A stretch of 64,000 bases of DNA from contig NZ_LGIT01000009.1 in NCBI RefSeq assembly GCF_001187865.1, forward strand, positions 62,001-126,000, in the 5' to 3' direction. The DNA comes from Klebsiella sp. RIT-PI-d (GTDB lineage Bacteria; Pseudomonadota; Gammaproteobacteria; Enterobacterales; Enterobacteriaceae). The notes under the pieces were generated by a model. The model did not search any database and was not told where the DNA came from. It saw nothing but the letters and a program-made list of their open reading frames with translations. Below, piece after piece: positions 1-64,000 of the stretch (positions are counted from its first letter, which is position 1; each line of letters starts with the position of its first letter). Made by a program: the position numbers and the translations under genes.

Positions 1-2
1 TT

Positions 3-506
3 GTTAATGTCGATATCACTCTGGAGAAAGATGGCTTAATTGCCGACTCCAGCAAAATGTATTTGATTGGCGATGTCTCTCCGCTGGCCCGTCGACTGGT
101 CAAAAAAACCTGGGAAGCCATGTGGATGGGCATTAAGCAGGTAAAACCGGGAGCCAGTCTGGGGGATATCGGTCACGCTATCCAGACCCACGTTGAAAAA
201 AGCGGCTATAGCGTGGTCAGGGAGTACTGCGGACACGGTATAGGCAGAGAAATGCATGAAGAGCCGCAGGTGCTGCACTATGGAAAACCCGGCACGGGTG
301 CAGTGTTACAGGAGGGAATGGTTTTTACTATCGAACCGATGGTAAATCAGGGCGACAGTAAAATTAAAACCAAAAAAGACGGCTGGACCGTAGTGACCCG
401 GGATAAAAAACTCTCGGCACAGTGGGAGCATACCATTGCGGTGACCGCTGACGGTTTCGAAATATTAACGCTGCGCAAAGATGAAATTATTCCCGGACGT
501 ATTTAA
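3..506 (+). CDS. Type I methionine aminopeptidase paralogue, 5' part outside the window
   Basis: This is the C-terminal two thirds of a type I methionine aminopeptidase, the cytosolic enzyme that removes initiator methionine. The reading frame is open from base 3, so the start lies upstream. The five di-metal ligands expected in this family are visible: Asp in NVD, Asp in ADSSK, His in YCGHGIG, Glu in FTIEPM and Glu in QWEHT, so the protein looks catalytically intact. It ends LRKDEIIPGRI, close to the E. coli Map ending. The housekeeping map gene of enterobacteria sits beside rpsB-tsf, so this copy, next to a Lrp-type regulator and an exporter, is most likely a second paralogue. The family call is certain; paralogue status is inferred from context. 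Confidence 0.93.
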   Translation, partial: VNVDITLEKDGLIADSSKMYLIGDVSPLARRLVKKTWEAMWMGIKQVKPGASLGDIGHAIQTHVEKSGYSVVREYCGHGIGREMHEEPQVLHYGKPGTGAVLQEGMVFTIEPMVNQGDSKIKTKKDGWTVVTRDKKLSAQWEHTIAVTADGFEILTLRKDEIIPGRI

Positions 507-548
507 GGTTTTACTTACTGTGCGGCGTATTATTACGTCGGCAGTCGA

Positions 549-563
549 GCCACTGTCCGTGGC
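549..563. terminator. Short hairpin between convergent genes
   Basis: GCCAC and GTGGC pair around a 5-nt loop in the gap between the aminopeptidase and the convergent Lrp-type gene. There is no strong T-run, so it is at best a weak bidirectional terminator. Confidence 0.3.
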
Positions 564-566
564 GAT

Positions 567-1067
567 TTAATCCGGCGAAGGCCCACGCTCAAGAAAGGTG
601 GAAAGCGCAATATAGCTGCGCACAGAGCGAACGCCATCCAGACTCTGGATCTCCATCAGGAAATTCTCCAGCGATTCAGTATCCGCCGCCCGGACTTTAA
701 TAAACACGCAGCCGTCTCCGGCAACGGTATGCAACTCTTCAACTTCCTTTCGGTCGGTAAATTGCAGGAGGGCGCGCGTCGCCTGATAGCTGCTGGTGTC
801 AATCACCAGAAAGGTTAATAGCGTTCGTCCCAGCTTGCAGCCATCCAGTATCGCCACGGTGCCTTTGATCACGCCATCGCGTTTCAGCCGCTTTACCCGA
901 TCGTGAACGGCGGGTGCCGATAAACTCACAATCTCACTTAATTCGGTGTAACTGCGGCCTGCATCTTGTGCCAGGGCACCTAATATTTTTCGGTCAATAG
1001 CGTCAAGTTCGGCCGGTTTATGCCTTGTCTGCCGAATACTGTCTTTTTCTTTATCAAATGTGTTCAC
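567..1067 (-). CDS. Lrp/AsnC-family transcriptional regulator
   Basis: A 166-residue protein with the Lrp/AsnC layout. The N-terminal winged helix-turn-helix begins at LDAIDRKILGALAQDAG and continues through LSEIVSLSAPAVHDRVKRL (about residues 21-65). A C-terminal ligand-binding and oligomerisation domain follows (about residues 75-160, with HTVAGDGCVFIKVRA). Proteins of this family form octamers or higher assemblies and respond to amino acids. The apparent start is GTG with a poor ribosome-binding site, so a later start is possible. It is divergent from an MFS exporter across an 84-bp AT-rich gap holding an inverted repeat, the usual arrangement for a local regulator of a neighbouring exporter. 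The effector is not evident. Confidence 0.88.
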   Translation of the reverse strand: MNTFDKEKDSIRQTRHKPAELDAIDRKILGALAQDAGRSYTELSEIVSLSAPAVHDRVKRLKRDGVIKGTVAILDGCKLGRTLLTFLVIDTSSYQATRALLQFTDRKEVEELHTVAGDGCVFIKVRAADTESLENFLMEIQSLDGVRSVRSYIALSTFLERGPSPD

Positions 1068-1101
1068 AAACGGTCGCTACCAGAATGAAAGTATGAATAT
1101 A

Positions 1102-1126
1102 CTTAATTCTACCTAATATTATTAAG
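1102..1126. promoter_or_regulatory. Inverted repeat in the lrp-like/MFS divergent promoter
   Basis: CTTAAT and ATTAAG form perfect 6-bp arms with a 13-bp AT-rich spacer, midway between the divergent regulator and exporter starts. The position suits an operator for the adjacent Lrp-type protein. Assignment to that protein is inference. Confidence 0.4.
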
Positions 1127-1151
1127 CTATAAAATAGATAATGGAGTTGTA

Positions 1152-2324
1152 ATGCCTGTCGCACTTTTTGCTCTCGCCGTTGGTGCATTCGGGATCGGCC
1201 TGACTGAATTTGTTATTGCCGGAATCCTGCCGCAAATCGCTGAAGAATTTGGCGTCAGTATTCCAAAAGCGGGGATGATGGCAACCTCGTATGCTCTTGG
1301 GGTATTTATTGGTGCACCGCTGTTAACGATTCTGGGTGCAAGAGTTCCCCGTAAGGCCATGCTGATCGCACTGGCAGGCATTTTCACTGTTGGCAATATC
1401 ATTACGGCAATGGCTCCGACGATGAATATCGCTATCGCCGGGCGTATTCTCACCTCATTTAATCACGGTGCTTTTTTTGGCATTGGTTCGATTATCGCGG
1501 CATCACTGGTCGCCCCGGGACGCCAGGCCAGCGCGATTGCTTTTATGTTTTCAGGGCTGACGCTGGCTAATCTGGTCGGCGTACCGGCGGGGGCGGGGCT
1601 GGCACAAACGTTTAGCTGGCGGCTTGTTTTTTGGACCATCGCCGGTATCGGGCTGCTGACCATTGTCAGTGTTGCCTGGCTGGTTCCGCATATTGAGAAA
1701 GGAAAAGCTATTGCATTGCGCAATGAACTGCGTGCTTTTGTCGATCCGCAGGTACTTCTGGTCATGGGGATCACCGTCTTCGGTCCAGCGGCCTTTTTCA
1801 CCTCTATTACCTATATCGCACCGATGATGGTTCAGGAAGCCGGATTTTCCGCAGGCGGCGTGGCAGGGTTAATGGTACTTTTTGGCCTGGGACTGGCCGT
1901 TGGTAACTGGATTGGCGGTCGTTTTGCCGATCGCTCTCTGTTCGGTACGTTATTTATCACTCTTGCTGCTCAGGGCGGTGTGCTGCTGGTGTTCTGGGCC
2001 GGTGCCGAAAGTCAGTGGGTCGCCGGGATCTCGGTATTCCTGATGGCGGCTTTCGGTTTTGCAACGGTCTCGCCGATCCAGAAACTGGTCATGGATCGCG
2101 CCAGTCATGCCGGTGCTCCCACTATGGCCGCATCGGTCAATATCGGCATGTTCAATCTGGGCAATGCACTGGGCGCATGGGCGGGCGGCGTGACGATCGC
2201 CGCAGGTTTTGGACTGGCCTCGCCTAACTGGGCAGGTGCGATCCTGTCGTTTATTGCGCTGGGTCTGGCCATCCTTGCATGGCAAAGCTCTCGTAAAGGG
2301 GATACCTTGCCAGTACCTGAGTGA
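1152..2324 (+). CDS. MFS exporter of the DHA1 family, YdhP/AraJ type
   Basis: A 390-residue inner-membrane protein with about 12 hydrophobic segments. It resembles E. coli YdhP and AraJ: the N-terminus AVGAFGIGLTEFVIAGILP, the helix 4 motif NHGAFFGIGSIIAASLV, and the late motif SVNIGMFNLGNALGAWAGG. These are proton-coupled efflux carriers for sugars or drugs with loosely defined substrates. The ATG follows GGAG at a suitable distance. The gene diverges from a Lrp/AsnC regulator, so the pair probably forms one regulated unit. E. coli araJ is missing from its usual mak-sbcC position further right, but this protein looks closer to YdhP, so it should not be taken as a relocated araJ. Confidence 0.88.
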   Translation: MPVALFALAVGAFGIGLTEFVIAGILPQIAEEFGVSIPKAGMMATSYALGVFIGAPLLTILGARVPRKAMLIALAGIFTVGNIITAMAPTMNIAIAGRILTSFNHGAFFGIGSIIAASLVAPGRQASAIAFMFSGLTLANLVGVPAGAGLAQTFSWRLVFWTIAGIGLLTIVSVAWLVPHIEKGKAIALRNELRAFVDPQVLLVMGITVFGPAAFFTSITYIAPMMVQEAGFSAGGVAGLMVLFGLGLAVGNWIGGRFADRSLFGTLFITLAAQGGVLLVFWAGAESQWVAGISVFLMAAFGFATVSPIQKLVMDRASHAGAPTMAASVNIGMFNLGNALGAWAGGVTIAAGFGLASPNWAGAILSFIALGLAILAWQSSRKGDTLPVPE

Positions 2325-2333
2325 TTACGATGC

Positions 2334-2355
2334 GCGCCCACGACAACGTGGGCGC
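2334..2355 (+). terminator. Hairpin after the MFS exporter gene
   Basis: A perfect 9-bp stem, GCGCCCACG with CGTGGGCGC, around an ACAA loop begins 9 bases after the stop codon. The following bases are only weakly T-rich, so termination may be incomplete. Confidence 0.6.
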
Positions 2356-2801
2356 TATCATCATTGACTCTGGCTTGAAGCCATATTCTCTTCAATTGTC
2401 TGCGTGCCGGGCACGTTATTGCTTAGCCATGAAATCCTGTGTATTGATTGAGTTCATTCTCATTGTTAATAATTTTTTCCTGCTGCCATAATAGGGTGGC
2501 TGGGAATTTATATTATCCTGAAAATAGTAAATTATCGCTGCTACGATTTAAAAGTATTTTTTCATATAATCATAGTTATCCTCTTTTTAAAAAATAAGAC
2601 AAGGATTATGCCAGGAATGTCATTCGGTTACCTGCGCAAAATTATATTGTTTGCTATCAGATAGCCAAATGTACCAGGCCATTTTACCGATAGATTAGCA
2701 GCATTTATACATTAGACAGGTTACGTAGACCTTATGTAGCATGCCCTGCTTTTTAAAGTACATACCCGTATTAGCAACCATCAGACTTTAGTGAGTTTAT
2801 A
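2356..2801. other. AT-rich gap upstream of the pilus operon
   Basis: About 450 bases without a convincing gene separate the exporter from the pilus operon. The stretch is markedly AT-rich with many A and T runs, as is common upstream of silenced surface-structure operons. It should hold the pilus promoter, but no single -35/-10 pair stands out. An 18-codon ORF at 2608-2664 has a possible AGGA upstream, but nothing else supports it. Confidence 0.5.
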
Positions 2802-3290
2802 ATGATCAATCGTAAAGCCAGTTGTCTTGCATTATCTCTCATCGCCCTGGGCGTACTATTTTCGTCTACGGTATTTGCAGATGATATGACGTCAACAGCC
2901 ACAGCAGACATGAATGTCAAACTGACCGTCGTGAAATCATGCCAGGTCAATGTGGAGGATATGGATTTCGGTTCTCATAGCAGTAACGATGGCTCTATTA
3001 CCGCAACTTCTCAGGCCTCTGTCACATGTACCAACGGTACCGGTTATACAATGAGTACCGATGCGACACATGACTATGAAATGCAGAATACTGAAGGGTC
3101 AGAAAAAGTCGCATATAGCCTGTACGGCGACAAAACAGGCGGCAGCGATCTGTCGAAAACGTCTATTCCCGGGGTAGGAACAGGCACCGCACAAGTTATC
3201 CCTTTGTACGGTAAAGTAACCGGAGATGCGCTTCAGGCAGTATCTGCCGGTGATTATACCGATACTGTAACATTTACTGTTACTTATTGA
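2802..3290 (+). CDS. Archaic (Csu-type) pilus major subunit, spore coat U domain
   Basis: A 162-residue secreted pilin. A signal peptide of about 26 residues ends at FA before DDMTSTATAD, followed by one spore-coat-U domain typical of Csu/archaic chaperone-usher pili. Two cysteines (VKSCQVN and VTCTNG) suit the conserved disulfide. The motif EDMDFGSHS and the ending DYTDTVTFTVTY match the start and final strand of this fold. It is the first and smallest gene of a four-gene operon, so it is most likely the shaft subunit. In Acinetobacter Csu pili the shaft protein CsuA/B is accompanied by CsuA and CsuB; no second short pilin is present here. The ATG has only a weak GTGAG upstream. Confidence 0.85.
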   Translation: MINRKASCLALSLIALGVLFSSTVFADDMTSTATADMNVKLTVVKSCQVNVEDMDFGSHSSNDGSITATSQASVTCTNGTGYTMSTDATHDYEMQNTEGSEKVAYSLYGDKTGGSDLSKTSIPGVGTGTAQVIPLYGKVTGDALQAVSAGDYTDTVTFTVTY

Positions 3291-3309
3291 TTGGTAAAGG
3301 GTGCAGCAT

Positions 3310-4026
3310 ATGAAGTCTTTGATTCATTACGTCGCTATTTTTACGGCTCTATTTTTTCTGGCCAGCAATACATATGCTGCAACCCTACAGGTTTATCCTG
3401 TTGATATTAACTTTTGCGGTAGCGAAAATGCTCAGGAAATTTATGTAAAAAATACGGGGAGTGCCGCCATTGGGGCTCAGGTTCGGGTGTATCACTGGGA
3501 TCAGAAAAATAATAAAGATACGCTGGAAGAAACGCAGGATTTATTAATAAGCCCGCCAATGGCTACTATTCCTCCCTCCCGGGAGCAATTAATTCGGGTC
3601 ATCATCCCGGCTCCTGACAGTGGGGAAAATGAACAAGCCTATCGTCTTATTGTTGATGAACTTCCGGGCAGAAGTAATCTGACAGAAAAGGACGGCGTGC
3701 GCTTTTTATTACGCTATTCTTTACCGGTTTTTGTTAACTGCCATCATACTCGGCCTGATAGCTCTGCTCTGACATTTTCTGTGGATCAATCCGTCCATCC
3801 GGCAGTGCTGCGGGTACATAATGGCGGTAATCAGCACGTCAAGCTGGAAAATATCGTGCTGACGTCAGGGAATAGAAAAATAGTGATGAGCAAAGGACTG
3901 GTGGGCTATGTACTACCACACCGTGAAATGGCCTGGCCTTTGCCTGAGAATAGTAAAAATATAAGTGCAGTATCGTTTAGTTTGAATGACAATGAAAAAA
4001 AACAAACCCTTCATATTACTTCTTAA
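3310..4026 (+). CDS. Archaic pilus periplasmic chaperone (CsuC-like)
   Basis: A 238-residue periplasmic chaperone of the archaic chaperone-usher class. A signal peptide ends near NTYA before ATLQVYPVDINF. The first immunoglobulin-like domain carries a class signature of the kind IPPSREQLIRVIIPAP followed by YRLIVDELP, and the second domain follows FLLRYSLPVFV. Such chaperones bind nascent subunits by donating a strand and deliver them to the usher. I place the start at the ATG preceded by AAAGGG, nine bases downstream of an in-frame GTG. The gene follows the pilin after a short gap, and its 3' end overlaps the usher gene by 41 nt, which indicates translational coupling. Confidence 0.86.
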   Translation: MKSLIHYVAIFTALFFLASNTYAATLQVYPVDINFCGSENAQEIYVKNTGSAAIGAQVRVYHWDQKNNKDTLEETQDLLISPPMATIPPSREQLIRVIIPAPDSGENEQAYRLIVDELPGRSNLTEKDGVRFLLRYSLPVFVNCHHTRPDSSALTFSVDQSVHPAVLRVHNGGNQHVKLENIVLTSGNRKIVMSKGLVGYVLPHREMAWPLPENSKNISAVSFSLNDNEKKQTLHITS

Positions 4027-6331
4027 AGGGGGAGTGCTGTGGTCGCTGGTCGCTCTGTATTGTCATGGTGCAGTCAATGAAACGCTTTATTTAACGGCCA
4101 CCCTCAACGGTCAGCCGATCGGCGGTTTGGTGAAAGCTAAAAATAATAATAACGTTCTCTATATTGCTGCGGATGACGCCCGCAGGCTAAATATTAAAAC
4201 CAGTTCATTACCTGAAGAGAAGGGCTATGTCGAGTTGCGTTCGCAGCCGGGGCTGGACGTTAGCGTCGATAACCTGAGTCAGAGTCTGACGATAGTTGCC
4301 AGTACCGACTGGTTAGGCCGGAAAACGCGGCTCAATAACAGTAACGGATCGCATTTTCTCCACTCTTCGCAATTATCGCCGTCGGTTAAAGGCGTTGCTG
4401 TCAATTACAACGTTTTTACCAGCCATGAGGACGGGATTGAGGATACCTCAATGTTTGGTGAGTTTCGGACTCTCGGCCTCGGGCCAGGGATTTTCTCGAC
4501 CTCTTTTAATACACGTGAAGCCGCGCGAAGCGCTGGTGATGCATCTGGTACTCGCCGTCTGATGAGCAGCTGGAGTTATCAAAATATGGATAGGCTTCTG
4601 ACCTTATCCGTTGGTGACAGTGATACCCCGGCGCAAACGTGGAGCAATAGTGTGCGTTTCGGCGGAATAAAAATCGCTCATAATTACACCACTCAACCTG
4701 ACTTTAACACCTCCTCGCAGGATATTCTGACGGACACGGTTACGCTGCCTTCGAAAGTCGACCTGTACGTTCAGGGGATTAAAACCTCTTCACAAAATGT
4801 GCAGCCAGGGCAATTTACGCTTAATACTGCGCCGGTATTTACAGGCAGCGGCGGGGCGCAGGTGGTCATAACCGATATTAACGGTCAGCAGCGTGTGGTT
4901 AATCTTAATCTGTATGGCACCAGACAGTTACTTTCCCGGGGCCTGAATACCTGGGGACTCAGCGCCGGGTGGGTCAGAAAAGACTATACCTACAAGTCAT
5001 TTAGCTATGACAGTGAGTTTGTCGGCACGGGCGACTGGCGCGACGGTATAACAGATAAAACGACTATTGAAGCGCACACAGAACAGAGCGGCTATTTACA
5101 TAATCAGGGGGTCGGCTGGAATTACCTTTTATCGCCCGCGACAGGGTTATTACATGCCAATATTTCCACGAGCCACTATGATGCTAACAGGGGCGCACGC
5201 TGGGGCGCGGGCTGGCAGTGGAACGATCGGCAATATAACGTTTCTCTTGACCATGCGCAGTCTGGTTCTGGTTATCGGGATATCTCGTCCATGGCCGACA
5301 ACATGCTGACCCGCGAAGAGGATTCCGCATTTGCCAGTGTTTCACTGGCAAATATTGGCACGATAGGTGTTAGCATAATTAACCAGGTTTATTCAGATGA
5401 TAGTTCGCGTTACCTCGGATTATCATGGTCGAAAAGTTTCACCCGGCAGATAAATCTCTCGAGCAGTATTACCCATGCTATGGACAATAATAATAATACG
5501 ACGGTATACATTAACTTTAGTATCCCGCTCAATCATCAGGATTACGGATCTATCGAGGAAAAACACGATAGTACAGGCAATAGTATTCAGGCGAGCCTGG
5601 TACACTCCCTGAAATCAAACCGGTCCGGATGGGGCTGGGATCTTTCTGCCCAGCAGGGTAAACGCGATAATGCGCACGCCAGTCTTCAGCATCGCAGTCA
5701 CTGGAGCGATCTGGCGCTGGGCTATAACCATGAACAACACGATAATAACGCCTATGCTTCTGTAGCGGGAGCGGTGGGCCTGTTTATGGGCCATGTTTAT
5801 GCGACTCGCGAACTGGGCAGCGCATTTGCGTTGGTTGATACCTCGGGCGTTGCCAATATTCCGGTATTACTGGAGCATCGTCCGGTTGGAAAGACCGATA
5901 AAAATGGCATGTTGTTCCTTAATAACCTTAACCCATATCAGGAAAACCGAATTGATATTAATGTTCTGGGGCTGGCAGAAGATTATCGCGCACCCTACAC
6001 CAATGATATTGTGATCCCGCAGACCGGGCGCGGCGGTATTGCGAAGTTTTCACTCTACCGCACCCACGCCGTATTATTGTCGGTGAAAACCGCAGACGGC
6101 AGGAATATTCCGTTTTCATCTCTGGTAAACGTCTTTGATGCTCAGGGGCACGCTCCGCCTCACGGTACTCAGCGGACCATTGCCGGTTACGGCGGTAATA
6201 TTTATCTGGAGAGTCCTCCCGCCGGTGGTTCGCTGCTGATTAAATGGGACAGCGCATCATGCAGAGTAAATATGCCGGCGAAATTCGCTTCCTCTCACGC
6301 TATGGAGAATATCAACGCGCTATGTCAGTAA
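3986..6331 (+). CDS. Archaic pilus outer-membrane usher (CsuD-like)
   Basis: A 781-residue usher (779 if the second ATG at 3992 is used). After a signal peptide it has an N-terminal chaperone-binding domain (ETLYLTATLNGQPIGG), a long transmembrane barrel, a plug domain near LPSKVDLYVQGIKTSSQNVQPGQF, and C-terminal domains (FALVDTSGVANIPVLLEHRPVGKTDKNG and onward). The protein sits in the outer membrane, recruits chaperone-subunit complexes and secretes the fibre. The length is usual for archaic ushers. The start lies inside the chaperone gene and the stop overlaps the tip-subunit start, so the operon is translated as a coupled unit. Confidence 0.9.
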   Translation: MTMKKNKPFILLLKGGVLWSLVALYCHGAVNETLYLTATLNGQPIGGLVKAKNNNNVLYIAADDARRLNIKTSSLPEEKGYVELRSQPGLDVSVDNLSQSLTIVASTDWLGRKTRLNNSNGSHFLHSSQLSPSVKGVAVNYNVFTSHEDGIEDTSMFGEFRTLGLGPGIFSTSFNTREAARSAGDASGTRRLMSSWSYQNMDRLLTLSVGDSDTPAQTWSNSVRFGGIKIAHNYTTQPDFNTSSQDILTDTVTLPSKVDLYVQGIKTSSQNVQPGQFTLNTAPVFTGSGGAQVVITDINGQQRVVNLNLYGTRQLLSRGLNTWGLSAGWVRKDYTYKSFSYDSEFVGTGDWRDGITDKTTIEAHTEQSGYLHNQGVGWNYLLSPATGLLHANISTSHYDANRGARWGAGWQWNDRQYNVSLDHAQSGSGYRDISSMADNMLTREEDSAFASVSLANIGTIGVSIINQVYSDDSSRYLGLSWSKSFTRQINLSSSITHAMDNNNNTTVYINFSIPLNHQDYGSIEEKHDSTGNSIQASLVHSLKSNRSGWGWDLSAQQGKRDNAHASLQHRSHWSDLALGYNHEQHDNNAYASVAGAVGLFMGHVYATRELGSAFALVDTSGVANIPVLLEHRPVGKTDKNGMLFLNNLNPYQENRIDINVLGLAEDYRAPYTNDIVIPQTGRGGIAKFSLYRTHAVLLSVKTADGRNIPFSSLVNVFDAQGHAPPHGTQRTIAGYGGNIYLESPPAGGSLLIKWDSASCRVNMPAKFASSHAMENINALCQ

Positions 6332-7272
6332 TTCGCTTAACCTGGCTTATTTTCACCGCTGTTGTTCTGGTATGCCGCTTTTGCCCTGATGCAACAGCGG
6401 CCGATTGCTGGAACGGCAGCCCTGCTGCCTTTGATTTTGGTCCGCTGACGCCAGGGCAAAAAAGCGTCACCAGTACTAAACTGGCATTTACCTGTAATAA
6501 TTATGATACCCAAACAGAATATGTCCGCGCCTGCCTGAAAGTGATGGCGAACGATCCGCTGGTCATGACACAAAATAGTCCCGACTCAGCGCCGCTCTAT
6601 TTTTCGATTTATTCTCTTTACGATTTGCATCATCCACTGAGCCAGAATACTGATGTTTATGCGCAAATAAATCTCGAGCTTGCTGCCGGACAAAATAACA
6701 TTGAGCATGATATTCCGCTCATCGGTAAAATTAATTCCGGGCAAACCGCAATGCGTGCTGGTGCGTATAATGATTATGCAACGATGGTACAAATAACCTA
6801 TGCGTCAGCCGCCAGTGCGCAAAGTTTGCCATCGTGTAGCGGCTTATCCGGGACAACATTGACCGATCAAATTAGCGCAACAGCAACGGTTAAAAGCGGC
6901 TGTTCAATTCTTAACGCTGAGGATATGGCGTTTGGTAATAAAAGCCCGGCACAAAATTCACAGTTGCAGGCGTCGGCGGTCGCAACGATCACCGTCCAGT
7001 GTCCAACCGGCACATCCTATTCTGTTAGCCTGGGTTCCGGGCTTCATCCTGAAGGCAACAAGCGCATGCTTTGTCATGCGGATGAATGTGTCAGTTACAC
7101 TCTGTATCAGGATGCCGCGCATTCAGTTGAATGGTCAGACAGCCATCCGCTAAAAAACTATTCCAGTGACGGCCAGGCGCAAAATATGGCGGTGTATGGA
7201 CAAGTCCCGCCTCAGCAATGGCCATCATCGGGCGTTTATACCGATACGGTTGTTATCAATGTCACCTATTAG
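6322..7272 (+). CDS. Two-domain archaic pilus tip subunit (CsuE-like)
   Basis: A 316-residue secreted protein with two consecutive spore-coat-U domains: about residues 28-165 (DCWNGSPAAFDFGPLTPG up to MVQITYAS) and 170-316 (LTDQISATATVKSGCSILNAEDMAFGN up to TVVINVTY). I chose the ATG at 6322 because it begins a clear signal peptide (MSVIRLTWLIFTAVVLV) and overlaps the usher stop by 10 nt; an upstream in-frame ATG at 6244 would add 26 non-signal residues. In Csu pili the two-domain subunit CsuE caps the fibre and its hydrophobic N-terminal domain binds abiotic surfaces, so this is the likely adhesin. The second domain resembles the shaft pilin at 2802-3290, pointing to duplication. Confidence 0.84.
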   Translation: MSVIRLTWLIFTAVVLVCRFCPDATAADCWNGSPAAFDFGPLTPGQKSVTSTKLAFTCNNYDTQTEYVRACLKVMANDPLVMTQNSPDSAPLYFSIYSLYDLHHPLSQNTDVYAQINLELAAGQNNIEHDIPLIGKINSGQTAMRAGAYNDYATMVQITYASAASAQSLPSCSGLSGTTLTDQISATATVKSGCSILNAEDMAFGNKSPAQNSQLQASAVATITVQCPTGTSYSVSLGSGLHPEGNKRMLCHADECVSYTLYQDAAHSVEWSDSHPLKNYSSDGQAQNMAVYGQVPPQQWPSSGVYTDTVVINVTY

Positions 7273-7308
7273 GGGCGTATTATCCGGGAGTGCTGTTTAT
7301 CCGCGCGT

Positions 7309-8007
7309 TCAGAACGGCGTCGGGTTGCACATATTCATTCTCTCCTGACTGACCGGATGAATAAAATTCAGTTCACTGGCGTGCAGCATCAGGCGTGGCG
7401 TTGCTTCGGTGCCAGGACGCAGGCGGCCACCATACAGATCGCAGCCCAGAATAGGGTAGCCCAGATGTCGGCAGTGAAGACGCAGTTGATGTGTACGCCC
7501 GGTTTCCGGCATAAGATCGACTCGCGTGACCGGTAAGGCGGTGCCGTTTGCCAGCGTAGTGTATTCACGTGCGATCACCCGATAGCCCGAGCGAGCAGGC
7601 TTGCCGTTACGGGAACAAATGATCATTCGCGGAAATTGCGCCGGATCTTTCGCAATGGCCGCATCTATCACCCCCTCATCATCCGTAAGATGCCCGCAGA
7701 GCAGGGCGCTATACTTCTTCGTGACCGTACGCTGACTGAACTGCTGGCAAAGCGCCGCATTAATGACCTTATTACGCGCCACCACCATTAACCCGGAAGT
7801 GCCGAAATCAAGCCGGTGGACCAGCGTGCAGCCGGGGAATTGCTGTACCAGCCGGTGATGCACCGAATCGAGATTTTGTGGATTTTTGCCTGAAAGGCTG
7901 AGCAAGCCGGTGGGCTTATTGATCAGTACCAGATGCTCATCCTGATAAAGGATCGCTATCTCGTCATGGCATGGGGGAGCAATAAAATCATCAATAATCG
8001 TCGACAT
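7309..8007 (-). CDS. RluA-family RNA pseudouridine synthase
   Basis: A 232-residue protein of the RluA family, which isomerises uridine to pseudouridine in rRNA or tRNA. The catalytic motif HRLDFGTSGLMVVA contains the essential Asp. Other family marks are LINKPTGLLSLSG near the N-terminus, the KKYSALLCGH strand and PETGRTHQLRLHCRHLGYPILGCDLYG near the C-terminus. It has no S4 domain, like RluA itself and TruC. E. coli RluA is 219 residues and only moderately similar, so this is probably a paralogue rather than the hepA-linked rluA. It converges on the pilus operon with a 36-bp gap and diverges from the carotenoid operon. Its RNA target is unknown. Confidence 0.88.
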   Translation of the reverse strand: MSTIIDDFIAPPCHDEIAILYQDEHLVLINKPTGLLSLSGKNPQNLDSVHHRLVQQFPGCTLVHRLDFGTSGLMVVARNKVINAALCQQFSQRTVTKKYSALLCGHLTDDEGVIDAAIAKDPAQFPRMIICSRNGKPARSGYRVIAREYTTLANGTALPVTRVDLMPETGRTHQLRLHCRHLGYPILGCDLYGGRLRPGTEATPRLMLHASELNFIHPVSQERMNMCNPTPF

Positions 8008-8317
8008 CAGGCTGCCCGAAAGGGAAGTGGAGGCGGATGATAGCCTATTTTCCAGCCGCTGGCGAACCAGGGCCTGTGGTCAACCAGCAATCAATGTTAA
8101 TTCTATGTAAATAACAAGCCTGAAAAGCGGTCCCTTAAAAGAAAATTACACAATGTTGCGCTACGCTTTGCAAATACTCCCTGGAAAAGAAAGCAGAGTA
8201 CGCGCACCTGCGGCTTTGAACGTCACGTTATACCGTCCACGCCAGCAGGCAATTTGCTGCTGTGATGCGCTAAACGCGTCCTCCAGACAACCTGTCGACA
8301 AGTAAGTAGCCGCAAAA
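8008..8317. other. Gap between the pseudouridine synthase and crtE
   Basis: About 310 bases hold the divergent promoters of the pseudouridine synthase and the carotenoid operon. I see no confident -35/-10 pair, no strong palindrome and no credible small gene. The left half is AT-rich and the right half has the higher GC of the crt genes. Confidence 0.4.
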
Positions 8318-9229
8318 ATGAATGTAAATTACGAAGATGAAATGCAGACGTTGCGTGTTGCGCTGCAACACCGCCTTGAACAGTTATTACCCGTCGGCAA
8401 CCCACAGGACCTTGTCTGCGAGGCGATGCGTGAAGGCACGTTGGCATCAGGTAAACGGATACGCCCGCTGCTGCTATTACTTACCGCACACGATTTAGGC
8501 TGCAACCTCGATAAACCCGGTCTTCTTGACCTGGCGTGCGCCGTCGAGATGATCCATGCCGCCTCATTAATACTGGATGACATTCCCTGCATGGATAACG
8601 CAATGCAGCGGCGCGGGATGCCGACCATTCATCGGCGCTACGGCGAAAGTGTGGCGATCCTCGCGGCTGTGGGCCTGCTGAGCCGGGCGTTCGGCGTAGT
8701 GGCAGAAGCGCCCGCGCTGCCCGCTGCGTTTAAAACGCAGGCTGTTATGGAGCTTTCCTCGGCGGTCGGCATGCACGGGCTGGTGCAGGGCCAGTATCGC
8801 GATCTGATAGAAGGTCAACATGCCCGCAGCGCCGAAACCATTCTTCAGACTAACGATCTCAAAACCAGCCGGTTATTTGATGCCACGCTGCAAATGGCGG
8901 CGATCGTTGCGGATGCCCCACCGCCTGCGCGTGAGCGCCTGCGCTGCTTTGCTCAGGATTTAGGACTGGTGTTTCAGCTGATGGACGATTTAAGCGATGG
9001 CGTGAGCGGGACAGGCAAAGACATGAATCAGGATAGCGGCAAATCTACCCTGGTCGAAATGCTGGGCGCAGAAGCGGTGCATCAGCGGCTGCGCGAACAT
9101 CTGCATAGCGCTGACCAGCATCTGGCGAGCGCCTGTGATAAGGGCATGTCGACACGCCGTTTTATGCGCGCCTGGTTTAATAAACAAAAGACGATGTTTG
9201 GTCTGGAATGGTCATTACCGGAGTGCTGA
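8318..9229 (+). CDS. crtE: Geranylgeranyl diphosphate synthase
   Basis: A 303-residue E-isoprenyl diphosphate synthase that extends FPP with IPP to geranylgeranyl diphosphate, the entry point to carotenoids. The first Asp-rich motif appears as [11 protein letters not shown] (about residue 85) and the second as LMDDLSDG (about residue 225). [11 protein letters not shown] near residue 45 and GQYRDLIEG near residue 155 are also typical. Length and sequence match CrtE from Pantoea and Cronobacter. It is the first gene of crtE-idi-XYIB. Its TGA shares a base with the idi ATG (TGATG), so translation is coupled. The ribosome-binding site before the ATG is weak. Confidence 0.95.
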
Positions 9230-10254
9230 TGAAGGATCTGATTCAACGTAAAAATGATCATCTGGATATTGTCTTACATCCGACGGCGACGATCAAAAAG
9301 TGCTCAACAGGTTTCGAGCAGTGGCGTTTTGAACATTGCGCCCTGCCTGAACTCGATCTTGATAATATTGATTTGCGAACGTCACTGTTCGGCAAAGTAC
9401 TCAATGCGCCACTGCTTATCGGGTCAATGACCGGCGGTGCGCAACGCGCAGCTCATATCAATCGGCATCTGGCAGAAGCGGCGCAGGCGCTGGGACTGGC
9501 GATGGGCGTTGGATCGCAGCGGGTGGCGCTGGAAAGTGATGTTAACAGCGGCCTGACTCGCGAACTACGCCAGTATGCGCCGGACATTGTTCTGCTGGCG
9601 AATCTCGGCGCGGCGCAAATCGCCTCGGCGAAAGGGCTGGATTACGCCCGCCGGGCCGTCGACATGATTGAAGCCGACGCGCTTATTATCCACCTTAATC
9701 CGCTTCAGGAAGCCCTGCAGCGCAACGGCGATCGCGACTGGCGCGGCGTGCTTAAGGCGATTGAGAACACGGTAAACTCACTGCCCGTGCCGGTAGTGAT
9801 TAAAGAAGTCGGTGCCGGGCTGTCGGTGCCGGTCGCCCGTCAACTGCTCGACGCGGGCGTGGCGATGCTGGACATTGCTGGCGCAGGCGGCACCAGTTGG
9901 GCGGCGGTGGAGGGCGAACGGGCGACTATTCGCCACGATCGTGCCGTGGCAATGGCATTCTCAGACTGGGGTATTCCCACGGCACAGGCGCTGCATCACC
10001 TGCATCAGGCGCTGCCAACGGCCCCGTTGATCGCCTCAGGAGGGATCGCCGATGGGATCGACGCAGCCAAGGCATTGCGCCTGGGAGCCAGCCTCGTCAG
10101 CCAGGCCGCTGGCGTGCTGGGCAGTGCCACCTCATCCACCGACGCGGTGATTGACCATTTCCAGATTATCCTCAGCCAGCTGCGCATTGCCTGTTTTTGC
10201 ACCGGCAGCGGCAGCGTAGAGCAGTTGCGTCAGGCGACACTGGTCCGCGTGTAA
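9229..10254 (+). CDS. fni: Type 2 isopentenyl-diphosphate delta-isomerase
   Basis: A 341-residue FMN-dependent type 2 isomerase interconverting IPP and DMAPP, unrelated to the type 1 Idi of E. coli. The start [16 protein letters not shown], the glycine-rich [30 protein letters not shown] near the active site and the flavin-phosphate-binding [20 protein letters not shown] are as expected. The start is placed at the ATG in the TGATG overlap with crtE; an in-frame ATG 21 bases upstream lies inside crtE. Placing the isomerase in the operon raises the supply of both C5 units. Its TAA overlaps the crtX ATG by one base. Confidence 0.95.
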
Positions 10255-11534
10255 TGGGGCATTTCGCCGTAGTAACGCCGCCTTTTTACAGCCATGTCCG
10301 TGCACTGGAAGCGCTGTCTCAGCAGTTGATTGCCCGCGGGCATCAGATAACCTTCGTTCAGCAAGTCGACGCCTGTACGTTACTGCACGACAAACGTATT
10401 GCTTTTTATGCGGTGGGTGAAGACAGCCATCCGCCCGGCAGCCTGACACGCACCCTGGCGCGTGCCGCCCGGCCTTCGGGCGCGGGGATATTACCGATGA
10501 TCGCGCACCTGGCGCGAACCACCGCTATGTTGTGTCGTACGCTTCCGGCAGCGCTGGAAACGCTGGCGGTCGATGGCGTGATTGTCGATCAAATGGAGCC
10601 TTCCGGCGCGCTGGTAGCTGAGATGCTGGGCATACCGTTTGTCTCGGTTGCCTGCGCACTGCCGATTAATCGTGACGACACCATTCCTCTGCCGGTAATG
10701 CCGTTTCGCTATGCGACCGATCCGCGCAGTCAGAAAATCTACCGTACCAGCACGCAAATCTACGATTTACTCATGCGCCGACAAGGCCGTGTGATTGCCC
10801 GCTATGCCAGCGCGTTTGGGCTGGGCGAGCGTCATGGATCGCATGACTGCCTCTCCGCGCTGGCGCAAATTAGCCAGACTATCGACGGCTTTGATTTCCC
10901 GCGCCGGCTGCCCGCCTGCTTTCATGCGGTGGGGCCGCTACGTCCGCCGCAGATTGCCCCCTCAGCGGCGAACGCTCGTCGTCCGCTGATCTTCGCTTCG
11001 CTGGGCACGCTTCAGGGCCAGCGTTACCGTCTTTTCCAGACTATCGCCCGCGCCTGCAAACAGGTCGATGTACCGTTACTGATTGCCCACTGTGGTGGGT
11101 TAAACCCGGGCCAGGTCTCGGGTCTGAGTGACGACGGGGTGAGCGTCACCGATTTTGCCGATCAACCCGCCGTGTTGCGCCAGGCGCAGGTGGTGATCAC
11201 TCACGGCGGGCTGAATACGGTAATGGATGCAATAGCCAGCGCCACGCCGGTACTGGCTATTCCGCTGGCGTTTGATCAACCCGGGGTGGCAGCGCGCGTT
11301 GAGTACAGCGGCATTGGTCGTCGGGCTTCACGCCATGCCAGCCACCGCGTGCTGGCTGAGCATCTTGATGAATTATTGACTAATCCGTGCTGGGGACAGC
11401 GCCTGACCGCGCTACAGCCTGTGCTCCGGCACGCGGGCGGAGCAGTACGGGCAGCGCTGATCGTTGAACAGGCATTGGTTACCCGTCGTCCGGTACGGGC
11501 AGAGAGGGCAGAATGCGCCAGCGCTGGGATCTGA
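10254..11534 (+). CDS. crtX: Zeaxanthin glucosyltransferase
   Basis: A 426-residue GT1-family glycosyltransferase that transfers glucose from UDP-glucose to the hydroxyl groups of zeaxanthin. The N-terminal [25 protein letters not shown] forms the acceptor domain. The donor-binding C-terminal half holds FASLGTLQGQRYRLF and the signature VVITHGGLNTVMDAIASATPVLAIPLAFDQPG. The ATG is the one overlapping the idi stop (TAATG); earlier in-frame codons lie within idi. The 3' end runs 22 bases into crtY. With crtZ it predicts zeaxanthin mono- and diglucosides, the polar yellow pigments of Cronobacter and Pantoea. Confidence 0.94.
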   Translation: MGHFAVVTPPFYSHVRALEALSQQLIARGHQITFVQQVDACTLLHDKRIAFYAVGEDSHPPGSLTRTLARAARPSGAGILPMIAHLARTTAMLCRTLPAALETLAVDGVIVDQMEPSGALVAEMLGIPFVSVACALPINRDDTIPLPVMPFRYATDPRSQKIYRTSTQIYDLLMRRQGRVIARYASAFGLGERHGSHDCLSALAQISQTIDGFDFPRRLPACFHAVGPLRPPQIAPSAANARRPLIFASLGTLQGQRYRLFQTIARACKQVDVPLLIAHCGGLNPGQVSGLSDDGVSVTDFADQPAVLRQAQVVITHGGLNTVMDAIASATPVLAIPLAFDQPGVAARVEYSGIGRRASRHASHRVLAEHLDELLTNPCWGQRLTALQPVLRHAGGAVRAALIVEQALVTRRPVRAERAECASAGI

Positions 11535-12682
11535 TTTTAGTCGGCGGCGGACTGGCGAATGGGCTGATTGCGCTCCGTTTGCGCCAGCGGCGGCCGCAAG
11601 TGCAGGTACTGATGCTGGAAGCGGGTGCACAGCCAGGCGGCAACCATACCTGGTCGTTTCATCAGGACGATCTAAGCGACGCGCAGCATCAGTGGATAGC
11701 ACCGCTGGTGGCGCACCGCTGGTCCGGTTATGACGTACGCTTTCCGGCGCTAAACCGTACGCTTCCCGGCGGCTATCTTAGCGTAACCTCTGAGCGCTTT
11801 GCTGCGGTAGTGGCCGATATGCCGGGAGACAGCGTGCTGACTGATGCCCACGTCACCTGTGTGACGCCAGACACCGTTACTCTGGATGATGGCCGGATGT
11901 TTACCGCGCCTGCGGTGATCGACGGACGGGGCTATCATCCCAGTGCGCACCTCATTACCGGCTGCCAGGCGTTTTTAGGCCAGCAGTGGCGGCTCAGTCA
12001 ACCGCATGGCTTGACGCGGCCCATCTTAATGGACGCCACGGTCGATCAGCAGGCAGGGTATCGTTTTGTCTACACCTTGCCCCTGTCAGCCCACGAGTTG
12101 TTAATCGAAGATACCCATTACATCGATCGCGCGACGCTGGATGTTCAACATGCCCGTGAAAATATTCGCGATTACGCCCGGCAGCAGGGATGGTCGCTGG
12201 CGCATTTGATACGTGAAGAGCAGGGCAATTTGCCGATCGCGCTGGCAGGCGATGCGGCTCAATTTTGGCAGCAACATGCCGGTCAGCCCTGTAGTGGTCT
12301 GCGGGCCGGGCTTTTTCATGCCACCACCGGTTATTCTCTGCCGCAGGCGGTTAATCTCGCGGAGGCCATTGTCCGGCAGCAGGATCTGACCTCCGGGGCG
12401 CTATTTGATCTGATTCAGCACACTGCCCGGCGTGAGTGGCGCAGGCAGCGCTTTTTCCGCCTGCTTAACCGGATGCTGTTTCTTGCCGGACGCCCGGAGC
12501 AGCGCTGGCAGGTGATGCAACGTTTTTACCGATTGGACGACGGGCTTATTGCCCGCTTTTATGCCGGTCAGCTCAGACTGACCGATATGGCGCGTATCCT
12601 GACGGGAAAACCACCGGTACCGGTGGGAGAAGCCGTGCAGGCCGCGCTCAACTATTCTTCCCGGCTGCGAGCTTTCAAATAA
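11513..12682 (+). CDS. crtY: Lycopene beta-cyclase
   Basis: A 389-residue flavoprotein that cyclises both ends of lycopene to give beta-carotene at the membrane. The N-terminal dinucleotide-binding motif LILVGGGLANGLIALRL and the conserved PGGNHTWSFHQDDLS are diagnostic for CrtY of the Pantoea/Cronobacter type. The GLFHATTGYSLPQAVNLA segment and the C-terminal FYAGQLRLTDMARILTGKPPVPV are also typical. The start lies within the last 22 bases of crtX, and the stop shares a base with the crtI start (TAATG). Confidence 0.95.
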   Translation: MRQRWDLILVGGGLANGLIALRLRQRRPQVQVLMLEAGAQPGGNHTWSFHQDDLSDAQHQWIAPLVAHRWSGYDVRFPALNRTLPGGYLSVTSERFAAVVADMPGDSVLTDAHVTCVTPDTVTLDDGRMFTAPAVIDGRGYHPSAHLITGCQAFLGQQWRLSQPHGLTRPILMDATVDQQAGYRFVYTLPLSAHELLIEDTHYIDRATLDVQHARENIRDYARQQGWSLAHLIREEQGNLPIALAGDAAQFWQQHAGQPCSGLRAGLFHATTGYSLPQAVNLAEAIVRQQDLTSGALFDLIQHTARREWRRQRFFRLLNRMLFLAGRPEQRWQVMQRFYRLDDGLIARFYAGQLRLTDMARILTGKPPVPVGEAVQAALNYSSRLRAFK

Positions 12683-14160
12683 TGAGTAAAACAATCGTCA
12701 TCGGTGCAGGTTTTGGCGGCCTTGCCTTAGCTATTCGTCTTCAGGCGAAGGGGATCCCCGTTACCCTGCTTGAACAGCGTGATAAGCCGGGCGGCCGCGC
12801 TTATGTCTATCATGATCAAGGGTTTACTTTCGATGCGGGTCCCACGGTGATCACCGATCCTACCGCCATCGAAGAGCTGTTTACCCTTGCCGGTAAACCG
12901 ATGGCGGAGTATGTCGACCTGCTGCCGGTTACGCCGTTTTATCGCCTGTGCTGGGAGACGGGGGAAGTATTTGATTACGACAATCATCAGGAGCGACTGG
13001 AAGCGCAGATCCGCCGGTTCAACCCGGACGATGTCGAAGGGTATCGCCGTTTCCACGCCTATTCACAGGCGGTCTTTGAAGAGGGTTATCTGAAGCTGGG
13101 TACCGTCCCGTTTTTATCGTTTCGTGACATGCTGCGTGCCGGCCCCAAACTGATGAAACTTCAGGCCTGGCGCAGCGTGTACAGTATGGTGGCCACGTTT
13201 ATCAAGAATGAGCAACTGCGCCAGGCCTTCTCGTTTCATACGCTGCTGGTGGGTGGTAATCCCTTCGCGACTTCCTCTATTTATTCGCTGATCCACGCAC
13301 TGGAACGTGAATGGGGCGTCTGGTTCGCCCGGGGCGGCACCGGGGCGCTGGTGCAGGGACTGGTAAAACTGTTTGAAGATCTGGGCGGCACGCTGGAGCT
13401 GAATGCGGAAGTGACTGGCCTTGAAGCAAAGGGTAACCGCATTAGTGCCGTTCAGTTGAAAGACGGCCGCCGCATTGAGGCGACAGCGGTAGCCTCAAAT
13501 GCCGACGTTGTGCACACCTATGAGAAACTGTTAGGCCACCATCCGGTGGGGGCGAAACGGGCGGCGGCGCTGAAGCGTAAACGCATGAGCAACTCGCTGT
13601 TTGTGCTCTATTTTGGCCTTAATCATCATCATAGCCAGCTGGCACACCACACGGTCTGTTTTGGTCCGCGCTATAAAGAACTGATTAGCGATATTTTTAA
13701 CAAAGACACGCTGGCGGAGGACTTTTCACTGTATCTTCACGCGCCGTGCGTCACCGATCCCTCCCTTGCGCCGCCAGGGTGTGGCAGTTATTACGTGCTG
13801 GCGCCGGTGCCGCATTTGGGCACCGCCGATCTGGACTGGACAGTGGAAGGCCCGCGTTTGCGCGACCGTATTTTTGCCTACCTTGAACAGCACTACATGC
13901 CAGGCCTGCGCAGCCAGTTAGTCACCCAGCGGATCTTCACCCCGTTTGACTTTCGCGACCAGCTTGGCGCGCATCTGGGCTCGGCATTCTCTGTAGAGCC
14001 TATCCTGCAACAAAGCGCCTGGTTTCGTCCGCACAACCGCGATAGTCTGATCCCAAATCTTTATCTGGTGGGAGCAGGAACGCATCCTGGTGCGGGGATC
14101 CCCGGTGTAATCGGTTCTGCAAAGGCGACGGCCGGGCTGATGCTGGAGGCGCTGTTATGA
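12682..14160 (+). CDS. crtI: Phytoene desaturase (lycopene-forming)
   Basis: A 492-residue FAD-dependent desaturase that takes phytoene through four desaturations to lycopene. An N-terminal Rossmann motif (VIGAGFGGLALAIRLQAKG) is followed by GRAYVYHDQGFTFDAGPTVI. The C-terminal FAD-binding signature is LVGAGTHPGAGIPGVIGSAKATAGLMLEAL. The length matches CrtI of P. ananatis. It sits between crtY and crtB with a one-base overlap upstream and an ATGA overlap downstream. Confidence 0.96.
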   Translation: MSKTIVIGAGFGGLALAIRLQAKGIPVTLLEQRDKPGGRAYVYHDQGFTFDAGPTVITDPTAIEELFTLAGKPMAEYVDLLPVTPFYRLCWETGEVFDYDNHQERLEAQIRRFNPDDVEGYRRFHAYSQAVFEEGYLKLGTVPFLSFRDMLRAGPKLMKLQAWRSVYSMVATFIKNEQLRQAFSFHTLLVGGNPFATSSIYSLIHALEREWGVWFARGGTGALVQGLVKLFEDLGGTLELNAEVTGLEAKGNRISAVQLKDGRRIEATAVASNADVVHTYEKLLGHHPVGAKRAAALKRKRMSNSLFVLYFGLNHHHSQLAHHTVCFGPRYKELISDIFNKDTLAEDFSLYLHAPCVTDPSLAPPGCGSYYVLAPVPHLGTADLDWTVEGPRLRDRIFAYLEQHYMPGLRSQLVTQRIFTPFDFRDQLGAHLGSAFSVEPILQQSAWFRPHNRDSLIPNLYLVGAGTHPGAGIPGVIGSAKATAGLMLEALL

Positions 14161-15101
14161 GTTCCAGTACGTTAATGGATCACGCCACCGTCACCATGGC
14201 CGCCGGCTCAAAAAGCTTCGCCACCGCGTCAAAGCTATTTGATCCCGCGACGCGCCGTAGCGCGCTGATGCTCTACGCGTGGTGCCGCTATTGTGATGAC
14301 GTCATTGATGGTCAGACGCTGGGATTTGCCGCATCGCATCAGGAAACTACCGGCGCCTCGCAGCGGCTGGCGATGCTGCAAACCGAGACGCAACGTGCGT
14401 TTTCCGGTGCGCCGATGCGCGAACCGGCATTTGCTGCTTTTCAGGAGGTTGCGCTGCGGCATGCCATTCCGCAGGCCCTGGCATTTGACCATCTGGAAGG
14501 GTTTGCCATGGACGTGCGTGAAACCCGGTATGAAACGCTGGACGACACGCTGCGCTACTGTTACCACGTGGCGGGTGTGGTCGGCCTGATGATGGCGCGG
14601 ATCATGGGCGTACGTGAGGCGGCAGTACTGGATCGGGCCTGTGATTTGGGACTTGCATTTCAGCTAACCAATATTGCCCGCGATATCGTCGAAGATGCCG
14701 AAGCCGGACGCTGTTATCTGCCTGCACAGTGGCTGGCAGCGGAAAATGTGCCAATAGGTCAGGTCAGCGATCCGGCGCAGCGGGAAAAACTGGCCCGCCT
14801 GGCGCAGCGGCTGGTGGCTCACGCCGAACCGTATTACGCCTCTGCACGGGCCGGGCTGACCGGGTTGCCGCTGCGCGCGGCCTGGGCGATTGCCTCAGCA
14901 CACGGGGTTTACCGGGAGATTGGCGTTAAGGTCAGTGCGGCAGGCGCGCACGCATGGGATCGACGTCAGGGGACGTCGCGTGCGGAAAAGATGGCGCTGC
15001 TGCTTAAGGGCGCGACGATGGCGATTGGCTCTCGCGTAGGGTCTCCGGCACCGCGTCCTGCGACGTTGTGGCAGCGTCCTGTTCGCGACGACGAGCGTTA
15101 A
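14157..15101 (+). CDS. crtB: Phytoene synthase
   Basis: A 314-residue squalene/phytoene synthase-family protein that condenses two GGPP to phytoene. The two Mg-binding motifs are DDVIDG (about residue 46) and DIVEDAEAGRCYLP (about residue 180); YCYHVAGVVGLMM lies between them. The start is in the ATGA overlap with the crtI stop. The last 98 nt are also coding on the other strand for the crtZ C-terminus. This is the last gene of the co-directional carotenoid operon. Confidence 0.96.
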   Translation: MSSSTLMDHATVTMAAGSKSFATASKLFDPATRRSALMLYAWCRYCDDVIDGQTLGFAASHQETTGASQRLAMLQTETQRAFSGAPMREPAFAAFQEVALRHAIPQALAFDHLEGFAMDVRETRYETLDDTLRYCYHVAGVVGLMMARIMGVREAAVLDRACDLGLAFQLTNIARDIVEDAEAGRCYLPAQWLAAENVPIGQVSDPAQREKLARLAQRLVAHAEPYYASARAGLTGLPLRAAWAIASAHGVYREIGVKVSAAGAHAWDRRQGTSRAEKMALLLKGATMAIGSRVGSPAPRPATLWQRPVRDDER

Positions 15102-15573
15102 GGGCCGCCTTTTTCCGCTTGCGCAGCGTGGCCTGAAGTTTGTCGACCGGTGGCGCGTACAGGAAGCCGAAAGAGACACAGCCTTCCTTACCGCGTACCG
15201 CATGATGCAAACGATGCGCCATATACAGCCGTCGGAGATAGCCGCCGCGCGGCACGTAGCGGAACGGCCAGCGCTGATGCACCAGGCCATCGTGAACCAT
15301 AAAATAGAGTGCGCCGTACAGGGTCATGCCCGCGCCAATCCATTGTAGCGGCCAGACGCCGCCGGTGCCCACGGCAATCAGCACAATAGCCAGTACGGCA
15401 AATACCACGGCGTAGAGGTCGTTGACTTCAAACCAGCCGGTGCGGGGTTCATGGTGAGAAAGGTGCCAGCCCCAGCCCCAGCGGTGCATGATATGCTTAT
15501 GCGCCAGCGTGGCGATGATTTCCATCGCGGCAACGGTTGCCAGAACGATCAGGGTATTCCACAGTATGAGCAT
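15004..15573 (-). CDS. crtZ: Beta-carotene hydroxylase with an extended C-terminus
   Basis: A 189-residue integral-membrane di-iron hydroxylase converting beta-carotene to zeaxanthin. The histidine clusters are HKHIMH, HLSHHEP, HDGLVH and HRLHH, embedded in four hydrophobic segments. The ATG at 15573 (MLILWNTL) is preferred because GGGAG lies 7 bases upstream; an ATG six bases earlier is too close to it, and the upstream extension MPKPRG does not look membrane-like. The protein is slightly longer than the usual 175-178 residues. Its tail after LRKRKKA is Arg/Ser/Gln-rich and is encoded antisense to the end of crtB. The opposite orientation to the rest of the cluster is usual in Pantoea and Cronobacter. 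Confidence 0.93.
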   Translation of the reverse strand: MLILWNTLIVLATVAAMEIIATLAHKHIMHRWGWGWHLSHHEPRTGWFEVNDLYAVVFAVLAIVLIAVGTGGVWPLQWIGAGMTLYGALYFMVHDGLVHQRWPFRYVPRGGYLRRLYMAHRLHHAVRGKEGCVSFGFLYAPPVDKLQATLRKRKKAALNARRREQDAATTSQDAVPETLRESQSPSSRP

Positions 15574-15738
15574 CAGCATTCTCCCGGATTCCGCTGCCTC
15601 TTTTTTCAATCGCTGGGCGTAATAGTAGCTCTCTTTGCGTAAATCGTGATTGATCCCTCGCGGTTTAGGCAAAATAGACTGGCCTGACGGAGGCGGATCG
15701 CGTCAAAATTACCCACTTTCTCTTAACAGGCGAGCACC

Positions 15739-16431
15739 ATGAACAGTACCGTTTACGATGCGTTCCGCTGCCTTAATCTGCTGGCAGCCGGCTCACGGCC
15801 GTTTGGCATCCGCGAAATTGGCCGGATACTGGATCTCGACTCAGCGAAAGTTACCCGGCTGATGCAAACGCTACTGGTACTGGACATGGTGCAGCGAAAT
15901 GCCAAACGAAAATACAGTCTCGGGATGGGGGTTCACCGCCTGTCCGCCAGCGCCATTCATAACTCGGCGTTTTATACCGCCGTGCTGGATATGCTGGAGG
16001 AAACCGGCAGCCATTCGGTATCGATTGTGATAGGCGTGCTGAGCGGTAAAGAAGTGGTTTATTTACTGCATACTCGCGGTGGCAAAAGCATTGCCCGGGC
16101 GATTGGCAATTATGAATCTTTTCCGGTGCGGGATTCGGTTATTGGCATTAAATTGCTGGCGACCATGAGCGATGAGGAAATTATTGACCGCCTCGGTATT
16201 CATGATTACCAGCTGCTGAAAAAAGATATCGACGAAGCCAGACACCATCAGGTATTTGGTAAAGCCTATGGACCGGGCGATTATCGGCTGGCCTGTATTA
16301 TTCCGGGGATGCAGGCGGCGATTGCGCTGTCGAATATTCAGGGAGACACCCTCAATATCGACAGCCTGCGCCAGTTTTTAGTCTCGGCTGCTCGCAAGAT
16401 TAGCGGGGAATCATTCCCCGCCGTTCAGTAA
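15739..16431 (+). CDS. IclR-family transcriptional regulator
   Basis: A 230-residue IclR-type regulator. The N-terminal winged helix-turn-helix spans about residues 1-65 (YDAFRCLNLLAAG, FGIREIGRILDLDSAKVTRLMQTL). A GAF-like effector domain follows (GVHRLSASAIHN through RLACIIPGMQAAIALSNI). The family usually binds small organic acids or sugar acids. The gene is convergent with the dgoA-dgoK operon and overlaps dgoA by 21 bp at the 3' ends, so it is probably the local regulator of that operon even though the operon promoter is 5.6 kb away. A perfect palindrome near that promoter (21412-21436) is the natural operator candidate. Confidence 0.88.
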   Translation: MNSTVYDAFRCLNLLAAGSRPFGIREIGRILDLDSAKVTRLMQTLLVLDMVQRNAKRKYSLGMGVHRLSASAIHNSAFYTAVLDMLEETGSHSVSIVIGVLSGKEVVYLLHTRGGKSIARAIGNYESFPVRDSVIGIKLLATMSDEEIIDRLGIHDYQLLKKDIDEARHHQVFGKAYGPGDYRLACIIPGMQAAIALSNIQGDTLNIDSLRQFLVSAARKISGESFPAVQ

Positions 16432-17007
16432 TAACGCACAGTGTTTTGCGGTAACCGCCACCCGCTGACCCGGCCGATAAAGCGCTGAGCCAATGCCGAC
16501 GCTGTCATAATGACGAAGATATGCGGTGGCATTTTCGCTGTTAACGCCGCCTACCGCTGAGAAGATTGCCGGGGTCGACAGCGGCCCTTTGATTAACTGC
16601 GGAAAATCCAGCGGCAGAGCCGCGGCCGGGAAAACCTTTAGCACATCTACTCCATGCTCGCAGGCGGTAAAAATCTCGCTGGCGGTGAAAACCCCTGCGC
16701 AGATCCGCAGGCCGCGCTGTTTTGCCGCCTTCACCACCCGCAGATCCAGATTTGGCGTCAGGATAAATTCCGCGCCGGCCTGCGCACAGGTGTCGACCTG
16801 CGACGGCGTTAATACTGTACCTGCGCCGAGCTGCACGTTGTCACCAAAAATGGAACGCACCCGCCTCAGACTGGTTTCCCAGTCAGGCGAATTGGTGGTG
16901 ATTTCGATGGCCGTAATGCCGTGATCGCGCAGACAGGCAATATGTTCCACGCATTCCGGCGGCGTAATGCCGCGCAGAATGGCGACAATGCGGCTAGCCA
17001 TTATCAT
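16411..17007 (-). CDS. dgoA: 2-dehydro-3-deoxy-6-phosphogalactonate aldolase
   Basis: A 198-residue class I aldolase of the KDPG/KDPGal family, cleaving 2-dehydro-3-deoxy-6-phosphogalactonate to pyruvate and glyceraldehyde 3-phosphate. Visible motifs are VAILRGITP at the N-terminus, the catalytic Glu in GITAIEITTNSPD, GAGTVLT, and the Schiff-base Lys in VDVLKVFPAAAL, followed by GGVNSENA. It resembles E. coli DgoA (205 residues). I use the ATG at 17007, nine bases after GAGG and within the end of dgoK; a second ATG two codons later is possible. It is the last gene of the operon. Confidence 0.92.
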   Translation of the reverse strand: MIMASRIVAILRGITPPECVEHIACLRDHGITAIEITTNSPDWETSLRRVRSIFGDNVQLGAGTVLTPSQVDTCAQAGAEFILTPNLDLRVVKAAKQRGLRICAGVFTASEIFTACEHGVDVLKVFPAAALPLDFPQLIKGPLSTPAIFSAVGGVNSENATAYLRHYDSVGIGSALYRPGQRVAVTAKHCALLLNGGE

Positions 17008-17890
17008 GACGAAAAACCTCATTCAGTCCGGCAATCAGCGCCGTTTCCGCCTCCACCACCGAGCAGGGAAGATCCAGCGCCGCGCTGGCCGTTTGATAAT
17101 GCGGCAGCAGTTCGCGGCTGCCGATATAGCAGACAGATGTACGACGTGGATGGCCCTGCAGTATTTCGTGGCCAATTAATAAGCCGGACAGCCATGAACC
17201 CGCTGCCTGCGGTGGTAGATCGCCAAGAATATAGCGCCCCCGACAGCGGAACAGTTCGCTGACCAGCGTCTTCTCATGGCGATCAATGGCCTGCGCGGTT
17301 GCCACGCCGTCGAGAAAGGCATCCGGCGAGGCAACCTGCGTGGGGAGTCCTTTTCCAACCACCGACTGGTTCAGGACAAGATGATAGAGTTCACCGGTCA
17401 TCAGCGTTTGCAGGCTGTCAACGCGCTGCAGCGAACGATCGACCGTCATCCATTTACTGTGCGTGCCGACGGCGGCGAAGGTGGTGCTGTCGGTGAGGGT
17501 CAGCGCACCGGCAAGCTGCATCTCCTCGCCGCGACAAATCTCATGCGTGCGCCGGTCGCAGATGCCGGGGCGCAGGGTGAGCGGCCCGGACAAAATGCCG
17601 GTAAGCGGCTGGCCTTTACCGGTTAAGTCGCGAAAACTGAGCGGCAGCGGCAGATAGCCTGCATCAGCGATGCCAATGTTGCTGCCGATCATGCCGCACA
17701 GCAGCACCGGTAAATGCGCATCCCACGCCTCTTCAAGGCGTAACAACTGCTGACGCAGGATCGTCGGCAGTTCTTCCCGCTGACATTTTCCGACGCCGCA
17801 GGTGTCCTGCACCGTGCGGATCACCTCGCCATTACGAACGCTCATGGCACGAAAATTACTGGTGCCCCAGTCGACGGCAATATAGTTCAT
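16994..17890 (-). CDS. dgoK: 2-dehydro-3-deoxygalactonokinase
   Basis: A 298-residue sugar-acid kinase of the DgoK family, phosphorylating 2-keto-3-deoxygalactonate at O6. The N-terminal YIAVDWGTSNFRAM is the phosphate-binding loop. Family marks include LCGMIGSNIGI, the segment AAVGTHSKWMTVD and CYIGSRELLPHYQTA. The length fits E. coli DgoK (292 residues). It overlaps the upstream DapA-like gene by 4 nt (ATGA) and the downstream dgoA by 14 nt. Kinase plus aldolase imply that the pathway passes through KDGal and KDPGal, whatever the original substrate is. Confidence 0.92.
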   Translation of the reverse strand: MNYIAVDWGTSNFRAMSVRNGEVIRTVQDTCGVGKCQREELPTILRQQLLRLEEAWDAHLPVLLCGMIGSNIGIADAGYLPLPLSFRDLTGKGQPLTGILSGPLTLRPGICDRRTHEICRGEEMQLAGALTLTDSTTFAAVGTHSKWMTVDRSLQRVDSLQTLMTGELYHLVLNQSVVGKGLPTQVASPDAFLDGVATAQAIDRHEKTLVSELFRCRGRYILGDLPPQAAGSWLSGLLIGHEILQGHPRRTSVCYIGSRELLPHYQTASAALDLPCSVVEAETALIAGLNEVFRHDNG

Positions 17891-18783
17891 CGCCCGCCCT
17901 CCAGCGCCGCCAGCCCCAGGGTATTCGTCAGATCGCGCAGCTCGTCCCGCGTCACCTCATCAATGCGTTTCGCAGGCTCCCGCACGACGTCGGTGGCGAA
18001 AATCCCGGCCTGATGTAGCACGGTCTTGTGCACTGCAACGCCGATGCCTGGCTGAACGCCGTATCGTAAAAACGGCAGGTAACGGTAAAATAAGGCCTGC
18101 GCCTCACGTTGATCCTGCTGCCAGGCCTGCAAAATAGCGTTGATGACATCGGGAAATTCGCAGGCAGGCATGGTGCCGATAATCCCGCGCCGCAGCTCCT
18201 CATACAGAAAACCGGCGTTCAGACCGCCAAACAGCCCAACACTGTCGCCCAGTGCCGCTTTCAGGGCGGTAATTTTCAGCGTCGTCGGCGGCTGTTCTAC
18301 TTTGATGTATTTGATAGAAGGGAAGTCCTGGCACAGGGTGACCAGCGTCGGCACTGGCAGCGTGACGCCGGTCATCAGCGGCGCATCCTGGATCATGATA
18401 TCGATGTCACATGCCTGACAGATATCGCGCCAGAAGTGGTAAATCTCCTGGGGGCCGGGTTTGACCACCGACGGCGGGTTGACCATCGCCACCTGCGCCC
18501 CCCAGCGCTGAACCCGCTGAATATCTTCAATCGCCACTGCTGACGATGCTCCGCCCGCCGCCGCCACCAGCGGTAAATCTCCGGTCAGACGTTTGACGCA
18601 GGCAAAAAGCGCCTCTTTTTCGCTGCCGGTTAGCGCATAGCCTTCAGAGGCATTGCCAAACAGGGCCAGCCCGTCCACGCCCTGATCCAGCAGAAATCTC
18701 ACCAGCCGTTCAATTGACGCAAAATCCACGTCGCCATTATCATCAAATGCGGTCGCCAGAATTGGCACATTACCCTTTAACAT
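17887..18783 (-). CDS. DapA-family (DHDPS/NAL) lyase or dehydratase, function unknown
   Basis: A 298-residue class I aldolase-superfamily TIM barrel. The N-terminal VPILATAFDDNGDVD, the modified GTTGE loop (FGNASEGYALT) and the Schiff-base lysine in SIKYIKVEQPPTT place it in the dihydrodipicolinate synthase/N-acetylneuraminate lyase family. The family's catalytic Tyr, normally found in a (Y)N(V/N)P-type motif, is replaced: the segment reads DIMIQDAPLMTG, with Gln at that position. It is therefore not an ordinary DapA. Members act as 2-keto-3-deoxy sugar-acid aldolases, dehydratases or decarboxylases. It lies between the MR-family gene (7-nt overlap) and dgoK (4-nt overlap), so it belongs to the same catabolic operon. 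The exact reaction cannot be named. Confidence 0.8.
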   Translation of the reverse strand: MLKGNVPILATAFDDNGDVDFASIERLVRFLLDQGVDGLALFGNASEGYALTGSEKEALFACVKRLTGDLPLVAAAGGASSAVAIEDIQRVQRWGAQVAMVNPPSVVKPGPQEIYHFWRDICQACDIDIMIQDAPLMTGVTLPVPTLVTLCQDFPSIKYIKVEQPPTTLKITALKAALGDSVGLFGGLNAGFLYEELRRGIIGTMPACEFPDVINAILQAWQQDQREAQALFYRYLPFLRYGVQPGIGVAVHKTVLHQAGIFATDVVREPAKRIDEVTRDELRDLTNTLGLAALEGGR

Positions 18784-19940
18784 GTTGCCCCCATCACGGA
18801 TTCGCGTACCCGTTGTTCATTGATATCAATTCCCAGTCCCGGCGTTTGCGGGAGCTGATAATGTCCCTGCTCGCAGATAAGCGGCGTGTTAAGAAGCTGA
18901 TTGGCGATAGCAAATACCGGCGGCTGGTACTCAAGCATAAAGAGATTCGGAATAGCGGCAGCCACGTGAATAGAGGCGGCGATACAGGGGCCCAGCCCGA
19001 CGCTCAGGTGCGGGGCGACCTGAATATTCCAGGTCTCGGCCAGCGCCGCAATATGCATTAATTCGCTGATCCCGGTACGCCCGACATCCGGTTGCAGGAT
19101 GTCGGCGGCGCGCTGCTCAATAAACGGCTTAAACTGATAGCGGGTGCGCTCCGTTTCGCCGAGCGCAATCGGTACAGGGCTTTTGGCGCGCAGTTCGCGG
19201 TGTCCGCTAATATCCTCCGGCAGCAGCGGCGCTTCAAGAAATCCCAGCCCCAGCGGGTGTAGCGCGGTGGCAAGCTCAGCCGCCTGCGCGACGCTGTAGT
19301 TCCAGTGGGCATCAAGAAATATCTGCGCATCGTCACCCAGCGTTTCGCGAATGGCGCGCACGTTGGCAATGTCCTCTTTTACGCCATAGCCCAGCGCCAG
19401 CTTCATCGCGGTAAAGCCTTTTTCCTGCCAGCGTCTGGCCAGCGTGCAGCGGGCGTCCAGCGTCGGCTCAGGCAGTCCGGAAACGTAGCAGGGGATGCTT
19501 TCACGGTACGCGCCGCCCAGCAGTTGCCAGACCGGCAGATTCAGAATTTTGCCTTTCAGATCCCACAGCGCGATATCCACGGCCGCCAGCGCATCAATGT
19601 GGTATCCGGTAATGTGCCCCCGGTCGCGCATGGCGTCATACATTTTGCTGTTCAGCACCGCACTGGAGAAGGGAGAGTGACCAATAAGGAGCGGTGTAAA
19701 CAGTTGTGTGATCAATTCAGCAATTACCTGCGGGACAACCGGGGCCAGCGCTTCGCCCCAGCCCACGTGACCATCATCGGTGGTGATTTTGACAAGACAG
19801 GTTTCCATCTTGCGCGAATAAACGCAGCGGTACTCGGGACGGTAGTAGTAATCCGTCGATGCGTCGGCGGCATCGCCGCCCAGATAGACTTGCTCCGGCG
19901 TAATTTTGAGCGGAAAACACTCGACGTGGCTTATCTTCAT
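18777..19940 (-). CDS. Enolase-superfamily (mandelate racemase-like) sugar-acid dehydratase
   Basis: A 387-residue enolase-superfamily protein with a capping domain (MKISHVECFPLKI onward) and a barrel domain. The metal ligands are visible as Asp in FLDAHWNYS, Glu in FLEAPLLPE and Glu in LGETERTRYQF. The His of APHLSVGLGP and the Asp of LQPDVGRTG match the His-Asp dyad of the mandelate-racemase subgroup. At the usual KxK site it reads MKLALGYG, so the second Lys is Ala. The His in DAH resembles the DFH arrangement of galactonate dehydratase. I infer a sugar-acid dehydratase feeding a 2-keto-3-deoxy product into DgoK/DgoA. The start at 19940 follows GGGAGG. The substrate is not known. Confidence 0.84.
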   Translation of the reverse strand: MKISHVECFPLKITPEQVYLGGDAADASTDYYYRPEYRCVYSRKMETCLVKITTDDGHVGWGEALAPVVPQVIAELITQLFTPLLIGHSPFSSAVLNSKMYDAMRDRGHITGYHIDALAAVDIALWDLKGKILNLPVWQLLGGAYRESIPCYVSGLPEPTLDARCTLARRWQEKGFTAMKLALGYGVKEDIANVRAIRETLGDDAQIFLDAHWNYSVAQAAELATALHPLGLGFLEAPLLPEDISGHRELRAKSPVPIALGETERTRYQFKPFIEQRAADILQPDVGRTGISELMHIAALAETWNIQVAPHLSVGLGPCIAASIHVAAAIPNLFMLEYQPPVFAIANQLLNTPLICEQGHYQLPQTPGLGIDINEQRVRESVMGATC

Positions 19941-19957
19941 AACACCTCCCGGTGACA

Positions 19958-21280
19958 TTAATCGAGGATCTTTCCGGCGGTTTCTTTAGCGAACCACACG
20001 GCAATGAAAGAGATAACGGCGGTGATCATGACGTACCATGCCGGAGAGAGCGGATCGCCGGTCCAGGCGATCAGGCTTGCTGATGCCAGCGGCGTTACCC
20101 CACCAAACACTGCTACGGTGAGGTTATAGGCGATCGCGATGCCGCCGTAGCGGATCGCCGTCGGGAACAGCTCCACCATTGCCGCGCCGCAGCCGCCGTT
20201 GAACATGGCGACAAATACGCCGAGCATACTCATGGCGGCAATGGCGCTGGGAACCGACCCCTGGCTCATGACCAACATCGCAGGCCAGGTCAGCAGAATG
20301 AATCCGCCGCAGCCCATCAGCATCAGCGGACGTCGCCCCCAGCGGTCGGACAGGTAGCCGGTGAGCGGCATACAGACGGCAACGCTCAGCAGACCCAGGG
20401 TAGTGATCAGATAGGAATCCGTCCGGCTGTAGTGCAGGTGCGTGGAAAGGTAGCCCGGCATAAACGATTGCAGAACCCAGCTGCTCACCGCTTTAACCAC
20501 CACAAAACCGGTACAGAACATTAGGGCGCGCATGGAGGTCGACAGGGTTTTGCGCAACGGTGATTTTTCCAGTTTGCCGCTGGCTTTCAGTTTATGAAAC
20601 TCGGCGGAATCTTCCATATTGCGTCGCATATACAGCCCGCCAAGGCCCAGCGGGGCGGCCAGCAGGAAGGGGATACGCCAGCCCCAGTCGTTCATCGCCG
20701 CTTCACCCAGCATATGGGTCAGAAAAAGCACCAGCCCGGAGCCGCAGACGAAGGCCATAAAGCTGAAGTTCTCACTCCAGCAGGTCAGCGTTGCCCGACG
20801 TTTTGGTGATGCGCTTTCCGCCAGATAGGTGATGACGCCAGAGCTTTCGCCGCCCGCGGCAAATCCCTGAACCAGACGTGTGATGACCAGCAGGATCGGT
20901 GCAAGAACGCCTACCTGTTCCCAGGTCGGCAGGATCCCCATTACAAAAGTGGATATTGAGGTAATGACGATCACCGTCACCAGCACTTTACGTCGTCCCT
21001 GACGATCGCCCATCGATCCGAAGAACAGACCGCCCAGCGGACGCATCAGAAAACCCGATCCAAAAACGGCAAAGGATTTCAGCAGCGCCACCGCCGGATC
21101 GTTACTAACAAAGAAATTATTGGCAATGATCGCCGCCAGCGTGCCATATAGCCCGAAGTCGAACCACTCAATAAAATGGCCGACGCCGGCCGACAGCATG
21201 ATTTTTGCGGTGCGTCGGCGCGGAACTTTCTGCTGCCCGGCAGCGTCGTCTCCGGCGTAGTGAATATCGGTTTGTTGCAT
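19958..21280 (-). CDS. MFS transporter, metabolite:H+ symporter (MHS) family
   Basis: A 440-residue, 12-helix symporter of the MHS family (relatives: ProP, KgtP, ShiA, citrate carriers). The signature GHFIEWFDFGLYGTLAAIIANNFF opens the first helix. GSMGDRQGRRKVL is the loop 2-3 motif, RLVQGFAAGGESSGVITYLAE is helix 4-5, and DRWGRRPLML repeats the motif in the second half. The start follows a strong GGGAGG. It is the first gene of the operon and should import the operon's substrate. D-galactonate is carried by DgoT of a different MFS family in E. coli, so this uptake route supports a different acid as substrate. Confidence 0.87.
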   Translation of the reverse strand: MQQTDIHYAGDDAAGQQKVPRRRTAKIMLSAGVGHFIEWFDFGLYGTLAAIIANNFFVSNDPAVALLKSFAVFGSGFLMRPLGGLFFGSMGDRQGRRKVLVTVIVITSISTFVMGILPTWEQVGVLAPILLVITRLVQGFAAGGESSGVITYLAESASPKRRATLTCWSENFSFMAFVCGSGLVLFLTHMLGEAAMNDWGWRIPFLLAAPLGLGGLYMRRNMEDSAEFHKLKASGKLEKSPLRKTLSTSMRALMFCTGFVVVKAVSSWVLQSFMPGYLSTHLHYSRTDSYLITTLGLLSVAVCMPLTGYLSDRWGRRPLMLMGCGGFILLTWPAMLVMSQGSVPSAIAAMSMLGVFVAMFNGGCGAAMVELFPTAIRYGGIAIAYNLTVAVFGGVTPLASASLIAWTGDPLSPAWYVMITAVISFIAVWFAKETAGKILD

Positions 21281-21411
21281 GTAACCTCCCGGTCAGCAGG
21301 GTAACCATCGGTGTGATGTTGTTGTTATCTGTACGCTGAGTGTAGGGATTGCCGCGAGGCTGGCGAATGCGGTGACGGGTTGCGTGAGGTTTATCAAAGA
21401 TTAGTGATGAA

Positions 21412-21436
21412 AATTGCTTCATATAGTGAAGCAATT
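21412..21436. promoter_or_regulatory. Perfect 25-bp palindrome upstream of the sugar-acid operon
   Basis: AATTGCTTCA and TGAAGCAATT form perfect 10-bp arms around a TATAG spacer. The site lies 132 bp upstream of the MFS start and about 100 bp upstream of zinT. No T-run follows it on either strand. It is best read as an operator, most plausibly for the IclR-type regulator encoded at the far end of the operon. Binding is inferred. Confidence 0.6.
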
Positions 21437-21493
21437 GCCAAAAGATGCAGTATGCGATCGTATTAAAGAGATCCGTTGTGTTAATAATAGTTA

Positions 21494-21508
21494 TGTTATA
21501 TTGTAACA
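21494..21508. promoter_or_regulatory. Zur-like box upstream of zinT
   Basis: TGTTA and TAACA arms around a 5-bp spacer (TGTTATATTGTAACA) match the core of the enterobacterial Zur operator, 31 bases before the zinT start. In E. coli zinT is repressed by Zur under zinc sufficiency, which supports the call. Confidence 0.6.
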
Positions 21509-21539
21509 AAAATGGCGACATTAACACGGGGAAACAATT

Positions 21540-22190
21540 TTGACGGTTCATTTTAAACAAATAGCAGTGGCGCTGGGTGCGCTGCTGGTCAGCGGTCAGG
21601 CACTTTCACATGCGCATCACTCACACGGTAAACCATTAAGTGAAGTAGAGCAGAAGGCGGCAGAAGGCATCTTTGACGATAAAAACGTAAAAGACAGGTC
21701 GCTGTCGGACTGGGATGGGGTATGGCAATCAGTATATCCGCTGCTGGAAAGCGGCAAGCTGGACCCGGTCTTTGAAAAAAAAGCGCAGAAAGAGAGCAGT
21801 AAAAGCGCCGCTGAATACAAAGCGTATTACCGTCAGGGCTATCGTACCGATGTGGACACTATCGGCATTGAAAACGGCGTGATGGAATTTCATACCGGCG
21901 ATAAAGTCAGTAGCTGCAAATATGAGTATGCCGGACATAAGATCCTGACCTATACCTCCGGTAAGAAAGGGGTGCGCTATCTGTTTGAGTGTAAAGACGC
22001 CAACAGTCACGCGCCGAAATTTGTCCAGTTCAGCGATCACACCATCGCCCCGCGCCCGTCAGCGCACTATCATATTTTTATGGGCAATACCTCGCAGGAA
22101 GCGCTGCTTAACGAGATGGATAACTGGCCGACGTATTATCCATACCAGTTAACCGATGAGCAGGTGGTTGACGAGATGCTGCATCATTAA
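21540..22190 (+). CDS. zinT: Periplasmic zinc-binding protein ZinT
   Basis: A 216-residue periplasmic metal-binding lipocalin-like protein that helps deliver zinc to ZnuABC during zinc starvation. The signal peptide ends at [13 protein letters not shown], where a His-rich N-terminus begins. The body is very close to E. coli Zin[29 protein letters not shown], and the metal-site histidines in [20 protein letters not shown]. The start is TTG, preceded by GGGGAAA at a good distance; this gives the same length (216) as E. coli ZinT, and no suitable ATG lies nearby. Zur regulation is predicted from the box upstream. Confidence 0.95.
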
Positions 22191-22191
22191 T

Positions 22192-22224
22192 CCTGATACG
22201 CCTGCCGCAGAGGCGCACATCAGG
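22192..22224 (+). terminator. Hairpin after zinT
   Basis: CCTGAT/ATCAGG and CGCCT/AGGCG pair as a stem with a small bulge, immediately after the zinT stop and followed by CAAAAAAAAGG. The inverted repeat also resembles a degenerate REP unit. It probably ends or stabilises the zinT mRNA. Confidence 0.5.
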
Positions 22225-22225
22225 C

Positions 22226-22253
22226 AAAAAAAAGGACCGCCCGGGGCGGTCCT
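22226..22253 (-). terminator. Rho-independent terminator of the csbD-like gene
   Basis: On the minus strand a 9-bp perfect stem (AGGACCGCC with GGCGGTCCT, 3-nt loop) is followed by eight T residues. This is a textbook intrinsic terminator for the leftward gene that ends at 22275. Confidence 0.85.
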
Positions 22254-22274
22254 GATAGATAACGAGGTCTGAAA

Positions 22275-22523
22275 TTACTTACGGGCGAGCAGGAAGCCCA
22301 GTACGACGCCGACTGCACCGGCGATAGCCAGACCGCCAAGCGGATTAGAAGAAACCTGATCGCGCACGGTATCTGCTGCATCACGTACCGCATAGCCTGC
22401 CTGCGATGCGTATTTGCGCGTAGCGCCCTTTACGGTGTCATCATGACGGTCGGTTGCGCGACCAAAAACTTCCTGCGCTTTACCCGCAGCTTCGTTTACT
22501 TTATTTTCTGCTTTCTCAAACAT
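22275..22523 (-). CDS. Small CsbD/YqjD-like stress protein with a C-terminal membrane anchor
   Basis: An 82-residue protein. The N-terminal half (FEKAENKVNEAAGKAQEVFGRATD) resembles CsbD/YjbJ general-stress proteins. The C-terminal half ends in a glycine-zipper transmembrane helix and a basic tip (GGLAIAGAVGVVLGFLLARK), as in the ElaB/YqjD/YgaM family, whose members tether to the inner membrane and bind ribosomes in stationary phase. The middle is charged and predicted helical. It stands alone with its own terminator, convergent with zinT. The family assignment is fair; the role is inferred. Confidence 0.75.
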   Translation of the reverse strand: MFEKAENKVNEAAGKAQEVFGRATDRHDDTVKGATRKYASQAGYAVRDAADTVRDQVSSNPLGGLAIAGAVGVVLGFLLARK

Positions 22524-22610
22524 GTCAGGCTCCTTAGGTACGTGTGTAGAATAAGTATAGAAGCCCTTAACGCAGTGTGTGACAAGTCCAGAAAATTCTC
22601 ATCGCTTCGT

Positions 22611-23312
22611 TTAACGTTGAGCCAGGGAAAAGCGGGGATCACGCGGCTTCCAGCGTTTTGTCATCAGGCCCACGCCGCTACATAACAGGTAATAAACCAC
22701 GCCAGTAAAAATAAAAATCGCCGTGGGATAAATTTGTACCCGGTTATTGACCTGGCCTGCCACCGTCGTCAGTTCAGGCACGTTAACAATAAATGCCAGC
22801 GACGTGTCTTTCAGCAGGCTGATAAAAATACCCACCAGCGACGGCTGCACATTGCGCATGACCTGTGGCAACAGGATAAGCCGCAGCGTCTGGCCCGCGG
22901 TAAACCCCTGCGTTTGCGCCGCTTCGTACTGCCCGACCGGTAGCGCGTCGAGTCCGGCGAGAACTGAATGCATTACTGAGGCGGCGGTAAACCATGCCAG
23001 CGCCAGAGTAACGGTCACTGCACCTGGCAGATCGCTCCCGGTCAGCATCGGCAGTAAATACCATAGCCAGAAAATGACAAATATCAGCGGAATACCACGG
23101 ATCAGTTCTGCCCATAAAAACAGCACGCGCCGTATTATCCCCGGATAGCGCCAGGCGGCACAGGCCAGCGCCACGCCGCCTGGCAGGGCAAGAATAGCTG
23201 CGCCCAGCGCCATCAGCAGGGTCAGCACTACGCCGCCAGGCTGCCCGTCAGCCAGCCGTCCCCACAATAAATAGTCGAGGTTATCGGTAATAACGGTCAA
23301 ATTTTCCAGCAT
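22611..23312 (-). CDS. Amino-acid ABC transporter permease (second)
   Basis: A 233-residue inner-membrane permease of the HisMQ/GltJK type. The coupling-loop EAA motif appears as GQYEAAQTQGFTAGQTLRLILLPQ (about residue 130), and WAELIRGIPLIFVIFWLWYLLP is the typical helix 2-3 segment. It forms the membrane channel with the neighbouring permease. It is the last gene of a four-gene operon: its ATG overlaps the upstream permease stop as TGATG. The substrate class is polar or acidic amino acids, judged from the family and binding protein. Confidence 0.88.
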   Translation of the reverse strand: MLENLTVITDNLDYLLWGRLADGQPGGVVLTLLMALGAAILALPGGVALACAAWRYPGIIRRVLFLWAELIRGIPLIFVIFWLWYLLPMLTGSDLPGAVTVTLALAWFTAASVMHSVLAGLDALPVGQYEAAQTQGFTAGQTLRLILLPQVMRNVQPSLVGIFISLLKDTSLAFIVNVPELTTVAGQVNNRVQIYPTAIFIFTGVVYYLLCSGVGLMTKRWKPRDPRFSLAQR

Positions 23313-24064
23313 CAGGCCATCCTTTTTTTCGTCGCCGTGCGGGCATGTTTCGGTCCCAGACGGACGAGGATCCCACCGGCAATCACGCCGGTAAGCAGAT
23401 ACAGCACCGTGCCGACGGCGAAGGCTTCGAGGGCGTGCGCGTTATAGCTCTCAATTTGCCGGACCTGATAGGTCAACTCGGCAAAACCAATCCCGCTCGC
23501 CAGCGATGAGAGCTTCATAAGATTCAGATACTGGCCGACGATCGGCTGCCAGGCATTGGCCAGCCCCTGCGGCAGCAGGATCAAACGGAACAATCGCCAC
23601 GTAGAAAATCCCTGCGCTACCGCCGCTTCGCGTTGCCCATTCGCCACCGCGCGCAGACCGGACTCAATCTCCTCAATCAGAAAGGCCGAGGTAAATACCG
23701 CCAGCCCCCACGCCGAGCAGATAAACTCTGGCGTCAGCCACCAGACATTACCCGGCAGAATGGCCCCAGGATGATCGGCATTAATAAAATCGCGGAACGC
23801 CAGTGGGAGCAAATTCCACGCGGCGAAATACCAGAACAGGAGCTGGACCAGCAGCGGCGTATTGCGAAACAGTGACACCCAGGCAGCGACCACTACGTAG
23901 CCGACGCGCCCACCACCTGTACGCAGCCCCAGAAACAGTACCGCTAAGATTGTTGCCAGTAAAATACCGGCGACCGTCACCCATAACGTGGTCAAAAAAC
24001 CGGAAATAATCCATTGCAGAGGCTGCCCGGTCAGCACGCCCTGCCAGTCGAGTAGCAGCGTCAT
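23312..24064 (-). CDS. Amino-acid ABC transporter permease (first)
   Basis: A 250-residue permease of the same family as its downstream partner. WVSLFRNTPLLVQLLFWYFAAWNLLP is the conserved segment, and the EAA loop is GQREAAVAQGFSTWRLFRLILLPQGL (about residue 145). The longer periplasmic loop and similarity to GltJ suggest the glutamate/aspartate-type branch. It overlaps the ATPase gene by 4 nt (ATGA) upstream and the next permease by one base downstream. Confidence 0.88.
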   Translation of the reverse strand: MTLLLDWQGVLTGQPLQWIISGFLTTLWVTVAGILLATILAVLFLGLRTGGGRVGYVVVAAWVSLFRNTPLLVQLLFWYFAAWNLLPLAFRDFINADHPGAILPGNVWWLTPEFICSAWGLAVFTSAFLIEEIESGLRAVANGQREAAVAQGFSTWRLFRLILLPQGLANAWQPIVGQYLNLMKLSSLASGIGFAELTYQVRQIESYNAHALEAFAVGTVLYLLTGVIAGGILVRLGPKHARTATKKRMA

Positions 24065-24879
24065 GCCGGGCGCTCCTGATGCAGCGGGTCCAGCACTTTT
24101 TGCAGAAAACGCCGGGCGCGAGGATGATCCGGCCGGGTAAAGAACGCCGCAGGCGGCGCTATTTCGCAGATTTCCCCGCCATCAATAAATACCACCCGGT
24201 CGGCTATCTCACGGGCAAACTGCATCTCATGCGTCACCACAATCATGGTAATCCCGCTGTGCGCCAGCGTTTTCATGACGTACAGCACTTCACCGATCAT
24301 CTCCGGATCCAGTGCCGACGTTGGTTCATCAAAAAGAATGATTTGCGGAGACGAGGCGAGGGCGCGGGCAATCGCCACCCGCTGTTGCTGACCGCCCGAA
24401 AGCTGGGAGGGCATATGCTGCGCCTTATCCGACAGCCCTACCTGATTCAGCAGTTCCAGCGCGCGGGTATGGGCCGCCGCCTTGCTCCAGCCATGGACCG
24501 CTTCCAGCGCCATACTGATGTTTTGCACCGCGTTAAGATGGGCATACAAATTAAATTGCTGGAACACAAATCCGACCCGACTGCGCAGCTGGCGCAGGGC
24601 ACGACCCGATAATTGTCGGGTCGATTTATTGTCGATCAGGATGTCACCATCGCTCAGCGATTCGAGCTGATTGATCAGGCGAATCAGGGTTGATTTTCCC
24701 GAACCGGAAGGGCCGAGGATCGCCACCACTTCGCCAGGGTTTATCGTCAAGTTGATACCGTTTAATACGCGCTGATCGCCAAAGGCTTTCACCACGTCGC
24801 GAAACTCCACGCTGGCATTTTCCAGACGTGAAAAATCCGCAGACCCGGCTGCGGATTGAGAAAAGAAACCTGACAGCAT
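24061..24879 (-). CDS. Amino-acid ABC transporter ATP-binding protein
   Basis: A 272-residue nucleotide-binding subunit that powers the importer from the cytoplasmic face. Walker A is GPSGSGKST, the Q-loop lies in FVFQQFNLYAHLNA, the signature is LSGGQQQRVAIARAL, Walker B is IILFDEPTSALD, and the switch His is VVTHEM. I start it at the ATG at 24879, one base after the binding-protein stop; upstream in-frame sequence lies within that gene. This leaves an N-terminal extension of about 25 residues (MLSGFFSQSAAGSADF) before the ATPase fold, longer than in GltL or GlnQ. Confidence 0.9.
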   Translation of the reverse strand: MLSGFFSQSAAGSADFSRLENASVEFRDVVKAFGDQRVLNGINLTINPGEVVAILGPSGSGKSTLIRLINQLESLSDGDILIDNKSTRQLSGRALRQLRSRVGFVFQQFNLYAHLNAVQNISMALEAVHGWSKAAAHTRALELLNQVGLSDKAQHMPSQLSGGQQQRVAIARALASSPQIILFDEPTSALDPEMIGEVLYVMKTLAHSGITMIVVTHEMQFAREIADRVVFIDGGEICEIAPPAAFFTRPDHPRARRFLQKVLDPLHQERPA

Positions 24880-24880
24880 A

Positions 24881-25699
24881 TTACTGTGCTTCGATAGTGA
24901 ATGAACGTGGCTGCGGCGTTTTGGTTGAAGGACCAAACCAGACGTCATAAATTTTGGCGGCCTCGCCGTTTTTCTCCAGGTTAACCAGCTCATCGTTAAC
25001 CGCTTTCAGCAGCGCCGTTTCGCCTTTTTTAACGCCGACGCCGATCTCTTCTTTACTCAGCAGATCCGGCAGGATCTTAAACTTCGCTTTGTCGGGCGCT
25101 TCTGCCAGCAGGCCTGCCAGAATGGTGCTGTCCTGAGTGATGGCCTGCACATTACCGTTGCGCAGCGCAGTTAGCGCCAGCGGAATGTCGTCATAAGACA
25201 GCACCCGCGCCTGCGGATAACGCTGGTGCAGCGCCTGTTCGCCGGTGGTGCCTTTTACGGCACCAATGCGTGCGCGGCTGTACTCGTCGAGCTTGTCCGC
25301 AGACGATGACGGCACGAGGAATTGCTGGCCGGTGACGAAATAGGGCGTTGAGAAATCTACTACCTGAGCACGTTCCGGGGTAATCGTAATATCCGCCACG
25401 ATCAAATCCGCTTTACCGGATTGCAGCAGCGGAATACGGTTTGCCGGGTTAGTGGCTACCAGCTCCAGCTTCACGCCGAGCGCTTTAGCCAGCGCTTTAG
25501 CAAAATCCACGTCATAACCTACGATGTCATGGCTTTTAGGATCGACGGAGCCAAACGGCGGGTTAGCGTCGAAGGTGGCGACTTTCACCACGCCTGCGGC
25601 TTTAATATCCGCCAGTTGATCGGCGTGCGCTGCTGTACCGAGCGTCAGCAATCCTGTTGCCAGGACCAGCGTTTTCAATGCATTTCGTTTATCTGCCAT
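24881..25699 (-). CDS. Amino-acid ABC transporter periplasmic binding protein
   Basis: A 272-residue family 3 solute-binding protein. A signal peptide ends at TAAHA before DQLADIKAAGVVKVATFDANPPFG. Ligand-site motifs include GYDVDFAKALAKALGVKLELV, NRIPLLQSGKADLIVADITITPER and IGAVKGTTGEQ. It delivers a polar amino acid, probably glutamate/aspartate-like, to the permease pair. It is the first gene of a leftward operon: binding protein, ATPase, permease, permease. The exact ligand is not decided by the sequence. Confidence 0.88.
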   Translation of the reverse strand: MADKRNALKTLVLATGLLTLGTAAHADQLADIKAAGVVKVATFDANPPFGSVDPKSHDIVGYDVDFAKALAKALGVKLELVATNPANRIPLLQSGKADLIVADITITPERAQVVDFSTPYFVTGQQFLVPSSSADKLDEYSRARIGAVKGTTGEQALHQRYPQARVLSYDDIPLALTALRNGNVQAITQDSTILAGLLAEAPDKAKFKILPDLLSKEEIGVGVKKGETALLKAVNDELVNLEKNGEAAKIYDVWFGPSTKTPQPRSFTIEAQ

Positions 25700-26080
25700 A
25701 GATTCCTCTGCGTACTCTGTTTTTATTTTCTGTCGCTACGCTCCCACAATGTCTTACCGACGACAAAGAAGAAAAAGTGCTTATTTATGTCAGAAAAACT
25801 ATAAGTAAATACGATGTTATTATCAGGTAAATTGAATGAGTGCAGGTATACTCGCTGATGGAAGATTCAGCGCCTGTATCCAGGCCATTAGCAGTATGTT
25901 AGTCGCATCAATGTGAGTGATTTCCTGCCCCCGAAAATCCTGTCTTAGCAAATAATAAATTTTGCTATACAAACATCGTTTCATGTATGTTTATGGCTAC
26001 CATATGGAAGTCTATACTGCTAAACTGCCATTCGCACCAGCGTTACGCCACAGATAAGAAGCATCGGATAAACAGATAAG
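25700..26080. other. Divergent promoter region between two amino-acid ABC operons
   Basis: About 380 AT-rich bases contain no gene. The left part must drive the leftward amino-acid importer and the right part the metNIQ-like operon. One clear inverted repeat is present at 25946-25967. I see no tandem AGACGTCT-type Met boxes. Confidence 0.4.
25946..25967. promoter_or_regulatory. Inverted repeat upstream of the metNIQ-like operon
   Basis: TAGCAAA and TTTGCTA form perfect 7-bp arms around an 8-base A/T spacer. A TATACA hexamer starts within the right arm, so a bound protein would overlap a likely -10 element. The cognate regulator is unknown. Confidence 0.4.
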
Positions 26081-27103
26081 ATGATCCTACTCAGAAATAT
26101 TTCGAAGATTTTTGACCACGGTAAGACCCCGGTTGTCGCCGTGGATAACGTAGATTTAACGATCGAACAAGGGCAGATTTACGGCATTATTGGCTACAGC
26201 GGCGCGGGTAAAAGTACGCTGATCCGACTGTTAAACGGGCTGGAAAAACCGAGCACTGGCAGCGTGACCATTAATGGCCATGAGATCTCTTTGGCAAAAG
26301 GCGAGGCGCTGCGTCAGGCTCGATTGAAGATCAGCATGGTGTTTCAGCACTTTAATCTGCTGTGGTCACGTACCGTGCGAGAGAATATTGCTTTTTCAAT
26401 GCAGATCGCCGGGGCGCCAAAAGCACAAATTCGTGCACGGGTTGCCGAGCTGATTGAATTGGTGGGGTTAAACGGGCGCGAAGATGCCTATCCTTCACAA
26501 CTTAGCGGTGGGCAGAAACAGCGCGTCGGCATTGCCCGTGCGTTAGCCAATAGCCCGGACGTACTATTGTGTGATGAGGCAACGTCGGCCCTTGATCCGC
26601 AAACTACCGATCAGATCCTTGATTTGCTGCTGGATATTAATCGTCGCTTTAAGTTGACGATCGTCCTGATCACCCATGAAATGCACGTGGTGAGAAAGAT
26701 CTGCGATCGGGTCGCGGTAATGGAAAATGGCCGGGTGGTCGAAGAGGGCGAGGTACTGAGCGTGTTTACGCGTCCGCAGCAGCCGATCACCCGTCAGTTT
26801 GTGCGCCAGGTAAGCCAGTACAAAGAAGAAGAAGCATTCAACCCGGAACTGACCAGCGATCTGGCGGGAGCGGTAATTAAATTAACGTTTACCGGGCAAA
26901 GTACCCATCAGCCAGTCGTGGGAGAACTGACGCTGCGCTACGGGCTGCCGTTTAATATTCTGCACGGCAAGATGTCTCAGACGGCTCACGGCGTATTTGG
27001 ACAATTATGGCTCCACGTTATTGCAAACCAGGATCAGCTCAATAATATCCTCGCGGATTTGCAGCACAGCGATATTGAATGCGAGGTAATTAAACATGCT
27101 TGA
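26081..27103 (+). CDS. MetN-type ABC transporter ATP-binding protein
   Basis: A 340-residue ATPase of the methionine-uptake family. Walker A is GYSGAGKST, the signature LSGGQKQRVGIARAL, Walker B VLLCDEATSALD, and the switch is LITHEMHVVRKICD. A C-terminal NIL/ACT-type domain (about residues 265-335, VIKLTFTGQSTHQPVVGEL onward) is present; in MetN it senses methionine and trans-inhibits transport. The housekeeping metNIQ of enterobacteria lies elsewhere, so this is a second, related importer that may carry methionine or another sulfur or D-amino acid. It overlaps the permease gene by 8 nt. Confidence 0.88.
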   Translation: MILLRNISKIFDHGKTPVVAVDNVDLTIEQGQIYGIIGYSGAGKSTLIRLLNGLEKPSTGSVTINGHEISLAKGEALRQARLKISMVFQHFNLLWSRTVRENIAFSMQIAGAPKAQIRARVAELIELVGLNGREDAYPSQLSGGQKQRVGIARALANSPDVLLCDEATSALDPQTTDQILDLLLDINRRFKLTIVLITHEMHVVRKICDRVAVMENGRVVEEGEVLSVFTRPQQPITRQFVRQVSQYKEEEAFNPELTSDLAGAVIKLTFTGQSTHQPVVGELTLRYGLPFNILHGKMSQTAHGVFGQLWLHVIANQDQLNNILADLQHSDIECEVIKHA

Positions 27104-27764
27104 TCAACTGTTACCCCATCTGAAGTGGGAGCAATTATGGGCCGCCACGCAGGAAACGCTGTACATGACGGCCATTTCTGGCGTCGCAACTTTTGTGCTG
27201 GGAATTATGCTTGGGCTGGCGCTGTTCCTGACGGCGCGCGGCGGGCTGTTTCAGAATCGGGCGCTGTACAGCGTGATTTCGATTATCGTGAACGTGTTCC
27301 GCTCTATTCCGTTCATTATCCTGATCGTACTGCTGATCCCATTCACCAAAACAATTGTCGGCACGATCCTCGGCGCAAATGCGGCATTACCTGCGCTGAT
27401 TGTCGGCGCCGCGCCGTTCTACGCGCGGCTGGTAGAGATTGCCCTGCGTGAAGTCGATAAAGGTGTGATTGAAGCGACGCGCTCAATGGGCGCACGCCTG
27501 AGTACGTTAATTTTTCGGGTTTTACTGCCTGAATCCTCTCCAGCCCTGGTGTCGGGGATTACGGTGACACTGATTGCGCTGGTGAGCTACAGCGCAATGG
27601 CCGGAGTGATTGGCGCAGGTGGATTGGGAAATCTTGCTTATCTGGAAGGATTCCAGCGCAACCATAGCGACGTCACGCTGGTGGCGACGGTGACCATTTT
27701 GATCGTCGTCTTCATCATCCAGTTCTGCGGCGACGTTATTACCTCTCTGTTAGACAAACGCTAA
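27096..27764 (+). CDS. MetI-type ABC transporter permease
   Basis: A 222-residue, five-helix permease of the MetI family. VNVFRSIPFIILIVLLIPFT is the conserved early segment, the coupling loop is ALREVDKGVIEATRSMGAR, and SYSAMAGVIGAGGLGNLAY is typical. It dimerises as the membrane channel with the upstream ATPase. It starts inside the ATPase gene and is followed after 19 bases by the binding protein, in the same order as metN-metI-metQ. Confidence 0.9.
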   Translation: MLDQLLPHLKWEQLWAATQETLYMTAISGVATFVLGIMLGLALFLTARGGLFQNRALYSVISIIVNVFRSIPFIILIVLLIPFTKTIVGTILGANAALPALIVGAAPFYARLVEIALREVDKGVIEATRSMGARLSTLIFRVLLPESSPALVSGITVTLIALVSYSAMAGVIGAGGLGNLAYLEGFQRNHSDVTLVATVTILIVVFIIQFCGDVITSLLDKR

Positions 27765-27783
27765 TAATACGGAAACCAACATC

Positions 27784-28596
27784 ATGACTAAAACACTGAC
27801 ATTGATCGCCGCAGCAACCTTAAGCGCCTTTAGCTTCGCATCATGGGCAGATACGCTGACCGTGGGCGCATCTAACGTACCGCACGCTGAAATTCTGGAG
27901 CAGGCTAAACCTATTCTGGCGAAAGAGGGTATCGATCTGGAAATTAAACCCTTCCAGGATTACATCCTGCCAAATACGGCGCTGGCCAGCGGTGATATCG
28001 ACGCTAACTATTTCCAGCATATTCCCTATTTGAACAGCGTACTGAAAGATCATGCCGGCGATAAGACCTTTGATTTCGTCAGCGCCGGGGCTATTCATAT
28101 TGAGCCGATCGGTATTTATTCTAAAAAATACAAGTCGCTGAAGGATTTGCCGCAGGGCGCAAAAGTGATTATGCGTGATGCGGTATCCGAAGAGGGTCGT
28201 ATTCTGACCATCTTCGAAAAAGAGGGCGTTATCAAATTGAAGCCGGGCATCGACAAAGTCAGCGCGCGTATCAGCGATATCGTGGAAAACCCGAAAAAGC
28301 TGAAGTTCCAGCCGAACGTCGAAGCCGCACTGCTGCCGCAGATGTATAACAATGATGAAGGTGATGCGGTAGTGATTAACGCCAACTACGCCATTGATGC
28401 TGGTCTGGACCCGGTTCACGATCCTATCGCGGTTGAAAGCGGTGAGAACAACCCGTACGCCAATATCATTACCGTGCATCGCGGCGACGAGAAGAAAAAA
28501 GATATTGTTGAGCTGGTGAAAGTGCTTCACTCGAAAGAAATTCAGGACTGGATCCGCACGAAATATAAAGGCGCGGTTATCCCGGTTAATAACTGA
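27784..28596 (+). CDS. MetQ/NlpA-family binding protein without a lipobox
   Basis: A 270-residue NlpA-family solute-binding protein. Typical motifs include VGASNVPHAEILEQAKPILAKEGIDLEI, DANYFQHIPYL and GDAVVINANYAIDAGLDP. E. coli MetQ and NlpA are lipoproteins; here the signal peptide ends SFASWADTLTVGAS with an A-x-A-like site and no cysteine, so the protein should be a soluble periplasmic receptor. It is the last gene of the metNIQ-like operon and is followed by a strong terminator. The ligand is probably methionine or a relative, not certain. Confidence 0.88.
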   Translation: MTKTLTLIAAATLSAFSFASWADTLTVGASNVPHAEILEQAKPILAKEGIDLEIKPFQDYILPNTALASGDIDANYFQHIPYLNSVLKDHAGDKTFDFVSAGAIHIEPIGIYSKKYKSLKDLPQGAKVIMRDAVSEEGRILTIFEKEGVIKLKPGIDKVSARISDIVENPKKLKFQPNVEAALLPQMYNNDEGDAVVINANYAIDAGLDPVHDPIAVESGENNPYANIITVHRGDEKKKDIVELVKVLHSKEIQDWIRTKYKGAVIPVNN

Positions 28597-28603
28597 TTAT
28601 GTT

Positions 28604-28645
28604 ATGCCATCCGCTCCTGGAGCGGATGGCATCTTGTTTCTCTTC
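28604..28645 (+). terminator. Intrinsic terminator of the metNIQ-like operon
   Basis: A 12-bp perfect stem (ATGCCATCCGCT with AGCGGATGGCAT) around a CCTGG loop is followed by CTTGTTTCTCTT. It begins 8 bases after the metQ-like stop. Confidence 0.85.
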
Positions 28646-28698
28646 CCGCTCATTTCAGGTCCGCGCAAGGCAAAGCCATCGCCGGACAATATCATTTC

Positions 28699-29676
28699 TT
28701 AGCGAGAGAGGATTTTCTTTTCCGCCAGATCAAGTGCAAAGTAGGTAAAGATCAGATCTGCACCCGCCCGTTTGATCGATCCTAAACTCTCCAGAATCAC
28801 TTTTTCTTCATCAATGGCTCCGGCCTGCGCCGCGAACTTAATCATCGCGTATTCGCCGCTTACCTGATATGCGCCCAGCGGTAAATCGGTACGCTCACGG
28901 ATATCGCGTAAAATATCAAGATAAGCACCAGCAGGTTTTACCATCAGACAATCTGCACCCTGTGCCTCATCCAGCAGCGATTCACGAATGGCTTCCCGGC
29001 GGTTCATCGGGTTCATCTGATACGTTTTACGATCGCCTTTAAGCGCGGTTCCTGCCGCTTCACGGAAGGGACCATAAAAGGAAGACGCAAATTTGGTGGA
29101 GTAGGACATGATGGCGGTGTCATAGAAACCGGCGGCGTCCAGCGCCTGGCGAATAGCCTGCACTTGCCCATCCATGGCCGCAGATGGAGCGATAAAATCC
29201 GCACCTGCGGCGGCAGCAATGACAGCCTGCTTACCAAGATTGGCAAGGGTCGCGTCATTATCTACACCGCTATCGCACAGCACGCCACAATGACCATGCG
29301 AGGTGTATTCGCAGAAACAGGTATCGGACATGACGATCATTTCCGGGACAGCCTCTTTACAAATACGTGACATGCGGGCAACCAGCCCGTCTTCCTTCCA
29401 GGCATCGCTACCGGTGGCATCGGTATGATGAGAAATCCCAAAAGTCATTATCGAGCGGATGCCAGCATTAGCAATACGCTCGATTTCGCGGGCAAGATGC
29501 TTCTCCGGAATGCGCATCACGCCCGGCATCGCGTCGATAGCCTTAAACTCATCGAGCTCTTCTTCAACAAAGATAGGCAATACCAGGTCATTCAGACTCA
29601 GCGTTGTCTCTTCAAACATTGCGCGCAGCGCGGGAGACTTGCGCAGGCGACGAGGGCGGGTGATTAAATCGGTCAT
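28699..29676 (-). CDS. hemB: Delta-aminolevulinic acid dehydratase (porphobilinogen synthase)
   Basis: A 325-residue cytosolic enzyme joining two 5-aminolevulinate molecules to porphobilinogen in haem synthesis. The zinc-binding cysteines are visible in [14 protein letters not shown], and the two active-site lysines in [13 protein letters not shown] and [13 protein letters not shown]. The sequence is nearly that of E. coli HemB (324 residues). In E. coli K-12 hemB lies next to tauABCD; here the metNIQ-like operon occupies that side, marking the left edge of the shared backbone. Confidence 0.97.
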
Positions 29677-30255
29677 GTTGTGCCTGATGTTGGTAAAATA
29701 TAACGTTATTGTACCTTAGTTATCACGTAGATGTTTTACCAAAGTTGTCTTTTAGCGACGTCGCGAGTGGAATAGGCCATAAATACCATAGTGCGAATAA
29801 AGCGCGTTTTTTGATAAATATGATAAATATAATTATCATGGTTTGTAATGTTTATATTATGTATTAAAGAAATAATTAATGAAAATAAAAGCAACGTTTC
29901 TTGTGGCTGTTTAAGCGCGAGAGTACATCCGTGTGAAACCATACCGATGAATTATATATTATGTGAATGCATTTTTTTAATTTAAAGGAGGTTGTGGGCG
30001 AAGATTACAGGGTTTTATTGCTAACCTCATGTTTACAATGATTTTTTTAATGTGTTTGTTGATTCATTAAATTCTGAATTATTTTGTTTTTGTATATATG
30101 AAACGATGCTTGTCCGTTTCGGGACTTTGCGTAAAGATTAATTGAACCTTCTCCCTCTAAACACGCATAATTCAGTGCGCAATATAATATTACTTATTTT
30201 GATTGCATTGGTAATTGATGGATCAACTAGATACGTCCCTGAGGAGGGATGACAA
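29677..30255. other. Long AT-rich gap between hemB and the autotransporter
   Basis: About 580 bases without a recognisable gene contain the hemB promoter on the left and the autotransporter promoter on the right. The stretch is very AT-rich, with many TTTAA and ATAAT steps, as is usual for H-NS-bound surface-adhesin loci. One inverted repeat at 29821-29838 stands out. No RNA gene is evident. Confidence 0.5.
29821..29838. promoter_or_regulatory. Inverted repeat in the hemB/autotransporter gap
   Basis: TGATAA and TTATCA arms flank a 6-base A/T spacer. It recalls a Fur site, but the spacing is 3 bases too wide for the 7-1-7 consensus. In such AT-rich DNA it may be chance. Confidence 0.2.
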
Positions 30256-33195
30256 ATGCAAACCTGGAAAAAGAAACTGGTAGTATCTCAATTAGCATTG
30301 GCCTGCACTTTGGCAATCGCTTCTCAGGCAAATGCGGCCACTTATGATATGTTTGGTTATCATGATGATGTTCAGACGCAATATGACTGGATCAACACCA
30401 ACACAGATACTGACTATCTGACCTACAGCGGTTATGTCTACAACACCACATCGGATAACAGCAATTATCTCGACGCGACATTCAATAATGATACCGTAAA
30501 CGGTGTTATCTCTACCCGGTATCTGAATGACGATTATACAACGGATACTAATACATTAAATGTAACCAATTCCACTATTCATGGAATGATTACATCGGCT
30601 CCGGTAGGTTCAGAGAACTTTACTTTTCCTGGCTATAACGACGCAGACTATACCACCCATAACTGGGTAGACGGTGATGTCTTCACGCTGAATGTCGATC
30701 GCTCAATCATTGATGATGACTTCGAAGCGTTTTATTTTACCGATAACTATCTGGACAGCGATGGTGTAACCACTAATACCGATTATGACCAGTTAAATAC
30801 CGCCGGTCTGGGCGTTGCCGTTACATTAGGCGTTGAAAGCAACGTCAATGTGACCAATAACTCGCACGTCGCAGGAATTGCATTAGTTCAGACTGATGGC
30901 AGCTATGCGAACGATACCTACGTTAATGGCGATCATCAGTGGGATAACAACGTTAACGTTGAAAACTCTACCGTCACATCTGGCTCTCTGTCCTGGAACG
31001 AAGGTGACAACAGCAATAGCCATTTCGGTAATTCTGCAGAACCGAGTGATTATTCTGGTACTGCCAGCTCCCATGGCTTTAGCGATGATACAGCATTAGC
31101 CTTTATTGATGATGCAACGTCTGATTATCGTATGGTCAACACTGCGACGTTTACTAACTCAGAATTGCTCGGTGACGTTTATGTCCAGAGCACCTTCAAT
31201 AATAACTTCGATCCGACGAAACACCTGGTCGACGGCACGACAGATACCTGGACTCACGGTGGCTGGGCGGCTGACGATCAAAACGTTGATCGCCTGACTC
31301 TGACGCTGAACAACAGCAAATGGGTTGGCGCTGCTTACAATAATTATCAGCAAGTTGCCTCTGAAAATTTCATCGATGTAGCGGCAAACAGCCTCGACCC
31401 TTATGCCTCTTATTCTTATGATTCATGGGGCCGTACGGATAACGCCAACATCTTCCAGAGCGGCATTTTCGACGTTGTACTTAACAACGGCTCTGAGTGG
31501 GATACCACCAAAGATTCGCTGATCGATTCACTGGCTATCAACAGTGGTTCGCAGGTCAATGTAGCAGATGGCTCGATGCTGACCTCTGACAGCATCATCC
31601 TGAAAGACGGTTCTGCCCTGAACATTAGCGAAGATGGTGCTGTTAGCACAGATAACCTGACCATTGACTCATACAGTACGGTAACGCTGTCTGACGAGGT
31701 TAGCGCGGCGGCCGGTACTGATAATACAGCGCTGTACACCAACCATATCACCGTGACCAACGGGGGTATGTTGGATGTGCAAACCAGCAATACCGGCGCT
31801 TCCAGCCTGTTTGAAACTGACACGCTGAACCTGACCAGTGCTGACGTTGTTCACCGCAATGACGATGTTAACTCTGGGGTGTTCAACATCCATAGCAATG
31901 ACTATGTGCTGAATGCTGACCTGGTGAACAATCGTACTAACGATAAAACTCAGGCTAACTATGGTTACGGTACTATCGCGATGAACTCCGATGGCCACCT
32001 GACCATTAACGGTAACGGTAACCTCAACACCAACAACGATGAAGTTGATGGCACTGACAATGTTTATGCGGGTAGTGGTGACAACGTTGTAGCCGCAACC
32101 GGTAATTACAAAGTGCGTATCGACGATGCGACTGGTGCTGGCGCTATTGCTGACTACAAAGGTAAGCAGATTATCTATGTTGACGATGTAAACACCGATG
32201 CGACCTTTAGCGCGGCTAACAAAGCTGACCTGGGTGCTTACACCTATCAGGCACAGCAAGAAGGCAATACGGTTGTACTGCGCCAGATGGAGCTGACCGA
32301 CTACGCGAACATGGCGCTGAGCATTCCCTCTGCAAATACCAATATCTGGAATCTGCAACAGGATACTCTGTCCGATCGTCTGACCACTGCACGTCATGGT
32401 TTTGCAGACAACGGTGGCGCATGGGTTAGCTACTTCGGCGGTAGCTTCGAGGGTGATAACGGTACTATCAACTACGATCAGGACGTTAACGGCATCATGG
32501 TCGGTATTGATACCAAAGTTGACGGCAACAATGCTAAGTGGATCGTCGGTGCGGCCGCAGCCTTCGCAAAAGGTGACATGAGCGACCGTACTGGCCAGGT
32601 GGATCAAGACAGTCAGTCTGCTTATCTCTACTCTTCTTCTCGCTTCGCGAACGACGTTTTTATCGATGGCAACCTGAACTACAGCCGTTTCGATAACGAT
32701 CTGACGGCAAACATGAGCAATGGTGCCTATGTTGATGGCAACACTACCGCTGATGCATGGGGCTTTGGTCTGAAACTGGGTTACGACTGGAAACTTAACG
32801 AATCTGGCTACGCCACCCCTTACGCCAGCATCAACGGTCTGTTCCAGTCCGGCGACAGCTATCGTCTGAGCAATGACGCGAATATCGGCGGTCAGGATTA
32901 CGATAGCCTGCGTTATGAAGCGGGTATTGATACTGGCTATACCTTCAACTATGGCAACCAGGCTCTGACGCCGTACTTCAAACTGGCCTACGTATACGAC
33001 GACTCCGACAACGATTCCGATGTCAATGGTGATAACATCGATAACGGCGTTAAAGGCTCTGCGGTACGGGTTGGTCTGGGGAGCCAGTTCAGCTTCACTA
33101 AGAACTTTAGTGCTAACACCGGTGTTACCTATGTAGGCGGCGGCGATGTTGATCAGGATTGGGCAGCAAATGCAGGTGTTAAATACACCTGGTAA
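30256..33195 (+). CDS. Type V autotransporter adhesin (AIDA-like), Asp/Asn-rich
   Basis: A 979-residue autotransporter. The signal peptide (MQTWKKKLVVSQLALACTLAIASQANA) is followed by a passenger of about 650 residues that is strikingly rich in Asp, Asn, Thr and Ser and has no cysteine. A beta-helix region with repeated short strands runs through about residues 400-620 (SLAINSGSQVNVADGSML; LNISEDGAVSTDNLTI). The C-terminal 12-stranded barrel begins near GGAWVSYFGG and ends NAGVKYTW with the aromatic terminal residue needed for Bam recognition. E. coli strains carry an autotransporter (UpaH/YaiT) at this hemB locus, broken in K-12. This shorter protein is intact. The start follows GAGGAGGG. 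The likely role is adhesion or aggregation. Confidence 0.88.
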   Translation: MQTWKKKLVVSQLALACTLAIASQANAATYDMFGYHDDVQTQYDWINTNTDTDYLTYSGYVYNTTSDNSNYLDATFNNDTVNGVISTRYLNDDYTTDTNTLNVTNSTIHGMITSAPVGSENFTFPGYNDADYTTHNWVDGDVFTLNVDRSIIDDDFEAFYFTDNYLDSDGVTTNTDYDQLNTAGLGVAVTLGVESNVNVTNNSHVAGIALVQTDGSYANDTYVNGDHQWDNNVNVENSTVTSGSLSWNEGDNSNSHFGNSAEPSDYSGTASSHGFSDDTALAFIDDATSDYRMVNTATFTNSELLGDVYVQSTFNNNFDPTKHLVDGTTDTWTHGGWAADDQNVDRLTLTLNNSKWVGAAYNNYQQVASENFIDVAANSLDPYASYSYDSWGRTDNANIFQSGIFDVVLNNGSEWDTTKDSLIDSLAINSGSQVNVADGSMLTSDSIILKDGSALNISEDGAVSTDNLTIDSYSTVTLSDEVSAAAGTDNTALYTNHITVTNGGMLDVQTSNTGASSLFETDTLNLTSADVVHRNDDVNSGVFNIHSNDYVLNADLVNNRTNDKTQANYGYGTIAMNSDGHLTINGNGNLNTNNDEVDGTDNVYAGSGDNVVAATGNYKVRIDDATGAGAIADYKGKQIIYVDDVNTDATFSAANKADLGAYTYQAQQEGNTVVLRQMELTDYANMALSIPSANTNIWNLQQDTLSDRLTTARHGFADNGGAWVSYFGGSFEGDNGTINYDQDVNGIMVGIDTKVDGNNAKWIVGAAAAFAKGDMSDRTGQVDQDSQSAYLYSSSRFANDVFIDGNLNYSRFDNDLTANMSNGAYVDGNTTADAWGFGLKLGYDWKLNESGYATPYASINGLFQSGDSYRLSNDANIGGQDYDSLRYEAGIDTGYTFNYGNQALTPYFKLAYVYDDSDNDSDVNGDNIDNGVKGSAVRVGLGSQFSFTKNFSANTGVTYVGGGDVDQDWAANAGVKYTW

Positions 33196-33242
33196 TCGGG
33201 TGCTGAGGGGGAGTTAACGCTCCTGTTTTACTCTTTGTTTCA

Positions 33243-33272
33243 ATGCCTGTCATGGATATGACGGGCATTTTT
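33243..33272 (+). terminator. Intrinsic terminator of the autotransporter gene
   Basis: An 11-bp stem with one G-U pair (ATGCCTGTCAT with ATGACGGGCAT, GGAT loop) is followed by TTTT. It sits 47 bases after the autotransporter stop and just before iprA, which supports the downstream iprA start. Confidence 0.8.
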
Positions 33273-33290
33273 CGCAAGGAAAGCAGAGTA

Positions 33291-33917
33291 ATGACAAATC
33301 TGAATAAACCGCTTAACGAATTTAATGCGCTTGATAAACATCTATCATTATATGGTACTCGCTTCCACTGTTACGAAGGCGAATCTTTTCCTTTCCCGGA
33401 CTTCCAGTCCCAAAACAGCACCGTTGTTTTCCAGCAGGGTGTTATCTCTTTAAGCCGTAAGTCTAACGATATCATGCTCGGTTTCGCCAGTGCTCCATTC
33501 ATTGTTGGCCTGTCTGCTGACGCGATAAAAAATACTAACGACTACACTATCAGCACGGAAGGCGAGTGCTGTGGCTATTGTCTGCCGGCATCGAAAACGC
33601 TGACGCTAATAGAAGAAGGCGGCTTGTGGCGAGAGGCTTTCTACTGGCTTACCTGGCAGCATCGTATGCTGGAAATGCGCGATATGCGTCTTATCGGCAC
33701 CAGTAATTATAACCAGATACGCTCTACATTATTAACAATGGCGCAGTGGGACGAATCATTGCGCTTACGCACGGGCGTCATCAACTATATTCAACGATGT
33801 ACGGGCGTATCCCGATCGGTCATTGCCGAAGTGCTTTCAGCACTGCGACGCGGAGAGTACATTCAAATGCATAAAGGCAAACTGGTTGCGATTAACCGCT
33901 TGCCTTATGATTATTAA
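33291..33917 (+). CDS. iprA: Transcriptional regulator IprA (YaiV)
   Basis: A 208-residue homologue of E. coli YaiV/Salmonella IprA, a CRP/FNR-like regulator reported to affect hydrogen-peroxide resistance. The N-terminal sensory domain includes the cysteine cluster GECCGYCLP, and the C-terminal helix-turn-helix lies near TGVSRSVIAEVLSALRRGEYIQ. I start at 33291 (MTNLNKPLNE), after AAGGA, because the in-frame ATG at 33243 lies in a terminator stem. The stop is 3 bases from the convergent ampH end. The locus order matches E. coli. Confidence 0.9.
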   Translation: MTNLNKPLNEFNALDKHLSLYGTRFHCYEGESFPFPDFQSQNSTVVFQQGVISLSRKSNDIMLGFASAPFIVGLSADAIKNTNDYTISTEGECCGYCLPASKTLTLIEEGGLWREAFYWLTWQHRMLEMRDMRLIGTSNYNQIRSTLLTMAQWDESLRLRTGVINYIQRCTGVSRSVIAEVLSALRRGEYIQMHKGKLVAINRLPYDY

Positions 33918-33920
33918 GCG

Positions 33921-35081
33921 TTAAGACGCGGGTACCACTCTCGGTGTATTACCACTCAGCTCGCTTATCAGATCGTTCACGCCGTCGCTCATATTGACAA
34001 AACGGGTGAGCGACGAGCGGGTGACTACCACAAACGCACCGATATTATGCTGAGGGATCATCGCCATATACGTGATAAATCCACCGCCGCCGCCGGTTTT
34101 TTGAATAATCCCCGGTCGGCCATCTTTGGGTGCCATGTAAACCCAGCCCATGCCCAGTGCGTCAGCCTTGCCGGGGACATCCATGCCAGTGATACGCGTC
34201 AATTGTGTACGCTGATAAATCAGGGTCTGCATTCTGTCTGCCTGATCGTTACGGGTGTAAAAATCCGAAGACAGGAACTGCTGCATCCAGCGCATCATAT
34301 CGTCAGGCGTAGAATAAACGCCGCCGCTGCCGATAGCCGCCAGTGTATTATTGCACGGGCTGGCGCCTTTCTCGGCAACCATCAGGCGCTTACACTGATC
34401 CGGCGACGGGGTAAACGTCGTATCTTTCATTCCCAGCGGGCGAGTGATTTGCTGCTCAAACAGCTGCGGATAAGATTTACCCGCGGCGCTTGCCAGCGCA
34501 TCTGCCAGTAAATCAAACCCCAGGTTAGAGTAGGCTGCCTGCGAACCCGGCGCCGATTTTAGCGTCGCGGTTGAAAGCCAGTTCCAGCGCTGCTGGCGCG
34601 TCGGCCAGACGAAAACCGGACGATTTGCCACCCCGCCCGGTTGTTCACGCGGTAGCGCACTGGTATGGGTGGCCAGATTCACCAGCGTAATGGGCGTACC
34701 CTGATAGCCCGGAACATGCGCGCCCGGTGGGGCATACTTACTCAAAGGATCGTGCAACTTAACGATGCCCTGATCGAGTAATTTCACCAGCACTTCACTG
34801 GTCATTAATTTACTTAACGACGCGATACGGATCACTGAATCAAGCTGTGGGCGGATATTGTTCCCCGGTCGCGTTTCGCCGAAGCTGCGAAACACCCGCT
34901 GATTGCCATCAATAACGACCAGCGCCATCCCTGTGGCCCCGCTGCCATAAAAAATATGGTCGGCATAACGATCGACAATATCGGATGCAAAAACCGGGTC
35001 GGGTGACGTTTGCGCGGCATAAGCCGCCGGCAATGTGGCCGCATAAAGGGCGGCAAAGAGAAAAAGGCAACGTTTCAACAA
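33921..35081 (-). CDS. ampH: Beta-lactamase-fold peptidase/penicillin-binding protein AmpH
   Basis: A 386-residue periplasmic class C-like penicillin-binding protein with D,D-carboxypeptidase and D,D-endopeptidase activity, involved in peptidoglycan turnover. A signal peptide ends at AAYA. The active-site motifs are SLSK (Ser-x-x-Lys, about residue 90), YSN (about residue 185) and KTGGGGG (about residue 335). The sequence is close to E. coli AmpH (385 residues). It is divergent from sbmA, as in E. coli. Confidence 0.95.
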   Translation of the reverse strand: MLKRCLFLFAALYAATLPAAYAAQTSPDPVFASDIVDRYADHIFYGSGATGMALVVIDGNQRVFRSFGETRPGNNIRPQLDSVIRIASLSKLMTSEVLVKLLDQGIVKLHDPLSKYAPPGAHVPGYQGTPITLVNLATHTSALPREQPGGVANRPVFVWPTRQQRWNWLSTATLKSAPGSQAAYSNLGFDLLADALASAAGKSYPQLFEQQITRPLGMKDTTFTPSPDQCKRLMVAEKGASPCNNTLAAIGSGGVYSTPDDMMRWMQQFLSSDFYTRNDQADRMQTLIYQRTQLTRITGMDVPGKADALGMGWVYMAPKDGRPGIIQKTGGGGGFITYMAMIPQHNIGAFVVVTRSSLTRFVNMSDGVNDLISELSGNTPRVVPAS

Positions 35082-35386
35082 GGGAACCCATCAATAAATT
35101 AAGAAAACTATGCCTATTTATACTACTTCATTCACTGTTGCAAAGCGTCTTTCAGGTGAACCATGCTGCCAGGCAAATCACTTCGCCGAAAATGTTCTCT
35201 TTTATAACGAGTGATAACGACGCCACTCTGCTTCTGTATTAGCCGTAACCCGCCGATACAATTACTCACGCCTTGTCAGAGAACTAACCACTACCCTTCA
35301 GGTCTCATTTCGCGGATGATGCGGCGCCACTTTACGAGGGGGTAAGCCGTCTGAACTGGCACAATAAGAGAGACCTGGGAGCAAAC
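35082..35386. other. ampH-sbmA divergent promoter region
   Basis: About 305 bases with no gene. A sigmaE-like promoter for sbmA is visible at 35280-35307. The ampH side shows no clear consensus element. Confidence 0.4.
35280..35307 (+). promoter_or_regulatory. SigmaE-like promoter upstream of sbmA
   Basis: AGAACTA, a 16-base spacer and TCTCA match the sigmaE consensus (GGAACTT, about 16, TCTGA) at most positions, about 80 bases before the sbmA start. E. coli sbmA belongs to the sigmaE regulon, which supports the reading. Confidence 0.45.
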
Positions 35387-36607
35387 ATGTTTAAATCTTT
35401 TTTCCCAAAACCGGGGCCGTTTTTTCTGTCGGCACTGCTTTGGGGGCTGGCTGCCGTTCTTTTTTGGCAGATTGAAGGGGGAGCCTGGCTGCTGCGCTTT
35501 TTTTCTGCCACCGCAGCGGCCCCCATTAGCGCAGCCAGATTCTGGTCGCCCGACTATCTGGTATTTTATGCTTATTATGCGGTTTGCGTCGCGCTGTTTG
35601 CCCTCGTCTGGCAATGTTATAGCCCGCACCGCTGGCAGCGCTGGTCCGTCTGGGGGACAGCGTTAATTATTTTTGTCACCTGGTTTCTGGTGGAAGTCGG
35701 CGTGGCCGTTAACGCCTGGTATGGTCCATTTTACGATCTTATCCAGAAAGCGCTGAGTAAGCCGAACTCAGTCAATATTGAGCAGTTTTACCACGGCATT
35801 ATGACCTTCCTGGGCATTGCGCTGATAGCGGTGGTGATCGGGGTATTAAATAATTTTTTCGTCAGCCACTATGTGTTCCGCTGGCGCAGTGCCATGAATG
35901 AGTACTACACCGAGTTCTGGCCAACGTTGCGGCATATTGAAGGTGCGGCTCAGCGTGTGCAGGAAGACACGATGCGCTTTTCATCGACGCTGGAAGATAT
36001 GGGCGTGAGTTTCCTGAATGCTATCGTCACCCTTATCGCCTTCTTACCGGTGCTGGTCGCGCTGTCGGCACATGTTCCTGATCTGCCGGTTATCGGTCAT
36101 CTGCATTATGGCCTGGTTATCGCCGGGATCGTATGGGCATTATTGGGGACCGGATTACTGGCGGTAGTGGGGATAAAACTTCCCGGACTGGAATTTAAAA
36201 ATCAGCGGGTCGAGGCAGCCTATCGTAAAGAGCTGGTCTATGGCGAAGACGATCCCAGCCGCGCTGCCCCCCCGACGCTTCGCGCGCTGTTTTCCGCAGT
36301 GCGTCACAACTATTTCCGCCTGTACTTTCACTATATGTATTTTAATATTGCGCGCATTTTGTACCTGCAGGTTGACAACGTTTTCGGCTTGTTCCTGCTG
36401 TTTCCGTCTATCGTTGCCGGTACAGTAACGCTGGGCCTGATGCGTCAGATCCTTGACGTATTTGGGCAGGTACGCGAATCCTTTCAGTATCTCATCAATT
36501 CATGGCCTACTCTGGTAGAGCTGATGTCCATTTATAAACGTCTGCGCAGTTTCGAACGCGAACTGGATCGGCCAGACGTGGAGGAGGCTGCTAACGTCTG
36601 GGTTTAA
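35387..36607 (+). CDS. sbmA: Peptide antibiotic transporter SbmA
   Basis: A 406-residue inner-membrane homodimeric proton-driven importer of microcins B17 and J25, bleomycin and proline-rich peptides. Its membrane domain resembles ABC exporters but no ATPase domain is present. Sequence marks include [20 protein letters not shown] at the N-terminus, [23 protein letters not shown] in the middle and [17 protein letters not shown] at the C-terminus. The length equals E. coli SbmA. yaiW follows after 18 bases, so the two are probably co-transcribed. Confidence 0.96.
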
Positions 36608-36625
36608 CCAAAGGGATGATGAAAC

Positions 36626-37723
36626 ATGACCGCACCACACTTTCGCTCTGCCACACTGGCCGTTTGCGCTGCGCTGATTCTGGCAGGGTGTAGCACAGAA
36701 AAAGCGCCGCTAAAAAAAGGGGAAAAGGCCGTCGACGTTGCCAGTATGGTGCGGCAAAAAATGCCTGCCAGCGTTAAAAATCGTGAGGAGTGGGCGCTTA
36801 TCATTGCCCGTACGTTTGAGAGTCAGAAGCTGGCCCCAACAAAAGAAAATGTCTGCTCAGTGCTTGCTGTGGCCCAACAGGAGTCAAACTATCAGGCTGA
36901 CCCGTCGGTGCCCGGCCTGAATAAAATTGCCTGGCAGGAGATTGAACGTCGGGCGGCAAAGCTGCATATTCCGGCTCTGCTGGTGCATACCGCGCTGAAA
37001 ATAAAATCGCCTGACGGGAAAAGTTACAGCGATCGGCTTGATTCAGTCAAAACCGAGAAGCAGCTCAGCGCTCTTTTTGATGACTTAATTAACACCGTGC
37101 CACTCGGACAGCAGCTCTTTGGCTCTTTTAATCCGGTCCATACCGGCGGACCAATGCAGGTGAGCATTGCTTTTGCCGAAGCCCATACCCGTGGTTATCC
37201 ATGGGAAATGAGCGGTACCGTGCGTCAGGAAGTGTTTACCCTTCGCGGCGGGCTGTGGTTCGGCACGTATCACCTGTTGAACTATCCGACCAGCTACTCT
37301 GCGCCGCTTTATCGCTTTGCCGATTTTAACGCCGGATGGTATGCCAGCCGCAATGCCGCATTCCAGAATGCGGTCAGCAAAGCCAGCGGCACTAAACTGG
37401 CGCTGGACGGCGATCTGATCCGCTACGACAGCCGTGAGGCGGGTAAAACGGAGCTTGCCGTAAGAGAGCTGGCCAATCAGCTTGATATGAGTGATAGCGA
37501 GATCCGCCGTCAGCTGGAAAAGGGCGATTCGCTTGATTTCGAGAAAACAGCGCTTTATAGCGGCGTGTTTAAACTGGCAGACAAGAAAAGTGGGCAGGCA
37601 TTACCGAGAGAGTTATTGCCGGGTATTCAGCTTGAAAGCCCGAAGATCACGCGCAATCTTACGACCGCATGGTTCGCAAAACGCGTCGATGATCGACGGG
37701 CCAGATGCATGGCGCAGAATTAA
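36626..37723 (+). CDS. yaiW: Outer-membrane lipoprotein YaiW
   Basis: A 365-residue lipoprotein with a clear lipobox (LAGC, Cys22). The E. coli homologue is surface-exposed in the outer membrane and helps uptake of proline-rich antimicrobial peptides together with SbmA. The body shows a DUF1615 pattern with [54 protein letters not shown] and [16 protein letters not shown]; the QQES segment recalls lytic transglycosylases. The stop overlaps the convergent yaiY stop by 4 bp. Confidence 0.94.
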
Positions 37724-38022
37724 ACATAGTGACGCCACCGCAGCAACAGGGCTACGACGCCCAGGATCATACAGCCTATCAGGAAGGGTACCAGCCCAAA
37801 GAGGGTACCCACGGCCAGCCCCATTTCAACATGTGGGCGGCCCGTATCCTGAATCTGCATTAACTGCTCGTACATTCCCGGCGCATGAACCACAAGATTA
37901 AGGATCTGCGCACCGACCCAAAAGCACAGCAGCACAAATAGCGCATAAGCAATATTCCCTGGGGTAGACCGATCCTTTTTTTTCCTGTCTGACATAGATC
38001 TGGAAAAGGTGAACTCTGACAT
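37720..38022 (-). CDS. yaiY: Inner-membrane protein YaiY
   Basis: A 100-residue protein with two hydrophobic segments ([23 protein letters not shown] and [21 protein letters not shown]). It aligns with E. coli YaiY (102 residues, DUF2755) in sequence and position. The ATG follows GGGAGG. The function is unknown; only inner-membrane location can be inferred. Confidence 0.92.
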
Positions 38023-38273
38023 ACCAACCTCCCGGACGCATTCGTTAAAACTTCATGCCCGTACTGATGCTTAGTGTGACAGGTCATTTCCGTTGTCAAT
38101 ATAAGATTCATGATAAATTCAGCGCTGGAATTCTCCTGGTTGTATAAGTTAGTGTTATGTCACAAATTATTAACTTAATTGTAACCAAGCCTCTTTTTAA
38201 GAATTTCCGTACCCGCCACAGACGACCGGATAAAAATATGCGAGGATGCTTTTTTTCTTCTGTCGGAGTTGTG

Positions 38274-38495
38274 ATGAATCTGCCCGTAAAAATCCGTCGT
38301 GACTGGCATTACTATGCGGTGGCGATTGGCCTGATCTTTATTTTAAATGGCGTTATAGGTCTATTGGGATTTGAGGCAAAGGGCTGGCAAACATATGCTG
38401 TAGGCCTGGTCACGTGGGTGATTTGCTTCTGGCTGGCAGGATTTATTATTCGCCGCCGCCCCGAAGACGAAGAGGCGGCGGACCGACCAGATTAG
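38274..38495 (+). CDS. yaiZ: Small inner-membrane protein YaiZ
   Basis: A 73-residue protein with two transmembrane helices ([21 protein letters not shown] and [19 protein letters not shown]) and an acidic tail, matching E. coli YaiZ (DUF2754). The start at 38274 follows GGAG; a longer in-frame ORF begins at 38157 but its extension is not conserved-looking. The end overlaps the convergent ddlA stop by 4 bp. The function is unknown. Confidence 0.9.
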
Positions 38496-39592
38496 TCGCT
38501 TAGGGTGCTTTTCAACTGGCTGCTGGCGCGGTAGCGCTCCAGAGCCAGTTCAATTAAACGCGTTATAAGTGCTGAGTAGCTCAAACCGCTGGCCTGCCAC
38601 AGCTTGGGATACATACTGATATTGGTGAAGCCGGGCAGGGTATTAATTTCGTTAATAATAACCTTGTTTTCTTCGGTGAGGAAAACATCTACCCGGGCCA
38701 TGCCGCTGCATCCTAGTGCCTGATAAGCCTGAATAGCGACTTTGCGGATGCGATCGTTAACTGATGCTTCAATGGCCGCAGGCACCACCACCTGTGCGCC
38801 GCCATCATCAATATATTTGGTATCGTACGCGTAAAAATCGCTGTTGAGCACGACCTCGCCGCAGGTGCTGGCTTCAGGATAATCGTTGCCCAGTACGGCG
38901 CATTCAATTTCGCGCCCCTTAATGCCCTGCTCAACAATCACTTTGCGATCGAATTCGAATGCCAGCTCGACGGCCTGCTGGTATTGCGCTTCAGTGGTGA
39001 CTTTACTGACGCCTACGGACGATCCCTGGTTCGCCGGTTTAACAAACAGCGGCAGGCCAAACTGCGCTTCAAGCCCGGCGAAGGTCGTGGCGTGGCGATT
39101 AACGTGCGTGAGAGTGACAAAAGGCGCAATCGCCAGCCCGTCATCCCGTAACAAACGCTTGGTCACGTCTTTATCCATGCAGGCTGCGGAACTGAGTACG
39201 TCAGAGCCGACAAAAGGCAGATTCGCGATCCGCAGCAGACCTTGTAAAGATCCATCTTCGCCCATCGTGCCGTGGACAATCGGGAAAATAACGTCAATAT
39301 GCGCCGACAGTTGCCCGTTAGCGATATCAATAAATTGCGCCGTCTGCTTACCGGGAATATGCGCGAGAGTCGACGTCGATGGCGCGAGTGTAATATGCGC
39401 GGGATCGTGCGCATTCAGTAAATAATGGCTTTGATCGTGAATATGCCAGCCGCCACGTTTATCAATTCCGATAAGGACGACCTCAAATTTTGATTTATCC
39501 ATTGCCTCAACGATATTTTTTGCTGATTGCAACGAGACTTCATGCTCTGCTGATTTCCCACCAAAAACGACACCTACCCGCAACTTTGCCAT
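38492..39592 (-). CDS. ddlA: D-alanine--D-alanine ligase A
   Basis: A 366-residue ATP-grasp ligase making the D-Ala-D-Ala dipeptide for peptidoglycan precursors. The N-terminal [19 protein letters not shown] is characteristic. GSSVGVSKV, the lid-region [18 protein letters not shown] and the metal-binding [21 protein letters not shown] follow. The length is as in E. coli DdlA (364). Its start faces a divergent extensin-like peptidase gene, not iraP as in E. coli. Confidence 0.96.
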
Positions 39593-39689
39593 CTCAATAT
39601 TGATCTCTGGTCAACGTAAAACACATAACATATCACGTCAAAATCAGCCCTTCTGCCATAATCTTAAGGAAATCGATAAAGGAGGTGGC

Positions 39690-40373
39690 GTGAAAGCAAA
39701 AGGTCTGATCGTCTTCGCATTGATCGCCGGGGCCGCGGGATGGGGATACCGCCACTTGCCCTCATACTATAATCCGTTTGCCCCGCTGCAATTGACCGAT
39801 CCTCCGGGACGGATTGCGCAGATGAAATTACGCCGGCTTTCAGATGCCGAATGTCAGGCACTGTTAGTACAGGCGAATCAACGCGGTCTGATCACCAGTC
39901 AGAAAGTGGCCGATAGCGCAGGAAACTGTCCATTGAACAATGTGGTGCGGGTGCGTGATTTTGGTGAGGTTAAACTCAGCAGCAGTTTTCTCGCCAGCTG
40001 CCCGCTGGCGTTAAGCAGTGCGCTATTTGTTGAGCAGCAGGCAAAGCCGCTTGCGCAGCAGTTGATCGGCAGCGCTCTCAGGCAGATCGATCACTTTGGC
40101 AGTTATGCCTGCCGAAATATTTACCATCGTGAAAATGCCCGTTTAAGTGAGCACGCTACCGCAGAAGCGCTGGACGTCAGCGGCTTTCGGTTTGCCAGCG
40201 GCCAGCGTGTAACGGTGCTAAAAGGATGGCCCAATGCACAAACGCAGCCATTCTTACGCGCGCTGCTTTCCAGTAGCTGCCATTATTACGGCAATGGACT
40301 TGGCCCTGAATATAACGCTGCCCATGCGAATCATTTTCACCTGGGAATGCGTGGTTATGGGCTGTGTCGGTAA
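39690..40373 (+). CDS. Extensin-like (LAS-superfamily) putative peptidase
   Basis: A 227-residue protein of the extensin-like C-terminal family, related to LAS metallopeptidases such as VanX/VanY and MepA. An N-terminal membrane anchor or signal (GLIVFALIAGAAGWGYRHLP) places it in the envelope. The zinc-site pattern is present: SEHATAEALDVSGF gives His and Asp, and HANHFHLGM gives the final His. Several cysteines (DAECQALL, GNCPLNN, SCPLAL, YACRN, SSCHYYG) suggest disulfides in the periplasm. The start is GTG directly after AAGGAGG. It diverges from ddlA across about 100 bp, so a role in cell-wall peptide trimming is a reasonable inference. The substrate is unproven. Confidence 0.8.
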   Translation: MKAKGLIVFALIAGAAGWGYRHLPSYYNPFAPLQLTDPPGRIAQMKLRRLSDAECQALLVQANQRGLITSQKVADSAGNCPLNNVVRVRDFGEVKLSSSFLASCPLALSSALFVEQQAKPLAQQLIGSALRQIDHFGSYACRNIYHRENARLSEHATAEALDVSGFRFASGQRVTVLKGWPNAQTQPFLRALLSSSCHYYGNGLGPEYNAAHANHFHLGMRGYGLCR

Positions 40374-40479
40374 TAAATAATAAATGAAAAAGCATAAAGC
40401 GCATCTCTGGTTCCGACAGCAGCATCGCAAGCCGATAGAATATCGTCCTTGAGTAAAAACTTAATTACGATATACGCTT

Positions 40480-41676
40480 ATGGAATCCTGGAAGGTTAAT
40501 CTTATTTCTGTCTGGTTCGGCTGCTTTTTTACCGGGCTGGCTATCAGTCAAATTTTGCCCTTTCTGCCGCTTTATGTCTCACAGCTGGGCGTGACCTCCC
40601 ATGAAGCGCTTTCTCTGTGGTCCGGGCTGACCTTCAGCGTAACGTTCCTGGTCTCGGCGATTGTTTCCCCGATGTGGGGCAGCCTCGCCGATCGTAAAGG
40701 CCGAAAGCTCATGCTGCTGCGCGCCTCTCTCGGGATGGCTATTGCCATTTTACTTCAGGCGTTCGCGACTAACGTCTGGCAGCTCTTTATTCTGCGTGCA
40801 ATTATGGGGCTGACTTCCGGTTATATTCCCAATGCGATGGCGCTGGTAGCCTCGCAGGTGCCGCGCGAACGCAGCGGCTGGGCGTTGAGCACATTATCCA
40901 CAGCACAAATCAGCGGTGTCATTGGTGGACCGCTGCTCGGCGGGTTTCTGGCGGATCACGTTGGCCTGCGGGCCGTCTTTTTTATTACCGCTATCCTGCT
41001 AACTATCAGTTTTCTGGTCACTCTTTTTCTGATTAAAGAGGGCGTCAGGCCGCAGGTGAGTAAAGCCGATCGGCTCTCAGGCAAAGCGGTGTTTGCCAGC
41101 TTGCCCTATCCGGGACTGGTGATCAGTTTATTTGTCACTACCATGGTGATTCAGCTCTGTAATGGATCGATTGGCCCCATCCTGACGCTGTTTATTAAAT
41201 CCATGTGCCCTGACAGTAATAACATCGCATTCTTAAGCGGGATGATTGCCTCCGTACCCGGCGTCTCTGCGCTAATCTCTGCGCCACGGCTCGGCAAGCT
41301 CGGCGATCGGATCGGCACCGCACGTATTCTGGTGGCGACGTTATGCTGCGCCGTGATCCTCTTTTTCGCGATGTCATTTGTTACCTCGCCGCTTCAACTG
41401 GGAATACTGCGCTTTATGCTCGGTTTCGCTGACGGCGCAATGCTGCCGGCAGTTCAGACGCTACTGCTCAAATACTGTAGCGATCGGGTCACCGGACGTA
41501 TTTTTGGTTACAACCAGTCATTTATGTACCTGGGAAATGTTGCTGGTCCGCTGATTGGCGCGTCAGTCTCCGCGGTGGCAGGGTTTCGCTGGGTATTTGT
41601 TGCCACGGCTATTGTGGTGCTGATTAACCTCTGGCAGTTGCTGATCATGCTGCGCCGTACCCGGCAAACTCACTAA
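40480..41676 (+). CDS. MFS multidrug exporter of the MdtG family
   Basis: A 398-residue, 12-helix DHA1 antiporter strongly resembling E. coli Mdt[45 protein letters not shown] (motif A), [27 protein letters not shown] and [20 protein letters not shown]. MdtG confers resistance to fosfomycin and deoxycholate in E. coli but lies elsewhere there. This copy occupies the ddlA-phoA interval, where iraP sits in E. coli, so it is probably a paralogue or a relocated gene. The ribosome-binding site is poor. Confidence 0.87.
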
Positions 41677-41683
41677 GCAACGT

Positions 41684-41698
41684 TATAGCGCCGCTATA
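41684..41698 (+). terminator. Short inverted repeat after the mdtG-like gene
   Basis: TATAGCG and CGCTATA form 7-bp arms with a single-base centre just after the stop codon. There is no T-run. It may be a weak terminator or a chance repeat. Confidence 0.3.
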
Positions 41699-41731
41699 CC
41701 CGAATTCAGGCGTTAATCATAAAAGCGCATA

Positions 41732-41763
41732 TTGTCATCGTTTCGTCATTTCAGATTTATAGA
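41732..41763 (+). promoter_or_regulatory. Pho box and -10 of phoA
   Basis: Two 7-mers 11 bases apart (TTGTCAT and TCGTCAT, 41732-41749) form a Pho box that replaces the -35 element. A -10 hexamer TATAGA follows at 41758-41763. PhoB should activate phoA from this site under phosphate limitation. Confidence 0.75.
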
Positions 41764-41802
41764 GTCTCCGTGTTTTATTTATTTCTCATGGAGACTGTAT
41801 AA

Positions 41803-43218
41803 GTGAAGCATTCCGCTATTTTTATTGCATTAATTCCGCTGTTAAGCGCCACGTTTTCATGGGCGCAAGCGCCATCGTTGCCGGTACTCGATAATCGTGG
41901 TGCAGAGGGCGATATCACGTTACCCGGCGGAGCCAGACGTCTCAGTGAAGATCAGACCGCGGCGATACGGGCATCCTTAAATAATAAACCGGCGAAAAAT
42001 ATTATTCTGCTTATTGGCGATGGAATGGGCGATTCAGAAATCACGGCAGCGCGAAATTATGCAGAAGGCGCAGGCGGTTATTTTAAAGGAATTGATGCAT
42101 TGCCATTAACCGGGCAATACACGCACTACGCGCTGGATAAAAAAACCGGCAAACCGAATTATGTCACCGATTCAGCCGCGTCGGCGACCGCATGGAGCTC
42201 CGGGGTAAAAACTTATAACGGTGCCCTGGGCGTGGATATTCACGAAAAAGATCGTCCCACCCTGCTGGAAATGGCCAAAGTTGCCGGGCTGGCAACCGGT
42301 AATGTGTCAACGGCAGAGCTGGAAGACGCCACCCCGGCGGCCATGATGTCTCATGTGACCTCACGTAAATGTTACGGCCCCAGTCTGACCACCACCCTTT
42401 GTCCCGTCAACGCGCTGGAAAAAGGGGGCAAAGGATCGATTGCCGAACAGCTGTTGAATACGCGCCCTGATGTCACCCTGGGCGGTGGGGCAACGACCTT
42501 TACCGATGTCGCCACCGCCGGAGAATGGCAGGGAAAAAGCCTGTTTGAACAGGCTCAGGTACGGGGATATCAACTGGTATTTGATGCTTCTTCTCTTGAT
42601 GCCATTACTGCCGCTAATCAACATCAACCGCTGCTGGGGTTGTTTTCCGCAGGCAACATGCCGGTTCGCTGGCTGGGGCCTAAAGCCACCCTGCATGGTA
42701 ATCTGGACCAGCCGGTAGTGACCTGCGCACCGAATCCCGAGCGCAATACCAGTTATCCAACGCTGGCTCAGATGACCAGCAAGGCTATCGAATTATTGAG
42801 CCACAATGAAAAAGGATTCTTTTTACAGGTAGAAGGCGCGTCAATTGATAAGCAGGATCATGCCGCCAATCCTTGCGGGCAAATCGGGGAAACTGTCGAT
42901 CTGGATGAGGCTGTGCAAAAGGCGCTGGAATTTGCCAAAAAAGACGGAAATACGCTGGTTATCGTCACGGCCGATCACGCTCATGCCAGCCAGATCGTCG
43001 CCACCGACACCAAAGCGCCCGGTCTTTCTCAGGCGCTGAATACCAAAGACGGCGCGGTAATGGCAATGACCTACGGCAACTCGGAAGAAGAGTCGATGGA
43101 ACACACCGGCGCGCAGCTGCGTATTGCCGCTTTTGGCCCGCACGCGGCGAATGTTGTTGGCCTGACCGATCAGACCGATCTGTTCTACACCATGAAGTCC
43201 GCGCTCGGCCTGAAATAG
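41803..43218 (+). CDS. phoA: Alkaline phosphatase
   Basis: A 471-residue periplasmic alkaline phosphatase that releases phosphate from monoesters. A signal peptide ends at SWAQA. The nucleophilic Ser lies in [20 protein letters not shown]; the metal sites include [21 protein letters not shown] and the late MEHTGAQLR. Cysteine pairs are present for disulfides. The start is GTG after GGAG, as in E. coli. psiF follows after 90 bases. Confidence 0.97.
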
Positions 43219-43308
43219 CGCGTGGCCTCATGAAATTTGTCATGGTGGGTGGTTTTTTCAGCGGCAGTGACCAGACTTAGGATGAGCAACTTACTAAAGG
43301 ACGACATA

Positions 43309-43629
43309 ATGAAAATAATATTTCTGGTTACCCTGATCTTTGGCATGGTTATTCTTTCAACGGTTGGCGCGGCTGAAAAGACACTCACGCCTCAGCAGCA
43401 ACGCATGACCACCTGTAATGAACAGGCGACGGCGAAAACGCTGAAAGGGGATGAGCGCAAAAGTTTTATGCGCGACTGCCTGAAAAACGAGAAGAATACC
43501 AACGACGGGAAAGGGCTGACGCCACAACAGTTAAAAATGCGTGATTGTAGCTCTCAGGCGACGCAACAGTCGCTCAAAGGTGAGGATCGCAGCAAATTTA
43601 TGAGCGGCTGCCTGAAAAAAACGGCGTAA
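43309..43629 (+). CDS. psiF: Phosphate starvation-inducible protein PsiF
   Basis: A 106-residue secreted protein. After a signal peptide (MKIIFLVTLIFGMVILSTVGA) it carries two PsiF repeats, each with LTPQQ, a CN/CS pair, LKG(D/E) and a final C-LK motif (MTTCNEQATAKTLKG; MRDCSSQATQQSLKG). The start at 43309 follows AAAGGA and begins the signal peptide. It lies downstream of phoA, as in E. coli, and is probably part of the Pho regulon. The function is unknown. dgcC (adrA), which follows psiF in E. coli, is absent. Confidence 0.93.
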   Translation: MKIIFLVTLIFGMVILSTVGAAEKTLTPQQQRMTTCNEQATAKTLKGDERKSFMRDCLKNEKNTNDGKGLTPQQLKMRDCSSQATQQSLKGEDRSKFMSGCLKKTA

Positions 43630-43636
43630 ACATAGC

Positions 43637-43660
43637 GGGTAAGGCCGTGCTGCCTTACCC
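43637..43660. terminator. Hairpin between psiF and proC
   Basis: GGGTAAGGC and GCCTTACCC form a perfect 9-bp stem with a 6-nt loop in the 39-bp gap between the convergent psiF and proC genes. There is no strong T-run, but the site can serve both directions. Confidence 0.55.
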
Positions 43661-43668
43661 ACTTATCC

Positions 43669-44478
43669 TCAGGTGCGGCTAAGCTGCTCAGACTTCTCCA
43701 TACAGCTTGTCATTGCTTCAATGACCGCTGCACGAAATCCTCTTTCTTCTAATACGCGAACGGCTTCAATCGTGGTGCCGCCGGGGGAGCACACCATATC
43801 TTTCAGTTCGCCCGGGTGTTTCCCGGTTTCCAGTACCATTTTCGCCGAACCCATCACCGCCTGCGCGGCAAATTTATATGCCTGCTGGCGCGGCATTCCA
43901 CCTTTAACCGCGGCGTCAGCCATCGCTTCAATAAACATAAACACATAAGCCGGTGCCGATCCGCTAACGCCGACCACCGGATGAATAATGGACTCAGCAA
44001 CCACCTCCGCCTCACCGAAACTGCGGAAAATGGCCAGCGCTTCGTCGATCTCTGCATCATTAACCAGAGCATTTGGCGTTAACGATGTCATACCCGCATT
44101 GACCAGCGAGGGGGTATTTGGCATGGCGCGAATAATTTTGCGGTCGTGACCGAGGGCCGTTGCCAGTTGTGCCAGCGTAACGCCCGCTGCAATGGAAATG
44201 ACCAACGAATCTTTGTTGAAGCTGGAGGCAATATCATTCAGCGTTTTAACGGTGATAGCCGGTTTTACCGCGCTAAATACGATGTCCGCTGCCTGGGCCA
44301 CTTCCTGTGCGCTTTCTGCGCCATGCACGCCGTACTGTTCGCGCAGGGCAGCAACGTTAGCAGGCGAAGGGGTATAGACCCAGATATGATCCGGCTGCAT
44401 CTGACCGCTGGCGATAAGCCCTCCGAGGATCGCTTTACCCATATTCCCGCAGCCGATAAACCCAATTTTTTTCTCCAT
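43669..44478 (-). CDS. proC: Pyrroline-5-carboxylate reductase
   Basis: A 269-residue NAD(P)H-dependent enzyme catalysing the last step of proline synthesis. The N-terminal dinucleotide motif is [18 protein letters not shown], and the C-terminal signature is [27 protein letters not shown]. It is nearly identical in layout to E. coli ProC. The start is the ATG at 44478 (MEKKIGF); an in-frame GTG directly before it is not needed. Confidence 0.97.
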
Positions 44479-44598
44479 CACCCGTCTCCGCGTATAATTT
44501 GTCTGGGCGATAATCTTAACGCGGATTATCCTTCAGGGCGACGCTTCCTGAGCATTACTGCCAGGCTGCGCGATGAAACAATCTGTACAGGAGACAGA

Positions 44599-45048
44599 AT
44601 GGCTATCTGGGTTGATGCGGACGCATGTCCAAATGTAATTAAAGAGATTTTATTTCGCGCCGCCGAGCGTACACAAACCATGCTGACGCTGGTGGCTAAT
44701 CAGACGCTTCGCACGCCACCGTCCCGGGTGATCCGCACGTTGCGCGTAGAGAGCGGTTTCGACGTCGCCGATAACGAAATCGTACGCCTGTGCGCGCCGG
44801 GAGATTTAGTGATCACCGCCGATATTCCGCTGGCGGCTGACGTTATTGAAAAAGGCGCAGCAGCGTTAAACCCTCGTGGAGAACGCTACACCGAGGCGAC
44901 CATTCGCGAAAGGCTAAACATGCGTGATTTTATGGACACGATGCGGGCCAGCGGGATCCAGACCGGCGGGCCGGACAGTTTATCGCAGCGCGATCGCCAG
45001 CGTTTTGCTGCCGAGCTGGATAAATGGCTGCTCCAGCGGTCAAAATAA
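44599..45048 (+). CDS. yaiI: UPF0178 protein YaiI
   Basis: A 149-residue protein of the YaiI/YqxD family (UPF0178). The start [25 protein letters not shown] and the [26 protein letters not shown] segment are diagnostic; the acidic residues suggest a PIN-like nuclease fold, but activity is unproven. The ATG follows AGGAG. It is divergent from proC, as in E. coli. Confidence 0.93.
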
Positions 45049-45079
45049 TTGGGATGGGATGACCTTGTTGGACACATTA

Positions 45080-45097
45080 TGCAATAATATGTTTACA
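45080..45097 (+). promoter_or_regulatory. TyrR box upstream of aroL (distal)
   Basis: TGCAAT-N6-TTTACA matches the TyrR consensus TGTAAA-N6-TTTACA at most positions. It lies 56 bases upstream of a second, stronger box. E. coli aroL is controlled by TyrR through several boxes. Confidence 0.55.
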
Positions 45098-45152
45098 CCT
45101 TTACGACGGGCATCTGCGATAACCCCTTAGTTTCAGGTGGTCAGAACAAAAT

Positions 45153-45170
45153 TGTAATAAAAAATTTACA
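45153..45170 (+). promoter_or_regulatory. TyrR box upstream of aroL (proximal)
   Basis: TGTAAT-AAAAAA-TTTACA matches the TyrR consensus with one mismatch and ends about 85 bases before aroL. It is the better of the two sites. Confidence 0.7.
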
Positions 45171-45179
45171 CGCCATTTT

Positions 45180-45202
45180 TGTACTAGTTTGATAGTATGT
45201 AC
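45180..45202 (+). promoter_or_regulatory. TrpR operator-like palindrome upstream of aroL
   Basis: GTACTAG and TAGTATGTAC flank a short spacer and contain the CTAG-type half-site of TrpR operators. E. coli aroL is co-repressed by TrpR and TyrR from this position, so the call follows family knowledge plus the visible symmetry. Confidence 0.6.
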
Positions 45203-45255
45203 AGTTCTTTGGTCACCTTATCATTGCCTCGCAGTATCCGGGAGAATTCCATCTT

Positions 45256-45798
45256 ATGACGCAACCCGTTTTCTTTATTGGCCCCCGCGGCTGCGGTAAA
45301 ACCACCGTGGGTCAGGCGCTGGCACAAGAGCAAAACTGGCATTTTGTTGATACCGACCACTGGCTTCAGCAACGGGCGCAAATGGACGTCGCGGGGATCG
45401 TCGCCAATGAGGGCTGGGAAGGTTTCCGGGCGCGTGAAACCCAGGCGCTGCAAGCCGTGACTGCGCCATCAACGGTGATCGCCACCGGCGGGGGAATGGT
45501 GCTGGCCGGAATTAATCGTCATTTCATGCGCGATGCCGGTCTGGTTATCTATTTGCGTGCGCCGGTGCACGTGCTTACGGCGCGGCTTGAAGCGTTTCCT
45601 GAAGAGGGACAGCGCCCGGCGTTAACGGCTAAGCCGCTTGAGGAGGAGATCCGCGAGGTGCTGGCAGAGCGTGAAGCTCTGTACTGTGAAACGGCGCATT
45701 GTATTGTCGATGCCGCTCAGCCGCTTGAAAATATCATTACTGACGTGCTGGCCGCGCTTATGCTCCCCGCGTCTGACAGGCTACGTCTATACTCATAG
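45256..45798 (+). CDS. aroL: Shikimate kinase II
   Basis: A 180-residue kinase phosphorylating shikimate at O3 in aromatic amino-acid synthesis. The Walker A motif is [11 protein letters not shown]; shikimate and lid residues lie in [24 protein letters not shown] and RPALTAKPL. It is a few residues longer than E. coli AroL (174) at the C-terminus. Two TyrR boxes and a TrpR site precede it, and yaiA follows after 28 bases. Confidence 0.96.
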
Positions 45799-45826
45799 TT
45801 CTGACAACGAATAATGAGGAATACCT

Positions 45827-46018
45827 ATGCCGACCAACCCTCCGTACCCGCGTAAGTCCCGTATCGTGCCGGTTGAGAAAGGGGCCGATCATCCCAAAGT
45901 GACCTGGTATCAACTGCGGGCCGATCACCCGGAACCGGATGCGCTGATCAGTGAGCATGATACCGAGCAGGAAGCTCTGGATGCTCAGCGGCGCTATGAA
46001 GATCCTGACAAATCCTGA
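45827..46018 (+). CDS. yaiA: Small protein YaiA
   Basis: A 63-residue protein matching E. coli Yai[20 protein letters not shown], then [11 protein letters not shown] and a charged C-terminus. The ATG follows TGAGGAAT. It is carried in the aroL operon, so it is probably TyrR-controlled too. The function is unknown. Confidence 0.93.
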
Positions 46019-46262
46019 GTCAGCAATTCTGGCGACCTCAATATATTCCTAAAGCACCATTAACTGGATATGAATCACATCTTTTACCTGTTGAAAAAGT
46101 TAACTAACAATTAGTATCAACTTAACGGTCATATTCTGGAATTTGTATGCTCTTTTAAACGCTCATCTGCGGTGTGCTGCTGAGCGTTTATCCATCGCAT
46201 GCATATGTATACAGCAGGGCCGTATTTATTTCGTTGTAAAGGCAGTTAATAAGGTGACCGAC

Positions 46263-46940
46263 ATGAGTGCGACTTTGGCGATGTTAACGATTGGCGTTGT
46301 GCCAATTCGTGAAGTATTGCCGCTACTGACCGAACATATCAGTGAAGATAAAATTACCCATATCAGTCTGCTGGGTAAAATGTCGCGGGAAGATGTCATG
46401 GAAGAGTATGCCGTGGAGCCTGGCGATGATGTACTGCTCACCATGCTAAGCGATCTACAGCCCGCAGAAGTCTCACGCGCTAAAGTCGAACGCGATTTGC
46501 AGGCGATCATCAATGTGCTGGATACCCAGCACTATGACGTTATTATCCTGATGAGTACCGCACAGCTTATCGGTATGAAAGCGCGTAACACGCTTCTTCT
46601 TGAACCGCTGCGTATTATTCCCCCGCTGGTTGCTTCTATTGTTGACGGTCATCAGGTTGGCGTTATTGTGCCTATGGAAGAACTGATTCATGCCCAGAAA
46701 ATAAAATGGCAGGTGCTGGAAAACCCACCGCTTTACGCGCTGGCACACCCGCTGTATGCCTCTGATGAAGAGTTAGTTGAGGCCGGACGCGAGCTGATTA
46801 ACCGCGGCGCCGATGTGTTAATGCTCGACTGCCTGGGCTTTTACCAGCGTCATCGTGATTTGCTGCAAAAAACCCTCGACGTACCGGTATTGCTTTCTAA
46901 TGCGCTGATTGCCCGTCTGGCGTCCGAACTGCTGGTATGA
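46263..46940 (+). CDS. aroM: AroM family protein
   Basis: A 225-residue protein of the AroM family, encoded downstream of aroL in E. coli and co-regulated by TyrR. The sequence begins [22 protein letters not shown] and contains [19 protein letters not shown] and [12 protein letters not shown] start it at 46263 after AAGGTGA. About 240 AT-rich bases separate it from yaiA, without a visible terminator. The fold resembles Asp/Glu racemase-like proteins, but no reaction is known. Confidence 0.92.
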
Positions 46941-47016
46941 GCCATAATTTCGCGTGACAGTGAGAGAGTTTGCACCCTATATTGTTTAATCATCAATTGC
47001 TTAAACAGGGTCAGCT

Positions 47017-47301
47017 ATGCTTCAGAGTAATGAATACTTTTCAGGAAAAGTGAAGTCTATTGGTTTTACCAGCAGCAGTACTGGCCGTGCCAGCGTAGGT
47101 GTCATGGCCGAAGGCGAATATACCTTTAGCACGGCGACAGCGGAAGAAATGACGGTGGTGAGCGGCGCACTGAACGTACTGCTCCCGGGGGAAACGGAAT
47201 GGAACGTCTATTCTGCCGGGCAGGTTTTTAACGTGCCGGGCCACAGTGAATTCCATTTGCAGGTCGCTGAACCGACATCCTATCTTTGCCGCTACCTGTA
47301 A
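47017..47301 (+). CDS. ppnP: Pyrimidine/purine nucleoside phosphorylase
   Basis: A 94-residue cupin-fold protein identical in pattern to E. coli PpnP (YaiE): [36 protein letters not shown] and [24 protein letters not shown]. The enzyme phosphorolyses several nucleosides to free base and ribose 1-phosphate. It stands alone between aroM and the convergent rdgC. Confidence 0.94.
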
Positions 47302-47305
47302 TATT

Positions 47306-47331
47306 AACTCCCCTCGTACCGCGGGGGAGTT
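47306..47331. terminator. Hairpin between ppnP and rdgC
   Basis: AACTCCCC and GGGGAGTT form an 8-bp stem with a 10-nt loop just after the ppnP stop, in the gap between convergent genes. Confidence 0.55.
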
Positions 47332-47355
47332 ATTGTCATCTGTCAGGATCAACGC

Positions 47356-48267
47356 TTAGCGCCGGGCTTCTCCGCCTAATCCTTCTACCAGACCTTTAAT
47401 CAGCGCGGCAAGCTCGCCGGTCATCAGCGTAAAGTCGGCATCAAAACGCTGAGCCACGTTCTCGCGCTCGATATCATCGTTCTGATCGCGCAGCTCATCG
47501 GCAAATTTCAGGCGCTTGATTGAACCGTCTTCGCAAATCATAAACTGGATCCGCTGCTGCCAGTCGAGGGCCAGCTTAGTCACCACTTTTCCCGCTTCGA
47601 TATGGACTGCGATCTCATCGCTGACCAGATCCTGTTTCTTCGCCCGGATCACGCCGCCGTCTTCTAATATTGCTTTCAGCTCGGCTTCGTCCAGCAGCTG
47701 GAAACCCTGGGCAACGGTGCCGGAGCGAACCCATTCTGTCAGCGTCAGCTCAACAGGCGTCTCCAGCGCCAGCGGCACAACCGGCAGCGAGCCGAGGCTT
47801 TTACGCAGTAATGCCAGTGTGTCTTCCGCTTTTTTAGCACTGGCACAGTCCACCATAATCAGATCGTTAACCGTATCAATCCACATCATGGTCTGGTTAA
47901 AACGGCTGAAAGCCCGCGGCAGCAGGGAGTGCAGCACTTCATCCTTCAGGGAATCTTTTTCTGTTTTTTTCAGCTTACGGCCCTGATCGGCTTCAAGCTT
48001 CGAAATTTTGGCTTCCAGCGCCTGTTTCACTACCGGAGAAGGGAGGATTTTTTCCTCTTTGCGCGCGCAGATAACGATTTGTCCATTCACTTCATGCGTG
48101 AATGCATCGCTCTGTGAGCCCATCGGCGGTACCCAGCCGGTTTTTGCCATATCCTGGCTTCCACAGGGCGTAAACGACAGTTCGGCTAACTGCTTTTCCA
48201 TCTCTTCGACCCGAAATGAGATGTCGCGGCTTAGACGGTAAACCATTAAATTTTTGAACCACAGCAT
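47356..48267 (-). CDS. rdgC: Recombination-associated protein RdgC
   Basis: A 303-residue ring-forming DNA-binding protein that modulates RecA filament activity. It matches E. coli RdgC in length and sequence: [57 protein letters not shown] and [16 protein letters not shown]. The start at 48267 gives the standard length; an in-frame extension to 48333 is not conserved. It diverges from mak. Confidence 0.96.
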
Positions 48268-48392
48268 GATAATTTCCACGGCATTGTCGTTAAATCCAGC
48301 CGGCATGATAACGAATTGTCGGCTGGCTTGCATTGCTAATCCGGGCAGACAGTTTTACGCTTTTGATATTAGGCACAATTGAGGATAGAGGT

Positions 48393-49298
48393 ATGCGGAT
48401 AGGGATCGATTTGGGCGGCACCAAAACAGAAGTTATCGCGCTGGCGGACGACGGAGAGCAGTTATTTCGTCACCGTTTACCGACGCCTGCCAATGATTAT
48501 GTTCAGACGATTGAAACCATCGCCACGCTGGTTGCGCTGGCGGAAGAAAGTATCGGTACAAAGGGAACGGTGGGGGTGGGAATTCCGGGATCGATTTCGT
48601 CGTTTAGCGGGCGGGTGAAAAACGCCAACTCAACCTGGCTGAACGGTCAGCCTTTCGATCGCGATCTGCGTATCCGCCTGGCGCGGGATGTCAGAATAGC
48701 CAACGACGCTAACTGTCTGGCAGTGTCAGAGGCCGTAGACGGCGCGGCGGCAGGGGCGCAAACCGTATTTGCGGTGATTATCGGGACCGGCTGCGGCGCG
48801 GGTGTGGCATTAAACGGTCGGGCGCACGCTGGCAGTAATGGCACCGCAGGCGAATGGGGGCATAATCCGCTGCCGTGGATGGACGAAGATGAATTGCGCT
48901 ATCGCGCTGAGGTTCCCTGCTATTGCGGCAAACAGGGCTGTATCGAAACTTTTATTTCCGGTACCGGCTTTGCTACGGATTATCAGCGCTTAAGCGGTCG
49001 CTCCCTGAAAGGCAGCGAGATCATGCAGCTGGTTGAGGCGCAGGACCCGCTGGCGGAGTTAGCGCTCAGCCGCTACGAGCTTCGGCTGGCCAAATCGCTG
49101 GGACAGGTGATCAATATTCTTGATCCCGACGTTATCGTGCTCGGGGGCGGGATGAGCAATACCGACAGGCTTTATAAAACGATACCGCCGCTCATTAAAA
49201 ACTGGGTGTTTGGCGGCGAGTGTGAGACGCCAGTCCGCAAGGCTGTTCACGGTGATTCCAGCGGTGTGCGGGGTGCCGCCTGGCTTTGGCCGCAGTAG
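48393..49298 (+). CDS. mak: Fructokinase (manno(fructo)kinase) Mak
   Basis: A 301-residue ROK-family sugar kinase. The N-terminal phosphate loop is [13 protein letters not shown], the ROK signature includes [32 protein letters not shown], and the zinc-binding cysteines are in [10 protein letters not shown]. It is very close to E. coli Mak (302 residues). I start it at 48393, after GAGGATAGAGG; a longer in-frame ORF from 48333 overlaps the rdgC promoter. In E. coli araJ follows; here a REP-like element and the convergent sbcC follow. Confidence 0.95.
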
Positions 49299-49319
49299 GG
49301 CCAAAGCCTCGAACCCTGC

Positions 49320-49352
49320 GATGCCGGGTGGCGACTGCGCCTGCCCGGCCTG
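49320..49352. repeat. REP-like palindromic unit
   Basis: The stretch pairs GCCGGG-TGGCG with CGCC-T-GCCCGGC and has the composition and length of enterobacterial REP elements. It lies in the short gap between the convergent mak and sbcC genes, a usual REP setting. Confidence 0.6.
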
Positions 49353-49359
49353 TAAAAGA

Positions 49360-52300
49360 CTACTCCCTTACTGCAAAGGATTTATCCAGCTTGCTGTAGC
49401 CCAGACCGTTCACCTTTTTCACCTTGATCTGCACCGGAATACGTTCTTTCATAGCCTCTACGTGGCTGATAACGCCAATGGTTTTTCCGGTGGCATTCAG
49501 GGCGTCAAGCGCATCCAGCGCGGCATCCAGCGTTTCACTGTCGAGAGTGCCGAATCCTTCGTCGAGGAACAGTGAATCGATGCGGGTTTTATGGCTGACC
49601 AAATCAGAAAGCGCCAGCGCCAGTGCCAGACTGACGAGGAAGCTTTCCCCGCCGGAAAGCGTGCGCGTATCGCGCTCGGCATCGGCCTGCCAGGTATCCA
49701 CCACTTCAAGCTCCAGCGTATCGCTCACTTTGCGCTTTAATAAATAGCGCCCGTGAAGACGGGTAAGCTGCTTATTCGCCAGCCAGACGAGATTATCGAG
49801 CGTCAGGCCCTGGGCGAATTTACGGAACTTATCCCCCTCGCGAGAGCCAATCAGGCCGTTAAGCAGGCTCCAGTCTTCCACTTCCCCGGCTGCTTGTTCA
49901 ATGTGCTGCAGTAATGTCTGCTGATGCTGGCGGTTATCCGCATCCTGTTTCAGTTGCTGGCGGATCTCACCCAGACGCAATCCAGTTTCACGAAGTTGCT
50001 GATTAATCTGATCCAGCGTTATCCGAATTTGCCCGGGATCTTGTGTCGCTGATAGCCCTGCGGGAAGCAGCTGTTGATGCGCCTGAAGCTGGCTTTGCGC
50101 CTGCGTCGCCAGGGTCTGACACTGCTGAAGCTGATTCTCAAGCGTTTGCTTCAACGACTCCAGCTGGCGACGCACCGGTTCATCCAGCAACGCGGTCTGG
50201 AACGCTGCGCTGTCGGTAAACTGGCTGGCACTGAGCGCGGTATCAAAGTGCTTTTGCGCCTGCTGCAGACGCGAAACTTCCAGCGTTTCCTGCTGCTGTA
50301 AAGTGTGCCACTGGCTCTCCAGCTTAACGCAGTCATCATGCGCCGTGCGCCAGCCTTCCAGCGGGACCCGCCCATCCGTCACTGGGGCATCCGTTTGCGG
50401 CAGGGTGTCGAGCAGCGGCACAAGCTGCGCCAGCGCCTCCTGGCACGACGTCAGCTCCGCCTGACGGGTCTGCCATGTGCTCGCCTCCTCCTCGCGTGCT
50501 GCCAGCCAGGCTGATTCCCCACCTTCGGCAGGCCAGTCCAGCGCCAGCGTCTGCAACGCGTTAGCAAGCGTGGTACGCTGGGCGGTAAGATAGTGCTCAA
50601 ACTCGCTAACCTGCTGATGACTCTCTGCGATCTGATTTTCCAGATGCTGGCGCTGGATGAGCTGATGAAGCTGCTGCTCGTACCGCGCCTGCTCATCCTG
50701 CCACGGTGCAATATCGTCATGGGGCTGGAGCGCGATATGCAACGTTGCGCCGAGCGTTTGCCACTCCTCAATCAGCGTTAGCTCCTCCTGAGCAAGCGTC
50801 TTGATCTCGCCTTCATCGCGTTGCTGCTGAACCAGAATAGCGTCCGCCTGACCGCGAATTTTGCCGCCTTCATCAGCCAGCACCCTGACCTCTTTTTCCA
50901 GTTCGTCGAGACGCGCCTGATTGACACTGAGTTCAAGCGTACGGTATTGCTCGACGGCGGGGTGGGCGGTGGAGCCGCACAGCGGGCACGGCTGCCCGGA
51001 CTGTAAATGTGCACGCTGACTTTGCAGATCGTTAATCAGCGCTTCCTGCTGGCAGATCGTTTTCACGTCGGCCCGCAGCTGATCTTTATCTTTATAACGC
51101 TGGCGCAGGTGCGTAAGCGAGTGGGTCAGTCGGGTATGTTCCGTTTGTGCCGTCTCAACCGCTGTTCGAAGCTGCGCGAGGCGATGACGTAGCGGTATCA
51201 GGCGGCTATGTACGGCGCCCAGCCGCTGACGTAGCGGACGTTGCTGGGTAAAACGCGCAAGCGCTTCGCTAACCTCCGCCGGGCTCAGAGTGAGTTCCAC
51301 CGTCGGTAGTGCAGCCAGCTGTTGTTGATAACCCATGAGCTGCTGCTGCTTTTGCCGCAGCTGGGCGTTATCGCGTGCCTGTTGGCTGAACGCGTGACGC
51401 CAGCCGGCCAGTTCGCTCTGCCAGACGCGATAACGATCGTGCTGCTGTAGCCAGTCAGTCAGCGTTTTCTGCGTCATATGCAGCGCAGTATGCCGTTGTT
51501 CGGCGCTGGCCCGCAGGTGGGCGCGTCGGATCAATACACTCTGTAAGCGAGTATTCACTTCCTGCGCTTGCTGCTGGGTTTGCGCCACGGCAACCTGCTG
51601 CTCCTGGCAGCGGATCCATAAGGGACGCAGCTGCTCCGCAGGCTGGGCCAGCGTCAGCTTCTTAAGCTGCGGTTGCGCCTGCTCCAGCGCCTGCTGCGCC
51701 TGATCTCGTGCGGCCGCCGTACGTAAATGCTCTGCATGCAGCTCCTGCTGACGCGTTAACCAGTGCAGGTGATTTTGCTTTTGAGCCTGCAGGCTTAGCT
51801 GCTGACGCTCCTCGTCAGTAAGCACCTGCAAACCTTGCTCCAGGGCCTGATGTTGCTCGCGATCGAGCAGCGCCACACCGGCCGCCTGCGCCTGGTATTT
51901 TTCCAGCTCGATGCGGGCAAGTTTATGTTTTTCAAATACCATAGCCGAGATCTGACCATAGATCTCGGTGCCGGTCAGTTCTTCCAGCAGTTCGGCGCGC
52001 TCTTTCGGTTTAGCATTTAAAAAAGCAGCAAACTGTCCCTGAGAAAGCAGCATTGAGCGGGTAAAACGGCCGTAATCCAGTCCGGTCAGGGTCGCGGTCA
52101 GTTCCAGCTTATCTTTCACCTTATCAGCCAGAATTTTACCGTCTGCACAGCGGGCCAGCTCCACGCGCGGAGCCTGAAGATTACCGCCAGGCTGATTTCG
52201 TGCGCGATTCTGGCTCCAGAAGGCACGATAAGCTTCGCCTTTCACTTCAAACTCGACCTCCGCCAGGCAGTCAGCGGTATCACGGGTCATTAAATCGTTC

Positions 52301-52503
52301 TGCGACTGTGAAAGCGTACTCAGGCGGGGCGTTTCATGATAGAGCGCCAGACAGATGGCATCCAGCAGGGTCGTTTTCCCGGCGCCGGTGGGGCCGGTAA
52401 TGGCGAACAGCCCGTTGCTGGCGAACGGCTCAGCGGTAAAGTCAATTTTCCATTCGCCTTTCAGGGAGTTAAGGTTTTTCAGGCGCAGGCTGACAATTTT
52501 CAT
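49360..52503 (-). CDS. sbcC: Exonuclease subunit SbcC
   Basis: A 1047-residue SMC-like ATPase (Rad50 homologue) that works with SbcD to cleave hairpins and protein-blocked DNA ends. Walker A is GPTGAGKTT near residue 35. Two long coiled-coil stretches rich in Gln, Leu, Glu and Ala flank the zinc hook CPLCG (about residue 505). The signature [19 protein letters not shown] and Walker [13 protein letters not shown] lie near the C-terminus. The length is within one residue of E. coli SbcC. The start overlaps the sbcD stop by 4 nt. Confidence 0.96.
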
Positions 52504-53702
52504 ACTTGATCCTCATCAGACAGGGTTTCCAGCGTCTGACCGAAAAGCGTAAACAGGCGTTTTTGCTGAGCGTCATTAAGATCTTCCTGGGCGAGGCGGC
52601 GTTCAAAAACGTCCTCTACCGTGAGCTCGCTGAGCGTTTCGCGCACTTCGCCTTCCAGGATCCGCTGGCGATGCTCGCGACTGCGGCGGACTAACAATAC
52701 CTCGACGGGTAAATCCGCCGTCAGAGTCTGGATTTGGCGCTGAATATCATGCAGATATTCGGTACTGGTAATTTCAATATCCAGCCAGGTGGTTGGCGTG
52801 GCAGGCGCATCGCGCCACTGCATGAGCTGGTCAGTAATTCCTGCAAAATCCCCTTTGATAACGGCCAGCGGCTGCGTAACCGGAACCTCAAGTGGCATTA
52901 CCTCGACCAGGGTTCCCTGCTCAAAGGTGACCAGATTAATGCTCTTGCGTTTGCCCGTCTCATCAAAGCTCAGGGAGATGGGGGAGCCACAGTAGCGAAT
53001 ATGTTCGCTGCCGTTAATTTTTTGCGCGCGGTGAATATGTCCCAGCGCGATATAGTCCGCCGGCGGGAAGTTTTGCGCCGGAAACGCATCGAGGGTGCCG
53101 ATATAAATGTCGCGCACCGACTCGCTTTTACTCACCCCAACCGTGGTCAGGTGACCGCTGGCAATAATCGGAAGGCGCAGGTCGCCTCGCAGCGCGCAGG
53201 CATTTTGATACTGCTGCTGATAATAGTCAGTAATAGCCGTGAGTAAACGCTGCTGTTTCTGGCTACCAGACTGCCCCGCCTGGCTGATGACCATATCGCG
53301 CGGACGTAAAAAGGGCACCGGGCAGAATACCGCGCCGGGCGTGCCGTCACGCTGCAAAAGCATTTGCGGTTCATGGCCTGCGCTGGCAATTACCGTGGTA
53401 TTAAGAAACGCCAGAATATCGCGTGACTCATTCAGGGTGGCGACAGAATCATGGTTTCCCGCCAGCACCACAAGATGGCAACCAGTTTTTTGCAAGTCGA
53501 CCACAAACTGATAATACATTTCGCGGGCGTAGCTCGGCGGCGAGCCAGTATCAAAAATATCGCCGGCCACAATAATCGTATCGACCAGATGCGTTTGTGC
53601 TGTATCCAGCAGCCAGCTAAGAAAAGCTTTATGCTCGGCGGCACGGCTTTTACTGTAGAAATTCTGGCCGAGATGCCAGTCTGAAGTATGAATGATGCGC
53701 AT
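52500..53702 (-). CDS. sbcD: Exonuclease subunit SbcD
   Basis: A 400-residue Mre11-type nuclease, the catalytic partner of SbcC. The phosphoesterase motifs appear in order: [45 protein letters not shown] and ALGHIHRAQ. It is the first gene of the sbcD-sbcC pair and diverges from phoB across a shared promoter region. Confidence 0.96.
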
Positions 53703-53807
53703 GTCGATTCCGTGGCAAAAAAGCGTAGCGCCGATTATAACGTTTCATGCGGGCAGGGCGAAGCCGCTCTGTCATATCTCCGTTATGCTAACGTCATCAG
53801 GGGATCT

Positions 53808-53841
53808 TTTTCATAAATCTGTCACAAATCTGACGCATAAT
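53808..53841 (+). promoter_or_regulatory. Pho box of the phoB promoter
   Basis: Three 7-mers at 11-base spacing (TTTTCAT, CTGTCAC, CTGACGC, 53808-53836) form the Pho box, closely resembling that of E. coli phoB. A CATAAT -10 candidate overlaps its right edge. It would mediate autoregulation of phoBR. Confidence 0.75.
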
Positions 53842-53876
53842 GATATCGCTATCCATAATGATAAACAGGGTAAAAA

Positions 53877-54566
53877 ATGGCGAGACGTATTCTGGTCGTA
53901 GAAGATGAAGCTCCAATTCGTGAAATGGTTTGCTTTGTCCTCGAGCAAAATGGTTTTCAGCCCGTCGAAGCAGAAGATTATGACAGTGCGGTGAACCAGC
54001 TCAATGAACCCTGGCCCGATTTGATCCTGCTGGACTGGATGCTCCCCGGCGGTTCCGGCATCCAGTTTATTAAACATATCAAGCGTGAAGCGCTCACGCG
54101 TGAAATCCCGGTTGTGATGCTGACGGCACGCGGTGAAGAAGAAGATCGCGTCCGCGGACTGGAAACCGGCGCTGATGACTACGTCACCAAACCGTTTTCA
54201 CCTAAAGAGTTAGTGGCGCGGATCAAGGCGGTTATGCGCCGCATCTCCCCGATGGCGGTTGATGAAGTGATTGAGATGCAGGGATTAAGTCTCGATCCCT
54301 CCTCGCACCGGGTAATGGCTGGTGAAAGCCCGCTTGATATGGGGCCGACTGAATTTAAACTCCTGCACTTTTTCATGACCCATCCTGAGCGCGTTTACAG
54401 CCGCGAGCAGTTGCTGAACCACGTCTGGGGAACCAACGTCTACGTCGAAGATCGCACGGTAGATGTGCATATTCGCCGCCTGCGTAAAGCGCTGGAGCAG
54501 GGCGGACACGATCGCATGGTTCAAACCGTTCGCGGCACGGGTTATCGTTTTTCCACCCGTTTTTGA
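53877..54566 (+). CDS. phoB: Phosphate regulon response regulator PhoB
   Basis: A 229-residue OmpR-family response regulator. The receiver domain (residues 1-120) shows the acidic pocket VEDE, the phospho-acceptor Asp in LLDWMLPGG (about residue 53) and the conserved Lys in [15 protein letters not shown]. The winged-helix DNA-binding domain (about 127-229) ends [15 protein letters not shown] and VRGTGYRFS. It activates phoA and other Pho genes, and phoR follows after 21 bases. Confidence 0.97.
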
Positions 54567-54587
54567 TACCTGACAGGAGTGTGACGC

Positions 54588-55877
54588 GTGCTGGAACGTC
54601 TGTCATGGAAAAGGCTGGTTTTTGAACTCATCGTCTGCTGCCTGCCCGCGCTGGTGCTCGGCGCCTTTTTTGGCTATCTGCCGTGGTTTTTGCTGGCATC
54701 CGTCACGGGGCTGCTGGTGTGGCACTTTCTCAATTTACTGCGACTGTCGTGGTGGCTATGGGTTGATCGCAGTATGACGCCGCCGCCGGGGCGCGGAAGC
54801 TGGGAGCCGCTGCTTTACGGGCTGCATCTAATGCAGATGCGTAATAAAAAGCGCCGCCGCGAGTTGGGTAATCTGATTAAACGCTTTCGCAGCGGAGCCG
54901 AATCGCTGCCGGACGCCGTGGTTCTGACCACCGAAGAGGGCACTATCTTCTGGTGTAACGGCCTTGCACAGCAGGTTCTCGGGCTGCGCTGGCCGGACGA
55001 TAATGGGCAAAATATTCTCAACCTGCTGCGTTACCCCGAATTTACGCTTTATCTTAAGCAACGTGATTTCAGCAAGCCGCTCAATTTGATCCTGAGTAAT
55101 GGCCGTCATCTTGAATTTCGCGTGATGCCTTACAGTGAAAATCAACGTCTGATGGTGGCGCGAGATACCACTCAAATGCACCAGCTTGAAGGGGCAAGAC
55201 GCAACTTTTTTGCCAACGTCAGTCATGAATTGCGTACACCGCTGACCGTGTTACAGGGCTATCTGGAAATGATGCAGGAGCAAACGCTGGAAGGCGCGCC
55301 AAGAGAGAAAGCGCTGCATACCATGCGTGAGCAGACGCAGCGTATGGAGTCACTGGTGAAGCAGTTGTTGACCCTGTCTAAAATTGAAGCTGCGCCTGCG
55401 CTGGTGCTGAATGAAAAAATTGATGTTCCGATGATGCTGCGCGTTATCGAGCGGGAAGCACAGACCCTGAGTCATGACCAGCATACGCTGCATTTTACCG
55501 TGGATAACACACTCAGCGTGTTGGGTAATGAGGAACAGCTACGTAGCGCGATCTCTAATCTGGTCTACAACGCCGTTAATCATACGCCTGCTGGTACGAC
55601 AATAACTCTACAGTGGCAGCGGACCGAGAGCGGGGCACTATTCACCCTTGAAGATAACGGACCGGGCATTGCGCCAGAGCATATCCCGCGTTTGACAGAG
55701 CGTTTTTACCGGGTGGATAAAGCGCGATCCCGGCAAACTGGCGGCAGTGGTTTAGGTCTGGCGATTGTAAAGCATGCGTTGAATCATCATGATAGTCAGC
55801 TAAAAATTGAGAGTCAGCCGGGCGAGGGAACGCGTTTTAGTTTCTTACTACCGCAACGTTTCATTGCCAAAAATTAG
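54588..55877 (+). CDS. phoR: Phosphate regulon sensor kinase PhoR
   Basis: A 429-residue inner-membrane histidine kinase. Two N-terminal helices (residues 10-60) are followed by a charged linker and a PAS domain ([20 protein letters not shown]). The phospho-acceptor His is in [10 protein letters not shown] (about residue 212). The N, G1 and G2 boxes are [31 protein letters not shown] and [12 protein letters not shown]. The start is GTG, as in E. coli. It phosphorylates PhoB when phosphate is scarce. Confidence 0.97.
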
Positions 55878-55952
55878 CATATCGGGGACGTACGTAAGAA
55901 AATCTTTCCGCAGATCCGCCTTCGCTGGTTTGCTTACTTTGCAGGTTAGCGA

Positions 55953-55987
55953 AGCGGACACCATATCCTGATGTCTGCTGCTTTTTT
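55953..55987 (+). terminator. Intrinsic terminator of phoBR
   Basis: AGCGGACA and TGTCTGCT form an 8-bp stem with one G-U pair and an 11-nt loop, followed closely by a run of six T residues. Confidence 0.7.
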
Positions 55988-56027
55988 GTTCGAATGATCA
56001 GCCATCAGTTTTTCTGATATCTGGTTC

Positions 56028-56061
56028 ATTATGCTGACTCTAATTTTTGAATTAGCATAAT
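56028..56061 (+). promoter_or_regulatory. Nested inverted repeats in the brnQ leader
   Basis: ATTATGCT and AGCATAAT form outer 8-bp arms. Inside, CTAATT and AATTAG form a 6-bp stem with a TTTG loop that uses part of the right outer arm, so the two stems exclude each other. It could be an operator or a small RNA switch; which one is not decided. Confidence 0.35.
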
Positions 56062-56287
56062 CATCTGGTTTTACGATCCCACCTTGCTTTAAAACGTTAT
56101 AAGCGTTTAAATTGCGCCCCAGAGGCTGTCATACTCACTGCCTTAGCGTGATAAATCGAAAAACTATACTTCGTCACGTCAGTCAGGGAGCATATCCCGC
56201 TGGAAATATCTGTAATTGCTGCGTTATCGTCCCGTATGGAAAGCAACAATTCATTTACAACACCACATCCACAGGCAGTAAATATTT

Positions 56288-57607
56288 ATGACCCATCAGT
56301 TAAAATCTCGCGACATCATGGCCCTGGGTTTTATGACCTTTGCGCTGTTTGTCGGCGCAGGCAATATCATTTTCCCGCCGATGGTTGGCGTACAGGCCGG
56401 TGAGCACGTCTGGACGGCAGCACTTGGCTTTCTGATTACCGCGGTTGGCCTGCCGGTCCTTACCGTGGTTGCCCTGGCGAAAGTGGGCGGCGGGATTGAC
56501 AGCCTTAGCACGCCGATTGGCAAAGTGGCGGGCGTTTTGCTGGCAACGATTTGTTATCTGGCTGTCGGGCCGCTGTTTGCGACGCCGCGTACTGCAACCG
56601 TCTCTTTTGAAGTCGGCATTGCACCGCTGGCAGGTGACGGCGCGATGCCGCTGTTCATCTACAGCATCGTGTATTTTGCCATCGTGATCGTCGTGTCTCT
56701 TTATCCGGGTAAGTTGCTTGATACGGTGGGCAATTTCCTGGCACCGATGAAAATTGTTGCGTTGACGGTGCTTTCCGTGGCGGCGCTGGTGTGGCCGGCC
56801 GGGCCAATCAGTCACGCGATTGACGCCTACCAAACTGCCCCGTTCTCTAATGGCTTCGTGAATGGCTATCTGACAATGGATACCCTGGGCGCCATGGTCT
56901 TTGGCATCGTCATCGTGAATGCTGCACGTTCACGCGGTGTCACCGAGGCGCGCCTGCTGACCCGCTATACCGTCTGGGCGGGTTTAATGGCCGGTATCGG
57001 CCTGACGCTGCTGTATCTCGCGCTGTTCCGTCTGGGTTCTGACAGCGCGACGCTGGTCGACCAGTCTGCAAACGGGGCGGCTATTCTGCACGCTTATGTA
57101 CAGCATACCTTTGGCGGTGCAGGCAGCTTGATGCTGGCGGCGCTGATTTTCCTCGCCTGTCTGGTGACGGCGGTAGGCCTGACCTGCGCGTGCGCCGAGT
57201 TCTTTGCCCAGTATCTGCCGCTCTCTTATCGTACGCTGGTCTTTATCCTCGGCGGATTCTCAATGGCGGTGTCGAATCTGGGGCTGAGCCACCTGATTCA
57301 AATCTCGGTTCCGGTGTTAACCGCTATCTATCCGCCGTGTATCGCACTCGTTGTGTTAAGCTTTACGCGCTCATGGTGGCATAATTCATCGCGCGTGATT
57401 GCGCCCGCCATGTTTATCAGCCTGATTTTTGGTATCCTTGACGGTATTAAAGCCTCGGCATTGAAGGATGTTCTGCCTGCGTGGACCGAGCGTTTACCGC
57501 TGTCTGAGCAGGGGCTGGCCTGGCTGATGCCAACGGTGGTAATGATTGTACTAGCCGTTATCTACGACCGTATTGCAGGACGTCAGGTAACGTCAAACGC
57601 ACATTAA
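56288..57607 (+). CDS. brnQ: Branched-chain amino-acid transporter BrnQ
   Basis: A 439-residue, 12-helix sodium-coupled transporter for leucine, valine and isoleucine (LIVCS family). The opening [38 protein letters not shown] and the late [18 protein letters not shown] are characteristic. It equals E. coli BrnQ in length. A strong terminator follows, then proY. Confidence 0.96.
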
Positions 57608-57630
57608 TCATTGCACGGCGGTTCGTTTAA

Positions 57631-57668
57631 CCACGGAATTTAGCATTCCGTGGTTTTTTATTTTTTGT
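57631..57668 (+). terminator. Intrinsic terminator of brnQ
   Basis: A perfect 9-bp stem (CCACGGAAT with ATTCCGTGG, TTAGC loop) is followed by TTTTTTATTTTTT. It ends only a few bases before the proY start, so proY probably depends on read-through or a promoter inside this region. Confidence 0.9.
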
Positions 57669-57688
57669 GTTGAATGGCATTTGAAACG

Positions 57689-59044
57689 ATGGAAAGTACT
57701 AACAAGCTGAAGCGGGGACTGAGCACCCGTCACATCCGCTTTATGGCACTCGGGTCGGCAATTGGCACCGGCCTTTTTTATGGCTCCGCAGATGCTATAA
57801 AAATGGCAGGTCCCAGCGTCCTGCTGGCCTATATCATTGGCGGCGTCGCGGCGTATATTATCATGCGTGCATTAGGAGAGATGTCGGTTCATAATCCGTC
57901 CGCCAGCTCTTTTTCGCGTTATGCGCAGGATAATCTTGGCCCGCTTGCCGGCTATATTACCGGCTGGACGTACTGCTTCGAAATCCTGATCGTCGCGATT
58001 GCGGACGTCACGGCATTCGGCATCTATATGGGCGTCTGGTTCCCGCACGTTCCGCACTGGATCTGGGTGCTGAGCGTGGTGATGATCATCTGCGCGGTCA
58101 ACCTGATGAGCGTGAAGGTGTTCGGTGAACTGGAGTTCTGGTTCTCTTTCTTTAAAGTTGCCACCATTATCATCATGATCCTGGCGGGCGTTGGCATTAT
58201 TGTCTGGGGAATTGGCAACGGCGGACAGCCGACCGGGATCCACAATTTGTGGAGTAACGGTGGGTTCTTCAGTAATGGCTGGCTGGGCACGGTCATGTCG
58301 CTGCAGATGGTGATGTTTGCCTACGGCGGTATCGAAATTATCGGTATTACTGCCGGAGAAGCGAAAGATCCGCAGACCTCGATTCCGCGGGCCATCAACT
58401 CCGTGCCAATGCGTATTCTGGTGTTCTACGTCGGTACGCTGTTCGTTATTATGTCTATCTATCCGTGGAATCAGGTTGGCACCGACGGTAGTCCGTTTGT
58501 TCTCACTTTCCAGCATCTCGGCATTACGTTTGCGGCCAGCATCCTGAACTTTGTCGTGCTTACCGCCTCACTCTCCGCCATTAACAGCGATGTCTTCGGT
58601 GTGGGACGCATGCTTCACGGTATGGCAGAGCAGGGAAGCGCACCGAAATTTTTCGCCAAAACCACGCGTCGCGGTATTCCATGGGTGACGGTTATGGTGA
58701 TGACGGTGGCGCTGCTGCTGGCGGTTTATCTGAACTATATCATTCCGGAAAACGTCTTCCTGGTGATTGCCTCCCTGGCGACCTTTGCCACGGTATGGGT
58801 ATGGATTATGATCCTGCTGTCGCAAATCGCCTTCCGACGCCGTCTGTCACCGGAAGAGACGCGGGCGCTGAAGTTTAAAGTGCCCGGCGGCGTCACCACG
58901 ACTATCATCGGGCTGGTTTTTCTGGTCTTTATCATCGCGCTTATTGGCTATCATCCGGATACGCGTATTTCGCTATACGTTGGTTTCGGCTGGATTATTC
59001 TGCTGCTGATTGGCTGGATGTTTAAACGCCGCGCCAAAGCCTGA
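57689..59044 (+). CDS. proY: ProY, amino-acid permease of the APC family
   Basis: A 451-residue, 12-helix permease that aligns with E. coli ProY, a cryptic proline transporter. The opening [29 protein letters not shown] is the APC signature; [16 protein letters not shown] and [17 protein letters not shown] are also typical. I prefer the ATG at 57689 ([10 protein letters not shown], matching the E. coli start), but an in-frame ATG at 57674 is possible and neither has a good ribosome-binding site. It is known to work in histidine import in related bacteria as well. Confidence 0.93.
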
Positions 59045-59051
59045 TAATACG

Positions 59052-59079
59052 AGGTAAAGCGCCGAACGGCGCTTTACCT
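59052..59079 (+). terminator. Hairpin after proY
   Basis: A 12-13-bp perfect stem (AGGTAAAGCGCCG with CGGCGCTTTACCT) begins 7 bases after the proY stop. No T-run follows, so it may protect the 3' end or terminate weakly. Confidence 0.6.
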
Positions 59080-59098
59080 GTCCGCTACTGCGTCGCCT

Positions 59099-59201
59099 CC
59101 TCATACCACCTTCGCCTTCTGCGCAGGCTAATTATCCCTCGCCTCTGTGCTTATATACCTCGTGATAGCGGGTGAAATTCTGCGCCCCTGTCGTCCTCCC
59201 C
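59099..59201. promoter_or_regulatory. MalT-like boxes upstream of malZ
   Basis: Read on the minus strand, 59192-59201 is GGGGAGGACG (9 of 10 to the MalT consensus GGGGA(T/G)GAGG) and 59099-59108 is TGGTATGAGG (8 of 10). E. coli malZ is MalT-dependent, which supports the call; boxes are short, so each alone is weak evidence. Confidence 0.45.
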
Positions 59202-59279
59202 CGAAAAAAAGAGAAAAGATGAGCAGGACCTTTGCCGCCTGTGTCATGGTGACGTGATGTATTGCGAAGAGGACTGATG

Positions 59280-61097
59280 ATGTTAACTGCCTGGCATCTT
59301 CCCGTTGCGCCCTTTATCGCGCGGCGACAAGAGCGACTTATCATTACGCTGTGGCTGCGCGGCGATGACTTACCGACCCGCGTAGTGCTGCGTTGCGAAC
59401 GGGATAACGAAGAAATTTCCCTGCCCATGCGCCGCTCAGGTCGCGCACCCCAGCCGGAGATAGTAGCGTGGCGAGTAGACATCAATTTGGGCGAAGGACA
59501 ACCTCGCCGCCGCTATAGCTTCAAATTACTGTGGGCGGATCGGCAGCTGTGGTTCACGCCGCAGGGCTTTAGCCGTTTTCCACCGGCCAAACTTGAGCGT
59601 TTCGCGCTGGATCTGCCGGACAATGGCCCCGACTGGGTTGCCGATCAGGTCTTTTACCAGATATTTCCCGACCGTTTTGCCCGCGGTAAACGTCAGCCTG
59701 TTCATCAGGACAATGTTTATTATCATCACGCGGCACAACAGGACATTATCCTGCGCGAATGGGACGAACCGGTCACCGCCGACGCGGGCGGCTCTACGTT
59801 CTACGGCGGCGATCTCGACGGTATCAGTGAAAAGCTGCCGTGGTTAAAAAAGCTGGGCGTAACGGCGCTCTATTTAAACCCGATTTTTTCAGCGCCCAGC
59901 GTGCATAAGTATGATACCGAAGATTATCGCCAGGTGGACCCGCAGTTCGGCGGTAACGTGGCGCTACTGCGTCTGCGGCAGAAGACGCTGGCGCTGGGAA
60001 TGCGGCTGATTCTTGATGGGGTGTTTAATCACAGTGGCGATTCACACGCCTGGTTTGATCGGCATAATCGCGGCACCGGCGGTGCCTGTCATAATCCCGA
60101 TTCTCCCTGGCGCGAATGGTACAGTTTTTCGCAGGAGGGGCGGGCGCTGGACTGGCTGGGGTATTCCAGCCTGCCGAAGCTCGATTTTCAGTCGCAAACG
60201 CTGGTCGATGAGATTTATCGTGGCGACGACAGCATTGTGCGTCACTGGCTGAAAGCGCCGTGGAATATGGACGGCTGGCGGCTTGATGTCGTGCATATGC
60301 TCGGTGAGAACGGCGGCGCGTACAATAATCTGCAACATGTCTCCGGCATCACGCGGGCGGCGAAAGAAACACGCCCGGACGCGTTTGTTTTTGGCGAGCA
60401 CTTTGCTGATGCCCGCCAGTGGCTGCAAATGGATGCCGAAGATGCGTCGATGAATTATATGGGCTTTACCAAACCGCTGTGGGCATTTCTGGCGAATACC
60501 GATCTCTCATACGATCCGCAGGATATTGATGCTCACACCTGCATGGCATGGATGGACAATTACCGCGCGTCGCTGTCCCATCAGCAGCAACTGCGTATGT
60601 TTAACCAGCTCGACAGCCATGATACCTCCCGTTTTAAAACGCTGCTGGGTAACGATGTTGCGCGTCTCCCGCTGGCGGTTGTCTGGTTATTTACCTGGCC
60701 CGGCGTGCCGTGTATTTACTATGGTGATGAGATTGGTCTTGACGGCGGCAACGATCCGTTTTGCCGTAAGCCTTTCCCGTGGGATAAACGTCAGCAGGAT
60801 GGTGAGTTACTGGCGCTTTATCAGCGGATGGCTGCCCTGCGTCACCGCAGTCAGGCGCTGCGCCGCGGTGGCTGTCAGGTGATTTATGCCGAAGGGAATG
60901 TGGTGGTGTTTGTTCGCGTGTTAAAGCAGCAGCGCGTGCTGGTAGCGATTAACCGTGGGACAGCCTGTGAGGTGTCGGTCGGCAATACACCGCTGCTTAA
61001 TGTTAAAACCTGGCATCTCAAAGAGGGCAAAGGCACGTTTGCCGATGAACGACTCACCTTACCTGCGATTTCGGCATCGGTGTGGGTGGGGAATTAG
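59280..61097 (+). CDS. malZ: Maltodextrin glucosidase
   Basis: A 605-residue GH13 cytosolic enzyme releasing glucose from the reducing end of maltodextrins. The N-terminal beta-sandwich domain is followed by the barrel from [14 protein letters not shown]. Catalytic residues lie in [11 protein letters not shown] (nucleophile Asp), [13 protein letters not shown] (acid Glu) and [11 protein letters not shown] (third Asp). ATG 59280 is chosen to match E. coli MalZ and has AGAGG at 7 bases; an ATG 3 bases earlier is possible. Confidence 0.96.
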
Positions 61098-61155
61098 GCG
61101 GGTAGAACGCGCCGGCTAAGCAGGATCAGCCGGCTTCAGGCGGTGGGTGCGGCGT

Positions 61156-61737
61156 TTACAGCGCGCCCTGCTGTGCTTGTAACATCATGCGCGGATAAAA
61201 CTGCCAGAACAGTGCTTCAAACTGAGGATAACTGGCGTCGAGATCGTGCCAGGAGTCACGCAATGCATCAAGACGCGGGCGGCGACTTGCCATGCCGTTG
61301 AGGACATTCTGAATAAAGGCCATATCGCGATAACGTTCCAGCCAGCGTTCAGACCACAGGTATTGATTAAGATTAATAAAGCGTGGCGGCGAGTCGGGCA
61401 GGATCTCGCCGATTTGCATCTGGGCATAGTCGACAAATTCGCTCAACGGCAGGGTGGGCGACACTTTTTCCCAGTGTAATGAGAGAAAATGGTCCCACAT
61501 CACGTCAAGCGTAATCGGCGAGACGCGACGTGTTTGTGGTCGAAACCACTCCTTTGCCGTTTTAACCTCCGGCAAATTATCGGTCATAACATCAATGCGC
61601 CGATGCATAAAAATGCCCTCTACCACCGATTGTGGATAGAGGGATTGCGGATTACCCCGCACGAAATCTGCCAGTAAATTACCCGCAAGCGAACTGTCAG
61701 CAAGGTGGGCGAGGTGCAGATGAGCGAGAAAATTCAC
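61156..61737 (-). CDS. acpH: Acyl carrier protein phosphodiesterase
   Basis: A 193-residue HD-type hydrolase that removes the 4'-phosphopantetheine arm from acyl carrier protein. It matches E. coli AcpH in length and sequence: [58 protein letters not shown] and [20 protein letters not shown]. The conserved His and Asp residues of the metal site are in the first three segments. It diverges from queA. Confidence 0.95.
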
Positions 61738-61829
61738 AGTTTGTTAATCTCCATAAGAGGGTTACGGTTGCAGGGAAGACCTCCCGGCACTAGACTACCC
61801 GACTATTTACTACGTCCTGAGTCACTGTC

Positions 61830-64000
<2,171 letters not shown>

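Follow-up and report, generated by a model that had tools for sequence, protein, structure and literature searches.

A short open reading frame lies divergently from ddlA in the 64,000-nucleotide stretch of the Klebsiella sp. RIT-PI-d genome analysed here (hereafter, the window), and it encodes an extensin-like protein bearing the histidine and aspartate pattern of a zinc peptidase. The locus raises the question of what such a protein does, and whether its position next to the gene for a D-Ala-D-Ala ligase says anything about its function. The original prediction had regarded the gene as a LAS-type peptidase that replaces iraP beside ddlA and that shares with DdlA a role in wall peptide turnover.

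The extensin-like gene and its family

Sequence reading and translation established 39690-40373 on the forward strand as a real open reading frame of 227 codons with a GTG start, divergent from ddlA as originally described and separated from it by 97 bases (Table 1). The mechanical list of open reading frames places the start at TTG 39600. We prefer GTG 39690, because the congeners and other genera share this GTG in the aligned upstream regions and because it is preceded by AGGAGGT. The TGnnATAAT pattern of an extended -10-like element was recognized by eye in seven of the seven aligned upstream regions. It is absent from the output of a consensus promoter scan, which returned a single site away from the proposed -10, compared with a mean of 1.4 in shuffled sequences. 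An Rfam search of the whole window gave no matches. The gene, which is single-copy in its own genome, was found to be under purifying selection when compared with two congeners (dN 0.067-0.082, dS 1.9-2.4, omega 0.03-0.04, with dS near saturation, and undefined with the third congener). As dN is far below dS, the reading frame is not a product of chance; its omega falls within the range of the flanking genes.

Table 1. Positions, within the window, of the extensin-like gene, its parts and its neighbours.
Feature	Position	Strand	Basis or remarks
ddlA, D-Ala-D-Ala ligase, divergent neighbour of the extensin-like gene	38492-39592	-	NF002525, 665.8 bits
Extended -10-like element TGCCATAAT	39654-39662	+	TGnnATAAT, by eye
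Shine-Dalgarno-like AGGAGGT	39680-39686	+	Read in the sequence
Extensin-like (PF06904) gene, putative membrane-anchored LAS-type zinc peptidase	39690-40373	+	227 aa, GTG start; predicted from family, motifs and model
N-terminal transmembrane helix, residues 2-22	39693-39755	+	Helix in AlphaFold2 model; hydrophobic N-terminus in relatives
Extensin-like_C domain, residues 55-227	39852-40370	+	Pfam PF06904, E 2e-54
C141-R142	40110-40115	+	Invariant in 25/25; 1LBU has R138 and C142 in a comparable stretch
Predicted zinc motif S153-x-H155-x6-D162	40146-40175	+	180/180 relatives
H212-x-x-H215-x-H217	40323-40340	+	180/180 relatives; aligned with 1LBU H192/H195/H197
MFS transporter gene related to MdtG	40480-41676	+	PF07690; NF007372 540.6 bits, below cut-off 571; 106 bases downstream of the extensin-like gene
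phoA, directly after the MFS gene	41803-43218	+	In the three congeners, iraP is found between the MFS gene and psiF

The protein is a full-length Extensin-like_C protein, with 184.9 bits to PF06904 against a cut-off of 25.4 and an alignment covering positions 3-176 of the 176 in the profile. NCBIfam (0 families) and PHROGs (0 matches) returned nothing for it, sequence searches of the PDB found no relative of solved structure, and neither the Pfam M74 family (Peptidase_M74, PF03411) nor the M15 families (M15_3, M15_4 and VanY) matched it at E <= 1. With hhalign, the extensin-like family could be aligned to neither M74 nor M15_3, and M15_4 was matched only weakly (P-value 0.0015, probability 6.7). 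Judged from its sequence, the gene is an ordinary new member of the known PF06904 family, with a sound structural assignment and a predicted activity.

The expected membrane anchor is present as a helix at residues 2-22 of the structural model, and a hydrophobic segment recurs at the N-terminus in 175 of 180 relatives. Lipobox-like N-termini, a further mark of a periplasmic protein, were observed in some alphaproteobacterial relatives (11 pattern matches out of 180, some of them plainly spurious). Six cysteines, C55, C80, C104, C141, C197 and C226, are invariant across 25 diverse sequences, which agrees with the several cysteines suited to the periplasm that had been pointed out for this protein. 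Taken together with the N-terminal helix, they suggest a periplasmic location. The other residues invariant in these 25 members are P29, G137, R142, S153, H155, A160, D162, G171, P206, N209, H212, H215 and H217.

With regard to the putative active site, the hallmarks of LAS enzymes are a zinc motif H-x(3-6)-D...H and an H-x-H motif with a catalytic first histidine (excerpt of PMC4087270). Their counterparts here are H155-x6-D162...H217 and H215-x-H217, the latter with a catalytic role that is probable by analogy. S-x-H-x6-D and H-x-x-H-x-H were each found at all of the 180 loci read, which comprise 166 distinct C-terminal sequences and cover 70 of the 92 family genes, so that the His/Asp...HxH pattern underlying the original prediction holds throughout. 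Loss of the zinc ligands in close homologues, named at the outset as an observation that would speak against a peptidase, was sought and found in none of the 180.

Predicted fold and proposed activity

The AlphaFold2 model of the protein, built from 71 sequences, has a pLDDT of 93.8 and a pTM of 0.88. Foldseek yielded no match at E <= 0.001, neither against the PDB, where the top rows were mostly dsRNA-binding domains, nor against a viral fold library. A second look with VIA-align displayed 50 rows, of which 49 were LAS proteins by title, with a best Z of 8.2; a Z of about 8 is flagged as near background by the tool itself. The list is led by hedgehog N-domains (Z 8.2), followed by 1LBU (Z 6.9, 122 aligned residues, rmsd 3.6) and, in lower rows, by VanX (6.6), LdcB (6.3), Ply500 (6.2) and ChiX (5.6); VanXY, LysB4, LysECD7 and DacB, likewise LAS by title, are also included. 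A comparison of the predicted structure with VanX, VanY and MepA had been suggested at the outset. VanX and LdcB were indeed recovered, and the MepA structures 1TZP and 1U10 are absent from the 50 rows shown, which weighs neither way. Despite the near-background Z values, the LAS fold is the one that best matches the model, as the VIA list is uniform and agrees with the motifs.

A profile alignment with 1LBU places GLGPEYNAAHANHFHL over ILGPGY-PGHNDHTHV, with 1 of 400 shuffles scoring as high, and H212, H215 and H217 fall on H192, H195 and H197 of 1LBU (numbering counted from the alignment). The structural end points agree, residue 227 of the model being paired with residue 207 of 1LBU (H217 to H197) and residue 222 with residue 188 of Shh (H217 to H183, a zinc ligand of Shh according to an excerpt of PMC4102407). 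The profile alignment with MepA, matched by 2 of 150 shuffles, was dropped as support because it is out of register. The invariant motifs, the structural matches of the model and the alignment with the three histidines of 1LBU (H192/H195/H197) all argue for the LAS-type zinc peptidase originally proposed.

The best reading, and one that we hold with good confidence, is that the protein is an inner-membrane-anchored periplasmic LAS zinc peptidase acting on the peptidoglycan stem or cross-link, independently of DdlA. The N-terminal helix would tether it in the inner membrane, and the C-terminal domain would be periplasmic, stabilized by disulfides among the six invariant cysteines. By analogy with other LAS enzymes, zinc would be held by H155, D162 and H217, and the zinc-bound water would be activated by H215 with the aid of H212 and of R142, the proposed catalytic arginine; we infer both the ligand geometry and the disulfide pairs. 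The predicted target is a stem-peptide or cross-link bond of peptidoglycan, most likely one at a D-alanine, and candidate activities are those of a D-Ala-mDAP cross-link endopeptidase or of a D,D-carboxypeptidase. Regarding the exact bond cut, D-Ala-mDAP or D-Ala-D-Ala, we can offer a reasoned guess. The enzyme would be an independent wall hydrolase, working alongside MepA and the M15_3-type proteins of the same cell. Since the window's genome also encodes MepA (G000:C9:2075702) and an M15_3 protein, redundant activities may hide any phenotype.

A LAS fold by itself is not proof of catalysis, as the hedgehog domains at the head of the VIA list are known mainly as signalling proteins. By the same token, the extensin-like protein could be a catalytically inactive LAS domain that serves for binding or as a scaffold in the periplasm. 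This would be compatible with the literature listings, one of them almost entirely on plants, among which we found no published activity study of a bacterial extensin-like protein, in agreement with the description of the family as poorly studied. We nevertheless consider an inactive domain improbable, as all 180 relatives retain the zinc ligands and the histidines of HxxHxH, and R142 and N209 are invariant as well; a scaffold would be unlikely to preserve the whole set.

Distribution and gene order

A PF06904-type gene was matched in all four genomes of the genus, in 92 of the 295 family genomes and in 136 of the 398 phylum genomes searched, and in none of 14 control genomes, E. coli included. 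A megablast search of 35387-44481 against E. coli genomes gave no match either. In two family genomes, the gene is represented only by a partial match, at G031:C1:4009975-4010370 and G054:C19:14858-15163; each contains one internal TGA, and both are likely pseudogenes.

The gene, denoted ext in the gene orders below, does not replace iraP, contrary to what had been proposed. In at least 47 of the 92 family genomes with the extensin-like gene, all three congeners included, iraP occurs as a gene of its own past the MFS gene, located 1.1-2.1 kb from the extensin-like gene on the same strand, with the order ddlA-ext-MFS-iraP at the loci whose gene order was read out. Within 9 kb, the iraP count is 51 of 92 among the matches listed, four of which, at 5.3-7.8 kb, were excluded as neighbours. 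Two congeners (G002 and G003) show the order ddlA-ext-MFS-iraP-psiF-proC, and the third (G001, locus L101) has iraP at the same distance and no phoA in the block. The order in the window is ddlA-ext-MFS-phoA-psiF-proC, with iraP absent from 41677-41802. The three congeners thus keep the extensin-like gene together with iraP, and, as read from gene order, iraP has been lost from this locus in the window's genome. Alkaline phosphatase was found in one of the four genomes of the genus, the window's own, and gave no match in the three congeners. The window's genome also contains a second, weaker IraP-like match at G000:C9:1323045.

With regard to ddlA, the divergent arrangement could reflect a joint D-Ala-D-Ala module, in which DdlA makes the dipeptide and the extensin-like enzyme removes the dipeptide or its product, in a VanX/VanY-like manner or as one half of a turnover pair, with both genes controlled together through the promoter region that lies between them. 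The arrangement is found in 54 of the 92 family genomes with the extensin-like gene, among the matches listed, and is kept throughout one clade. However, among the same matches, DdlA is encoded elsewhere in the genome in 21 of the 92, no DdlA match at E <= 1e-80 is found in 14 of the 92, and DdlA occurs in 96 genomes without the extensin-like gene. Three of the 92 (G106, G031 and G054) are without a placed ddlA. The placements of both ddlA and iraP were scored from part of the listed matches, chosen mainly for genomes holding the extensin-like gene.

The history of the linkage also speaks against a module. In a tree of 76 proteins, sampled as 70 of the 92 family genes and six outgroup rows, the 45 ddlA-linked proteins make up one side of a single branch with a support of 99/99, which corresponds to one change. 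Because the linked proteins form one clade, the simplest history is a single origin of the linkage followed by inheritance. Of the 80 loci taken from named genomes, 23 show the ddlA linkage. Tenebrionibacter intestinalis (L121) has kept the block sbmA-yaiW-yaiY-ext-MFS-iraP-proC and has lost ddlA from the locus (L121:5100-6001), yet its extensin-like gene is intact; searched with the DdlA model at E <= 1e-30, this genome gives a single match, of 204 bits, under the cut-off of 457. In Citrobacter amalonaticus (L119), the extensin-like gene and iraP are kept and the MFS gene is absent. As both species retain the extensin-like gene, neither ddlA nor the MFS gene is an obligate partner.

In lineages where the gene is not linked to ddlA, the sampled neighbours are unrelated and include genes for an amino-acid permease, a LuxR regulator, RsmF, a malate/lactate dehydrogenase, elongation factor G, guanylate kinase and a RelA/SpoT protein. 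No recurring wall gene was detected by Pfam among 19 representative neighbour proteins outside the ddlA-linked clade, in a table that omits several loci where clustering missed the extensin-like gene. Moreover, DdlA is cytoplasmic, whereas the extensin-like protein seems to be periplasmic. The joint role with DdlA is therefore very hard to sustain, and the adjacency of the two genes seems to reflect an inherited gene order and not a partnership. A LAS peptidase with a substrate other than peptidoglycan, such as a protein or a secreted peptide, would fit the lack of a recurring wall gene among the sampled neighbours, but it is highly unlikely, as the bacterial and phage LAS matches with an activity in their title (VanX, VanXY, LdcB, Ply500, ChiX and 1LBU) target wall peptides or D-Ala-D-Ala.

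Two observations concern the edges of this distribution. The versions from Halotalea (Halomonadaceae; L128:5983-6678), with 57% identity, and Verticiella (L144:5992-6693), with 52%, are nearer to the enterobacterial ones than those of other listed Halomonadaceae (about 44-49%). Halotalea sits among the enterobacterial rows of the tree, with a weakly supported nearest fork, and Verticiella is outside the tree's sample; horizontal transfer is possible for both. In addition, a contig titled Chryseobacterium sp. (L111) bears an enterobacterial sbmA-ddlA-ext-proC block and probably represents contamination or a mislabelled record.

Relation to known wall peptidases

About a third of the sampled Pseudomonadota genomes carry a conserved and, by prediction, probably active periplasmic zinc peptidase. 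Wall hydrolases have been catalogued mostly in E. coli. Because E. coli is without the extensin-like gene, the extent to which wall hydrolases are redundant in Enterobacter, Klebsiella, Kosakonia, Pantoea or Pseudomonas may be under-counted. We give even chances to the broader proposal that Extensin-like_C constitutes a widespread class of HxH-type peptidoglycan peptidases, tethered to the membrane, that has gone unrecognised in Pseudomonadota. It would be an extra D,D- or L,D-hydrolase, left out of the wall hydrolase list based on E. coli since the gene is absent there. The case of ddlA also warns against inferring function from gene neighbourhood.

Among the known systems, VanX and LdcB/VanY resemble the extensin-like protein in their LAS fold (VIA Z 6.3-6.6). 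VanX-type enzymes are cytoplasmic and have an ExxH active site, features that do not describe the extensin-like protein, and a VanX-like role was rejected in view of the N-terminal membrane helix and the HxxHxH motif. LdcB differs in that a glutamate replaces the catalytic histidine of HxH (excerpt of PMC4087270). ChiX, the L-Ala-D-Glu endopeptidase of Serratia, shares the LAS fold (VIA Z 5.6) and the H-x6-D zinc motif. In contrast, its zinc site is H68-D75-H123, and the catalytic D120, three residues before the ligand H123, replaces the HxH pair (excerpt of PMC5778951).

MepA, the penicillin-insensitive murein endopeptidase of family M74 (1TZP/1U10), is alike in its motifs, H-x6-D and H-x-x-H-x-H being present in 25 of 25 M74 proteins and, as in the extensin-like protein, in the crystallised enzyme (1TZP); several conserved cysteines are a further common trait. 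Nevertheless, sequence profiles link M74 and Extensin-like_C neither in Pfam (E <= 1) nor in hhalign. Other Pseudomonadota Extensin-like_C proteins (PF06904, COG3921) belong to the same family, with about 29-89% identity, and differ in their gene neighbourhoods, some alphaproteobacterial ones being lipoprotein-like or longer. One member, Pfl01_1075 of Pseudomonas fluorescens, is listed in a table of a study on soil-activated genes (excerpt of PMC3646685).

Finally, the zinc D-Ala-D-Ala carboxypeptidase of Streptomyces albus G (1LBU) has no significant whole-sequence match to the extensin-like protein. It is a secreted Gram-positive enzyme without an N-terminal membrane helix. Even so, the two are alike in structure, with a VIA Z of 6.9 over 122 residues at 16% identity, and they have in common both S-x-H-x6-D and GPxY...H-x-x-H-x-H.
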